Shown here piece after piece: positions 1 to 64,000 of a stretch of DNA of 64,000 nucleotides. This stretch comes from Lentinula raphanica (lineage: Eukaryota > Basidiomycota > Agaricomycetes > Agaricales > Omphalotaceae): NCBI GenBank assembly GCA_027919835.1, contig JANVFP010000009.1, positions 1,240,001 to 1,304,000 of the forward strand, in the 5' to 3' direction. A program made the position numbers and the translations under genes. Position 1 is the first letter of the stretch, and every line of letters starts with the position of its first letter. The notes beneath the pieces are model-generated. The model searched no databases. It saw nothing but the letters and a program-made list of their open reading frames with translations, and was not told the DNA's origin.

Positions 1-1178
1 GTTCAGGGAAAGTCACAAAGTACATGTGCTTTCTCCACTGACGCTCTCTTACTCTATCCACACACCTTTGCACAGATCAGGACCTCGTCTTTCAACGCAA
101 TTGCATTAGCGTCTCATTACTCACTCACTGAAGCAATCGCTAGCGTCGAGAATATCCAACTCCAAGGGCTCAGATACGCTTGTCTAGTCAATGATCAAGA
201 AGGTTGTTGATATGCTCTCAAATCACAATACATTTCCTATCGAGAGGTGGGATCGAGAGTCACCATGTTTCTGATGTTCTCTTCTCCATCTTCCCTCTAT
301 TCCTTAGATAGGTCATTCTCCGTGCCGTACCCCATCCGACTCCGTCGAAACCAACGCCAAGACCCACGATCGCAAGCGGCTGTTTCTCCTCTGACCAACT
401 ACAACAGGGTCTAGCAACTATCATACGAGGAGGTCGAACATCATGGGTCTGCCAACGTTCAAGATACTGTTATATGAAAGCATTGCGCATGCCTCATCTC
501 TCAAGGAGAAACGCGATGGGAGTGCTCGAGCATATGTCACTCGGATGAAGGTATGTTGTACCTAGTTCGAATTCATTCATAAGACCAAGGTTGAGCACAT
601 GTAGCTAGGATAGATCAAGGAATTTCATGAATAACCCACTTTTGCTCCTCCGAAACCGATCTCGATGCCAAGTTGTCCAAGAAAGGTGCCAATAACCACC
701 TCACCCTCCCAACGCATCATCTGGCTTCATTATCTCGGCCATGGGATGCACCCAGGCCGATCTCATGCAAACCCATCAATTGCTTGCAGCTGACTTCAAC
801 TCTACCGATTTTTGGAACACCATTGGCGCTCATCCTCGTATTCACTCAGTGTGCTATGTTTGACCTTCGTTGATGACTTGCAAGGCGAGTGGGTAGATCT
901 GATGAGAGAAGGGAGGAACAGGCTCGTAAAAATGGATCTGCGTGGGGTCATCTGCCATCTCAAATGTTGAGGCCAAGTCCAAGCCTCGACATCCAGCCTT
1001 CTTTCTCTGCATTGAGGCTCAAGCACCAGGAAGTTGACATTCGCTGAAGGTAACTAGATTACAGGCTTTTGTGTTTCCTAGTTCCAAATGGATCCATTTT
1101 CCAGAAGTACTTAGGTAGTTCGATAATAAAAGTCATTTACATTGATACTTGTACGGACTTTCAGAATGGGACAAATAT
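1..1178. other. Left flank, no supported gene
   Basis: No reading frame here can be tied to a known protein. A short plus-strand open stretch starting at the ATG at 444 and ending at a good donor (GTATGT, about 551) could be one exon of an unrecognised gene, but I found no convincing second exon. Frames at 740-860 are open only briefly. Treat as intergenic or as decayed coding sequence. Confidence 0.3.
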
Positions 1179-3393
1179 TCACACAAATGTTGTAGTGGAT
1201 ATGAGATCCTCGGTGTTCTGGTTACGAGGTGTGATAGAGGCCTTGTATGGTTTGGGATGACTTTGAAAGAGGGTACGGTGAGCTCGGAAGCGGTAGTTTG
1301 GTGAACAGACCACATACCTGAACATACCGGTAGTATACTCTCCTGGTATATCAATCTCATCACCATTCACATCTATTGCCTTGCCTAGCGTAAGTGTGGC
1401 AAGAACAGAAACGACGGCAAGCCAGACTGTATTATCAGCCATGTATCTTCCAGCACATATTCTGGTGAATATGTCTGGATCAGTTTTTGCAGGATTGAAG
1501 ATATGTAGACGTCGGTCGACACACCGTCGCCCAAATCCAAAGGCGGTGATTTTGTTGATGTTTTTGAAAGGCCCGCCGGGGCTCTCGAGGTGACGTCCAG
1601 GTAAGAACTCATCTGGGTTACAGTAGATCTCCTCGTCTCTGTTCATGGCCCTAGCAAATGATCAGCTTCATTCGAGCAGAAGCTCATCGAGAGAGTTCTC
1701 GACGCACCATATGTTTGAAATCACAAGACATCCTGACAGCCAAATTGTGATATGGTCCATGGGACCTCTATACATGGAGCAGGAATAACGCAGAATGCTC
1801 ACCTTTGGGTATATGATAGCCATGGTAGAAATCATCATTCATGGAAGTGTGGGGTACGCCTGAACCATTCTCACCTACTGAGAATCTAAGGCCATTCATG
1901 ACACTCACCATTAGGTATAGGTGGGTGCAATCGCATAACTTCTCGATATATAGCTTCAACATATGGCAGTGATGAACGATCTTCGAATGTGGGCAATCGG
2001 TCTTGACCTATTACATGATCTATCTCCTCTTGCCCTTTCCTCTGTATATCAGGATGGAGGCACATGGCTAGGAGGAAGGAACTGATTGAGGACATAGTCT
2101 GGAGGGAGGTTTGCAGCCTGAGTGAGTATCATGACTGAACACAAACTATTCTGGTAACATACTGTATCTGCAGCAGCTGTAGAAGTTGAATGTCAGCATA
2201 TCATGCTTGTAGTAGGAGTCAAGGAATATTATACCAGTATAGCTAACGATTGCCATTCTCTTGATAGCTTCCAACTCGTCAGGATCATCTTCATGCTGTA
2301 TTGCTAGCTCAGTTATCATTGAGGATTTCAAGCCCTTTCTCTACGAGTATAATTAATCTATCATCGTGTATCTGACTCAAATGTGAAGCAATCCTCACCT
2401 GGTTTTCCATTGCAATGTTAAATGGAACCGTGTTGATGGTTTCAAAATCTCTCAAGCATTGAGCAGCAATGTTCTTGAACCCACATCCAGGAAACCAAGC
2501 GGGAAAATAACGCAACCAAGGGAACCGTTCAATTGCAGGAAAAGTACCAGTGGTCATAGCTAGACCAGTGATTTCCAATGACTCCACAGCCATATTCACG
2601 AGAGGGTCATCAGAATGAAAATCAAGCCCATACAGAGAAGAGAGCACTAGTGACTGCGAGAGTCTGTTCATAAAGATGGAGGCAAACAGCTGTGAGTGTG
2701 AGGATGGACTGAGATAAATCAATTGCTCACTCCATGGTATGCTTCATAAAATCATGAGGGGTGATTGTAAGTTGATGAAGAAAATTCTGAACTTTGTTGT
2801 ATTGATATGGATAGAAACAGTGAATGGTGGCTTGACGAAAGTTCTGTAAAAACAGTTTTCTGTCTCGGCGCCATTTGTTTGAGTATCTCTTGATGAATGG
2901 GTAGTATTCGAGATATTAGACAAAGTTGTACAAGATCACAAACCGCAAATGAGAATAAATGTGGAATGCCACATCTATGTAGATGTCTGAATATGTTTGC
3001 ACTATCACAGAGCGAGGAGTTGAAATACTTACAGTTCCATCATAGGTGTTATTGGACGATCAGAGTAAATGTTGGCCCGTTTCTCTAAGAGATCATTGGC
3101 AACCCGAAAGGTGTTCAATATCAATATGTTCTTGTCTTCAATGTATACCAGTTCACCTGTCCAAGATCAGCCTTATTTGAAGGTGATAACATTGAGTTGA
3201 AAATATACACTGTACCATATTTCTTGCCCCATTGCTGAAACTGAATCCAGGAACTCTCAGTTGGCATCTTGCCAGTGGGTGGACCAGGGGGGTGAAGTGA
3301 TGTTTTCTTGGGCTGTCGACATTTGAAAATGGTGAGATAGGCAACAGCCAAGACAATCACTGCTATGGCCAGCCTCTGCAATGAGGTGAACAT
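1179..3393 (-). CDS. Cytochrome P450 monooxygenase
   Basis: A haem-thiolate monooxygenase, probably anchored in the ER membrane. The ATG at 3393 opens a hydrophobic N-terminal helix (AVIVLAVAYLTIF) followed by the proline-rich hinge HPPGPPTGKMP. Later landmarks in order are the I-helix motif AADTTMSSIS (about 2080-2175, interrupted by an intron between D-T and T), the K-helix region YREVMRLHPPIP (about 1920), and the haem loop FGFGRR/ICAGR (about 1450-1545), whose Cys is the axial ligand. Several introns of about 33-77 nt were resolved by frame: one splits the haem loop after FGFGRR, another splits GMF/SHPKPYKASI near the C-terminus, and the stop is at 1179. Length of about 500 residues is normal for the superfamily. 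The sequence resembles the fungal O-methylsterigmatocystin-oxidoreductase-like P450s of mushrooms, but family number and substrate cannot be read from the sequence. No biosynthetic partner genes lie next to it. All key motifs are present, so it is probably functional. Confidence 0.9.
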
Positions 3394-5643
3394 CTTGGGG
3401 GACTCTGAGTGAGCAGTGAGAAAACTTGAGACATCAAAGACTATTCTTATTGTAGGATTATATATGCTGAATCCTGCCAGTAACTTGAGGGTTCGGATTT
3501 GTAAACAAGACATGGGAATAAGGAAGTTCATGGGTTGTAAAAAGAATCATCCTCCACACATTCTTTTGAACTATGAGGTGACAGTGTGAATTAAGAATTT
3601 ATCAGTAAGACAATGGCAATACATACAAAGAAATTGTCTTGCACGGTGCACCACTTCTTGAGTTCAGTGACAATAGTGTTTCATTCAGAAGTGTATACAT
3701 GTGGGAGTATATTTGCAAGAAGAGAGTCGGCTAAGAGATTACTCATAGAGTGATAAAGGAGATGACGCACATTAATGAAATATACTGGTTGAAGCTTGAA
3801 GCATCATTCTAATGACACTGGCCCCATGTACATGTGTTGGTTTCTGACAGGTTAATGTCAGAAATTAGAATTCTCTAGCTGGGCTGTTCAATATTGTAGG
3901 TTCAAATGTCTTTGATAAAAAGGGTATAAGTTGTTGTCAAATCCTTGAACTTCCTGGGTCTAATGGTGTTTCCTGGCATTTTGAAATCAGGGTGTTTTTT
4001 CTCCAAAACCATCCTCCTAGAAAAGGGCAAAAATGATCAGAGAATCGATGCATGCAGCATGAGCATGTCAGTTCAAGACATACCATACTACTTGGCCTTA
4101 CTGAGTCCAAATGAGTTTGAAGCCATCCAACTTCCGAGAGGAGTAGACCTAGACAATAATGCAGAATTAGGCAGAATTGGGTTTTGGTCAGTCTCCCCTA
4201 GGCAGACTCTTGCAAGACAAGCTTGCATTTAGGTTTTGGCTGGATACTGTGAAGTGTCTATGTGAATATTAGTATCTATGCAAAACTGTTGTTTGTACAG
4301 ACAGAACTGCACTCTGGATTTGGGTCGGCAACATCAAAATGGCAGGCAAACTTGTTGTGATCAAAATATGGACCGTGGAAAAGTTTCCGTGCAGAACTCT
4401 GTAGATGCCAGAATGGCAGGCAGAACCGTTCAACTTCAACTTGTTCTCTGAAATTTGAATTTGAACCACTGTCTCCTGTGCAGTTATCGTATTGTCCCAT
4501 TCATGGCCAGATCACTCTTGTATCCATTATATATCTTGCTATATCTTGCCTTGCTAGCTCGGCCTGAATGGACCTCATCCAGGGTCTATCATGGATTCAA
4601 CCATCGCATATGTGCCTCCTGCTCACCAACACCTGCATACCAAGCCCAGAGTACAGGCAAGAGGAATCAAGGGAGAAGATGATGTTAGTATCAATGTCCC
4701 CCACTCTTTGTCCTTCTCTAATGATATCTTCAAACAGACTTCTAGCTCATGTCCTTCTTAATGGTTAACCTCCGTGAATGCAACCAAGTTAGTTGCAACT
4801 GGCCAGGGTGCATATTAATAATACTTAACAATCATGCCCGATGTCCTTGCAAAGGTCATAAGAGGTCATAACATGGAAAACAGAGAGGTACACTTAAGTA
4901 TATTGACCTCACTAATCCTACTCTCTTCTGATGTTTTGTGTAACAGCCATGTATGACATTAGATCGTCCCGGTTATCCTAGCCATTTCGCAGGTTAGTTG
5001 AGAATTGAAATTTAGAGGGCCTGCAAGAGGTTGAAAGTGGGCGTTTGCTGTTCCTCCCTGGGAGGAACTTTTCTGTGAGTATCTTGCACATGTCATAATC
5101 CTACACTTGTCCAACAGATTCTCATGAAAATGAATGACATGTCATTGACATCCATTGCCAAGTCCTCAAGCTCAAGCTTCAATGGTTCATACTCAGAACT
5201 TCAACAATCCCAATCTCATGTGGAGAAGTGGGAGTACATACATATTGCTTCAATTCATGAAGATCTTCATTGTGTGTTAACCACTTCAGTGACACCTGTT
5301 TCTCCTCTCCTTTTCTATCTCCTGACAGGCTTCTTCTTCTTTGCCTTTCCTCCTTTTGTAATCGCGCCTCTGTTGTCTGGATTGTTTCGACCTCCCTTCG
5401 GTGGGTTTAGTACTAGTCCCATTTTCTCAATCTCTCTTGCTATCGCCCTCATTCTTGCTTCCAACATGTCTTCAGGAGTCGGAGGGGCTGTGACTACCTA
5501 GAATGTAAAAATGTGACACTGCAAGTCACTGATAATACCATGGGACTCATACTATTCTCGGGATATCTGCCTGCGGGGCAGGGTGCGGGCCAGCCTGGAT
5601 GAGAATGCCCGAGCGGCGAGAGTTGAACATTAAATCTTATCCA
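3394..5643. other. Intergenic stretch, no supported gene
   Basis: About 2.2 kb upstream of the P450 without a supported gene. A 125-codon plus ORF at 5124-5501 has a Ser-rich start and two hydrophobic runs, but no recognisable family, no intron structure and no signal-peptide logic, so I do not call it. The nearest 3394-3900 bp will contain the P450 promoter; I see no clear TATA box or operator. Confidence 0.4.
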
Positions 5644-5878
5644 CTAATTGAAAGCACGTACTGTAACCTTATGGATGTCTGGCGGGGAAGGTGTCTTATT
5701 TGGGGTATCAACCTGTGCAAGGTTAATGAGAAAGGATCAGCTTTCATATATCAATACCCACCATTGTAACATCAGTGTCTGGGGTCAAGTCGGCTGAACG
5801 AGCGGGGATTGTGGGAAGGGCACCGCTGACAGCAAAGAGACCAAGCAGAAGGTAGGTACTGGCCACGATCATGTGCAT
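5644..5878 (-). pseudogene. Truncated copy of the secreted two-repeat protein (signal-peptide exon only)
   Basis: The first exon (5762-5878, start MHMIVASTYLLLGLFAVSGA) is clearly related to exon 1 of the gene at 50445-52046 (start MRMIVASAHIVFGLFVIGGA), including the end DT/D-x-T-M and the position and phase of the following intron. The homology continues upstream into the promoter (see next feature). Downstream of the conserved donor the two repeat domains of the full gene are absent: the acceptor at about 5713 leads to only 22 further codons before a stop. The product would be a 61-residue secreted stub. It is either a dead fragment left by a partial duplication or a young short secreted protein that captured new 3' sequence. 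I favour a pseudogene, with moderate certainty; expression data would decide. Confidence 0.6.
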
Positions 5879-6190
5879 TGAAATCGAAGAAAGGTGTGAG
5901 AAGAAGATAGATGATCTTTGGCACTGCCGTGAAAGGAAATCAGGCGAACGTGAAGAGTTGTTGTTGTTGAGTCCGTTGAGTCGAGAGGCTTGAGTACGAC
6001 TTCGCCAGCAAAGTGGTACGTGGAAGGAGGGAGCGTTGTTTAACCGGAAACTGGGTTTGAATTTATTGCGCCTGGTTTTTATATAAAGCATATCGTGCAG
6101 GGCTGAGGGATCCGGTGCATGCTCCATAGCTGTCCATAGCCTGTCCATAGCAATCCCATCGGAAGAGAACTCATCAATTCGAGCGGCCTA
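5879..6190 (-). promoter_or_regulatory. Duplicated promoter region (copy of 52047-52345)
   Basis: The 300 bp upstream of the truncated gene match the upstream region of the full gene at 52047-52345. Shared blocks include the segment around CTTGAGTACGACTT (5990-6003), GTTGTTTAACC followed by AACTGGGTTTGAATTT (about 6033-6064), a TATATAA box (6081-6087 on + strand), and CCCATCGG...GCGGCCTAT (6154-6190). The match shows that the duplication carried the promoter. The shared TATA-like element about 200 bp before the ATG is the likeliest core promoter in both places. Beyond 6190 the similarity stops. Confidence 0.6.
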
Positions 6191-6315
6191 TGGGACCCTA
6201 ACAACAGCCCGCTTGGTCTTTGGAGTGTCCTTGGATGCCAGGCTCCTCAAACCATCCCTCGCTACGGTGAGAAAGAATTTGAGGTCACGTGGGTAAAGGT
6301 TTTCGTTTCTCTCCG

Positions 6316-6423
6316 TAGGAGGGCTGGCACAACTTACCCGGCCCGCTGATTCCCATGCTGCCTGGATCCTCGAAAAGCTGCGGAGTGAATTGGCGGGCCG
6401 GGTAAGTTGTGCCAGCCCTCCTA
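6316..6423. repeat. Perfect 31-bp inverted repeat nested in the foldback element
   Basis: Bases 6316-6346 are the exact reverse complement of 6393-6423, separated by a 46-bp spacer. The arm runs from TAGGAGGGCTGG to CCCGGCCCGC. Its left arm sits directly at the inner end of the longer 6230-6328 arm, so this may be a second, younger element or an internal hairpin of the same one. Confidence 0.8.
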
Positions 6424-6749
6424 TGGCTACTACTACAAGCCAAGGGTTCCCACGCCCGACCTTTTTAGACCGATTTTTTCCGAGTTGACCGATTTGGACC
6501 GATTTGGCTTTTCACATCACATGATCAAATTAAGCGCTCAACTGACTCCTCTTCAAGTCTTCTTTCTCATTTTCCTCTACTCCATGCAAGATCTCAGTGG
6601 CATTGAAGCAAGTGAGAGCACTGATATCAGTGCCTTCTATATCAGCTCAAGGTTTACTACTTTCAGTACTTACATCCCTCAGCAGTCAAAATTCCACTGA
6701 ATTCAAACAGTTTGCATGTGCATGAGGCTGTGATTAAGTTGCCACATCG

Positions 6750-6769
6750 GGCGCGCGCGAGCGCGCGCC
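6750..6769. repeat. GC-only palindrome
   Basis: GGCGCGCGC-GA-GCGCGCGCC: two perfect 9-bp arms around a 2-nt centre, inside the otherwise AT-rich interior of the 6.2-7.1 kb element. Alternating GC of this kind can form cruciform or Z-DNA; a biological role is not shown. Confidence 0.6.
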
Positions 6770-7108
6770 AAAAATTTTGCATTCACACATACTGTACACA
6801 TCAATGAATTGTATATCCAGGGCTGTAGAATACCAGTACAACTATTTCTGAATAATGGCCTGTTTTTAGACCCAAAAAAGCCTGAAAACTCGAGTTATAC
6901 TTGAACAATTTTGAACAGAGCCCTCGGCTCATTTGCTTCCGCTCCTCAGAAAACCCTCGGCAGGTCAGTGGATGCCTGCGGCGTCCTCTGACCCTCGGCA
7001 TGACCAATTTTTCCCTACTACGGAGAGAAACGAAAACTCTCTACCACGTGACCTCTCATTCTTTCTCTCCGTAGCGAGGGCTGGTTTGAGGAGCCTGCTT
7101 GGATGCCT

Positions 7109-9066
7109 GATTTCGAGACCAGGCAAGAAGTTTTGCAAGAAAAGACAAAGTTTCTCGAGCATCGGAACTTGATTGGAAGTTGGAAGCTTGAATTTGGGAG
7201 ACGAGCTCGAGAAGCGTGGGAACGAAAAAGGGCGGGTGAGAATCGGGAGGAATCGGGGTCCTGATAGTCCTGTTTCAGTCCACTACGTGGTCCTTCTGCG
7301 CTTTGCCCCATTCCCGACGACCTTTGCATTCTCTCAACATATCCCACTTTTTGCGCGTGGAGTTTTCTACTACTTACGGAGGAAACAATGTCTTTCGAGA
7401 ATGCAAGTGATCAGTTTTCAAGTGCTCAAAGCTAGAGGAATGAAGGGCGTTTTCTGTCAGTGTGATTCGAATCCGAGTGATCATTACTGAAGATGCATAG
7501 TGAACTCGATGGTTCAAGTATGGTCGACGTCGTTGGGATTCGAGGTACGAAAAGTCAACATAAGCTACACAAACATTGCAAGAGGATGAAGAGGGAAAGG
7601 GGCCGAATGAACCCGCCTTGATTAACAAGACGACAAAATCCTCTACATTGCCACCTAAGTCCTGGTCGACTGCTTCTGACTTTGGCGGAGCCCGATTCTT
7701 CGTGTATTCAAATTCAACAACGCGCTAGGCAAACATTCTTCGCTCGGACCAAGGAGGAGCTGATTTTACAACACGCGTAGGAAGTCTTTCCTACCAATCA
7801 TTAGTGATAGGCTTCAAATTTTATGGTAGATTCAAGGCTGTCTTCCAGAGTGAAACATTGCCAGGGAATGGCCCATCATTGTAGCTGTAAGGACTCATTT
7901 CTGCCGTTCTTGTGAATGCTTGAATAAATTCTGATCCTGCAGAATAATAGTCGGCGGTGCCATATTTCGCGTAGATCCAGAGTTCAACGGTCAGATTTAC
8001 GCCTGATGATCGGCTTTGGATGTAGTTCTTGATACTATCCGAGCGGAAAGCGAGTTGTATTCGTCATATTGGGGATGCGTTGAACCCGAATCGATATTTT
8101 GCAAACCTGGAAAATTCTGCGGGGCTAGATGACAGAGCATAAGTATTTCAACGAGATTTTTGTCTACATCCAAGAACATCGTCAAGGCTTCGCTAGTAGT
8201 ATGAAAATCACTTTCAGGATTGAACGTGAATCTTGACTGATCCGGTACGGTCATGGGCTATCTCTACGATTCCGCAGATGTAGACCACAGGTGCAAGTCC
8301 GAGGGGTGGAATCGTTCTGGTGTACACTTTACTCACTGTAGACCGTGTGGTCATGACAGAAAACTACACCTTTTGTCGCCGTTGTCAAAACTGGTATGTA
8401 CTATTGATATTTGTTTCTTCTATCGAGAATGTTCTTAAAATATAGGCCTTGCAGTTTGTAACATCATCCTCACTGGATCCATGAGGTTCTATGCGATCTC
8501 ATTCTTCTCGCGCTAAGAGGCGCCATGGTCATTCGGAATGAGCTTTAGTCGAGGCCATGTAGCAACTTTTTCAGCGTCAGTGAGATATTGCCACAAGATC
8601 ACAATTCATATCGAGGGGAAGAATTGAGCTGAGCTTGCGCACAGGAACAAAATTCTTCAACGAGAACAAAACCTTCGTTGTATACTTCTTCATTAGAAGG
8701 TTTGTCCGATATAAATCATACTATATCGGGACTACTAACAGTTGCACTCTCGATGTTCCCTTGAAGACAGCACTTTAGCTCCGAGAAATTAGCATGCGTT
8801 ACCCACAGCATGCGTGAACCAAAAATCCGGTCATCATGGTGGTAGACTATTCTCTTCAACCTCCGGTGAGCGTCTATCACGACTTTGCTCTCTTTCCCAG
8901 ATGCCTCGATCCTCTTGGTCTAAACCTTGACATCTGTTGAGATTCGAAAGAAACCGCGATTTCCGTATCAGGATATTGGCCGGTATGTTTTAAGGCCTAA
9001 GCGTATTGTCTCGACGATCATAGCACTCTTGACTCCTTCTTTTCTTCCTCAGGTCACAGTATACTC
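7109..9066. other. Intergenic stretch, no supported gene
   Basis: About 2 kb with only short, mutually overlapping frames and no recognisable domain. The last part (about 8900-9066) contains a possible non-coding 5' exon of the next gene: a good acceptor (TTCCTCAG, ending at 9053) lies 13 bp before the chosen ATG. Confidence 0.4.
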
Positions 9067-10784
9067 ATGTCAGTCGTCTCGGGCTCGTACACTGGGTGGC
9101 AATCAGGTCCGGACTTTCGGGGAACGTTCGACATCGTCTCAACCTGCTTCACTACCCTCTTGCTCTGTCTCTGGAGCGCTGTCCATGTTGATATTCCTGC
9201 TCACTCAGGAAGACTGCGTGGACTCTGGGTGAGAGTAGGCTGGATATTCATAGGACTTATCACCCCGGAAACATTGCTCTTCATTGCATATCGACAATGG
9301 TCAATCGCCCGAGACATTTTTCGGTGTGCAAACAAATGCACTGCGTTCCCCCGCTCGAAAACCCCTTGGTACTATCCTCGAGTAACAGAAAACATGGTTG
9401 AACATGCGTATACGGAGGTACGAAAATTTCAATAAATGTAATACTTTATACCTATGACATGCAGATCTGGCAGGACGCCCCCATTTACAACAAGAAACAT
9501 CCTTGGACAATGGTGCATAGCTATTACGCTGCAATGGGTGGATTTGTATTTGACACCAAGAGCGAGGATGGTACCACATCATTCCTTCCGGAATCATACA
9601 AGTCAGGTCATGCAGTAATAACACCAGAAGGGATCCAGTTTTTGCTGGAGCACAAACCAGAGCTACTTCCAGATCTATCCATCGAAGAAATATCAGATCG
9701 GAACAAAGGAAACAGTATCTCAAAATCCGTTCTGGTTGTGCAGGTTTCGTTCTTCCTCATTGATTGTATAGCTCGCAAGGCCCAGGGCTTGCCTATCACC
9801 CTGCTGGAGGTCACAACCGTGGCCCACGCGTTATGCTCCCTTCTGGCATATGTTTTCTGGTGGTACAAGCCACTCAGCGTCAATCGGCCTGTATTCATCC
9901 GTGGCAAAGAGGCTCAAGAGATGTGTGCTTTAATGTGCATGGTCAGCACCTATAAACACTACTTTCTTGCAGGGTACTTCATGATATGGCGTCCTGCTGA
10001 GATGGATAGCCTAACTTACGTCGATGTCTCCACGACTACAGCCGGCGAGAAGCCACACTTCGCTTTCCCTGCACAGACGAGTTCTACCATTATTTTCTCG
10101 CGGACAGCCCGTCCAATGGAAGATGGAATGACACGCTGGCTAGACAAGACAGTTGGTACCTGGTTCATGGGCCGACAGCCGTGGTATCAAAGAAAAAGAT
10201 ATGAACCCGGCGACGAAGACAAACGGAGATGGAAACTTGCTTCAGTTGCTGCACGAAATCTTGGTGGCATGCATGCAGTCGAGAAACTACGAACAGAAGT
10301 AGAAGTGGGTCCCCACTGTTGGAAATGCTACACAGACGCCTTGGTGTCTCCTTCGTCCGGCCTATCTGCTTGCTTGAAACATCGTGGTGGCGATCCCAGG
10401 AAGTTCACGCTCAACGAGAAAGATCCAGGACCATCTGCTGCTATAATCTTAGCAATTCTGTTCGGATTTCCCAGTATGGCTGCGTGGAACTTCATCTTTC
10501 CTACATCGTTGGACCAAATGCTCTGGCGGGTAGCTTCCCTAGCAGCCGTGTCTAGAGGCACTGTCTACTGGGCTACTCGCCAAATTGCGTTGTGGGTCAC
10601 TATTCGCAGCCCAAATTGTCGATTGGTACGGAAAGCGGCAGCGGTCATTCCAGTGACTGTGTTGATGACTTTGCTCATTCCGTCGAGTTTGATATTAGTG
10701 GGAGAGAGCTTCAAACAACTTTGGTACCTGCCTCCCGCTGCTTATCAGATCCCGAATTTCTCTCGATACTGGCCTCATTTTTAG
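9067..10784 (+). CDS. Conserved fungal multi-pass membrane protein
   Basis: Two exons (9067-9417 and 9465-10784) joined by a 47-nt intron give 556 residues. The protein matches a family I know only as uncharacterised proteins common in Basidiomycota and Ascomycota. Its hallmarks are GWQSGPDFRGTFDI near the N-terminus, HPWTMVHSYYAAMGGFVF at about residues 128-145, the block LEVTTVAHALCSLLAYVFWWYKPL, and the C-terminal ending FKQLWYLPPAAYQIPNFSRYWPHF-type block. Hydrophobic segments are seen at about residues 25-40, 55-75, 215-235 and several times after residue 410, so it is probably an integral membrane protein. The ATG at 9067 comes just after an acceptor-like site, so an upstream coding exon with a signal peptide is possible. 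No biochemical role is known to me. There are no defects. Confidence 0.85.
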
Positions 10785-11292
10785 TGGTACGATCAGTGCT
10801 GCTCCATTTGGACTGAGTTCTGTTGGAGTTCTGTTTCGCAGGGCGTGTACGGAACTTCGATGGTATTCATAGACTGGACTTGGGAAAATTGTAAATATAG
10901 AGTTGCTCTAATTTATTTACATCAAGACCTCATCGATATCTCGGTGCTCGAGGTTGTTCAGAACCCTCCGCAAGATCAACATAACTTCTGCCTGCATCAT
11001 GGCATGACTCCTATCAACATTGACACAGAGTCGTCTGTGAATGTAAGAGGTCCTTTTTTCTGTCTTTTGACTTGAACCTCGAGGTCCCCTCGAGGCAAGC
11101 GTGCAAGTTTCTGGCATGTCGTAGTTCACGTTCTTATATCTGACAGATATTCACGATTTCTTCCACTGTGTATGTAGTATGTACCAATCCAACTAGATCC
11201 TGGTATATAATTGTGTTGTGCCCACCGTATTACTGCCACCTTGAATGCTGTTCCTACTACGTCTGCCATGTTCTGGTGCTCCCCACAATCGT
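10785..11292. other. Convergent intergenic region
   Basis: 3' flanks of the membrane-protein gene (+) and NTH1 (-). It contains no supported gene; short frames at 10845-11129 have no recognisable content. Confidence 0.5.
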
Positions 11293-13219
11293 CTACTCCT
11301 CAATCTTAATTTCAACTTTTGGACCCCCGATCACTGAATGCCCCTCCTCCATATTTCCACTCAATATATCCGGTTCTCTTTCCTGCTTGCCCGCTTTTCG
11401 GCGTCTACTGGCGTCTGACTTTATGAATTCCTCGCCCCAGTACTGCTCATCATCATCACCCGCACGCCCATAAGCCGTTTCCTCCTCCCAATAGATCTTC
11501 GCCGCGGAAGAGGCACGAGTAGTCATAGTCGTAGCCGCAGTCGAATGGACGATTGGTTCGTTCTTGACATCACTTGTCACCGCTAATACCGGTGAAGTCT
11601 CTCTCGATTGTGATCGGGAGAGGCGCTTCGTTGCGGAAATTTTGACTCGTTTGGTCGAATGCTTGCGTGGTGAGGTGCTGGGACTGGGCAATTGCACACT
11701 CGGGCATAGTCCTTCGATATCGCTCAATGAGCATTCAGAGCATTTAGGTTTGACTGGATTGCAGATCGTCTAGTCGATTGAAATGAACACATCAGAAGAA
11801 GATACGAGCGATAGTGAGGACATAGTATAACATACCTGACCAAAACCGACAAGAAGATGGTTTATCTTCTGGTGAAGCTCTCGAGGTAACCATGATTCAA
11901 GATTGACTCTGAAGTCAACGTGAGATGAAGATCGGTGAACTCGAGAGACACGAAAGACGACAAAACTGAGAAAATGATTCTTTAACAGATAAAATTACAT
12001 ACCTCGTTTCCTCCGGCGTCTTGGTCGGTGGATCGTGCCATCCTAGACGGTTGGTGATACGATGAACATGAACATCGACGCCAATCCCTACGTTGCTAGA
12101 AAGGATTTCTGATCAATTGACAGCTTCCAGAAGAATGAACGAAGGACTAAAAACTCGATAATCTCTCGTTGTGGAATGACTTACAATCCCCATCCACTTC
12201 CTAGCAACAGAAACGCCATCTTCTTTCCTACCCCGGGCAAGTCCAACAGTTCTTGCAGTGTTTGCGGTACGTCTCCATCATATTTGTCTCTACAGATGAT
12301 TGCAACTTTCTGGATATACTCAGTCTTCTTACGCCAGAATCCAACTTTGTTTATACATTCTTGAACGAGAGACTGAGATGCAGAAGCCAACGCAGCTGCA
12401 GAAAGACCAGAGGAACCGAGGGCACAGAGGGCGGAGCGTAGACTGGATATTGCGGCATGGACAACAACGTCTTTGGTTTGAGATGAGAGCATTAAGGAAA
12501 TCAAAATCGAAAATCGTCTGTTCTGAAGATAAATTATTGTTTGGGGCCAAGGTTTGGGACTATAGAGACTGGTCATGTACCTTGTCTTCCCCTTCACACT
12601 CGCCAGCAAGATTACAGCCCATCGTATCCACTGCAGCATCTCGAGCTTTACCGCTTGGTGTATATCGCATCTGGTGGATGAGATCATATGCCTGGCGCCA
12701 ATTCGGAGGTTCCGGGTGGGCAGCACCACTACTTGGACCAGCAGAGCCAGTTGTAACGGTTCGCCTCGGTTTGCAATATTCGGTTTCAAAAGCTCTGGGT
12801 TTTGGCTTGGACGATGAAGAAGTTGCACGAGTTTTGGAGGGACGTTTGGGTTCAGATCGAGTAGTGTCAGAAATTTTGGAAGGAGAAGGTTCGTGTTTGA
12901 GAGCGCGTTTGGTTCGTTTAGTCGGACGAGCCTCTTCTTCAGATTCACTTTCTGCTAGATTTCGGACGAGATTCCTCCTCCTCAAGATAGTCGAGCCACA
13001 CATCCTGTTCGACGAGGATGGCTCAAGTACACCATGTTCATTTCGTGGGCTGGTCGGTTCATCAACCTCTTCTTGCTTGAGCTCGAACAGAGTTACCGAC
13101 TTGTTCAGCGTGCTGGTACGAGATGCCAGCATAGACATCTGTGCGGAGGAGCTCAGAGGATATCTAGCCCTGAGCAGGCCAAGTTTCAATGACAAGCGCC
13201 TGATGGCAGAATGTGACAT
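11293..13219 (-). CDS. NTH1: Endonuclease III homologue, DNA glycosylase/AP lyase
   Basis: Base-excision repair enzyme that removes oxidised pyrimidines and nicks AP sites in nucleus and mitochondria. Five exons (13219-12581, 12522-12185, 12095-12003, 11908-11836, 11769-11293) close in frame to 539 residues. The N-terminus [20 protein letters not shown] is basic and Ser/Leu-rich, consistent with a mitochondrial presequence, and a Lys/Arg-rich segment ([11 protein letters not shown]) could serve as a nuclear signal. The core begins at [14 protein letters not shown], followed by the helix-hairpin-helix LPGVGKKMA with the catalytic Lys, then the catalytic Asp in GVDVHVHR, and a four-Cys iron-sulphur site [20 protein letters not shown]. 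The last Cys spacing is eight residues instead of the five of bacterial Nth (see findings). After the cluster comes a C-terminal tail of about 140 residues, Ser/Glu-rich and probably disordered. All catalytic residues are present. The assignment to family is secure. Confidence 0.92.
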
Positions 13220-13957
13220 GTCTAGGCGCTTATAACGGGCGCTTCCATAATATCCTCTCTCTCATTCTCTTCCCCAAACATTGGACCAGGATTGATCGAG
13301 CTTCACCTTCACCTTTGCTTCGAGTTCTATCAATACACAGCAATTCTTATACATAGACCGTACGCGTCAGACGTCATGGCCTTCAAATAGCTTTCAATTT
13401 CCTTACCCACCTACGCCGGCCTTCAATGCATGTTGTTCGACATGTTGGAACACATCTTCAATGAAGAAGCACAGTTTCCAACTATGGATGTCATATCTTG
13501 ACTAGCTCGCTACTCAAAGACCTACCGCACTCAATTGGTACAGTATCCATCGACGAAAGTAGCGAGTTACTCAACACAAATATCTTTGTGAGTAATTGGC
13601 TATGATTGAGCGATTGAGCTTCCATATGACCATAGTTGTATTGAAGAATACAAGATCGTCGTCGAGACTCGAGATTCGAATATACACTGCTATATGTGCT
13701 TCCGGGTCAGCTCTTGGACCTGAGTAGCGTGGATATTGTATGCACAAACTCAGAATCGAAGCTGCGGAACGACATAGCTTCTTTCGGGATCTGTCTCCCA
13801 CCGTGTTAATTCTATCACCCAATGCCTGCGCAACTCTCACTGTGAGATTTGACACTGGCATATGGGTTTCACCAGCACCTTATAACGGTTGGCTGAATAG
13901 CTCCACGAACTTCAGAATTTTCTTCGAGACCTCCGCCTTTCTACAGCCTTTCTTGAC
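13220..13957. other. Divergent intergenic region
   Basis: Between the NTH1 start (-) and the four-TM gene (+). No gene is supported. The 13571-13861 minus and 13740-14099 plus frames conflict with each other and have no recognisable content; the start of the latter is replaced by the spliced model from 13958. Confidence 0.5.
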
Positions 13958-15028
13958 ATGTCCTCGAGTTCAAAGAAAGTATGGGGTTTTGACATGTCTG
14001 AAGCACGATGGAGTGCTTTCAAAGGGAAGAATATGTTCGATAAACGATGGCCACACTTTCGTCGTGAACGCTTGTGTATGTTATTCATTTGAGGTTTAGT
14101 TCAGATTGTGACTGACAGTACCCCTTCTACTCATTATTAGTCATTTACCAGATAGCTCAAACGATCAGCATCGGAGCTACAATTCCTGCAACCATCTCTC
14201 TGTCGAAATATCGGAATTTCAGAACCAATGTTCAGGAATTCGCCCTAGCTCAGAATGGATTGAAGGTACGTGGAAAATCTATCAGTCACATCTGAACAAA
14301 TTACTGAAGCCTCTAATTGTCTCATAGGTCGAGGTTTTTGATAACGATATCATCATGGCCGATATCCTCACTCTCACCTTCTGTGCCTTCGTCTCCTCTC
14401 TATTTGGTCTGGAATTCATCATGCTTGTGCTATGGCCCAGTCGAACAGCATACCCAAAGTGGTACAATCGCACTCGGATCATCTTACCTGTGATCTTCAC
14501 CATCGGCCTTCTGGCAGCTTCCATCGTGAGCACGGTATGTTCCGCAGAATTCAGACTCCATCCTACTCCATCCCATTTCTAATTCATTTACTTACAGCTC
14601 ACGGTCTTCACGCATTCCGGTTTCATTACAGGCGCGTCAGCTGAAGAACAGGAGCAGTTGACCACTTTCTTCTTTCGCCCGCCCCTCAGTGTGTATCGCG
14701 TTTACTTATCAATTTCATGCATAATTCACTCAGTCTTACTGTCATCGAACTAAGAATATATGTCCTATCCCGCAAACGTTGTTTCCGTTTGCTTTCTTTG
14801 GGTAGCGTGGGTCTGCGCGGTTGCAGCGTGAGTTTTTTCTTCGTGTTCTCAGTGGATTCCGATGGATCGATAACTCATCTCAATAGGACTGTTATACTGA
14901 TCATTGGGGTGAGGAGCGAGATGAATGATAACCGGGACTCTCCAACGGAGATGCCATCGCCTGCATCGGAAGAGGATGAAAAACCAACGAATACGAATGA
15001 GTGTTTTGAAGAGCCGTTACCCTCCTGA
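13958..15028 (+). CDS. Four-transmembrane fungal protein, function unknown
   Basis: Six exons (13958-14075, 14141-14265, 14328-14534, 14598-14688, 14755-14827, 14887-15028) close in frame to 251 residues. The N-terminus is short and cytosolic-looking (MSSSSKKVWGFDMSEARWSA). Four hydrophobic helices follow: FIYQIAQTISIGATIPATIS, ADILTLTFCAFVSSLFGLEF, IILPVIFTIGLLAASIVSTL and ANVVSVCFLWVAWVCAVAAT. Between helices 1 and 2 lies a well-formed soluble segment (RNFRTNVQEFALAQNGLK...FDNDI), and the C-terminal tail is acidic and Ser/Pro-rich. The topology resembles MARVEL or tetraspan proteins, but I see no diagnostic motif; I recall similar proteins in other Agaricomycetes with no assigned role. The small exons and consistent intron phases make the model convincing even though no single long frame marks the gene. 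Confidence 0.72.
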
Positions 15029-15867
15029 GTCCTAGATAACCTGTTCAAACTTCAGACTTGGATAAACGTTTCAATAAACGATGCTACTATGTAGTACAAA
15101 GATTCGTTCACTCATCATGGAGAAGGCAGTGAAAGGCCTCAAAAGTTCCGCCGGTGGAAGTTCAGCCTGTTTTAGCGGTCATTTCGAGCATTGGATGGGG
15201 ACTCCGATGGGCAGATCCTACGCACTATTTCGAGACCAATGTCAGATCGGCGGTAGCTGCCATGTACTGCCTCAGATATGGTAGCAAATGAGAATATCAT
15301 GGGTTTCAGAACTCCGACGGGGAGAGATCAGGTATTGTAGGGTATTATTGTCTGCTTTCTGTGCATCGCTCGCCCGTTTTGAACGCCCTCGTAGTACTAC
15401 ATTGGAGTCATTCTGGGTTTGGTGTTACAGTACTGGGGTGTCTTCGTGGGCTGGGCACTGGCAATCATGGGTAGCCTGGGCTCCTCATAAAAATCGACAA
15501 GAAATCAGTGCATCAGCAGGCATCAGCGCGCTTTTGATTCAGATCTATCTACATTCAAGTTATACTGATATCAACTGATACCGCTTTCATCATCCCTGAA
15601 GCGGAGGCATCGGCTAAACTCATGCGTCCTTATAAGAGCTCCATGGTACGATTCGTAACCCCCCACCTACTCAAGCACTTCAGTGAAGTAGCCAACCCAG
15701 ATTTTCCCCTCCAACGTGCTGGTAACGTTGAAGGCAAAACTACGACATTCAAAACTCTTGTTCAAACGCACAATATCTATTAACGATCTTCGAAGACGTT
15801 CATACACCGTTTCTCGTTTCCGTTCGATATCTTTCACCATCTCGATATACTTCATCCTTTGCACTCG
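15029..15867. other. Intergenic region upstream of protease 1
   Basis: No supported gene; frames at 15081-15578 are short and unlike any family I recognise. The last 200 bp, rich in pyrimidine tracts (TTTCTCGTTTCCGTTC around 15810), fit a fungal promoter and 5' leader. Confidence 0.4.
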
Positions 15868-17589
15868 ATGTATTTCAAGACTCTCTACTCTCTCGCGGCG
15901 TCCTTGACACTCGTCCTCTTCATGCCGTGCTCTGTTTCTGCTGCACCGTGGATGCGCCGGGATCTGGCTGGAGGAACGCAGGTTCCGTTGCCTAACCGCC
16001 TTTCGCCAACTAGTCCCGATGGGATTTTCGATCATAACGAGGCCGCGCGTCTTGGCCGCAAGGCGTTATACAAGCATCAATTCAACCTCCGAAATCTCCG
16101 AGCGAATACAGACGGAATCCCTGAGGTGCGTATCCTGATTCCTGTTCCCATGCCTTCCCTGAGGGTCAAACAATATATACCTGTGTTCGTCCGTTCGGCT
16201 TTCTTTAGGAGTCGGGAATGAAAATTCTGGACCTCTCCAGTCTCACACGCCAGGCCACAGCTCATGTTCGTCGCGGCGACGGCCCATCCCAAGTCAAGTC
16301 CTTCAATGGAGGCACTCATGCTCTAGGAAGAAGGTCCAAGAAGGAAGACGGTGCTGGAGAACCCTTGAAGGATGTGGGCAGCAATACAGAATATGATGGT
16401 AAGCGAGCGTTCGTCATATGCATTTGTAACAATGTCATCATTCCTATCCAGAGAAACTCAAGATCGGACCCGAGTCTGGTTTCCAAATTGACTGTGATAG
16501 TAGGTGTTTCACCTTCAAAATTTACAGGAGTCGGGGTTGACGTTAAATGTTCGTCCATAGCTGGATCATCCGATTTCTGGGTTGTCAACGCAGATTGTAC
16601 CACCGGTCCTTGTGAAGACAAGACCCAGAAGTATGACCCATCCAAGTCCAAGACTTCCGATCGTGAACCTGGCACCTTCACTATTCTGTACGGGGATCAT
16701 TCCACTGTGAAAGGTCCTATCTTCTCGGACGATGTGACTATTGCTGGCATCACTGTCAAGAATCAGACATTCTCCGCTGTCACCAAGGAATCGAACGCCT
16801 TTGAGAACGACCCGAGTTCAGGAATCATGGGCTTCGGCTGGCCCGTGATTTCAAACCTGCGAACACCACCCTGGTTCTTGAATGCTGTTCAGCAGGGCGT
16901 CATCAAGAAAAGGGAGTTTGGATTCTATCTTTCCTCGAAGAGAGGTTCCGAGATTTACCTGGGAGGCACTAACCCCGAGCATTACGAAGGCTCCTTGGAG
17001 TACCACGAGGTGGACTCTAGGGAAGGTTTCTGGAAGGTCAAGGACGGAAACATCCATCTAGGAGATGAGGCAGTTCTAAAGAATTTCCCCACTATCATCG
17101 ATTCCGGAACGACGCTCATGTATGGTCCTCCTGCTGCTGTCAAAGAATTTTACTCCAAGGTCGAAGGGGCGAAGGTATATGATGAGGAGGAAGGGTTTTA
17201 TACCTTCCCTTGTGATAAAGTTCCCAAGGTTGTGTTAAGCTGGGGCAAGGAGGGCAAGAAATTCGCCATTCCACCTGAGTAGTGAGTCAGAACACAGTCC
17301 GGATGTATGATGGAAACCCTGACGAAGTATATACTTAGCTTCAATTTGGGCAAGGCTGGGGAAGGTAGTTCGTCCTGTGTAGGGGCTCTAGCGGCTTCAG
17401 ACCTTGGATTAGGGGAAGCTTGGTTGTACGGTGATGTGTTCGTACATTCGCTTGACAAACATGGGCTGTCATTTAATATCTCCTTTTCCCAGCGTGATGA
17501 GGATCTTTTACACCGCCTTCCGTTTTGGAGAGGAGGAAATCAACAAGGGTGCAGTTGTCGGATTCGGGAAGTTGAAGGAGAAGAAGTAG
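15868..17589 (+). CDS. Secreted pepsin-family aspartic protease (A1), copy 1
   Basis: Extracellular endopeptidase of the fungal A1 (polyporopepsin-like) family. Six exons (15868-16125, 16209-16398, 16452-16499, 16561-17281, 17339-17437, 17493-17589) close to 470 residues. A signal peptide (TLYSLAASLTLVLFMPCSVSA) is followed by a propeptide of about 110-130 residues, containing GRRSKK, a likely processing site. The first active-site motif is DCDTGSSDFWV and the second is IIDSGTTLMYG. The Thr codon of the first DTG is split by a phase-1 intron (GAT A / CT GGA), so the motif is invisible in the raw frame. The C-terminus ends in VVGFGKLKEKK, the usual final beta-strand. Met was chosen at 15868, the first ATG before the signal peptide. 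It lies head-to-tail with a second A1 gene that shares the intron positions, so the two arose by tandem duplication. No inactivating change is visible. Confidence 0.9.
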
Positions 17590-18435
17590 AAATAGTTTCG
17601 GTAACTCGATGAATTGTTACGTAGAGTATCACGGAGTTTCGTGAGTTGTAGTAGGTGTATGGTAGATTTGGGTATAGAATATAGTAGTAGTTGTGGGTCT
17701 CTTGAGGCGTCGTACTAGGGCGTCGTCGACGGTCGTTGAGTGTGGGAAAGTCGAACACCACCTCAAACAGCCTCAAACCGACTCTTTATCATCACCTCTG
17801 GTTCTCTTGCTTTATTGAGCTAGTCGCCGAGACTATAACCCTAAGTAAGGACGGCACGTACGTTCAATATTCAATATTCAATGTTCATACAGCTGGACAT
17901 ACAGCTCAACTCACTAGATTATCCGGATCTCGTCTAGTTCAGAATTTTCCAAGGTCGCAGGAATGCTTAGGCTCAGGACAGTCGACTGGAACCAATCCGG
18001 CCTTCGCCGTCACTCTACATACCCTCTTTGTGTTCTCTCGCAGCCAAGTTGCAGGCTTCTGCAGGCTTTATCAGGGCCTCTTCAGGATGAAGACTCAAGC
18101 TACTCAAGAGTCAAGACGTATCAAAGACCATCTGCCTAGAGACCGGCTGTGTAACACAGGAATTTTCCATCGGAAACCACCAGAGCCCAACTCCAACGGG
18201 GAGAGCCTTCGTGTGATGCGCCTTTTTTCTTCCCTGATAAAGCAGAGTACAGCAGAGCACAGCCTTTCTCAGAGCCTCGTCAGTCTTAAGAATAGCGGTC
18301 CAGTCGATTCCTCTTCACCCGAATCCACTCAAACCCGCGTTCTGGAAACGTTGACGACCTTGACGACAACTGACGACTCCCTGAAGCATACTGCATCATC
18401 ATCAAAGGTTATCCTTCGCTCGCGATCCAACTAAA
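17590..18435. other. Spacer between the two proteases
   Basis: Promoter and leader region of protease 2. A long plus frame (17736-18434) is open but compositionally random and ends exactly at the protease start, so I treat it as non-coding. No other feature seen. Confidence 0.5.
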
Positions 18436-20013
18436 ATGTTTGCACTCTCTTCTTCTATCGCAAGCCTGGTATTGGTCATGGCTCTTGCCGAAAAGCCTGC
18501 TCTCGTCTCATCCCAGCCAGAGCAGCCTTATGGAGCAATATCTCTACCCAGTCGTAGCTTGTTGACAAACATCGATGGTAGTTTCAACCACGAGAAGGCC
18601 ATCCTTTTCAATGCTGCTACCACCATCAAGTACCATCGGAATTTGAAAAATCTTCAGAAAAACAATGGAGGAGTCCTACCAGCGGTAAGAAATCTAGTCG
18701 ACCTTCGAATGATTTTTATCGAACATGTCTATTGGTTTTAAGGGCATGAAGATCATTGACATGCCGCGTGCACGAATCCAAGCCCGTGAAGTTCAACGGC
18801 AGGACGAGGAAAGTCTGACTGATGAAAATGACGATTCCGAATGGGCAGGTCAGTCACTAGTGTTTCTGATTTTTGCGTATGTTAAGCAGCCTTCCATAAT
18901 TATAGGCACGATCGCTATCGGCAATCCCAAGCAGAAGTTTTTAGTAGATTTTGACAGTACGCACGCTTTTTCTCTCGAACTCTCAAGGCGTTTACCATTT
19001 TGTCGTAGCCGGCTCCTCTGATCTCTGGATCCCGTCATCGTTGTGCAGCTCCACATCCTGCTCGAGTAAAAGCGAATACGATGCAAACTCATCCTCGACT
19101 TCCCAAATCGAAACTGGTACATTCTCAATCCAATATGGCGACGGTTCCTCGGTCTCCGGCCCAATTTACACCGACACCGTCTCTGTTGCCGGAGTGAACG
19201 TCCAGAACCAGACATTCTCTGCGGTCACCAATCTTTCATCACTTTTTGCGTCTGACCCAGTCGATGGCGTCTTTGGCCTCGGATTTCCTTCCATCTCGAA
19301 TCTCCAGGCTAATACTTTCTTCATCAACGCTGTCCAACATCACGCTGTTTCCGCCCAGGAATTCAGCTTCTATATCGCCACCAACAATTCTGAACTATAT
19401 ATAGGAGGAACTAATCCTGAGTTCTATGACGGTCCCATCGAATACCATGCCGTGGATAACTCGAATGGATTTTGGCAAGTCAAACATGCCAGCATCTCGG
19501 TTGGAGAACGGATTGCGTACTCTGATTTCGATACAATCATCGACTCTGGCACGACGATCATGTATGGACCTCCTGATATGGTGCAAGCGATATACGACAA
19601 AGTTGAAGGAGCGGAGGTGTTTGACTCAGATGAGGGATTTTACTCCTTCCCTTGTGATAACGTTCCAGAGATCTCGTTCACCTGGGGTGGTGAATGTTTC
19701 ACTATCTCCCCTGAAAAGTGAGGGAATAGTACTACTCGTGTCTAATCCTCATCGTATTAACTCTTTGTTCTTTGACAGCTTCAATCTTGGCCAAACTTCT
19801 GCAAACGCCTCTACCTGTGCTGGTGCTCTCGCTGCGAAGGATTTAGGACTTGGGAACACAACCATGTTACTCGGCGATAGGTTCGTCTTTGTCTAAATTC
19901 TAGTTCAACTCGTGAACGTCTCACGAATGGTTTCTATGAGCAGTTGGATGAAAAATGCCTACCATGTTTTCAGTCTGGACAGAAACGCCGTCGGTTTTGC
20001 AAAATTGAAGTAG
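18436..20013 (+). CDS. Secreted pepsin-family aspartic protease (A1), copy 2
   Basis: Tandem paralogue of the preceding gene. Six exons (18436-18684, 18743-18848, 18906-18956, 19009-19717, 19779-19880, 19944-20013) give 428 residues. A signal peptide (SSSIASLVLVMALAEKPALVSS) and a propeptide of about 120 residues precede the catalytic domain. Active-site motifs are DFDTGSSDLWIP (Thr codon split by an intron at the same position as in copy 1) and IIDSGTTIMYG. The disulphide pair CSSTSC follows the first motif, a typical A1 loop that copy 1 replaces with CTTGPC. The C-terminus AVGFAKLK is complete. The propeptide and the loop after the first motif differ strongly between the copies while the core is well conserved, suggesting divergence in activation or substrate range (inference). 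Confidence 0.9.
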
Positions 20014-20404
20014 ATCAGGCTAGCAGCATCTCACCTAGAGATCACAAGACAAACCTTGAAATATACATACATAGAAGCTATATGGTCGTAGTATTTGTGC
20101 AATACAGTGTATCGTGATCGTTGAGTGAAAGATTGTACCCAACACTCCCGGACTCCACCTCTAACTTCATTGAACGTTGAACGTTCAAAATTGGCAGGCC
20201 AGCACCATCATCGTGCGACGTGGCGAGTCTCCTATGCCAGTGAAAGGTGAAAGTTTGCAACGAAGGGGGATTATGTAGTTGATTGAGAGTCATTTAATCG
20301 AAGTTGAGAGCTCTAGTAGTCGGACTGCATACGTAATTTAACCAAGACAAGAATAAGAGATGAAACTCGAGGAGGGCAAACACCAGCAAAAGGGACCATA
20401 TCGT

Positions 20405-20645
20405 GTGGTGCATTGCAAGGATTCAAGTCGCTCCCGAAGCATTACAAGGGTAGGTCATATTATTGTGACCATTTGCAATGCTGTGTGATGATAGGTCATC
20501 AGTGTGAGTCTTCGCGAGGGTCATTCGATCGGGGTACGTTGCTGTACGAGGCATTGCGAGGGTATTTGGAAAAGCGTACGAGGCGTTGCGAGGGTTTCCG
20601 AATAGACGTACGAGGTGTCGAGAGGTGCTGTGAGAGTTGTTAGAT
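20405..20645. repeat. Short imperfect tandem repeats, GTACGAGGCxTTGCGAGGGT type
   Basis: The unit GTACGAGGC(A/G)TTGCGAGGGT occurs at about 20547 and 20577 with a degraded third copy (GTACGAGGTGTCGAGAGG) near 20608, a period of roughly 30 bp. Related words (GCATTGCAAGG, GCATTACAAGGG, CGCGAGGGTC) recur from 20410. The complementary word CCTCGC recurs at 22745-22845 on the other side of the DUF6698-like gene. Confidence 0.6.
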
Positions 20646-20698
20646 GTAGGTACACGAAAATGCTTAGAGTGGCAGCCGCCCAAAATAAGTGCCTACTA

Positions 20699-20743
20699 TT
20701 GCCAAGCTCTCCGCGTACAGAAACTACGCGGAGAGCTTGGCAA
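20699..20743. repeat. Perfect 19-bp hairpin
   Basis: Bases 20699-20717 and 20725-20743 are exact reverse complements around the 7-nt loop CAGAAAC (arm: TTGCCAAGCTCTCCGCGTA). It stands alone 125 bp before the ATG of the DUF6698-like gene. It could be an element terminus, a recent insertion scar or a regulatory stem; the sequence does not decide. Confidence 0.85.
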
Positions 20744-20868
20744 CAATGAGTGAGAATAGAACTTAGGTCAATAGATTTTGCTCAAATAAGCGCTCAAAAC
20801 GCGACTTGTTATGTAATCTACTGAGGCCAGTACTTTGACGCTCGTCTCTGTTCTTCCACTCAGTCACC

Positions 20869-22540
20869 ATGCCATCCTTAAAGAGAACTATCAAGCCCTC
20901 TCAACGTCATCATAAAAAGCCTCGAGTGTCTCTTCAAGCTCGTCCTCAAATCATCAAGCCTAAACCTGGAGGAATTATACACTCAAGCCCAAGCCCAAGC
21001 CCAAGCTCCTCCGACAATGACAGCTCTTCTGATAACGACAGCTCCTCCGATTCCTCAAGTAACGATAGCAATACAGACAAGTCTTCTGATGAAACTCCTA
21101 GTACCGACACAACGCCTACTGAAGATGAACCGGAACTAGATACAAATTCGGATCGACTGACTGGAATTATGTATGTGATCCTACTTCGTCTTACTCCCTC
21201 GTTGATCTTTCCTCGTTCTACAGAAAACGGCGCATAGATCCAATGGACAAGATTGGTCGTTGGGCTGTCTGCTCAATTAACCCATTCCTCAACATCCCGG
21301 CAATTGAGGCGACAAAGTTCGAGTCACTTGAAGATGATTATGAGTATGTTCACGCTATTCGACTTTTACTGTATCTCTATTAATGGGTCATAGGCCTGAT
21401 GATATCGACGACTCTCTCCTCAAGACTTGGGACCAACTTGTAGTCCTAGCGCCAGCTCTTGGACACCTGTTCAAAATAGTGCATACAACGAGAGGTCAGA
21501 TTGAGTTTGCTAGTGCCCTTCGCAAAGTGAGTCACTTTTTGTGAATATCTTCAACTCTCTAACTATAGTTTATATAGATCTCACGAAGTGTTTTGAGTGC
21601 GAGGCAATACCACACAGGTCTCATTCGCCGGGAGATTATTGACTGGATCAGTTTCGATAAGAACGATCCGCATCTCGCAAAACACCCCAAATCTCTTCGT
21701 GGCGTCAACCACCCAGCAACACTTCGTCTCATCATTCCTCAATGTCACCTTTCAAAAGTCAATGATGTAGAGTGAGTGCATCTACTTCCGCTGCATATTT
21801 GCTTTGACTCTTCTTCAGATTCGTCGAAAAGCTTCAAAATGGTTCAATCGCAATCAAGGCAACTGACTGGCCTGCATTTTTGTATGATGAAGACCAGGTC
21901 AACGATGGTGATATCGAAGAAGGTCTATTCACGGGTCCATTTCTTTTCAATGTACGTTGTTATCTTGTTTCATTCATTTCACTATGGTCACCTCAATCTT
22001 GTAGGTTTTCTATGCAATCTTCTTTGGAATTGGATCGGCCACAACTGGCAAATATCAGAAGAACTCTATCGCAGCACATAACGGGATGAAAAAGGTGACT
22101 GGAAGAAATATCGCATATGCTGCACTACAGGTACGCCGTTGTTCCTTTCGAATCGTACTGACTTACAAGTTTACTTTACATTAGGCTCGTTTCGCTCTTT
22201 CTGCGGTCGAAAAATGGAATATACCAGATGGCCACTTCGACTATCAAGACTTCTACAACGAAATCGTCGACTATTTTGAAGAGTTCCCCGAAGATGAGCA
22301 ATCCATATCGACGTTAGATTATTGGAACAAGTGTGTGGTTTTGAATTCAATGACGCTTTAGGTCTCTAACCGACTTCCAGGAAAGTATTCGGTCACAAAG
22401 ATGGCTTGGCTGGCCGTGAAAACAACAACGTTGACGTATCAAACAATGGAGAGAATGCCGAAACCGCTGCTTCGACAACATCTATGGCTCGCACAGCTCG
22501 AAAGGCAAGGAATGCGAAGCGTACTTCTGTCAGGGCTTGA
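20869..22540 (+). CDS. DUF6698-like protein, probably mobile-element associated
   Basis: Eight exons (20869-21170, 21224-21343, 21394-21526, 21578-21771, 21819-21951, 22005-22130, 22185-22330, 22381-22540) close in frame to 437 residues. The first 95 residues are basic and then a long Ser/Asp/Thr-rich acidic stretch (SSDNDSSSDNDSSSDSSSND). The core contains DWPAFLYDEDQVNDGDIEEG, then LFTGPFLFN, then the block RNIAYAALQARFALSAVEKW. That arrangement matches my recollection of the DUF6698 family, which is multicopy in Agaricomycetes and of unknown function. The C-terminus is basic (ARTARKARNAKR), suggesting nuclear location or nucleic-acid binding (inference). The gene is bracketed by a hairpin and by GCGAGG/CCTCGC repeats in opposite orientation, and a CACTA-ended element lies 390 bp downstream, so it may travel with a transposon. 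Family assignment comes from memory and should be tested with a profile search. Confidence 0.75.
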
Positions 22541-22734
22541 ACGAAGCTTTTTTTTTATCACGGTCTGTTCTTTTCTGCTTGCGCTGTCCATTGCTTCTGC
22601 ACCCATGTATCATATTGCTTTGCTGTATTGTCAATTGATGTCTTATTTGTTGCAAAAATTGTATGCATTGAGAGAACTGGTATATTGATGAGGCAAGCTA
22701 TAACTAACAGATTTTCCTATAGATTCATATGATG

Positions 22735-22860
22735 CACTGCAAGCCCTCGCATCACCTCACGAGGATTCACAGCCTCGCGCTGTCTCAAGAGCCTCGCGCC
22801 GATTTCTCACGCACGAGGCAGTACGATCATTCAAGAGCCTCGCGAGTGTGTGCAGCCCAC
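22735..22860. repeat. CCTCGC-rich repeat block
   Basis: CCTCGC occurs five times within about 105 bp (including AGCCTCGCG at about 22772, 22789 and 22840), together with CACGAGG at about 22757 and 22813. The words are the complement of those at 20405-20645, so the two blocks face each other across the DUF6698-like gene like subterminal repeats of one element. Confidence 0.5.
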
Positions 22861-22930
22861 AATGCGCTACGATGCATTGTGGTGCATCACAACGTTTGGT
22901 CTGTTTTGCTGATGAAGCTCGTTCTACATT

Positions 22931-23673
22931 CACTAGGGGCGCGGCACAATTTTACGATTCGGGAAAGTTGGGATCAAAAAGTGATTTGACGCTCGAAGTT
23001 TTCTCTCAAATGTTTTCTCAAAATGGTAGATAGAACGTACAAAAAGAGTAATCTTTTGAGTCAATGATACAAGCCGTTTTGCGGCTCAAATATTGCTCCA
23101 TTTATTGCCGGATTAAGTTAATCTTTCACATGAGGCAAAGATAATCTTTTGCCCCAAATCTAGCTTATCTATGACGCCCGTGAATTTTTTGATTTTACGG
23201 TCGCGAAACTAAATGCCCGCTTTTTTTAGACGCTGTATGTATGTAAGCAATTCAAACTTACATTGTTTAGCGCTCAATCGGAGTCCAATTCATCGGCGCC
23301 TAGTTCTGCCCACCAGCGCCTCTTTTTGTAGGCGCTAAACAGCGTAAGTTTGAATTGCTTACATATATCCAGCGTCTAAAAAAGCGGGCATTTAGTTTCG
23401 CGACCGTAAAATCAAAAAATTCACGGGCGTCATAGATAAGCTAGATTTGGGGCAAAAGATTATCTTTGCCTCATGTGAAAGATTAACTTAATCCGGCAAT
23501 AAATGGAGCAATATTTGAGCCGCAAAACGGCTTGTATCATTGACTCAAAAGATTACTCTTTTTGTACGTTCTATCTACCATTTTGAGAAAACATTTGAGA
23601 GAAAACTTCGAGCGTCAAATCACTTTTTGATCCCAACTTTCCCGAATCGTAAAATTGTGCCGCGCCCCTAGTG
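22931..23673. mobile_element. CACTA-ended foldback MITE, 743 bp, TSD ATT
   Basis: Two arms of about 343 bp (22931-23273 and 23332-23673) are near-perfect reverse complements, with a 58-bp unpaired centre. The element starts CACTAGGGGCGCGGC and ends GCCGCGCCCCTAGTG, and is flanked on both sides by ATT (22928-22930 and 23674-23676). CACTA/TAGTG termini with a 3-bp duplication are the signature of the CMC (En/Spm, CACTA) superfamily. It has no coding capacity, so it is non-autonomous. Only a few mismatches separate the arms, which implies recent insertion or arm correction. It lies 7 bp beyond the stop codon of the MYND gene at 23684. Confidence 0.9.
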
Positions 23674-23683
23674 ATTGACACAT

Positions 23684-25728
23684 CTATGTCCGAGATAAGT
23701 CGAAAACCCCAGATAGATGATAATGCGGAAAGCGCGCGAAGAATAGCACCTGATCGTCGTACAATTCCTGCAAGGGATCTTCAGTAAGCGGGGTAACAAA
23801 ATCTTTAGGTGCATTGGTGAGAGGACGAAAGTGCCAAGTAACGTCCAGATCCTGAGCAGACCCAAACCCATAGGTGCGATCAGGAACATCGATGTGATCA
23901 TGACTGTCATAGCATTCGTTCCCACTGCATGTATGTCCTTCCTGTGTTTCGCCAAAGAATCGTAGAATTAGCAGAACATTGCGGTGCTTGTTCTTGATAT
24001 TGTTTTCGCTATTCGGTAAGTGTTGCGGCATGCGATGTTTGTAGTAGATAGATAAGCACTTGAGTATGCTTCTGGAGTGCTTGTGTAGGATCTGCTTTGC
24101 AGCGTACGAGTAGAAACCGGTATCGTAGTTGTTGCCAAAAGGAGAGAGTGGAGACGTTACTGGAGAGGACTCGTTTTGATCCTGGCATATATCGAGAGTT
24201 CAAAAGAGACACGTACCCCGTTCGTACATCTGGTTCGATGAACATGTTTCTCGATGACCAGCTTTCCAATCGGCGCTTTGACAAGCATAGGAGCAATAGA
24301 TTCGAGACTGACATCGTGAACATACTCGTATGAACCGGTCCTGCTCAAGAGTAGTAATACACTGCAATGAATACCAGCACAGCTGATCAGTGACTGTTGC
24401 ACATATAAGGAGCAAATTGTCACCTTCCCGTGGGCACAGATAACCGTATCGTTCTTATATGCACGCCTCAGGCTGTCCATTTGGTTAACCCTCTCGATCA
24501 ATGCTTTCCAAACGGCTTCGAACTTGGGTGCTCCTGGAAATTCGAATGCATCGGGACGATGGGAGAGCATCGCGTTTGTGAATTTCACGCAGTATTGCAT
24601 GAGGGAGGGTACGCTGAAGAAAGTGACCATATTCGCGAGATATTCAGAGAGCGGTCCTCCAAAATACGGCTTTTCCATACGGACAACTTGACGCTCTCTC
24701 TTGATGAAGTACGCAGTTTGGTAGATGGTCTTGAGCCAGCCGAGATCTAAGGCTTCTGCTAACGCAGGTACACCTTTCTGATAAATGAGCAGGACGATCA
24801 AACTGTGCATTCTTGCTACGGAGATGAAGTAGAATTCCTGGTCATATTGAGATACACAGCGTCGCCTTTTGGGTGTAGATAAACGTTGGAGAGCATTGAT
24901 TAGAGACCTCAGAGCGCCTGCGTCTAGAAAACACTGGAGATCTAGATCACAGACGATGCTTTTCAGGGATGTGACAAGAACTTCGATAACACGGAACAAT
25001 ATCCCGGGCATGAGTTTCGAAACGTGTTGATCAAGGAAGGACATAAAAGGAAGAATAGGACCAGAAGGAAGAGTAAAGAAAGCATCGGTGAACAAGCTCA
25101 TATTGACGTTGTCGCTTGTCGTTATTTTGATGGCATTTGCAGCATCCGAGAAAAGAAGCAGGGTCTGCGAGTGGAGGATGAGGGTTTGGTGCGCGGAATC
25201 GGACGCGAACGACCAGGCATGGAAAATGTTTTTCATAATTCTCGGCGTGGATTTCAACAACAATAAGGTCTCGCGGACTAAGCTTGGATGTCGAAGATGT
25301 CCATACAGAGGCCCTAGAAACAGGAGAGGAAAGATGTAGAGTACGCGATCTTGAAGTTCGAAACTCTTGCAGGTTGAAGCCATAGTTTCCAGACAGACAT
25401 CAGCAAAGAAGTCCAGCCAAGGGTAGATTAGATTCCAATCCTTCTTGTTTTCAGAGAAGAAAAGATGTTGGACGATGGATGTTTTCTGGGCTTGGGATTG
25501 CACATCAGCGACAAGCGAAGCTAGAGCAAGTAGCGCAGATTGCATATCATCAGAGGGATCGTAGAGCTCGATGTCGTATCCGACAGGAGGGGCTATAGCC
25601 AATGCTCGTCTAGCGAGGGCTTTGTTCGGGAAAAGTGCTTTGCCTTCAGAAACGAGTTCCAGAGATTTGACGGGCGTTAGAGAGCGAGCTATGCATATGT
25701 AGCAAGCGCATTCAGTGGGCCTAGGCAT
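23684..25728 (-). CDS. MYND-type zinc-finger protein, tandem copy A
   Basis: Three exons (25728-24424, 24361-24217, 24159-23684) close in frame to 641 residues. The N-terminal 430 residues are helical and leucine-rich with no named domain; they resemble the long N-terminal regions of the many MYND proteins of Agaricomycetes. The finger spans the first splice site: Cys in VICAHGK, then CITTLEQDRFIRVCSRC, then YCSYACQSADWKAGHRETC. This gives a C4-C2HC zinc ligand set with the usual CxxC, CxxxxC...HxxxC pattern but a first spacing of four residues. MYND fingers bind zinc and mediate protein-protein contacts; no SET domain is present, so this is not a methyltransferase. The C-terminal 150 residues are shared with copy B. 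The gene ends GVFDLSRT while copy B continues for a further ten residues, and the CACTA element sits directly after this shorter end. ATG 25728 is fixed by alignment with copy B. Confidence 0.85.
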
Positions 25729-26001
25729 TGAGGCAGATAGTTGATGATGACGGTGCTTGTAGTGAGTACAACTTCAAGAAGTAAGAGAAGGACGACAAGA
25801 TTCAAAGGTAACTCGATGAGGTCATTTCGAAAAGATTGCTTACATCAGTCGTACTAGAGTCTAGAGTGTACTCGCAATCCTTCGTTTCGTGAGCAGTAAG
25901 CACCAGGCGCGACTCCTATCACTGGCTATCAGTAGCTTGCGAAAGGAACCTCAACGAGCAAATTACTGCATTTTTAGAAACAGTACATAGTATGTACTTA
26001 C

Positions 26002-28045
26002 TCAAATTGGAGAGTCAAAAACGAAACCTGATCCTGCCGAAGTCAAGTTGAAAACCCCAGAGGCATGAAAATGCGGGAAAAGGGCGTGGTACAGCATATC
26101 ATCATTGCACACCTCGAAACTGTCATCGGCCTCGAGGCGAAGGCCTTTCGGTGCGTTGTCGAAGTAACAGAAGCGCCAGTTGAAGGCCCAGTCTTGGACA
26201 GACCTGTACTGAGTGCGATTACGACCATAGATGTAATCATCCTGATCGTCGTCCTGCGTTTTGCCAAAGAATTGTAGAGTGAGCAAAACCGTGCGGTGTT
26301 TGTTCTTGGCGGGGTTTTCGACCGTTTGCGGGTAACGTTTGTGGAAGATGAACAAGTCTTCCATGATGTTCTTGGAATACGTGTATAAACTGTATCTCAC
26401 GACGTACAGGAAGAAACCGGTATCGTAGTTGTTGCCACAGGGAAATAGCGAAAAATTCACTGAGGAAAAGTTAAAATCATCAAGCATATATCGTGAGTTC
26501 CAGCGAGATATTGACGTACCCCGTGTATACATCTTGTCGGCAGAACATTCTTTTCGATGACCAGATATCCAGTCGGCCTTTTGACAGACATAGGAGCAAT
26601 AAACGTGGGACCGACATCGAGAACAAACTCGTATGAAACGATCCTGCTCGCAAGTAGTAGTACACTACATGGATATCAACGATTCGTCAAATGACGCGCC
26701 GCATACTATATGAAAAGCAAGTTCTGACCTTTTTGTTGGCACAAATCACTGAATCTTTCTTATATACTCGCCTCAAGCTCTCCATGTGGTTAACCCTCTC
26801 TATCATCGTTTTCCAGATCGCTTCGAACTTGGGTGCTCCGGGAAACTCGAAGGCGTCAGGTCGCTGGCTTAGCATTCGATTTGTGAATTTCACACAAAAG
26901 TGCATCAGAGAGGGTATGCTGAAAAAGGAGACCAGATTTGCGAGGTAATCAGAGAACGGGCCTCCGAGATACGGCTCTACTGTATGAACGACTTGATTCT
27001 CTTTTTCGAAGAAATACGCAGATAGGTAGATAGCGTTGAGCCAGCCGAAATCTAAAGCTTCTGCTAACGCAGGCACACCTTGCTGCAATGTGACAAGAAC
27101 GATCAAACTGTGTAGTCTTGATATGCAGATGAAGTAGAATTCCTGGTCAGATCGTAATACACTGCATCGCATTTCGGGTGCAGAGAGACGTTCGATGGCG
27201 ATGATGGTAGACTCCAGAGCGCCTACGTCGAGAAAAGACTGGAGATCGAGTTCGAACATGACGCTGGTTAGAGATGTGACAAGGCATTCAAGGACACGAA
27301 ATAAGATTCCGGGCATGGTTTTAGAAACGTGTTGGTCGAGGAAGGTCATGAAGGTGATGATGGGATCGAAAGGAAGGAGTTGAAGGAAAGCGTCGGTGAA
27401 TAAGGTCACGTTGATATCGTGGTTCGTCCTTAATGTGATCGCATTTGCAGCATCGGAGAAAAGAAGCAAGGTCTGCGAGTGGAGAATGAGGCTTTGGTGC
27501 GCGTATTGAGACGCAAAAGACCAGGCGTAGAATATGTTTTTCATGATTTTCGGCCTGGATTTCAACAACGATGAAATCTCGTGAACTAAGTTCGGATGTT
27601 GAAGATGACCACGCAAAGGTCCTAGAAAGAGGAGAGGGACGATGTAAAGCACGCGTTCTTGGAATTCGAAGCTCTTGCCGCCGCTTGAGGCCATCTTGCG
27701 CAGACAGACATCAGCGAAAAAGTCCAGCCAAGGGTAAATAAGATTCCAGTCCTTCTTGTTTTCAGCGAAGAAAAGATGTTGGACGATCGGGGTTTTCTGG
27801 GCTTGGGATTGAACATCGGCGACAAGCGAAGCTAGAGCAAGCAGCGCAGATTGTATATCGTCAGAGGGATCGCAGAGCCTGTCGTATCCGACAGGAGGGG
27901 CTATAGCCAGCGCTCGTCTAGCGAGAGTTTTGTTCGGGAAAAGTGCTTTGCCTTCAGAAACGAGTTTCAGGGATTCGACGGGGGTTAGAGAGCGAGCTGT
28001 GCATATGTAGCACTGGCAGGCGCATTCAACGGTGGGCCTCGGCAT
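26002..28045 (-). CDS. MYND-type zinc-finger protein, tandem copy B
   Basis: Head-to-tail paralogue of the previous gene, 273 bp upstream of it. Exons 28045-26729, 26664-26520 and 26459-26002 give 639 residues with the same intron phases. The start MPRPTVECAC aligns with MPRPTECAC of copy A; the frame is open upstream to 28246, but that extension is not shared and I exclude it. The finger reads ICANKK, then CTTTCEQDRFIRVCSRC, then YCSYVCQKADWISGHRKEC, so all ligands are kept. An extra Cys (TTTCEQ) is specific to this copy. N-terminal blocks such as FPNK(A/T)LARRALAIAPPVGYD and IYPWLDFFADVCL are almost identical between copies, showing a fairly recent duplication. C-terminal tails differ most. 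Function is unknown; a regulatory or scaffold role is inferred from the finger only. Confidence 0.85.
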
Positions 28046-28993
28046 CTTGGCAGATCGTTGATGATGACGGAGATCGTGGTGAGTACAAGAAGGGGAGGAG
28101 GACACAGTGGCCTCGCTACGCGTATGATGGTTCAACAAAGAGAGTAAACGCGTTCGCGAATCGTTGAACGCAAAAGCTGGCTTACATAAGTTTTCAACGC
28201 TCCCGCCATGGACATGGCCATTGGGAATGGCGAACCCTCCTCTCAATATCTTTTGAACGCTTCAAGCTCCAGACAACAGGCTAGGCCGTACGCGTAAATA
28301 TCAATGATGAGTAGGTCTTAATCTATGCACTACCAGTGGCACTGCTATACAGAGCGCCTGCTCCGGATCCAGTGATCTGTCAGTCTCCTCATCTAGTAGG
28401 GCCCGGCATACTATCAGCTACTATCAGACTCGATCCATCTTCCCGAGTCCGAGCACTTGTCCAAATCTATCCCTTTTTCAATTATTGCTCAAAAGCCTTA
28501 TAAAGATCATCGTCGATGAGTATACAAACGTGCACGAGGCTGATGAAGGCTCGGTGAAGGCTTATGAGACGCCAGAGTACATCTTGGCAGGGGGCATAAG
28601 TTGTCCTCTGTTGTTCTCAAAATGTAGTAGGTTCCTTGATGAACTGACTAGGTTCTCCGTTCGTGGCTAGGCAAACAATATGGACTTTCAAGGCAAGCCC
28701 GAAACTCAAAGCTTCAAGTTCGAGATTCAAGCTTCAAATCAAACCCATAGAATTCTCTCCCGCCGCATCATGCTAGCAGTTGAATCTCGATCACTGAAAC
28801 GGTTTGCACTTTAGACCGGGTTCGGAGAGCCACTCAGCGCTCGACTCGGTGTTCTTGCGATTTCACACAACCGGCGTCAGCTTGGCTGAAGATATCTCAT
28901 CTTACTCGATTCTAAGGCACTATAAATGCTCAATCTATCTGCTACATACCCCTCCACATTTTCTTCGAGCTGGTACCTCGACTCTCAGTGTCA
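28046..28993. other. Divergent intergenic region
   Basis: Shared promoter space between MYND copy B (-) and the lyase (+). A TATAAAT sequence lies at 28920-28926, about 70 bp before the lyase ATG, and is a plausible TATA box. No gene is supported. Confidence 0.5.
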
Positions 28994-29827
28994 ATGACTT
29001 CCTCAGGCTGGCCCTTCTCCAAACCCACGGTTTTTACCCATGTGGTCGCCTTCCTTTTCCTCGCCTCCTTCTTCCTATGGTCAGTCACCGCTCTCGACAC
29101 ATCAGTTGCCCCGGGGGGGAACTTTGATTTTTCCAACTGGGAGCTTCAGATGTGTATCGGCTCCGCGGGGTCTCCCAAGACCGAATCCAGCTCGTCTCTC
29201 AAGGGCGACGGTGGGTTCGAGGACGACCAGTATTTCTATACCTCTAGTGATGATGGTGCTTTGGTCATGAAAGTACCTGGATCGCCTTCGTCTTCTGGTT
29301 GTGTCACAACTACGAACTCGCTTCATTGTCGTACGGAGTTGCGTGAGCTGGGTAGCTGGGACCCTCAGGACACCAACAAGCTCACTGTGTCGCTTGCTGT
29401 CGCACAAGCTGACGACAGTGAGCATGGGACTGTTATCGGGCAAATTCATATCGATGACAGCGTTTCTACCAAGGTTCGACAAACCACCGCATTGGTCTAT
29501 TTTATTTATTCTGACGAGTTACACTTTCAGCCGGTTATCGAGCTGTATTACAACAACAAAGGCGTCATATCAGCCGGTGTGGAACAAACACGTAGTGGAG
29601 GAAATGAAAAGTTTACGACTTTTGAAACTACTGTTCCACTTGGGACCAAGTTTACGTACGAGATTGACTACAGTGGGGGAGTGCTTAAAGTCACTGTCAA
29701 TGGGGAGGAGATGACGCTCGATACATACCAGTTGGACTCACCCAAAAGCTATTTCAAGGCTGGGAACTATAATCAGGGCTCTAGTCCATCGGAGGTCCAT
29801 TTTTACTCCCTCTTGATCCAGCATTAG
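28994..29827 (+). CDS. Secreted alginate-lyase-2-fold polysaccharide lyase (PL7-like)
   Basis: Two exons (28994-29473 and 29531-29827) give 258 residues. The frame stays open through the proposed 57-nt intron (GTTCGA...TTTCAG), but removing it joins the segment DDSVSTK to PVIELYYNNKG as expected for the fold. An N-terminal hydrophobic helix (HVVAFLFLASFFLWSVTA) is a signal peptide. Diagnostic motifs of the alginate lyase 2 / PL7 superfamily are present in order: FDFSNWELQ (about 45-52), RTELRE (113-118), QIH (150-152) and YFKAGNYNQ (234-242); the Arg, Gln, His and Tyr of these motifs form the active site in characterised members. Such enzymes cleave 1,4-linked uronans by beta-elimination. In a fungus the natural substrate could be glucuronan (as for PL20) or alginate; the sequence alone does not tell. 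ATG 28994 is the first Met before the signal peptide. Confidence 0.85.
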   Translation: MTSSGWPFSKPTVFTHVVAFLFLASFFLWSVTALDTSVAPGGNFDFSNWELQMCIGSAGSPKTESSSSLKGDGGFEDDQYFYTSSDDGALVMKVPGSPSSSGCVTTTNSLHCRTELRELGSWDPQDTNKLTVSLAVAQADDSEHGTVIGQIHIDDSVSTKVRQTTALVYFIYSDELHFQPVIELYYNNKGVISAGVEQTRSGGNEKFTTFETTVPLGTKFTYEIDYSGGVLKVTVNGEEMTLDTYQLDSPKSYFKAGNYNQGSSPSEVHFYSLLIQH

Positions 29828-30310
29828 GGAAGATAGATTAGGAGGAGGAGGGACGATTTCAGGCAGCGAAGAGGCTGGTATTTCACAAGTATGTAGTACG
29901 TTTTTGTCACTGCGCTGTGCGTGGGTGGTGTATACGATACTTTTGTGATATGCAGAGGACCTTCTCCATTGCCGATTGTGTGCTGGTGTTCTCATGAGTT
30001 TTTGGTCGAGTGGATTCAAGTATGTGGCATTGATATCGTCACTAATGACTATGTATTAATCGAAAGAACTGGGAATCAAAGATGGGATAAGAAATAGCAG
30101 ATCTTCTTAGGGGTGTTAAGTTGAAATAATAGGAGCAAGTTTGGCGGTGCTGGAGGTCGCAGCCCATGCATAGCACTGAATGACCTAGGCATCTTCTTCA
30201 TGCAAACATGTAATGGAGTAAGGTTTGATTAGGCATTATGCAAGATTACAAACTAATCTATGAAATTCTACATCCCAATTATCACTACATAACTCTCCCC
30301 ATCCCATCCC
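29828..30310. other. Convergent intergenic region
   Basis: 3' flanks of the lyase (+) and the helicase (-). No gene is supported. The tract is pyrimidine-rich towards 30310, as is usual for the 3' end of the helicase on the other strand. Confidence 0.5.
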
Positions 30311-33300
30311 CTAATTTTCAAGCCTCGGTTCATCTCCTTCCCCTCTCCACTCCATCGGCATCCCCTTCTTCCCCCTACTCGTGCTTCTTCCCCCTTTCCC
30401 AAAAACAACAACAACACCCTCCGTCCCCGCTCTCGCCGTTCTCCCCGCCCGATGTAAAAAGTCCACGACGTTCCTCGGTTCGTCGACGATGAACACGTGT
30501 CGGACTGAGGGTGAGAAATCTAGGCCTCGGGAGAGGAGGGAGGTGGTGAGGAGGACGTGGGGTGTATCAGATAATGTTGGTGTTGGCGTTGGCGTTGTCG
30601 ATGTGGAACTCGAAGCACGAGAGGGATTGGTTACGAGGGGTTGGAGTCGGCGAGGCGCGGGCGATGTCGATGTCGAGGAGGTTTCTTCGACAGCGTCAGT
30701 GTCAGTTGTCCTTGACCTCGCTCTGAGAAAACCTTTGAGATGCTTGTTCGATCCCCGCCTTCGTTCAGAGCCTTTCCGTTCCGACGTTCCAGATCTCTCT
30801 TCTTTCTCTTCTTCAGTAGCAGCAGCAGCATTGTCATTGTCCTCCTCTGCCGGCGCATGGCTCAGAACCGAGCTAATCTTACTCGTCAGCATCACCGTTT
30901 TGATACCCTTCTCCTCCAAATAAACACCAAGATCGTCGACTTTTGCGGATTTATTGCAAAACACGATGACCTTGCTTAACTCTGTCTGACCTTTCCCCAT
31001 ACTCCCCATCCACCGACGTTCATCTTCCATCCACACCGCTCTCAGCCGTTTCTCTATATCCGCCAGTTTGTTTCCTCCACTCCAATCGACTTGCTCGATC
31101 TTGAGTGAAGACGGGAGACGATGAAGACCGGAGGAACGGAGTACACCAGCGTTGCGAGGCGACCCGCGACGATGACGACGGAAGAACATCGCAGGATGGT
31201 GTTGTTGGAGGTAGAACAGGAGAGCGGGGGGGATGGTAGCTGTGGTTAGGATGAGGTTGAATGGGTATCTAGTTGGTGGTGCCGGTGATGAGTCTTTGAC
31301 TTCAGCGGTCAGAGCATGGGATGATGAAGATGAAGATAGTTCCGAGTCAGAGACGGACGTTGCGTCTTGAGCTTCAACGACCTTCCCATCTTCTCCAACA
31401 ACCTCAGGCGCCTCAGGATAACACTCTGCACTCAGGACCTTGTCCTCTTTGACGAACCCCACCTCTTTGCCTCTCGCTTTACTGATCTCCGCCAGAAGGA
31501 GCCTAGTGAACGAGTTAAAGTCGGGATCGAAGAGAACATCCGCTTCGTCGACGATGACCCATTCGATATTCGCAAGTCCCATTTCTGGTCTTCCGATCCG
31601 TCTTCCGCTTCCGCCCGAGCCTGAATCACGCTCTGCGGGGCGATCCCAACCTCGTCCAAAGACCATCTCGAGGAATTTCATCGGTGTGCCGACCATGATG
31701 TCCACCGGGCGGGTAGACACAGACACAGAGTTTTGTGAGGTTTCGGACTCTCCAGGGTGTACTTGCGACAAAGGCAAAGACAAAGGCCGGACATCCAACT
31801 CTGTCGCCCCATTCGCGAGTTTCTCTCCTGCCGTCTCGGTCACCTGCATCTCTTTCGAAACCGTGGACGCCTTGGCCGGGGTTCTGTCTGCGTCCCGGTC
31901 CCGGTTCCTGCTGTTGGCTTTACTCGTACAGACCACCCTGAGCTTGATCTCATGCGACAGCGTCTTTGCGAACCCCGACAGTTGGCGAGCGAGCTCATGC
32001 GTGGGTGCGAGGATGAGCGAACGAGGGTTGTATGCGTACGCGTTGGTGGATAGAGTGGATGGTTGGGAATCTTTCTCTTTCCTCGTCAGTTTGGACAGTT
32101 CGGACAGTTTAAGCGATTGGAGAAGAGGAAGGAGATAGGCGATTGATTTTCCTGAGCCTGTTTCGGATGCGAGAAGGAATTCCTTGTACGTAGGAGGATT
32201 GAGGTCGGAAGAGGAAGCGAGTGTGGATGAGGGATTAGCAGAGTGAGAGTTTATGGGATCAACGACTTTTGCGATACTCAGTCTCTGGATTTGAGTGGGG
32301 TTCGCGTCTGGACCGAGAATATCGTGCAGGCATGAGACAAGGCCTGGAAGGAGAGGGGAGATTTGAAGGAATGGTGTTCTTCGCTTGATTGAGACGAGAG
32401 TGAATTGGTAGATGAGATCGCGGAGAGTTTGCCTTTACGCTGAGTCTTTTGGAGAAAACGACGGATGAGTGAATGTTAGCAGAAAGACATGATGAGAATG
32501 GCTCACGAGAGAAGGCGGAGGTTGATAAAACTCTTTCAGTTGAGGCAAGCCTTTAGAATCCATGGCTATTTTCGGTTTTGGAGGAGGAGGAGCACGTACT
32601 GCCTCCGTTTTAAGTTGAGTCGTGGATATTGACGGAGACTTCTTCGAAATTATCCCCCTAGGTCGAACTTGACGTTCCTCCCTAACCTGCGCTCCCTTTG
32701 TCCAAGACTGTATATTCGTCCCTATCGCACGAGGGACAACTTTCCCAAGATCTTCTGCCCATCTTCCACCTACTCTATCTGTTCGCTCCGAGTCAGGTTC
32801 TCGTGTATGAAGCTCATTCCTCCAACTTCCTGCTCGATTGGCTATACGCCTTTCCAAGTCCTTCCGCTTGAGCCTAAGCGCGTCAGCTTGCATACTGCGC
32901 TTCAACTCCTGTACGTTTTGTCGATGTTTTTCCTCGTTGGCCTGCTTTGCTCGTTTCTCCGCTAGTTTTTCGGCCCATTGACTCGTGTCTTGTTCTCTTT
33001 GGGCTTCGAAGGAGACAAGTCGTTGGTGCATGGCCTGTTTGGCACGCAAAGCTTGGATTTTTTGGGATTGACGCGGACTCATACGACGAAGGGTAGGCGT
33101 GGGCGTCTCTCTGGTGGATTGGGGTAGTCGGGAAGAGGATGACGATGAGGGTGACGGAGGGCTTCCACGAGGACCTTTGGGTTGCTTTCCTTTTTAATGA
33201 GTATGTAGATGAGCATGGCATGTTCTTAAGAGTATCAATATTTGTACAAAGACCAAAACTCACGTCTGGAAGCGTCCGAGGCTTTATTCTCAGCTTTCTT

Positions 33301-33414
33301 CTTTAACGCATGGTAAGAACGCGTTGTGAAGGTTCCAGCGGAGAGTGGTATTGGAGCAGCTGTTGTGGTTGTTGTTGTTCTCAACAGACATAAGAGGGGT
33401 CTCGCAGAAGACAT
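30311..33414 (-). CDS. MRH4: Mitochondrial DEAD-box RNA helicase, MRH4 type
   Basis: ATP-dependent RNA helicase, in yeast required for mitochondrial large-subunit assembly. Exon 1 (33414-33264) encodes a presequence (SSARPLLCLLRTTTTTTAAP...RSYHALKKK). Exon 2 (33189 to about 32508) is a basic, coiled-coil-like region with many Lys/Arg/Glu. The helicase core runs from about 32400 to 30311: Q-like motif TQIQRLSI, motif I SETGSGKS, Ia APTHELARQ, II VDEADVLF, III TTATIP, IV VIVFCNKS, V TTSLLSRGLDF, VI HRAGRTAR. Motif II reads DEAD and motif III TAT rather than SAT, as in MRH4-like proteins. Long Ser/Gly- and Glu-rich inserts separate motifs Ib-II and IV-V. The junction between exon 2 and the core could not be placed cleanly: the donor GTGAGC at about 32507 and the acceptor ending near 32393 keep the frame, but closer acceptors hit a TAA. 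The last exon is continuous from the Q motif to the stop. Core assignment is secure, the N-terminal splice is not. Confidence 0.85.
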
Positions 33415-36400
33415 AGCGTATAGCGTAGCGTTCAAAAAGGTCGCGGTGGAGTTGGTAAAAAGTCGGTGCTCCAGAGACCAGAGAACAAATAGACTTGTCC
33501 TTCGTTAAAAGCTGGAGTGTAGCCGTAAAATTAGGACGTGACCCGACGCCCAAGAACGAACAAAGCCAATGCAGACTATGTAGCTGAGTTTGAGGAGTTT
33601 GAGAAGGTGGTATTTCGCGAAAGCGCCCAAAACTTTTTTGGGCGGACCGGCAGGCAGATTGCAATTTGGTTCGGCCCGAGCTGAGTAGACGCCCAGAACG
33701 GTCTAGACTTCAGTAGACTTGTCCTGCTGCTCCGAAGATGCTCTCACTGGTGCTCTGAGCTCTTACGACGCTGGACCGTAGAGTTACTGACTACTGCATG
33801 TTTCCGTCAAGTCTTCTTCTTGGTTGATAACAGACAATATCTTCCATGTCTGACAATGCATAGCTTCAATATTGACATTGAAGCTGATTTTGACAAGGCT
33901 GTGGGCTCAGTCGGCGTGGCCAATGATGATTTGACCAAGTTACAAGTACTTATTTAAGTACTTATGCACATTGCATATGCCTTGGGCATGATGTGAGCCT
34001 GATTCGGTGTTCAGGACAGGACATATGCATAAGTACCAGATATAGTACAACCACAGCCAGAATGCTATGTTAGAATGCATCATACAACAAGTGTCAAGAA
34101 TCACAATGTAAGTCTTGCAGCCTTTTCCTGACATGACCGTATACTTCATGATCACTGTGGACTCGTCACTCGACAACCATTGCAACTCGTGCAATTAATT
34201 TACCGTATCTACGACAATGTGAATCACAAGTATCTAAAAGGCTAAGTGGTAGAATAAGATATGTAGTACACAAAACCATATGAGGATCCCAAATGAGGCT
34301 GAATCACCCTCAGGCGGCATACTACTTCTTAGTGCAGTGTAGATAAATCATCATGGCTGCCAAGGGTACTGACTAATCAACCTGTCAACTGAGGTCGATA
34401 TGTATCGCAATAAACAGCAAGCGTGAACAGTAGAGCAATGCATGAGAGCTGTTGCTCATCATACTATGCAAAACCTTGTATGGACATAGTATGAGATAAC
34501 ATCATACATAGCCTCAGACTGCCCCGACGAGCCCGACGAATCTTGAATTAAGATTTCAACAACTCAGCATCGGAGGAGAGTTGACAACAACATCATGGTT
34601 GGTAACCCATTTTCGCGGTCGCGCGAGTATGTATAGCTGTATGTAGACGCAGTCAAATGCATACCAAATGCAGACAGACGCTCTTGAAGTGGGATTCTCA
34701 GATGTTCTGAATGGTAGGGAGTCCTGCCAAATTCTCAAATTCTCCTCTGCTCCCCAAGTCCAGCCTCCAGCCTCCACAATATACATCCACAATATCCACT
34801 TCATGCCGCCTTACCACACAGTAGAATGCTTGAACATGATACAACTATTTTTGTCAAATTGATGATAACATGAATCAGAATCACGGTGTAAGTCTTGAAG
34901 TTTCCTCAAATGACATACTTCATGATCAGTGTGGACTCGACAACCGTTGTACACTTGTAACTTGTGCAATTAATGAAGTACTGTATCCACGATGATGTGA
35001 ATCACAAGTATCTAAAAGGCTAAGTGGTAGAATCCGAAGGTATAAGAATTCTGCATAGTATGAGGATCACTCGGACGACATGCAGTGTATCGAATGAATC
35101 ATCATCACTGCCAAGGGTACCAACTAATCAACATTTCAAGTGAGGTCGATGTGTATACAGTATCGCAATAAACAGCAATACACAATGGTAGACACGAGCA
35201 ATGCATGAGACATGAGACACAGCAAGAGCTCATAAGAGTACTACAAAACCTTGTATGTACTATGTACATGTACCATGAGATACATAACATGGCAGAATCC
35301 CCGACGAGCCCGAGAAATCTTGAAGCTTGAAGCTTGATTCTTGATTCCAACAACTCAACGTTGCAACGTCGGAGGATCGACGTCAGCATTGATCATTGTC
35401 AGTAAACCATTTTCGCATCGCACGAGTGAACAGAGGTGGACAAGCAATGGGCATACAGAACCAAATGGTCCTAAAATGGAATTCTCTGCTGTTCTCATCC
35501 TTCAGCCTCCTCAATATACATACTGTATGTGCCTAACTTACCACATATGAATCATTAAAAAAATCACCGGGAGGAACGTTATAACTTATGTTTCCATGGA
35601 CCATAGGCCCCAAATTCACGTACTGTTCCCGTTGCTAGCGGCACGAATCAGAACGATATTTGAGAGCCTGAGAAGGATTCTGGATACAAATGAGTATGTA
35701 CTTACTTGAGTACTTATACACAGGTGTACACTGTACACATATACATCCCTCCCGCATGTTCCTAATGTTCCTGTATCCATTGATGAACCTCTGCCCGTTG
35801 CACCAGCACCTGAATATTCAATGCTCGCCATGGCTGCCCATGTCCGGTGCAAATGATCAATATTGATCAATGACAGACACTGACAGACAGACCTTTACGA
35901 GCCCTTACGGATATGTTAGTAGAACCTGTAGAAACGGGACCTGATACCAGGAGCATCTAGTATACCGGTGAGTAGTCACATAGGGTGAAAAAAAAAGATG
36001 CGAGTATTTCCCATAAGTATCTCCGTTCAAACATCGAAACGCCTCAAAACGTCCCAGAGGTTCCAATTAAAGAGAGCCCGGACGAGTGATGAAAGGTGAT
36101 GAAATGAATTATGAAGGGGGACTACTCACAGACACAGGCACAACCGTTCCTATCTCTGGAATCGATGGAGTGAATGAGAGTGAATGGAGTGAGGTTACAG
36201 GCGATGCCGGATGCAGGGTTAAGTAGGACTTACAGGAGGAGCTGCTGAGGCTGAGGCGTCCTTTATTGGCGGGCCCCACTTGTATTCCCTTGTATTCCCG
36301 CGTCCGAAAATAGAAGGGTCTAGGGGGAACCTCTGCTCTCCTGAGACTGTTTTCACAGCAGCCGCAGCTGTATCGAGCCCTGTAAGAGATTCGTAAGGTT

Positions 36401-37312
36401 CATTAAAACTGAGCCGCTAAGTGGGGAACATTCGGAACTTCGTGACCTGAGTCTTATGAAGTGCGTAGTTCAATAGCCCTTCAATAGCGTAGAATCATGA
36501 GCTCAAAAACGTGTAAGGATAAGGAATCTAGGCTACGGTGGGAAATGATACCTGGTGATAATTGTGATTGTTCGGAGGAAATGAGGGCTCGAAAGGCAGA
36601 ATGGATTATTGATAGGACGATGATGTTCCGCGCGAATGTTGTCACTTGTTGAACGATGAAATGTGTTGTGAACCTGGGTTTACCCCCAGTCAGATCGAAC
36701 TTTGAGTTGTGTATTGTACTTACAAAAGATTCAGGAACCTGCGATGGGTTATAGATAGAACTTTCATGCTCCACGACCGAGTTCGAAGCGATGAAAACTT
36801 TGAAGGTATTATGAAGCTTGAACCTTGTTTGAGCTTGAAGTTACTGATAGTGTAGATCTTAGAAGGACTCGTGTCGATGTCAGTACCAGAGCTTTCCATT
36901 TGCACGTTAGAGTGACAGGCCAGCCGGCCATCTGAAGTGCTTAGTAGGATCTGCGGACGAAGCAGGTGAATTTAGAACAAGTTGGGAGGGCTCAGTACCA
37001 TGCGAGCCTGCCGGCGAACTGTGCCTTAAAAGTCAGAAATTGTGTATAAAAGTAGGATAAATCGAGACATACATCTCTAAATTTAACCCCAACTTGAATC
37101 AGGCACCATTTCCTAATTTAATTGTTTTGTCGAACCTTGGACCCTTGCCGACTCCTCCGTAAGTACAGCTCTTTCCGTTCTATAAATTTATCACCATACA
37201 AATATAAGAAATGATAAATAATCGTCTCGGTGAGAAGCGTTGTCAACTTTTTCGCCCCCTCTCCCCCTTCAGTTGACAACTCCACCCAAACTTTTATCCG
37301 TCTCTCTCCAGA
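33415..37312. other. Gene-poor region with an old tandem duplication
   Basis: Nearly 4 kb without a supported gene. All frames are short; several small ORFs (for example 33940-34194 and 34556-34804 on minus) sit in repeated sequence and carry no recognisable content. The region contains the tandem duplication listed separately. The stretch 36900-37312 is the likely promoter and leader of the repeat-peptide precursor and is rich in CT tracts just before the ATG. Confidence 0.5.
34095..35560. repeat. Diverged direct tandem duplication, about 0.75 kb per copy
   Basis: Copy 1 (about 34095-34850) and copy 2 (about 34876-35560) share, in the same order and orientation, AATCACAAGTATCTAAAAGG, GCTAAGTGGTAGAAT, TGCCAAGGGTAC, ACTAATCAAC, TATCGCAATAAACAGCAA, GAGCAATGCATGAGA, CAAAACCTTGTATG, GACGAGCCCGA and AAACCATTTTCGC-like blocks, with substitutions and small indels between them. 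Neither copy has a coding frame. This is a segmental tandem duplication of non-coding sequence, old enough to have diverged considerably. Confidence 0.8.
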
Positions 37313-37883
37313 ATGCGACCAAGTTCTTTCATAGCTGGTGCTATGGCCATCATCTTCTCAATCCTCATCAACTGTTCTCAAGCTGCTCCGATCGAGGTTA
37401 GTTGACCCGGGCGCTCAGTCTACATAATTGGGTAGAAATAGAAAAATAACGCTCAAAATCTCTCCTTTTCGTTTCGTTTAGAATTTACTACCAAGAGCTG
37501 GTACTGGAGAAGCTAGCGCAGCGGACTGGCGTAGAGCAGGCACTGGAGAGGCTAGCGCGGCGGATTGGCGTCGGTCTGGTACTGGAGAAGCCAGCGCAGC
37601 ATACTGGAAACGCTCGGGCACTGGAGAGGCTAGTGCAGCGGACTGGCGTCGATCGGGTACTGGAGAAGCCAGTGCTGCAGACTGGCGTCGGTCGGGCACA
37701 GGCGAAGCCAGTGCTGCCGATTGGAGGAGGGCTGGGACAGGAGAGAGCCGTACTGCTGATTGGAAGCGTTCGGGCACAGGCGAAGCCAGTGCTGCCGATT
37801 GGAGGAGGGCTGGTACAGGAGAGAGCCGTACTGCTGATTGGAAACGCTCTGGAACGAACGAAGAAAGCGCCGCCGATTGGTGA
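37313..37883 (+). CDS. Secreted Kex2-processed repeat peptide precursor (KEP-like)
   Basis: Two exons (37313-37396, 37482-37883) give 161 residues. Exon 1 is a signal peptide (SFIAGAMAIIFSILINCSQA / APIE); exon 2 starts NLLPR and is then wholly made of ten 13-residue units. Each unit is an 11-residue core ending in Trp plus a dibasic Kex2 site (RR or KR); the tenth ends at the stop without one. Cores are AGTGEASAADW (units 1-2), SGTGEASAAYW (3), SGTGEASAADW (4, 5, 6, 8), AGTGESRTADW (7, 9) and SGTNEESAADW (10). Kex2 cleavage and basic-residue trimming in the Golgi would release ten free peptides. The layout is that of fungal KEP proteins, which include alpha-type pheromones and RiPP precursors. 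Basidiomycete mating pheromones are normally farnesylated CaaX peptides, so a mating role is not implied. No UstYa-like cyclase or receptor gene is seen in the window. Function is unknown; a signalling peptide is my inference. Confidence 0.88.
37497..37880 (+). repeat. Ten 39-bp coding repeats (last one 33 bp)
   Basis: Units begin at 37497, 37536, 37575, 37614, 37653, 37692, 37731, 37770, 37809 and 37848. Units 6-7 (37692-37769) and 8-9 (37770-37847) form a 78-bp tandem duplication differing at only about three positions, so the array expanded recently by doubling a pair. Older units use different synonymous codons (ACT GGA versus ACA GGC; GCT AGC versus GCC AGT) while keeping the peptide, a sign of purifying selection on the core. 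Confidence 0.9.
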
Positions 37884-40800
37884 TACATATATATCATCGG
37901 CTTGTTCACTCCTACGTACGCTCGCACTGGGTCGGTCGTCCTCACAACAACTCCGATACATCATCACATCCCCTTGGAAATCGTATCTCGATTTTCCAAA
38001 AACTCGTCGCTCGTCGCTCTTCACTCAATTTGCTTTTCATACACTCTCTCACTCTTTTGGGGCCCTCCAACTTTCTTGACCGTGTTCTCTATTCTGGGCG
38101 ACAAGAACTCGCCCTTATAATTCTCCTCGGATTCCTCCAGCACTCAGTACCTTCAGCTTCAGCTTCAGTATTTCACTTGCCGCAGAGTCTGACCTATTCA
38201 TCGGAGTGCATGAAAACCTGACAATCCTTATTTTCTCCCAAAAATTGGCTTTCCATTGGTATCGCTTTCTGCACGGACTCTTGTTGTATATACAGAGGTG
38301 TTTCGGTCTACTTAGGTACATTAGTCACATTGTATCGTTCAAATACTCATCGGGTTGAAAATGTACGATAGTATGATTCGTTCCATTCCAGGGTGACTGT
38401 TGTAAGTATATGATTTGGTCCGATGCAGATGGGTTTCAACTTTCGAATCCAGTTGTGTCGCTTGTCACATTCATCTTGATGTATGGACAGGAAATAGGTA
38501 ACTGAGATCATTCCTACCTTGGCACTGGCAGTGTAAAGATACATACATCGTCGTGTATCCAGTTGCCGACGCTTTTTCCGTGACTGGTGTAGGATCCAAA
38601 ATGTACTACTATACAGCCGTTACCGGGGAGTTTCGAACAAACCCAAGAATACCTGCACAAATTCTTCAGTCCTTGTCTGCTTTTAGCTTGATCTTTCTCA
38701 CCAACTCGTTCCCGTCTCCGTGGCTCTCTTCGGGTCTTGAAGGCCTCTGAGGTCTTAACGCGCTCTAGCTCAGTTCCCTTCCCTTCCCTTCCCCACACAA
38801 GTGCGATCACAATCCGGTCAATGGGTTGTATAACCCTTATGTTAAGGTATCTTCCCATCTTCCCACAACTAGAACTTTGAAGTATGTATAGGCCGATTCT
38901 TTCGATAATCACTTTGAAGTCTTTCCAGAGTCTTTCGGACTCGTTTGAGATGAGATTGAATTCCCCATCAAAAAAGTGCGGTAAGAGAACGACCGTGGAC
39001 GGCCGCGAGTCCCCCTGGCTGCCCTTGGCAGGAGGTGCGTGGATGACGGTCTGCTCAAAAAGCGGGTTCAAAGCGTTTCCGGACCATTCTTTGAGCGATG
39101 GGGTTATACATACATTACTAGATCCAGCCCGTTGGAATTTGAGGGAAAATGAACAGGTTTGCACATTGGAAGCCGGGACGTCGAGTCTGGCCCCGTAATC
39201 ATTATTCCGAATATTCGAAACATTTGAAGAATTACACAATTCACTCTATAATTCATGATGGGTTAGATAGAAGCCTGTAGGAACACAAGAACACGATAGA
39301 CACTGCGTCATACCTCATGTAAATCCCAGGCCTCGGTATGAACAGACCATTTTCTCGAACATTTTCTCGAACATGAGAACTTTGGGGAAGTAGGCTGAGA
39401 AAGGAATAAATTATGCATGCATGATGGTGCCATCCACGGGCTAACGGAAGCAGCACAATGTTGTTGAGAATGTCGACATGGACATCCGAAGCATTCCGAA
39501 GAGGGCTCGACCAACGTACCATCCGAGAACTAATCTTGATTTCATGAACATATCTAGTCTCTTCCAGTCCATGCTATATTGAAAGCTCTCAAGCAGTCTT
39601 GTGTGAATGGATGACATCTGACGGCCGCACGGCTCCTGTGAAATAATCAGTCCACCCTAAAATCAGTTCCGAGGCCTGATGATAATTCTGAGCCGTGCTG
39701 GCAGCCCTTTGCCAAATTTTGCTTGTTCTCCTGGCGTACCAAAACCTGCTACACAGGGAGTACTGTGTCCTATGACGGAGTCTATGTAATACCCAAAGAG
39801 ACGCGTCGAGATTTGGTACAAACCGTTGGTTCATCGGCGAGGGGAATTGTCCTATCAATACGAATGAGGACCTGATAGGTGCGAGCATCACACTCGTACG
39901 TGGATCCTGAGGCATGGAGACTTTTTTTCGAAGCACACCCGGGAGTTTTGCGCAAAACAAGGTGAGCTAATTAAAAAAGAAGACATCGGAGTCAGGAAGA
40001 ATGTTTAAGGAAGATCAAATGACATGGAATTTCGGGATCGCAGGTATTTCATGATCTACCCTCGCATAGAGATATAAGGCTTTGGGTAAATTTTGTAGAA
40101 AGCAGGGAATTCGAGACCTGAGAGGGACTGCGCATCCCATGGCTAGTTGAGACCCAGGCGCGTATTTCCCTAGGGTTGGGAATCTGGAGACACGCTTGAA
40201 GAGTTGGGTGTGATTTCATAATCACTCAATCCTACTAGTTGTACCGCACTCCCATGAGTGCAGCGTTGACTCGACAGGACTGAAGCTGAAGACGGGATAG
40301 TCATCACTACATTGAGGTTCATTATGCGACGTGGCAAACGTTTAAACCTGTGTGTTCAAGTACAGAGGACCATCGAGATGTTGGACCCCACGTGATGGAG
40401 AATCTGGAGCAAAGAAAAAAGTCCAAGTTAACGCCAGAATGGTACAGATGTGGATCTGAAGACTAAGTGACCTGATGCTGATCCTGAGGAGCAAGAGCAG
40501 AAAAATGTTGAGAGGCATGTTCTGACGTGTTCTGACCCGCATGGCCCCTCGATCCGCGACGAACTTGTCATGATAGGCATTGCACATTTGAAACCACACG
40601 GTCAGTTTTTCCGTCTCATTGCACCACGATTCGCCAGTAACTGTAAATGAATACTTAGTGGACGAAAAAGGATAGCGTCAAGTACGCTGCTTGATATCAG
40701 AGATGCTTCATGCTCGTTTCTGAGCCGTACCGTATACGCCGGTAACTGTGACTGGATAGTCAGTGGACAAAAAGAGATAGCGTCAAGTACGGTGCTTGAT

Positions 40801-41486
40801 ATCAGATATGCACCATGCTCGTTTCAGAGCCGTACCTTGGAGCTTTAGGATACCCTGAATGTGGAAGTAGAGCAAAAATACTGAACCGAGTTCCTGTACA
40901 GTCGAAAGGCGCAGAAAAGGGGATATTATGGTCCTGTTTGATCAAGATCATCATACTCTTGATTGCACAACACAGAGCCGATCGCGAAGAGGCTCCGTGA
41001 AGAGCGCGAGCTTCGAGAGACTTTGACTTGCCCTATTGTCGAATTGTCGATGTCGATCCCTCACGAAGTGTAGTCGGAAGCGATGGAAATGTTCGCCATT
41101 TTTCCGACGTAGTACGTTCTTCGGTTTCGTCAAATGGGATCTCGGGATGCCTGAAATATTGTTAGGCAGGAGGAGTTGATTTTTGCACCACTCACCAATG
41201 ATGGTGTGTCAGGAGGTCCCAGGACAGGGCTTTGGGTTTTCCGTTTTCTACTTAACCGTAACGCGAGCCACCTACTTGACAATGACACAAATGTATCTCA
41301 GGTTACTCGCGATGATCCCGTGAGATTTTGAGTACTGGCTGATGCTGTATTTCTGGACTTCCATGAATTATGTGGCAAAAAAATAACTAGGACTTGAATC
41401 TAAATCAAACGGTAACCTGGACGTACGAGGGCTAACTTGAGCCAATCTCATTGATGGAGGGTAACCACGACTCACTATTACACGCT
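37884..41486. other. 3.6 kb with unresolved minus-strand coding traces
   Basis: No complete gene could be built. Two minus-strand stretches look more like protein than noise. One is 38514-39239 (241 open codons, including ARLDVPASNVQTCSFSLKFQ and LNPLFEQTVIHAPPAKG). The other is about 40530-40633, which follows a good acceptor (TTTACAG) and reads GESWCNETEKLTVWFQMCNA, then HDKFVADRGAM. They may be exons of one or two decayed or fast-evolving genes. I do not recognise a family and could not join the pieces in frame. The rest shows nothing. Confidence 0.3.
40634..40836. repeat. Tandem duplication, two copies of about 98 bp
   Basis: 40634-40731 and 40739-40836 are direct repeats (shared blocks GATAGCGTCAAGTACG, GCTTGATATCAGA, CATGCTCGTTTC, GAGCCGTACC) with about 15 percent differences by eye. 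The left copy covers the acceptor of the possible exon at 40530-40633, so the duplication also doubled that splice site. Confidence 0.75.
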
Positions 41487-42081
41487 TCATCGTAGCCCCA
41501 GCGTCTCCATAGCCCTACTTAGTGTTGACGAGCTCTTCTTAGCAACATTTGTCTGTGTCGCTTCAACCAGCTGGCCGTTCGTTGCACGTTGTTCAATCGC
41601 CGAGGCTCGCAAGAAGTTGAAGTAATGTTCTGGTGTCAAACCACCAGGAGTTTTGAACTTCCCATACGGTGCCAGTTTTTCAGATTTTGTGTGCTTGACA
41701 GAGGTATGGACGTAAGGCTTGAGCTGGAGGTAGTATCGAATCGTGAGGTGAGCATGAGAAGCACATATAGATACAACTTGGAGACACACGGGTGATGATT
41801 CAATGGCATGCAACGGCGGAGCCACGAATACCCTCACTTTCTCGTCCAGTAAACGATATTTTGCTTTCCCGCGCACGACATGTTTACCAGGAGCACCAGT
41901 TCGATGGCCACCCGGAAGGAACGCCTGACGAGTTCCTGCAAATTTTGGAGTTTGCATGAGATAAAGGCATCTAGTCAGTCTTCAATACCAGAACTTCACC
42001 TTTGTAGTAGTCTTTGTTTCCTCGCTTTGTTGTTAATGGTCGTCGAGAGGCTTTGGACAAACGTGCAACTGTTGGAAACAT
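41487..42081 (-). CDS. MRPL27: Mitochondrial large-subunit ribosomal protein mL41
   Basis: Structural protein of the mitochondrial 54S large subunit (yeast Mrpl27, mammalian MRPL41). Three exons (42081-42000, 41935-41790, 41723-41487) close to 154 residues. The N-terminus MFPTVARLSKASRRPLTTKR is a short basic presequence that runs into the family signature RGNKDYYKGTRQ; the middle has HRTGAPGKHVVRGKAKYRLL and KVRVFVAPPL, followed by LKPYVH. Fungal members carry a C-terminal extension after KPYV, seen here as TSVKHTKSEKLAPYGKFKTP, ending in SRAMETLGLR. Length is typical of fungal orthologues. ATG 42081 is the only Met upstream of the signature in frame. The gene stands alone with no operon-like partner. 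Confidence 0.9.
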
Positions 42082-42803
42082 CGTAAAGAGAAAAAGGATG
42101 ATAGGCGCCGGTTGAGCGCCGTAAAATATATGTTTCCGATTTTCACAACTATACGTACTGGTGCTTACAAGATATTCACCGTGGCACGGTGATGTGCTCG
42201 CGAAGCTTAATCCCAGTTGAATAGATAGTACTCTGAAATACATCAGAAGATGAAGGGGCAAAAGCACGAAACTCACCATGAATGTGCCATGCTCCCAGTT
42301 TCTCCCGGCTAAACACACAAAACTCAAAATTTGAGCTCATCACATCATTCAAAAGTGTGTAAACCAGTTGAGGCAGTTGAGGCGAGCATAAATCTGAGAG
42401 CACTAAGAAAAAGATGAGGATTTGAACGCAGAACCAAGCATATTATCTGAAAACGAGCAAAATTCAGATTCTATCGTAGCTCCGTTTTTGCCAAACAAGT
42501 ACAAACTCAGACCACACTCTACGGACCTCACATGAAACCACTTGCTTCGCTTCGCTCGCAACAACATAAGAAGCTGACTATCTGTAAATGAACGATAGGT
42601 GCAATCTGGTATCGTGTATGAAGAGAGACATATGTTGATACACGTATTCAAATAATATTTGTCCGCTTTGGAATGCAATAATGAATAAAAACAGAACAGT
42701 CGCCACCTTGTGTTAGCATTCTGCTTCCCAGTCTTCTGCATAACTGCAGCAAATGACAGGTCTTAGGTGCCACCACCACCACTGTGAGTAAGAATGAGCT
42801 TTT
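42082..42803. other. Intergenic region
   Basis: Between mL41 and the next gene, both on minus. The 42403-42741 minus frame has no recognisable content and I do not call it. Confidence 0.45.
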
Positions 42804-43869
42804 TCAAACTTCATTCGGAAACGTGAGGCCTACATGACAATTCAAGAGCCTCCCGGGCCATTTCCCAAAAAGTATATCGATTTCACGATCCAGTCTCGCC
42901 TGATATTCACTCTCTGTCTCAACCTCGCCCATATCCGAGCCATCATCGTCATCAAAAGATGTTACAGTGGGTGTTTTCGGCAGCCTACCACCACTGCGAG
43001 GATCCAATAAAGGCGTCCTTTCATGCCCGTGAACTTCCGGATCAACATCCGTACCATACACAAGAAGGTACCGTCGTCTGATCTCCCGTTCATGAGCCTC
43101 CCTATCAGCCTGAATTTGTTTGGATTTCTCTCTTTGCTTAGAGACAAATAACTGAACGCGCTGGCCGAGAGGACCCCATCTCGGTGACACCGTCGCTTCG
43201 TCCTCTCGGAAGCGAATGGGGGCGGAGATGGATGACGATGGTGAGCTAGAGCAGGAACTGACTGTAGTGTCTACCTCGGAGTGGGCGAGTAAAGGGTTTG
43301 GATGTAAGGAGTCCAAGTCGGAAACAGGTATGTTGGGTTTTTGGCTACGGCGTTTACGATGAACCCCGGATGTGATTCTAACCCTTGAGCGAAATCGAAT
43401 GGATCTCTTGGGAGGTACGGAAATAGGTACAGTGGTGGGTGAAGGAGTTTCAGTGGGTATATGGAATTCAACCGGGATCGAACTCGGTTTAGGTGAAGGG
43501 ATGTTACTTTTCGAATTGGCCTGTTGAATTGCTGAAACTTCATGTTCATCATCATCATCCAGATCCTGGATAGTGATGCCTTGCAGCTCTTCTTGGAGAT
43601 AACTATCAGTGGGTGATCCAGTCAAGTCGATAACATTCAGTTCGGGGGTTATTTCAATGGCGGCTGGTTTGTGCGAGCATTGTTCATCGGAAGCTATTCA
43701 TATATCGTGTAGTGAGTGTTTGGAAGATAAAGATAACAGCGTTATGCTCACGAGAAGACTGACTGTGCAACCTGTCCCTGGTGTTTCCAGTATCCGATGG
43801 TGATGTCCTCCCCGGCTCGCCATTGTACAGAATTTGAGCTTCAGCTTCAGGGCTTGTTGAATGCGCCAT
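42804..43869 (-). CDS. Uncharacterised low-complexity protein with a SUMO-interaction-like motif
   Basis: Two exons (43869-43752, 43693-42804) give 335 residues. The N-terminal part is polar and Ser/Thr/Pro-rich; it contains the hydrophobic-acidic word NVIDLTGSP, which fits the SUMO-interacting consensus V-I-D-L-T. The middle has basic clusters (RSIRFRSRVRITSGVHRKRR) that could be a nuclear signal, then a Lys/Glu/Arg-rich helix (SKQREKSKQIQADREAHERE) likely to form a coiled coil. Near the C-terminus is the block ESEYQARLDREIDILFGKWP, which looks conserved. No enzyme motif is visible. A nuclear adaptor role is inferred, not shown. A further intron close to the C-terminus (GTAGGC near 42830) is possible. 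Confidence 0.65.
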
Positions 43870-44987
43870 CCTTCCAGCTGAACGCTATGTGCATCGATGT
43901 ATGACCAGGTGGGAGCTACAGAAGGAATAGGACAAGTTTTGAGATTGGGTCTGAGAAAGCCGGGCTGATAAAGCGATTGAAGTGATTACATACTTTCAAT
44001 ACACTTTCATCATGCATGATGCGACAGACCGTACAGGTGGCGAGCCAGTTGAAGCTCATTGCAAAGAGTCCAGACAATAAGCACTGGCAGCGATTTCCGA
44101 GTTGCAGAAAATTCTGGGGTGAAGGATTCGTAGAAATTCTGATTGAAGTGACAGTTTTACTTTTTATACATTTATCGATAGTTATCAGATTCTCAGCCAA
44201 GCGATCAAACATTTGCGATTCCTTATCGATACCACACTAAAGTCTGAGTCAGAACTGTTTGACCAGCTGGACGAGCAATCTTTCATGGAGGACTATGTAT
44301 TCTCACCCAACGGGTTCGTCCGTGAATTTTGAAACGTCACATATGCTTGCATAAGTAAACTGTTGTTATAAAAATGAAGAGCGAAAGCTGCCAGCTTTTT
44401 CTTGTAAAAAGGCCAACGATGTATACGACTCGGTCGCGACATGAAGGGAAAGATAGCATGGAAGGAAGCTTCGCGAACAGAAAACAAAGGGTCGACCGAT
44501 AGTCCAATGATGAAGTATAGAGCAATAAAGCAAATGTTAACAAGGAATTGCAGTTGACGATGGTACACGTGTTATTCGATAGCAATAGCGATAGGATGAA
44601 CAAATGCAATGCAGTGGTGTTGTTGATTGTTGATGAGTTGGAGAGCATAGAGATTGAGGAAGATGAGGAGACAAAAGGTTTGCAGGTTTCATCAGTCGTT
44701 GGGTATCTTTGAGGACGTTGACCAGATCAATTAATCCTACATGAATATTTCAGATTTCCGCTGTATCACGAGCAAAACCGAGAACGAAAACACTTACATC
44801 GCTGGATGAAGCGGACCATATTGGGCATTCATGTTATCGCACCACCAGAGCACGAACAAGCTGGACAAAGACCTATTCAGTCATAGCAAATCAATCCAGA
44901 AAGAATGACGCACAAAGTTATACAGACTCCAATTCCAAGATTTTTCCGCCATGGAGAAGCGCAAGCACGTCTCGTTCTCGACCTAGG
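43870..44987. other. Intergenic region
   Basis: About 1.1 kb between two minus-strand genes. The frames at 43916-44240 and 44293-44648 overlap one another in several phases and show no family content. No RNA gene or repeat recognised. Confidence 0.45.
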
Positions 44988-46535
44988 CTACAATTCGCGC
45001 GCTAGCGGCGAACGTCTCCTTGTTCCTCTACCAGCCATGTCGTCCCCAACCTGGGAACATCCACGGGACCTCACAGCCAACTTTTCTCTATGACGCAACA
45101 CAAGTGTCGCGACGAGTTGAGAAGGGGTGAGTACACGCTGGTGGGAAGAAAGAGAGGCATGAGCAAAGGGAGATACAGGTGGAGGAGATGGAATAGGTCT
45201 TGGTGCGACGACGACTAGATTTTTCTCCGGGAGATTTAATCCAGCGTCTTCGTCCGAGGACGAGGAAGAATTGAAAAGGGGCGTCAAAGATCGTCCAGGC
45301 TGTTCAACAGTCCCGTATGACATGGGCAGAACATTCTCTTCGACAGGTTCCAGGCACCGGGCTACGGGCGAAGTAGGGCGTTCGGGTCGGTCAACGTCCA
45401 CATCCATTGTGGTCTCTTCCTGGAGAGTGGCTTGATCGAGGAAGGATACACGCGTGGCGTGTCCCTCAAGTTCAGGGAGGTTGATAGTCCTAGTGTGTAT
45501 AGACACAGAAGGCTGAAGGAGAGGAACAGGATCAACAGTGACCGTGGCAGCAGAAAGAGCGACAGGTGCAAGTGGCATACGAAGAGGCGATGGAGGGGTC
45601 ACTGAGAACTCTCGATCACGATATCCCCAGTCGTCGAGCTGCTTTCCTAATCGATCGACGAGCAAGATATCCTGATTGTGCATGACCTGCTCTGGTGAAC
45701 GCTGCAGCACTGGGTCAACGTCGTTCTCGTCATCCTCCTCATCACTGAGAATGTCAAACGTGACACTGCCACTGCCAAACTCTGGTTCGTCCACAGCCAT
45801 TCCTTCATTGACTTTCAGTTCCTCCCTCCAGGTTATACCGTGCATGATACTTCTTCTGATCAATGCCATGAAACGGATATCCTTGAAGGAGTATGAGATA
45901 GGTTTGCTGGGCGAAGGGTTGTTGTTAGCAGAGTTATGAGCGGATGTTTTCGTTCTCTTTGGGGCAGGCGGTGTCCGACGAGGAGGAAAGGCGTACGAGT
46001 CCAGGTTTTCCTTCTTGTGCTGGGATGAAATCGAATGTACAGAACTAGAGCGTCGATGACCTAGAAGGAGATGGTTGGAACGTCGTCGACGACCGGTTGG
46101 TAGGTCAGGAGATGGTTGAGGCTCAGGACCATCCGACGGAGTTTTCGGAAAAGGGATGACATTAACGTTCACAGCTTCCAAAGGAGCAGGCACTGTATAA
46201 GACTTGGAGAGATTCCTATCTTCATCACAGATATTGACGGTAACACTCTCCAATGAAATGGTACAGATTGGAGGCGACTTCCTCGAGCTCGGTGACGGTG
46301 GCTGACCTGAACGCTTCGAGTACTTTAGAGACGTGAGTCTTGATATCGCGGACGTCGTCAAGGATGATGCTGATAACAGTGACAATGATGACCCTCTAGA
46401 GTGCGAGCGATCAACACGCTTCAACTTGTTAGGAGATGACGGCAATAGGGATAAAGATTTCCGTTTGGTTCCACTCGAACAAGTTGGTTCGGCATCCTCG
46501 TAGTTGTTGCGGACGTTAGACAACATAAAAGTCAT
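44988..46535 (-). CDS. Uncharacterised Ser/Pro-rich protein, 515 residues
   Basis: A single long open frame from ATG 46535 to the stop at 44988. The composition is Ser/Pro/Arg-rich with several basic patches (TKRKSLSLLPSSPNKLKRVD, GRRRRSNHLLLGHRRSSS) that could act as nuclear signals. Two more ordered islands stand out: SYSFKDIRFMALIRRSIMHG plus ITWREELKVNEG near the middle, and LTPSQLVATLVLRHREKLAV near the C-terminus. An acidic stretch (ILSDEEDDENDVDP) follows the first island. I recognise no domain. The antisense frame is broken, which supports the coding strand. A nuclear regulatory protein is possible but unproven. Confidence 0.7.
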   Translation of the reverse strand: MTFMLSNVRNNYEDAEPTCSSGTKRKSLSLLPSSPNKLKRVDRSHSRGSSLSLLSASSLTTSAISRLTSLKYSKRSGQPPSPSSRKSPPICTISLESVTVNICDEDRNLSKSYTVPAPLEAVNVNVIPFPKTPSDGPEPQPSPDLPTGRRRRSNHLLLGHRRSSSVHSISSQHKKENLDSYAFPPRRTPPAPKRTKTSAHNSANNNPSPSKPISYSFKDIRFMALIRRSIMHGITWREELKVNEGMAVDEPEFGSGSVTFDILSDEEDDENDVDPVLQRSPEQVMHNQDILLVDRLGKQLDDWGYRDREFSVTPPSPLRMPLAPVALSAATVTVDPVPLLQPSVSIHTRTINLPELEGHATRVSFLDQATLQEETTMDVDVDRPERPTSPVARCLEPVEENVLPMSYGTVEQPGRSLTPLFNSSSSSDEDAGLNLPEKNLVVVAPRPIPSPPPVSPFAHASLSSHQRVLTPSQLVATLVLRHREKLAVRSRGCSQVGDDMAGRGTRRRSPLAREL

Positions 46536-48322
46536 GGAAGTATTCGTTATCGTAGAGAAGAGACGTATTAGTGGAGAAGAAGAAAAGACAGTGGGCGAGC
46601 TGTGCTCCAGTCAGATGATGAAAGCAGTTCAAGGGCTGCGTGTGTTGGATAGCCCTCGAACACGCTGGCAGCAGGCGGGATGTTGAACAAGGAAAGAAAG
46701 AATAAGGGCAATCTGAATCCGACGGTTTTATGGGGTACACGCTCCTTCGGGCCGCAATCAGCCGATCAATCAAGTCTCGTGATCGCGCCCTTGAACGCCC
46801 TCGTCTGACGAGCACGTAGGCAGTCAACTTCACGGAAGAAGAGACGAAGATGCGAGGGTCAACGTTCTGAGGAAAAGAGCGTCGAGACAAGAAACATTCT
46901 GTCTCTCATCGATATCTTAAGTAGATCCATGACGGTAAATCAGCTGATATCTTTCCGCGAACATGAGGAAGACACGTTGCGTCCAGCCGGAAATTTCCAG
47001 ATCAACACATCTCAAAGTACGCGCCAATTATGGGATCATGAAGGTCGATGAAGAAGTAATAAGTCTACCGTCCCCACACCAATGTATCCCAAAGGGCTGA
47101 TGGCTAGCTTCGGAATAGAACGAATTCAAAAGCGTTCGACAAGAACACGATCATTTTAGGTATGGATGTTGCTTCTGGTGGAATCGACAGCAGCAGTCTG
47201 CAGGTGCTCATGATGTATGCTGAGCTACCAATATAGTACGGCTACAGCAGGTCTTGGGAGTGACTCCTTCGTTCCGACCTCCACAAGACACGGAGCAGGA
47301 AGGAACAAACGCCTCGAGTACTACCTTGAGGCTGTCCCATTCGTCAGCTGCTATCGTGAAGGCTGGAATCAGGGTACATAAGCTCACCCTCGATCGTAGA
47401 GATTTCTGACACCGGCTCAACGGCCACCGAGCGCAGACTGGTTCTTGCCAGCTTGAGATATGAAGCGATATTTTGAGAGAGCTTACTAGCTCTGATCTTA
47501 CTGGTAGGCCTCACCCGAGATTCGGCTGGATGGTGGCAAGCTGACTGTGGTATATAGTTTAGTCACTGAATGCGAGTGAAATGTGAGAGGAAGAAAGGCA
47601 TGAACGGACCAAGAAAACGGGGGGCAATTGACTACAAGCTGGGACTCTGATTTGCGGATATCAAAGTTATCGAAGAGTCATCACCGTTGCCGTGAAAGAA
47701 AAACAATCTACATGCAATCCACGAGCTTGTCAGCTCTCTCAACCTTCTTGCACGTTCCTGCCATATGTTATCGCAACATCCAGGATGCAAATCCGGACGC
47801 TAAGTTCTACTAAGTTGTGAGAGCAATTCAAATTGATATCCACGGTCTACGGAGTGTCCTAGGTCAGAAAAGATATCCAGAGTGAGCGAGACGTGAAGAA
47901 GCATACTGACCACGGCCCAACAGGCCCTTCCATGAAATCAAGACGCGATAATTTTAAGTAAATGGAGTAGGCCGGTGACGGTCATGAGCGGCGAATGGGG
48001 CTGAACGCGTTTTTGTGAGCCTTGAGACGGGCTTGTTTGAGTGTTTGAAGATACTTACATCGACCGCAAGACGTGGCTACAAGCGCTCGCACAAAGTGGA
48101 TGTATGTATCGAGCGCAGCGAGCGAGGGCGGAGAAAAATCAAATTGAAATTCAACATGGTGATCGACTGCCTAATTTAGCAGCAATTCTTAATTCAATTC
48201 CAATTATAGACTGTACGTGCGTGCACTGCTGGTGTGATCCATCTTTTTTCTCTTCCTCTTTCTCTTCACACCACCACCATAACGTTCTCCGACTTCTAAT
48301 CTCTCGACACAAATATTTCTTA
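46536..48322. other. Intergenic region
   Basis: About 1.8 kb between divergent genes. No supported coding frame. The last 150 bp before 48323 are pyrimidine-rich (TTTTTTCTCTTCCTCTTTCTC near 48244), as is common in strong fungal promoters. No other feature seen. Confidence 0.5.
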
Positions 48323-49862
48323 ATGGCTCGTTTACTCACTCTCGTCTCTCTTTTATCTCTTTCTATCAGCCCTCGGGTCTTCGCAAGCCCTTGTGTAGCC
48401 TTCGACTCTTCTTGGAATTTGTACGCATTTGGGTTCAATGGCAAGGACTACAATGCCGGTACTTCTGACTCTTGGGCTTCTGGTATGCATAAGTTTTTCG
48501 CTCTTTCTCACTCTCACCTCTTACCGAGTCGTCCTTCCCAGGGACCGCGTCCGACGTCACCGCTTCGGGTCGCCCGTGAGTTACCTTGCATCAAACAAAC
48601 GACGGAACTTTAGAGATGAACTCTTTGTCTTCAGACCGTTTGATGGCTCAAACACCACCTGCTATCTCTCTCAAGTAAGTATTTGATCAGGCATACGTTT
48701 TGTGCGAGTTTTGAACTCATAAGTAATCAGTTCTACAACGCCATATATGTCCTGAACGGCGATTCTTCTAATCCTTCGAATGTGCACGTCTACGACCCTA
48801 CTGCAAAATCGTGGACTACCCAGGCCACCAGCGGCGGCCCCACTGACTCGTTCTCAGCTATCCTTGATCATGACACAAACGTGTTCTGTGGGTTTTCTCT
48901 CTGGCCCCTTGACTAAGTATCAATTCTCAAGTCTTAATAGATGCTCTCACCGATTCCGGTGAACTGTGGTTCCTCAGCTTTGCAAACATCACCACCGCCG
49001 CGCAGTCTTCAGCTATTGCCTGGACTGATGTCGAAAAGGCCGGTTTCGACACGACGAACTATCAACCCGTCATGGCACTCGCGAACAACCATATTCACTT
49101 CCTAGATGTACCGGGTGTTGCTGCGGGAAGCGCAGATATTTTCGTGATTCACTGTAAGCTTGGGTTTCTCCAACAATCCAACAAATCGGAAGTATACATT
49201 TTGATTGATGTCCATCAGTTTCTTATTTCCAGCCCGAATCACAGTCTTATGGAAATTTCCCCGCTCAACATGGTCAAACTACTTCGATCTTCGAGCCGGC
49301 TAACGATGGAGTAAGTAACATCGCTACTTGAACACTCAGGAAACCTCACTCTTTTCAGGTGCAACTCGCTTTCGCTTACATCCCCGATGACGGCTCTGCA
49401 ACCTACATCATTGACGTCGTGGTAAGAGAACTTTCTTCGGACATTCATTGGAGAGAAATCTGATTCCTGGTATCTCAGTCTAATACTACTACCTCCATGG
49501 CAGGACCCTCCACCAAGGACTCTTCCGCCACCTACTTTGCATCTGATGCCGCCATTGTTCAGCTCACCTCTTCTGGTGCTGTGAACTTTATTTCCTACAC
49601 CAATTCGTCTTCGGACTCAAGCGCGTCCTGGAGCTCTGTCAAAAACCTTGTCTCCGTCGCACCCACATCCTCTGCATCCTCCGGCTCAGCTACCAAGTCA
49701 GCCTCTGAATCCGCCGCTTCCGGTACATCCACTACCTCAAGCTCATCATCAAACTCAAGTTCCAATGGCACGTCAGGTAGTATGATTGCGCAGAGCCGCA
49801 GTGTTGTACTTGGCATGATGTCTGCCTTGCTCTTGGGTTCGATCGCCCTCTTTATATCCTGA
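48323..49862 (+). CDS. GPI-anchored cell-surface protein, function unknown
   Basis: Eight exons (48323-48482, 48542-48575, 48635-48674, 48731-48887, 48941-49153, 49219-49310, 49359-49421, 49479-49862) close to 380 residues. The product has a signal peptide (LLTLVSLLSLSISPRVFA), a soluble domain of about 260 residues, a Ser/Thr-rich stalk (SESAASGTSTTSSSSSNSSS) and a hydrophobic tail (VVLGMMSALLLGSIALFIS), the standard arrangement for a GPI anchor; the omega site probably lies in the NGTSGS segment. The domain has recurring short beta-strand-like units (YAFGFNG, YVLNGDSSNPSNVHVYDP, FYALTDSGELWFLSF), compatible with a beta-propeller, but no Kelch signature is complete. Several N-x-S/T sites suggest N-glycosylation. 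Similar proteins are found in other mushrooms without known role. All intron phases agree, so the model is reliable. Confidence 0.82.
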
Positions 49863-50444
49863 AACTATACCGTCGTAATCTGCATCTGAGGACAATATTG
49901 GACTTTGTTTCGTACTGTTAGTCGAGTTGTTGATAGTCGGATTATACATTGGTTTCGACTTGTGGAGCACAACTTCGAAATCGTTAGCCAGGCGCATATT
50001 TCATACTAAGTTGGGCAAACGACTCATGCAGATTGGCTCACTAGTGACAAAAGATGTATCAAGTCACTATGTACTCGTCCATAGTCATCACGGGCTCTGA
50101 GTCTCACAGGTTGAGGCTTGGTGCCAAGAGGTTGGAATTGGTAGGAACTGCCAACTACATCAGGCTACATCTCTCGTGGACCTACTGCCTCGCCTGCGGC
50201 TCCTTCAACAGATTGTCAACATCAGTTGCGATGTTATCAATGGTTGAATAATATCACTGGATATCACTGAACTTCGATTCAATCCCAATTTCAAACAGAG
50301 TGAATTTGATTCGATTGACCAATGACACCTCGTTCTCCCCTTCATTTTCGCCTCTCATCCTTGTCTGCGCCTACCCTTACTCTCTTGCTCGCCAGCTTTC
50401 TTTCCTCCCTTCTTTTTGAATCTGCATTCAAGGTTGGAGCATGA
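49863..50444. other. Convergent intergenic region
   Basis: 3' flanks of the GPI-protein gene (+) and the two-repeat secreted gene (-). No supported feature. Confidence 0.5.
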
Positions 50445-52046
50445 TCAGATTTCTAGGATAAATATGTGACGCTGTAAGTCTTCACTAAACACAAGTGAGA
50501 TGAGAATGACATACCCTTTCTGGAAAAGAATCTTCCTCTATGGAATCGGATTCTTCAGGTGCCTTTCTGAAGTAGATATTTGGTGATTTGAAGGCAGTCT
50601 CTAAGTAACGCCAGCATGCCCCCAAACCTCTTGGTTCCGACGTTGATACGGGATGAGGACTCCAACGAAATGGCTCAAGGTGGCCCGAAAAGGATGTACA
50701 GCCTTTGGGACATGGTTGCACAACGCCTAAATAGCCTGCCGTCGTTTGACCTTTGGAATCGAGTAGCAGAACACGGAATGTAAAACCATATTGCTTTGGA
50801 ATTGAAGCCCACATCCAAAATTTGTTGGTGAAGTGAACTGTGTAAGGTCGAGTGGGGGCGACGCCTGACACTTGAAGTAAAAGCAGAGCGGTGCTTCTTC
50901 CATATGCAGTACCGGAGAAGGGAGGTTCTGGATTACTACGGAAATGTGGCCACTCCGAGTGTCCCACTGCTGAACTATGCACAAGGTTGATTTCGACGTC
51001 TGGTCCTTGTTGTTCTGAAATCCCCTGTAAATCGCTACCCTCGCCCACCTTGAATGTATCATAATTGGTGAAAATGTTCTTGAATTCGAGAAATGAGCAA
51101 CGGTTTCTTTGTTTTGCATTGAGTAATACATACCGTGAGCTGACGAGAGACGGGCGGGTGACAAGGAGGAAACCATGGGGTTAGCAAACAAATTTTGGGA
51201 TCTAGTAATATAGTGATGCGCACCTGTACGTCTGGTTCGGGCACCTTCCTGAAATAGATATCTGGCGATTCGAACGCAGCCTCGAGGTAACGCCTGCAAG
51301 CGCTCAGCGCATCTTGACTCTTCAGCTTATTCGACACCGATCCAAGGCTATAGACTGTTTGACCCCCACCCGAAGGACTCGAGATCAGTTGAATGAAGCC
51401 GGAAGGGACTGTGCAGTCTTTGGCAGGACATGGATTCACAGTGCCAGAGTGAACAGCTGTCACTCGGCCCTTGGAATCATACAACACGACTGAGAAACGA
51501 AAACCAGTCTCTTTGAGATATCCAGCCCAGAGCGAGAATTCGTTGGTAAAGCGGACAAGGTAAGGTTGACCAGTGGGGGCAATGCCTGACGACTGTAGTA
51601 AAAGCAGGGCCGTGCTTCTTCCATATGGAGTACCAGAGAGGTAAGGCCGTTCAGCGATGTCCGTCGGCCACTTGTGGTTGTCATACCAAAAGGTAACATC
51701 GATGTTCGGTCGTTGGTTGTCTTTCAAGTGTATTCCCTGTAGACCGCCGTCCACCAAGAACGTATTATAGCTGGTGAGGATATCCTTGAATCGGATTGGA
51801 GAGGTGAGCAATGGTTCGCCTTCACGGAATAGCACGCACTGTAAGAGGATGGGATTGTGTGTCACTTGAAAGGCCAGGCTCTGTACGAGCAAAAATAGCT
51901 CTGGATCCTGATGTATCGATGCCTACCATCGTAGCATCAGTGTCTACCGACGAAGGTGTTGGGTCGGCCGGCCTTGCCACGGAACGAGCACCACCGATAA
52001 CGAAGAGACCGAACACAATATGGGCACTGGCCACAATCATGCGCAT
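50445..52046 (-). CDS. Secreted protein with two tandem homologous domains, orphan
   Basis: Proposed exons 52046-51927, 51880-51224, 51139-51134, 51078-50515 and 50471-50445 give 457 residues. The signal peptide is IVASAHIVFGLFVIGGA. Two repeats of about 190-210 residues follow; both contain, in order, a segment ending Y(N/D)TF.V, the block SGTPYGRSTALLLLQ (SGTAYGRSTALLLLQ in repeat 2), F(S/W).WA, F.V.L.DSKG..TA, NPCP..C / QPCPKGC, CRRYLEAAFESPDIYFRK / CWRYLETAFKSPNIYFRK. No known family fits. A 6-nt microexon (CTCACG, 51134-51139) between two introns is the only way I found to join the repeats in phase; without it they would be two genes, the second lacking a signal peptide. A last intron of 43 nt before the C-terminus is also predicted; if not spliced the stop is at 50485. 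Its promoter and first exon exist a second time at 5.6-6.2 kb. Confidence 0.7.
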
Positions 52047-52345
52047 TGGAAAATCGAAGGATGCAGGGGTAAGAAGAGGATAGATGGTTTCTGGCACTAC
52101 CGTGAAAGTAGATCAGGTGAACGTAAAGAGAAGTTATCCGTTGAGTTGGGAAGCTTGAGTACGACTTTGCCAGCAAAGTATGTAGTACGTGGTGGGAGTG
52201 TTGTTTAACCAGAAACTGGGTTTGAATTTTCTACACCTGGTTTATATAAGGGATAGGTGTGTTCCATAGGAAACCTGATTGCGATATTTTGTGTTCAGAT
52301 CCTCATCAGTCCCATCGGCGGAAGAATCCGTTCATTTCGTGCGGC
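52047..52345 (-). promoter_or_regulatory. Promoter of the two-repeat secreted gene
   Basis: This region is duplicated at 5879-6190. Conserved between the copies are TTGAGTACGACTT.GCCAGCAAAGT, GTTGTTTAACC, AACTGGGTTTGAATTT and the TATATAA box at 52243-52249 (+ strand). Conservation of the TATA-like box and its distance to the ATG (about 200 bp) in both copies marks the core promoter. Confidence 0.55.
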
Positions 52346-52541
52346 CTATCTATATCAGACCCAAACATCCCTCCAAGTACCTCCAAGTACTTGGATGATA
52401 TTGGGCATGGATAGGCATGAATCATTGCAAGAATGGCCACTTCTCGACCATCGAAACCTGGGATGAACTCACAAACTTGAAACGCAGTGGGAAGTTCCGG
52501 AATGGAAAAGGGTGGGTGCAAATAGAATCGAGAGGAGACTA

Positions 52542-52890
52542 CTGTACCGTTACGACCACTTGTTCAGTCACGGGTCACCTGGGCTCAAAATGAACAGTTC
52601 ACAGGGGGGTGTCACCAGTCACTGAGACTGGTGAACACCGTGACATCCAAAGGTAAATAATTTTTATATAGCCAGAAGTATCTCTACAAGGCAAAAATAT
52701 TTGTTTTTATGATACAACAATGCAGGATAGATTTATTATAGCTGAAGCTACTGGATATGAGTTGTGTAGACCCCAGTGAACAACTTTTCCTGGGGCTGTC
52801 ACTGGTCACCCAAACCTGTGAACACCAAAAATACTGAACAGGGGGTGTCACCTGTCACATCCTGTGAACAAGTGGTCGAAATGGTACAGT
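52542..52890. mobile_element. MITE, 349 bp, 25-bp TIRs, TA target duplication
   Basis: The ends are inverted repeats of 25 bp matching at 23 positions (CTGTACC(G/A)TT(A/T)CGACCAC, then TTGTTCA), flanked on both sides by TA (52540-52541, 52891-52892). The interior repeats the words GTGTCACC, GTTCAC and GTGAACA several times in both orientations. It has no coding potential. The TA duplication points to the Tc1/mariner or a related superfamily. It lies between the secreted gene and the NTPase/nuclease pair. Confidence 0.85.
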
Positions 52891-53524
52891 AAACTTGCAG
52901 AACAAGGTAGCACAGCAGGGGATAATAACTAGAACATGGGTTTCAAGTGCTGCAAAGGTTTGAAAGTTCAAGGACAACCAGGATCATTCAAAGGCACTGA
53001 CTCTTACCTGTAGCTATTGAACATGCAGCCTTGTTGTTGACATGCTGTGATTGTCTCGAAAAAAGGATCCTCAGCAAGCGCAACATGGCCCACGTTCACA
53101 AGTAGGAATGCCTTTCCCCTCATCCACATATACTTGTCACTCTTTGTATTTGCATCCTGACTCTGGATTTCGGATCATCAAGTCTTGACTCTAGTACAAA
53201 GCTCAAATGTGTTGTTTCATGTGCAGAAAGAGTTCCACATGACTGGATTATGGGTATGTGATTGCACCGTTGCAAAGCCAAATGTCACATTGTTTCTACC
53301 AAGTTATTGTGCCCTTATTCTCATTTCACAATTGTAACCACTCACAAGCAAGTGGCTATAATAAATATCTGTTGTCATAGGAGATCCTTGTTCTTATATC
53401 ACAATTATAATCACTTCAAGGCTCAACAGACATCGTTGTCATCAAGGTGTGTTCTCATTACTTAAAAGGCAGCTCAATGAAATTGTTTCTCCCTCAGATA
53501 AACACAAGCACTTCCCATTTCATT
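52891..53524. other. AT-rich leader region of the NTPase/nuclease gene
   Basis: No supported gene. From about 52600 onward the sequence becomes visibly richer in A and T than the window to the left, and stays so to about 58700. Confidence 0.4.
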
Positions 53525-56500
53525 ATGTCCCAGCTCAATTCTACAATCGTCAAGCCTATCAACTCTGATTTCAAGGCTATTTATGCAGCTGCTATGTATC
53601 TTACAGAGCACATAACCACCCATTTTCACAGTGATCGGCCAGATCCTGGGCAATATTTCTACCACCTGATCCAGAATAACAAGCAGTGGTATGAACTTGC
53701 TGTGCAAGAAAGTTATTCAAAACTGTGTGAACATGGTATGTATGCAGCATTATAGCCTTGAGATGATGCTTGACTTTCTTTCTGCAGTAAGGGGTGAGCT
53801 CCTTGCAAGTGCTGCCAGCAAAATATCATCTGAGCTTTCTGTTCCAAAGCCTGGTAAGATTGCATTAGATAATTTAACAGAGAGGTTAACAATTTTCTCT
53901 ACTCACTTGTCCCAATACAGAGCTTGAAAATACTGTACACCAGTTTGTGATGGAATCTTTGAAAGGACCTTTGAAGGAATACCTGAAAGAGAATCGATTA
54001 TCCACATGGACTTTACCTAAATCTGCTTTGACTGGCTTGGACAACCATAGACGGGCAAAGATTTTGGAGCATATCCACTTGCTTGATATCCCAGAACAAA
54101 GCTCACTGGATAGGCCAGAATATGCTCCTGGGCCTGACATGCTTTTGCATAAGCTTGGAAGTATGGATGGAACATCAATTGCTTATTCTATTACAAAGAT
54201 ATTTGCACGTCCACAACCATGGTATGATGTTACTTTTTTTACACCCAAACAAAAAGACCTAATGCATTGTTCAGTCTACTACTAAGTACCTCAGGCTCAG
54301 GAAAAACTCGAACAGTTCTCGAAGGTCTTACACAATATTGGGGCTTCTATTTTCTCTGCTCATGTGATGGAAGTGGGCTAGGATCCAGTGACTTGGCTAG
54401 CATGATCAAGAAGGGTCTGATTCATGATCCCAACTTCACAATGAATCTATCATCTGTTGAGAATCCAGAAGATCATTTATTGCAAAACCGACAGCTTGCT
54501 CGGAAGCATTTCCTTGAAGTCTTGTTAGCCAGGCTTATCATCTTTGCAATTTATCTGGAAATAGTCTTCACAACAAACACAGACACCTACACTGAAAAGG
54601 ATCTCAAAAAAATGTGGCTTATCTTGCAGCTGAAACCACATCTTGGCAATTTCTCTGATATTTTCCTCCACTTGTCAGAGATTCTCTATGGAATCAGTGC
54701 CAATCAAACAGACTTAGAGTTTGTTGCAAAAAGCTATTTTTACAGAATCCAGGCACAGCTAGAGAAAAGAAGAATCAAAATCTCACAGCTTGCAGTTGTA
54801 TTGGATGAATCACAAGAAGCTGCAGTGGCATACAATACAGCTTTTATGTCTGGTTCAGATCTCCCCAGTACTTTACAACACAGAGACCAAAGGCCAGTCA
54901 TACGAGAAATAGTACGAGGATGGATGGATTTAAATCCAGACAGGATTGATCGCTTAACAATCAAATTGATTATCACTGGCACTGGGCTTGAAAAAGCTAC
55001 AGTGCAGGATGCTATTGCTTCATCAATGTACAAGCAATACACATTCTATTCAACATATATTACAGGTGGCCTTGATGACCGGGAAGTTCATCTTTCTTAT
55101 CTACAAGACTATCTCCCTAGCTGGTTCATGGAATCACCCCAATTTGGATATCTTTTGATAGAATACGCCACTGGCTGAGAGGAAGGTGAGGTTAAGAGTA
55201 AAAATAATATATGGATTCTGGCAACAATTAACATAATGTTTGCAGATATCGCTTCACTTCTGAATATGTCTCTTTACTCATACAAGATGGTTTCCGAAGA
55301 CCTCACACTATTCTGAATGAATATGTGAAGGCAGCCATAGGTTGTCAGCCAACAGATGTTTCAGAAACAATTACAGTGACTGAATCCAGATTCATTGGTG
55401 AACTGCCTAAAATTGAATATTTCCCTTTTGATTTCTCAAAGCTAATAAGAAATGATTGTGAGTATTTAATATGATATCTGTCATTCAAAGTTGATACTTA
55501 TTTCTCTTGCAATAAAAGCCAAAAAATATGAGCTCATCCAAGATCTTGTCAAATATGTTTATCAATATTATATGACAAGCAGTAACCCTTTTGGATTTAC
55601 ACTCAAACAGATTGACTTTGTACACTATGGTTTTGCTCGATACTATGGTCAACCAGAGCAACTTCAAGAATACGAATCTGATAGTGACAATGGTGTGGAT
55701 GCACCTACAATATTAACTCAGAATACCTCTCTATCAATTTGCATATCAGAACCCTTGATATTTCTTGCTTTGGCCTTGTGGGTTAACCGGAATTCCAGGA
55801 AACAAAACATGTTTTCACTTCATTATGAACTCTGCAACAAACTACCTGAATCCAATAACCTTGTGATGGGAAATGGCTTGGAGAATTATGTTGCCTATTA
55901 TTTTGCAACTGTGCTAGGCACACAGAGAGGCTGTAGGCTTGGAGATATATTTCATTTTCATGGTCAAACACAACTTGAGAATGTCAAGGCTCAACTTGTT
56001 GCCATAAATATTTTTCACCAAAATTTAAGGCACAAGGATGAGTCTAATGATGACTACACTTCTTCCACCATTTTGGATAAGGCAAATTTTATGCCTCCCA
56101 GTACAAAGAATGGGGACATTGTTTCTATAGGAGAAACAATTTCAGATGTAACTGGAACAGAAGCCAATGTCCCTGATCTATCCCATTGCACATCAACACT
56201 AGGTCGACGTGTTAAAAAACCACAGGAACTTCTCAACTGGTTACTGTTCAGACATCGCAATCCAATATGCTTCCCTGACTCAAATTTTGGACCTGATCTT
56301 ATATTTGTACTCAGACTTTTGGGTGATACTCCAAAATATATCTGGGTTGTGGTGCAATGCAAATTTCGTCTGACTACACAAACACTTACTAGAAAAGCTG
56401 TACAAGACAGTTTGAATACTCTTGCTCCAAATTGTTTTTACATTCAGAAGGATGGAAATGTATGTATTTAAAGTTATTTAATTACAAATTGATTTCTAAT

Positions 56501-57249
56501 GTGATTGTATTTTACAGCCTTATGCACATAGAGAGCTTCCAGATTTACCCAAGCGTACTCTGGAGGCTTTAACTCTTCTGCCAAGCAGAGAGACCAAGCT
56601 AGCAGGACATTACAGTGTTTTACGGGTTATATGTGCATTTCCTGTTCCTGTTCACCTCAAGAGATATATATCTGGCTATGTTGAAAAGGAAGATAAAAAT
56701 TCACAGATGACAGTGGCAGAGCAGTCTACAACCACTGTGAAAGCTAAATTCAAGCTTTGCACAGACCCAGATAACCTTGGACATCCCATTGCAACTATTA
56801 ATTTAGAGAAAATGTTGCAGGTGATGGATAGATTTGATCCACAGGATAAACTATCTGCAATACTTGCAGAAAATACTAGATTACAACAGACAAAGGGAGA
56901 AAAGGAGTTGTCATATGTTTCAAGAAGGAAGAAGGCCAGACAATATGAAGATACATATCGGCAGTCTCGAACAAAGACCATTAGGGTTATGCAGCTGCAT
57001 AAAAATATTTCCAGAAAAACAACTACTGCTCCAAGTATCAAAGAGAAAGTTACTGGCCAGCTCAAGAGACATGATACATTGATGAGTACCATGCAGTCAA
57101 AAAGATGGACAAGAAGCAAATATAATGCAGAGCTCAATACTGGGCAAAAGAGAAAGAGAACAACCAGTCTTGAGAGCATTAATACCTTGGACCAAACTCA
57201 GAATTCCAGTGGGCATAGAATGATGCTTCGACCTCGACATATGCTTTAG
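53525..57249 (+). pseudogene. Crinkler-RHS-type P-loop NTPase plus REase-fold protein, frameshifted
   Basis: A multi-exon gene of the mobile-element-derived P-loop NTPase/nuclease class (CR effectors) known from oomycetes and fungi. After three short exons (53525-53735, 53788-53853, 53921-54221) the NTPase exon starts at 54275 with the Walker A TSGSGKTRTVLEGL; Walker B is LAVVLDESQEA (about 54790-54820). Further exons follow at about 55246-55457, 55509-56458 and 56518-57249. The C-terminal part has a PD-(D/E)xK-like core, GPDLIFVL...WVVVQCKF (about 56289-56368), and a long basic tail. Around 55120-55160 the frame shifts by one base relative to the homologous segment of the minus-strand copy (HWLRGR): the upstream frame stops at 55176 while the conserved residues continue in the next frame up to a good donor at 55185. 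No intron explains this, so the copy is probably dead. The region is AT-rich and differs in codon use from its neighbours. Confidence 0.72.
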
Positions 57250-58737
57250 TAGCAAAAGATTCTAAACATGTTCTGTTCTGTTGATGATCTCACCAATACT
57301 GTATTGATATAATTATATGTTTAAAGGGTGTTATGTGTCATGCTATCAACTTGGTTTTTACAAAGTTCATGCTCTCAAATATAATATATTGGCAAAGCTG
57401 GCAGCCAAAAACTGACTTTATATGGCAGGTCATTGGTTCTGTTATACATTATTTTTTTCAAAACACCTAAATTCATGGGGTTGTGTTGCATGACACCTAA
57501 ACTTATGGTCATATTCATACAGTAGTTCAGTTGTATTGGAGAAGACAGAGTCACAGAGTTGAGTTTGAAAACATTGAGTGTGAAAATTGTAAGAGGAAAT
57601 AAAATCACTGTACTTCTGGGTTGGGTACATGTAAAGTTGTTACAGCAGTGATTCAGCTGCTTCTCAGTGCCAAATGCTAGAACTCAACATTTATGTACTA
57701 TGGACATAAACTAAAAAATAAGTGAGAATAATTATTATATAGAAAATGTTGAGTAAAATATTTTCACCTGCAATCTGGAAGCTGAATTTCTGGGTTCTCC
57801 TTCCTATGATATAATCTTTGGGGAAAAAATGACTGGAAAACTTTTGAAAAGTAGTAGGCTAAAGAAAATTGGCTACTTATATTGATGCCTGTAATTGTCA
57901 GATATCTTAACAGCATTGAATGTATTCTAAACATTAGCTGCAGTACCTTGTAACACATTACATACTGTAAAATTGATTGAAGATTTTAGAAATAATCAAG
58001 AATGTCCTATTCAACTTATTATCTGGCTTGGTAGAATCCAATGTATTGAAAAAGTAGTTGATACCTGTAGAGTTTCAGAAAAAGCATTGAAAGATACAGA
58101 GCCTTAAACATTACTTGCTAAATCAAGATCTTCAAAGGTTGAACTTGGTATGATATTTGTCTTGCAATTTGTAAAAGGGTTTGATTGAACTCTTGATTTA
58201 TATCCTGAGTTCATGATATTGTAATTTGCATCTGAGAATATATTTGGATTGTGTTTATTTGTAAATCATCTTTGTGATCTGTTAATAAGATAACCAGTCA
58301 GGTGCATATTTCATGGTGAGTTTTTGTCAGCAAAACCTGAATTTTGCTTTCCAGCACTTCCAGTGTTGTACAGTGCTGTACAGTGCTGTCCAGCATCCAT
58401 TCAATGCTAGACAGCACTCAATACACTCAGTCAATATAATTGTGACATGGTGAGAATTTCTGAGAATATCTGAGTAGCACTGAGCACAAGCCAAGGAGTA
58501 CCATGCCAGAATTAAATGGTGCTGCAGAGTTGTGCAGCACTGTCCAGCATTCATAAGACTCTGTTCAGCACTGTCCAGCAGCACCCTATTTTGATAAGCT
58601 GTGTATAGCTCAAACTGATTCACTGGTGGCAAAAGATGTATTGAGTTGTATACTACATATTTATAGTTATATGCGGAAGATATTACAAACCAAATGGCAC
58701 AGGAAACAAATAAATCAGATAACTGGAACTCAATCCT
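57250..58737. other. AT-rich convergent spacer
   Basis: About 1.5 kb between the two NTPase/nuclease genes. No supported gene. It contains the CAGCACTG motif cluster listed separately and many A/T runs. Confidence 0.5.
58350..58590. repeat. Cluster of TGCTGTCCAGCA-like motifs in both orientations
   Basis: CAGTGCTGTACAGTGCTGTC followed by CAGCAT (about 58370-58395) is mirrored by GCAGCACTGTCCAGCATTCA (58535) and CAGCACTGTCCAGCAGC (58567), with further partial copies (CCAGCACTTCCAGTG, AGACAGCACTC) between. The arrangement, repeated words facing each other over about 150 bp, resembles the subterminal repeats of a small transposon. I could not define ends or a target duplication. Confidence 0.45.
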
Positions 58738-61700
58738 TTACTTCCTCCTCCTCAAGTTATATCGTGAGTGCACTGCACCAGATAAGGGTTTAGTAACTTC
58801 CATGCTTCGAAGCTTCTTCCGTGCAGGTGTTAGGGAATGATGATCCCTAGATGACTGGCTATGCAGTGATTCATCCAAGCTCAGCAATGCTGTCTTTGAA
58901 CGTGTCAATCTGGTGTGACCACTTGTATCTATAGAAGGAGAGTTCTCCAGGGACAATTCAGACAGAAGTCTTTTTGTACAGGTTTTATATGTTATGGGCT
59001 TGGTTTTGCAATTACCCACAATTGAAGCAACAAGGCTGTGCAAGACTTCCTCTTGTGGTATGTTTTTGACTGCTTCTTGGAGGACAGAGATGTTTAAGGA
59101 TGCAACTGGATATTGGCTAGGTACTTCAGCCAAAATATCTTGTCTCTTGAGATCAGTTTCCAGTGAAACAAGGATGCGCAAGAGCTCCACTGAATTATTC
59201 CTCCGAGATGGCATTAGTACCCCTTCTGCTTGGGTTAGGTTGTTGACATTGAGTATTCCATCCTACTTCAAGAATCAGTCAGTATGCCCTAAATTATAAT
59301 TCACACTACTCACATAGTTGAATAACACAGAAGGAGTCATTCCATCAATGATTGTCTGCACTGCAGCAATATCTATACCATCAGCTTGATTGGCATCAGG
59401 GAGTAACTGAAGGGCCACACAAATCCGCATACAGTTCTGCAGCTCAAGGATGAAATAGAGTGTAGCTGTAGTTGCTTTGGTATGCAAACAGAATGGTATA
59501 CCCCCACTGTTATTCAACCAATCAAGAACATCAGATGACAAAATTGTACGGAAGACAAGCTGAGATGGGGTTGCAGGAGAATAATGAATTGGAATTGCCA
59601 TTACTGTGTCTCCAGTTTTCTGTAATGCAACAAGATGCACATGCTGAGTGGCCCAGCGGGGAGATGTGCGGGTTCCAAATGTAAGAACCTTTGAAAGCTT
59701 GGGATTTGAAGTGAAGCAGAGAGCCAATGCAAATATGACATAGTCCAGGCCATACAACAGACAATTGTCAGCTGAGGAACGCAAAGCCATGAACTGATTG
59801 AAGTTTGGTGCTAAGGATGACCGTTCAGAAAGCCATTGAGCCACAGCTACAAGTATCATTGGCTCATCCACAGCTATGCTTGACATTGTATCATCATCAT
59901 CAGTACAATGTCCAAATCCAGTAGAAACCCATGAAATGTCATGAAAGGTAGATGGGTGAAAACGATAGTCTGCAATTAAGTGTTGCAGTAGCAAATGATG
60001 TAGGTTGGCACATAATTCTGGTGCTTTCAAAACCATCAGAATCTGATTCAGCACAGGAGGCTATTGAAAACATACACCGTTCAAGTTGGTACATTGGAAT
60101 GCCATCTAACTCAGGGAGGAACTGTAATTGTGGTTCAGCTTGGAGAAATTTGTCCCCGTCAGAGGGCCAGAAGCCTGTGAACATATGGATGAACCAGTTC
60201 AGCCGTGAGTGGGGACTTCGAAATCCTGTTTCAACAAGAGTTCCTAGGAATGCCGCCGTTGCACGATGTCTAGAAGAGAATCAATACACCAAGTAAAACA
60301 GCAGTCATTATGTTACTTGCCTTCCTCGAAGCCAATGCCATATACGACGAAGAAGGTTTTTCCCTGAAGGAGAAGATGCAAAAGAAGGGGGCAAGTATTT
60401 GAGGACATAGTTTCGTTGATCCGCAATGCTGTCAAATGCCCCAGTTGAGGATATCCACCTCCATTGCTTCCATTCATCATCTTTGTAGTAGATATCAGGA
60501 ATACATGTCCCAGCAATGACCATAGTAGCAGGCATTGCCTGTAGATGGTATTGCCAGACTTGTATGATCTCCTTTAATATCGGATGGGGGCCATGAACAC
60601 TTCTGAATGCAAAAGTGTATCTTTCAGAAACAGCATTAGCTTCATCAAGGACAACGAAGAAATGAGGATCCGGGAATCTCTGCAGGAATGAGTTGGTGAT
60701 ATCCTCCATGCACTGTGCGATACAATCATCTATCAAGATGTCACTAGCATTTGAGGCGCTGATTATGGATCGCAAAACTGCGAAGGCATCCAAATGATTG
60801 TCCAAAAAAGGATGTAGTTGCGCAAGGAACCATCGTGTTTTGTGAACGTCTTCAACCTCACCCTTCGTTACGATTTCTATATATAATTGGAAAACCAACA
60901 ACCTGGCCAGAAGTAGTTCGCTGAAACAGCGACGAGTCAATGTGGCAATAGCTGAAGTCCGCGTTTCCGAGTAAGAGTTTCGATCACGCGCCATGGACAG
61001 AAGGACTGGGTGCGCCTCAATACGTCTCTTGATATCAGACTCGACGTCAAAGGAACCTAGACGAGAAGTATCAACTGTTGCTGTGAAATATAGACCCCAA
61101 TGCTTGCAGAGTCCTTCATACAAGAGCCTCGTTTTGCCTGTGCCCGACGAATTCACCAGGAAACTACCGACATGATGAATGATCAACACAATGACTGGTA
61201 TGGGTTTGGGAGTACGAACGTATTCTCGTTTGGTGCAAAGATGTGATCCAAGCGATTGTTCAATTGAGGTTCGGACTGGAAGCGTCCGTATTCATGCAGG
61301 ACAAGAAGAGGCTCGCCAAAAGGCCATATGTGAGGTACTTCGAGCTTCCGGATATGCTCCAAAACGGCATCGCTCATTGTAGTGGCATAAAGGGCGGACG
61401 GAGCCCATCTATGCAGCCATTCACTGGTAGAAAGCTCGAAAGCGGTACCATCTGCCACCTGGCCTAAAGGTTCACGCAGACCTTCCAACGAATCGAGCAC
61501 TTTGCAAAATTCGTCTCTGTAGTATATCATTGCCCGCGGATGATGGGGAAAGTCCGCTGATACTAGTCAGACAGGTATACAATATTCAGGCAGGCAAGCA
61601 CTCGCTCACCACTATCCTTCAGAATATCTGTATCTGCCTTTGTGTACGCCTTGTCCACTAGATCCCGCAAACCCGGCTTGCGCATAAGGTATCTGGCGCA

Positions 61701-61880
61701 ACATTGAGGGGAAACTAGCCCTGGGTCAGGTCTGAGGTCACTCCAGATTCCTTTCAAGGATTCAGAGAGATACAAAGCCTGCCAATTCTCAGAGAGGTGC
61801 TCGATTTCTTCAGAGGATGACATTGCGGAAAGAGAAGTTGACCATTCACACGGTAACGCTCGTTGATTGGCAACAATCAT
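58738..61880 (-). CDS. Crinkler-RHS-type P-loop NTPase plus degenerate REase-fold protein
   Basis: Homologue of the gene at 53.5-57.2 kb in opposite orientation. Exons read as 61880-about 61610 (alternative start Met at 61823), about 61561-61215, NTPase exon about 61170-60325, about 60285-60070, about 60054-59317, and about 59259-58738. Walker A is SSGTGKTRLLYEGL, Walker B is FFVVLDEANAV; the NTPase part ends in LLRRIWHWLRGR. The donor after that block is GCAAGT, a GC-AG intron where the other copy has GTGAGG. The region matching the nuclease core (about 59390-59470) keeps hydrophobic strands (ATLYFILELQ...ICVALQLL) but lacks the Asp and the Q-x-K found in the plus copy, so nuclease activity is doubtful. 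A basic C-terminal tail (SRYNLRRRK) ends the protein. Two junctions are insecure: a very short intron before Walker A and a possible frameshift near 60045-60070. It may be intact or recently damaged. Confidence 0.65.
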
Positions 61881-62347
61881 TTACCCTTTAGGGTAGGTCT
61901 TGTTGTAAGAACATGAGCCCACGAAAATATACAAGGAGTACAGAGCGCTAGCATTGAGAATCTTGTCTGTAGGAAATTGTCGAAAGCGTTAGAACCCAGA
62001 TAGTAGATCCTCGCGACTGATGAAGCCACAACACTTCGAAGCTTCTCAATTTCATCGCTCAGAATGGTGTAGCACATATGTATATTCAATCGTTACGAGT
62101 CGTTGCAAGTCGTAAGGTTCGTAAAACCAATAATGTAACAACCCAATGTACAACGCACAGAGAAGATGAAGGGTCAGGTTATTATAGAGGTGATGTGCTC
62201 TAAACGGAGAGAGAGAGTTTGAGGAAACTATGCAAAGGGATAGATAATTTAGCATCCCGAATATAAGACAGCAAGAATCAAAGCAAGGAAGCAGAATATG
62301 AGCAACGAAGATGACTGATCAATCAAGTGGCGAAAGAGAAAAGATGC
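61881..62347. other. Intergenic region
   Basis: Upstream flank of the minus-strand NTPase gene and 3' flank of the next gene. No supported feature. Confidence 0.5.
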
Positions 62348-62891
62348 CTATGAACGTTTTCCCGCAGAGCTAGGAGGTCTTGAATTTGCACTCTCGCTCT
62401 GGCCTCTCGGGCGACTATCTGACAAAGCAGAAGGAGAGCGTTTTGGTAGGGACATGTCGTCTTGGGAGCCCTTGGAGAAAAAATCGTCCTCGTCTTCATA
62501 CGGTGATGATGCTGCGTTGATCTAGAAAAGATGCGTCCGTTCGTATGATATGTCTGGACATAAAATCATCACGTACCCATTGTCCCAGAACTTCCGCCAC
62601 CCTAGCTGCTTCCTCCGGACTAAACCGACATTCTGTCCCTTTCTCTGCATGTAACCTCAACAGCTCACTCAAAGATCTCTTCCCTTTCGTTCCAATTGGT
62701 CCCGTTGGAGTTGCATGGACTTCGCCATCTGTAGGAAATGCAACAGAATTACGCGGCGTTTTCGCGTCGTTTGACACATCTCCCTCGTTCATGACCAGTG
62801 AACGGTCCCAGTCTTCACTTTGGGAACTATTTGAATTGAGGGAGAGTTGTGACATAGAAAAGTCGGCGGAATCGACAGAAGCTGAGGACAT
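62348..62891 (-). CDS. Small conserved fungal protein, function unknown
   Basis: Two exons (62891-62577 and 62521-62348) give 162 residues. The first half is Ser/Asp-rich (MSSASVDSADFSMSQLSLNS); the centre holds the block KRSLSELLRLHAEKGTECRF followed by SPEEAARVAEVLGQWINA, which spans the splice site and looks like a conserved helical module; then an acidic patch (SPYEDEDDFFSKGSQDD) and a Ser/Pro/Arg-rich tail. I recall similar short proteins with the SELLRLHAEKG...SPEEAARVA signature in other basidiomycetes, all uncharacterised. The frame is open upstream to 63080, but the upstream part has no conserved look; Met 62891 gives a compact protein. No targeting signal is visible; probably nuclear or cytosolic. 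Confidence 0.7.
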
Positions 62892-63696
62892 GGTGGGAGT
62901 AAAGATGGGATAGGAACTGGGATAGCTGTGAGATGTGATGCACGACAAATAGATATGTTGCTCTAAGACGAGAGGGAAGAGGGAGTTGATTGGAGAGATG
63001 AATGGATGAGAAGTAGGCGTGCGGATGTTTTGAAGATGTCGCAAATCAGATGGCGCAAAATTGGAATTTCTGTGTATCAAGCCGTTTGAGAGGATACTCT
63101 AGCTCGCAGCGCAGCGAAAAATAAGATAGTCGGAAAACGGTTCTACGCTGCAAAGGTTCAAACGTTCGGTAACAAATCAACGAGACACTACTGAGGATAT
63201 CTTACCTGTAATCGCTGGAGACGCAGCCAGGCTATGATGTGGAAAAGGAGGAGGGTGGTGGCGATTATAAAAAGGGATAGATTTCTCACGCGTCCGAGGA
63301 TCAACAGAACAATAATGGGCGCTAATGGGCGCTTTGCCTGTTGACCGTGGTCCGTACTCTAGTACGACGTATGTTCTCAGATCTTGCTTTGTCCACCCCT
63401 TGACTGACTGTAGAGCAGATTTTTATGGTCATGCTGATAAGCTTTATCCCTCTCGAAAGCTGATCCATTTTTAGGACTCAGCCACTTCCGACTTTGAATT
63501 TGAACAACCGGTGGTAACTGAAATGGACCATGCATGATGCCAGTGTCTGAATTCTGGAGTCGATTCGTCTGCTGCTCCGGAACTATCCCAGTATCCGAGG
63601 TGATTTCGGAATGACTGTTGAGTATTTAATGAAATTATGTACTCAAACTGGATGTCGTCGAAGATACGAGAAGCGACCTTGGTTCCTCGAATTCAT
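62892..63696. other. Intergenic region
   Basis: No supported gene between the small protein and the P450 end. TATAAAAAGG at about 63266-63275 (+ strand) is TATA-like, but its strand and target are unclear. Confidence 0.4.
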
Positions 63697-64000
63697 CTAT
63701 TTACCAACACCAACTCTCTCAAACTTGGCCTGACTTATGAGCTCCGCCACATCAGCGTTGCGTGCAGTGAACTGGCACCCAAATGGCTGTGGTCGGCTGT
63801 GAAAGAGGGGAGAGTACGATAATTGTAGGAGATTCGATTTACATACTTGATTAAGACTTACATTATCAGACCTTCGATAGATCTTAGAGGATCAGGAAGC
63901 TTGGGTTTCCTATCTGCATCCAACTCGGCAGTGATATTGAATGCCCAAAGCATATACGCGATATGAATGAACAGGCTGTTGTTTGCTACGTGTCGCCCTA
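63697..64000 (-). CDS. Cytochrome P450, 3' end only (runs off the right edge)
   Basis: Two terminal exons are visible: 64000-63862 and 63796-63697, joined by a 65-nt intron. The protein starts in the haem loop at GRHVANNSLFIHIAYMLWAF, with the axial Cys just beyond the window edge, and continues FNITAELDADRKPKLPDPL, then the usual C-terminal motif RPQPFGCQFTARNADVAELI. The pattern C-x-G-R-H-V-A-N-N-S-L-F-I is typical of mushroom P450s of a family different from the one at 1.2-3.4 kb (that one reads CAGRYMADNTVW). Everything upstream lies outside the window, so family and integrity cannot be judged. Confidence 0.88.

Follow-up and report, generated by a model that had tools for sequence, protein, structure and literature searches.

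A gene of Lentinula raphanica that lies in the 64-kb stretch of DNA analysed here (the window, C9:1240001-1304000 of a 49-Mb genome in 75 contigs) is, judging from its predicted peptides, a member of the KEP 2599/SGTGEASAADW family of KEX2-processed repeat proteins (KEPs). It is a real gene, but of an already described kind: SGTGEASAADW, its precursor class and homologs of its precursor have all been published (Vogt et al. 2022, PMC9769878), and the term "undescribed" used in the original prediction must therefore be withdrawn. What is new here is a paralog on contig C29 of the same genome, two proteins from Lentinula, listed as hypothetical, in which the peptide of that paralog (SGTNEGSAADW) recurs, and one remote relative.

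In the sections of Vogt et al. available to us, SGTGEASAADW is reported as confirmed by mass spectrometry with synthetic standards in fruiting bodies of shiitake (L. edodes), its precursor is named KEP 2599 and credited with a sevenfold repeat, and four homologs are reported, Gymnopus and Rhodocollybia included; the gene studied here is possibly one of the homologs they list (PMC9769878). Four of its ten cores match the published peptide exactly and the other six are variants of it. Both precursors are thus KEPs with tandem repeats and share an identical mature peptide, whereas seven repeats are reported for shiitake and ten, with variant cores, are found here, the comparison being one of peptides and not of whole precursors. 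The KEP class itself was defined in two genome surveys (PMC6339444, PMC7329392), in whose main texts, as far as these were accessible, no word begins with GTGE or ADW. Beyond one review (PMC10417677), no later work on SGTGEASAADW-type peptides emerged from the portions of the literature covered. The sequences SGTNEGSAADW, AGTGEASAADW and SGTGDSSAADW were not found in main texts, but could be given in Fig. S10e of the PMC9769878 supplement.

The precursor gene and its repeat array

The gene extends from ATG to stop over positions 37313-37883 of the window, exactly as originally predicted, and consists of two exons of 84 bp and 402 bp (stop included) separated by an 85-bp intron that was absent from that prediction (Table 1). 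Its spliced product of 161 aa comprises a signal peptide, a short pro-region and ten 11-residue cores. The signal peptide was called by inspection and hydropathy, from a hydrophobic N-terminal leader of 24 residues that ends in S-Q-A. The description of the product as a secreted repeat-peptide precursor with ten cores and no other domain is borne out, the secretion signal being a predicted one and the precursor matching no Pfam family up to E 0.1. The further claim that the cores are bounded by RR or KR stands for the nine junctions between them, all of which are dibasic (six RR and three KR), and falls at the two ends of the array. A single Arg, the last residue of NLLPR, stands before core 1, and core 10 runs directly into the stop codon, so that dibasic bounding on both sides does not apply to every core.

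Table 1. Features of the precursor gene, in positions of the window
Feature	Position	Strand	Remarks
Possible TATA box (TATAAAA), 5' of the gene	37045..37051	+	putative, from reading of the sequence
Possible 5' untranslated region intron (GTAAGT...CAG)	37159..37272	+	putative, from consensus splice ends
Exon 1: predicted signal peptide MRPSSFIAGAMAIIFSILINCSQA (24 aa, predicted cleavage site), then APIE	37313..37396	+	sequence, hydropathy
Intron, 85 bp, phase 0, GT-AG	37397..37481	+	position and phase match C29 paralog
Exon 2: NLLPR as pro-region, then ten cores of 11 aa with nine RR/KR junctions, stop	37482..37883	+	
Repeat array: ten units, 39-bp period	37497..37880	+	dibasic site missing from last unit

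The ten cores fall into five sequences: SGTGEASAADW (four copies), AGTGEASAADW and AGTGESRTADW (two copies each), and SGTGEASAAYW and SGTNEESAADW (one copy each). The array is recognised by Tandem Repeats Finder at periods of 39, 78 and 117 bp, and it exceeds chance expectation: an open frame with at least three similar dibasic-bounded units occurs at one place in the window and at none in 50 first-order Markov resamples. Between units 6-7 and units 8-9 only 3 of 78 bases differ, suggesting a recent 78-bp tandem duplication and hence a number of units that is changing by this process.

The pattern of substitution is that of a coding sequence. Third codon positions account for 280 of the 402 pairwise differences among core units, a count that was not reached once when the 33 core columns were shuffled 100,000 times. 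Within the array, core pN/pS is 0.154; the five regular units of the C29 paralog give 0.019, and comparison of the two paralogs gives 0.195, these last two values excluding a decayed C29 unit. At the dibasic codons pN/pS is 0.38 and the changes are K to R. All of these ratios are descriptive, unit pairs not being independent. Given the excess of third-position differences and the low core pN/pS, purifying selection appears to act on the frame. These observations bear directly on the idea that we are dealing with an uncut structural repeat protein, or with a non-coding tandem repeat carrying an accidental open frame. The recent 78-bp duplication and the two antisense frames that are also open over the array are what such an idea can draw on; against it stand the third-position bias, the low pN/pS, the occurrence of a matching intron in a diverged paralog and the retention of dibasic sites in relatives, and the free peptide detected in shiitake refutes it for that species (PMC9769878). 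We regard it as scarcely credible for the gene studied here.

Processing and nature of the product

The precursor is very probably a KEP whose peptides are released by kexin cutting and carboxypeptidase trimming. The signal peptide would direct it into the secretory pathway, where a Golgi kexin would cut after each RR or KR, and probably also behind the single R that precedes core 1; a Kex1-type carboxypeptidase would then trim the basic residues from the cut peptides, releasing up to ten linear 11-mers, chiefly SGTGEASAADW and its variants. For L. raphanica we infer secretion, kexin cutting and the Kex1 step from the architecture of the precursor and from the published free peptide in shiitake; the same standing belongs to the receptor and role considered below. 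The genome contains two matches to the kexin P-domain, one of them partial and with an internal stop.

The architecture of signal peptide and dibasic-separated repeats is equally that of dikaritin precursors such as those of the ustiloxins (PMC9769878), and genes with UstYa domains do exist elsewhere in the genome, with 13 exon matches on C17, C12 and C19. A cyclised RiPP of this type, made with the help of modification enzymes, is nonetheless extremely unlikely to be the product. None of the 13 UstYa matches lies on C9, the contig of the window, and this argues against cyclisation; Tyr is present in only one of the ten cores; and the shiitake peptide is reported as SGTGEASAADW in a study whose KEP peptides are described, in the sections available, as linear and minimally modified (PMC9769878). 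Pfam matches among 20 other open frames of the window suggest no peptide-modification enzyme, and no repeat precursor was found near the UstYa matches in four 10-kb stretches, two of which overlap by 200 bp. As a separate observation, UstYa/DUF3328 exon matches cluster within some 6 kb at G000:C17:1065188-1071366, with more on C19 and C12, and may mark a RiPP-type cluster.

An alpha-factor-type pheromone precursor retained in basidiomycetes is likewise very unlikely, if a little less so. Its repeats would be separated by Kex2 sites, as they are here and in the alpha-pheromone-like KEPs of basidiomycetes, some of which yield Trp-ended peptides according to the survey text at hand (PMC6339444), and a DPPIV_N gene is present on C19. 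All ten cores, however, start with AG or SG after the cleavage site, and it is this lack of an XA or XP dipeptide for STE13 that speaks against the reading. A search of the genome for the STE2 receptor, run with no positive control, gave no match. A linear peptide released by Kex2 and Kex1 is accordingly the best reading of the gene, ahead of both a cyclised RiPP and an alpha-type pheromone.

The a-type mating pheromones of basidiomycetes carry a C-terminal CaaX prenylation motif and have no signal peptide. This class was considered and is ruled out by the ADW-stop end of the precursor and by its leader. Matches to the STE3 receptor are found on C36, C1, C8 and C23, none beside the precursor gene. 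The original prediction saw the product as a soluble peptide of a basidiomycete, separate from the lipidated mating pheromones, and these data agree with it. Several of the STE3 matches lie at G000:C36:85240-172227, which is probably a mating-type B region.

A paralog and relatives of the -ADW family

A second KEP gene, with cores of the SGTNEGSAADW type, is located on the minus strand at C29:302869-303276. It possesses a leader and a 63-bp intron in the same place and phase as that of the gene in the window, and its second unit has decayed to SSVTNEGSVVVL, so that tight constraint does not hold for every unit. A 9-kb stretch around it (G000:C29:298500-307500) matches the window within the array only. 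Since its flanks find no counterpart in the window, the paralog seems not to stem from a recent segmental duplication. A pattern of A-D-W followed by two codons in MRN or MGN form has 82 matches in the genome, as against 57 for a reversed-pattern control; eight fall in the precursor gene, four in the C29 gene, and the other 70 form no array. No further -ADW array was thus recovered from the whole genome by this pattern, which would miss arrays joined by KK; outside the two genes, the tightest pair on one strand lies on C3, with 962 bp between its matches.

Four relatives were recovered by protein searches. One is a metagenome protein with SGTGDSSAADW (P0001). Two are annotated as hypothetical proteins of Lentinula, namely F5051DRAFT_437315 of L. 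edodes (P0002) and F5876DRAFT_73269 of Lentinula aff. lateritia (P0003), and both have SGTNEGSAADW and SGTSEGSAADW as cores. The fourth (P0004) is a remote protein that has drifted far, with cores such as GGTNPGKGADW. No protein with SGTGEASAADW itself came from these searches, in each of which 8000 candidates were scored, and a profile-based search found no further homolog among the 8000 candidates sharing most words. Against Pfam, four of the six proteins (the precursor and five relatives) gave nothing; the matches of the C29 protein to MadM (E 0.098) and of P0002 to Vir1p (E 0.036) are far below the cut-off and were taken as chance. Neither array of the L. raphanica genome is close to the leader of the L. 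edodes protein P0002. In the annotated P0002 sequence the repeats break off after NEGT, probably owing to a false intron, and the deposited gene model may be wrong. This suggests that false introns of this sort could let such genes escape proteome surveys.

Cutting the six proteins at KR and RR yields 34 pieces, of which 29 are 11 residues long, in 13 distinct sequences. The five excluded pieces are the decayed C29 unit (12 residues), the end of P0001 (5), the last piece of the P0002 array (7, trimmed at the point where the repeats give out) and, from the C terminus of P0004, two pieces of 12 and 13 residues. In all 29 full-length cores G2, A9 and W11 are invariant, whereas the other core positions vary among the six genes. 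Since the pieces are themselves made by KR/RR cutting, retention of the dibasic sites was scored separately on the uncut proteins: 26 of their 31 Trp residues are followed by KR or RR, three stand at the protein end, and the remaining two, in the tails of P0002 and P0004 outside the array, precede neither. A lone Arg can be read before core 1 in all six proteins. Free drift of the cores among relatives together with loss of the dibasic sites, the outcome that the original prediction had named as fatal to it, is hence not what the six genes display. SGTGEASAADW itself is a published peptide; the second peptide, the Lentinula copies and the G2-A9-W11 frame offer concrete probes of whether these mushroom peptides act as signals.

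Possible roles of the peptide

As to function, our tentative preference, held with rather less than even confidence and placed slightly ahead of an outward role, goes by analogy to a signal that the fungus directs at itself, in hyphae that fruit or aggregate. The peptide would pass as a soluble signal between hyphae of the same fungus while tissues form, and G2, A9 and the C-terminal W would be its recognition points. The analogy is with MiSSP8 of Laccaria bicolor (Pellegrin et al. 2019). Its repeat motif is probably DWRR, a string that occurs in none of the papers mentioning MiSSP8 among the matches listed. By its published descriptions, as far as the sources could be consulted, MiSSP8 resembles the precursor studied here in being a small secreted repeat protein with probable KEX2 processing, a motif shared by saprotrophs and expression in fruiting bodies (PMC7105643, PMC8708209, PMC7329392, PMC13430161). 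Its repeats are described as likely KEX2-processed, and it is said to promote hyphal aggregation and mantle formation (PMC13430161); it is up-regulated in ectomycorrhiza and fruiting bodies (PMC8708209); and its repetitive motif, found also in saprotrophs, is perhaps relevant to fruiting (PMC7105643).

On the other hand, C. cinerea is reported to have grown and fruited without visible change when six of its kep genes were knocked out, and this counts against a self-directed signal (PMC9769878), as does the fact that no receptor for the peptide was found. Peptides ending in Trp are made by one of the six (490115), although none of them is assigned to the -ADW family in the sections available (PMC9769878). 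Given these null results, Vogt et al. favour an interaction with the biotic environment (PMC9769878). With the same precursor and the same processing, the peptide might indeed act outward, as a defence peptide or effector directed at competitors, bacteria, animals or plants, a reading that we consider possible if somewhat doubtful. In its favour are the six knockouts without axenic phenotype and the description of some KEP products as virulence factors or modulators of mutualism (PMC9769878). SGTGEASAADW is nevertheless short, acidic and hydrophilic (pI about 4.05, charge about -2.5, GRAVY -0.51), unlike a cationic membrane-active peptide, and these properties argue against a membrane-active antimicrobial. 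Synthetic KEP peptides were reported to be devoid of antibacterial activity, the inclusion of SGTGEASAADW among them being unstated in the sections at hand (PMC9769878), and amino-acid change in the cores is low relative to synonymous change rather than accelerated.

Among other published peptides, a close parallel is provided by the Pleurotus KEPs 1091723 and 1439342 (SGVAADW and MSGVAADW). They share the C-terminal -AADW, the KEP architecture and an origin in fruiting bodies, and are set apart, by their published peptides, through a shorter core and through STE13 dipeptides that are absent here (PMC9769878). It is conceivable, though in our judgement unlikely, that -ADW peptides make up a hormone-like family of mushroom-forming fungi that would include the Pleurotus SGVAADW and perhaps the MiSSP8 peptide. 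Its members, among them two distinct soluble ligands in a single genome (SGTGEASAADW, and SGTNEGSAADW from the C29 paralog) built on a constant G2-A9-W11 frame, would be perceived by a receptor and would control hyphal aggregation in the fruiting body.

Apart from the peptide gene, Pfam matches were obtained for three of the 20 other open frames scanned in the window, corresponding to a DEAD-box helicase, an alginate lyase (Alginate_lyase2, PF08787, in an open frame at 28916-29824) and a eukaryotic aspartyl protease (PF00026, in an open frame at 16209-17279). A two-copy tandem repeat of 105 bp occupies positions 40632-40836, about 2.7 kb downstream of the precursor gene.
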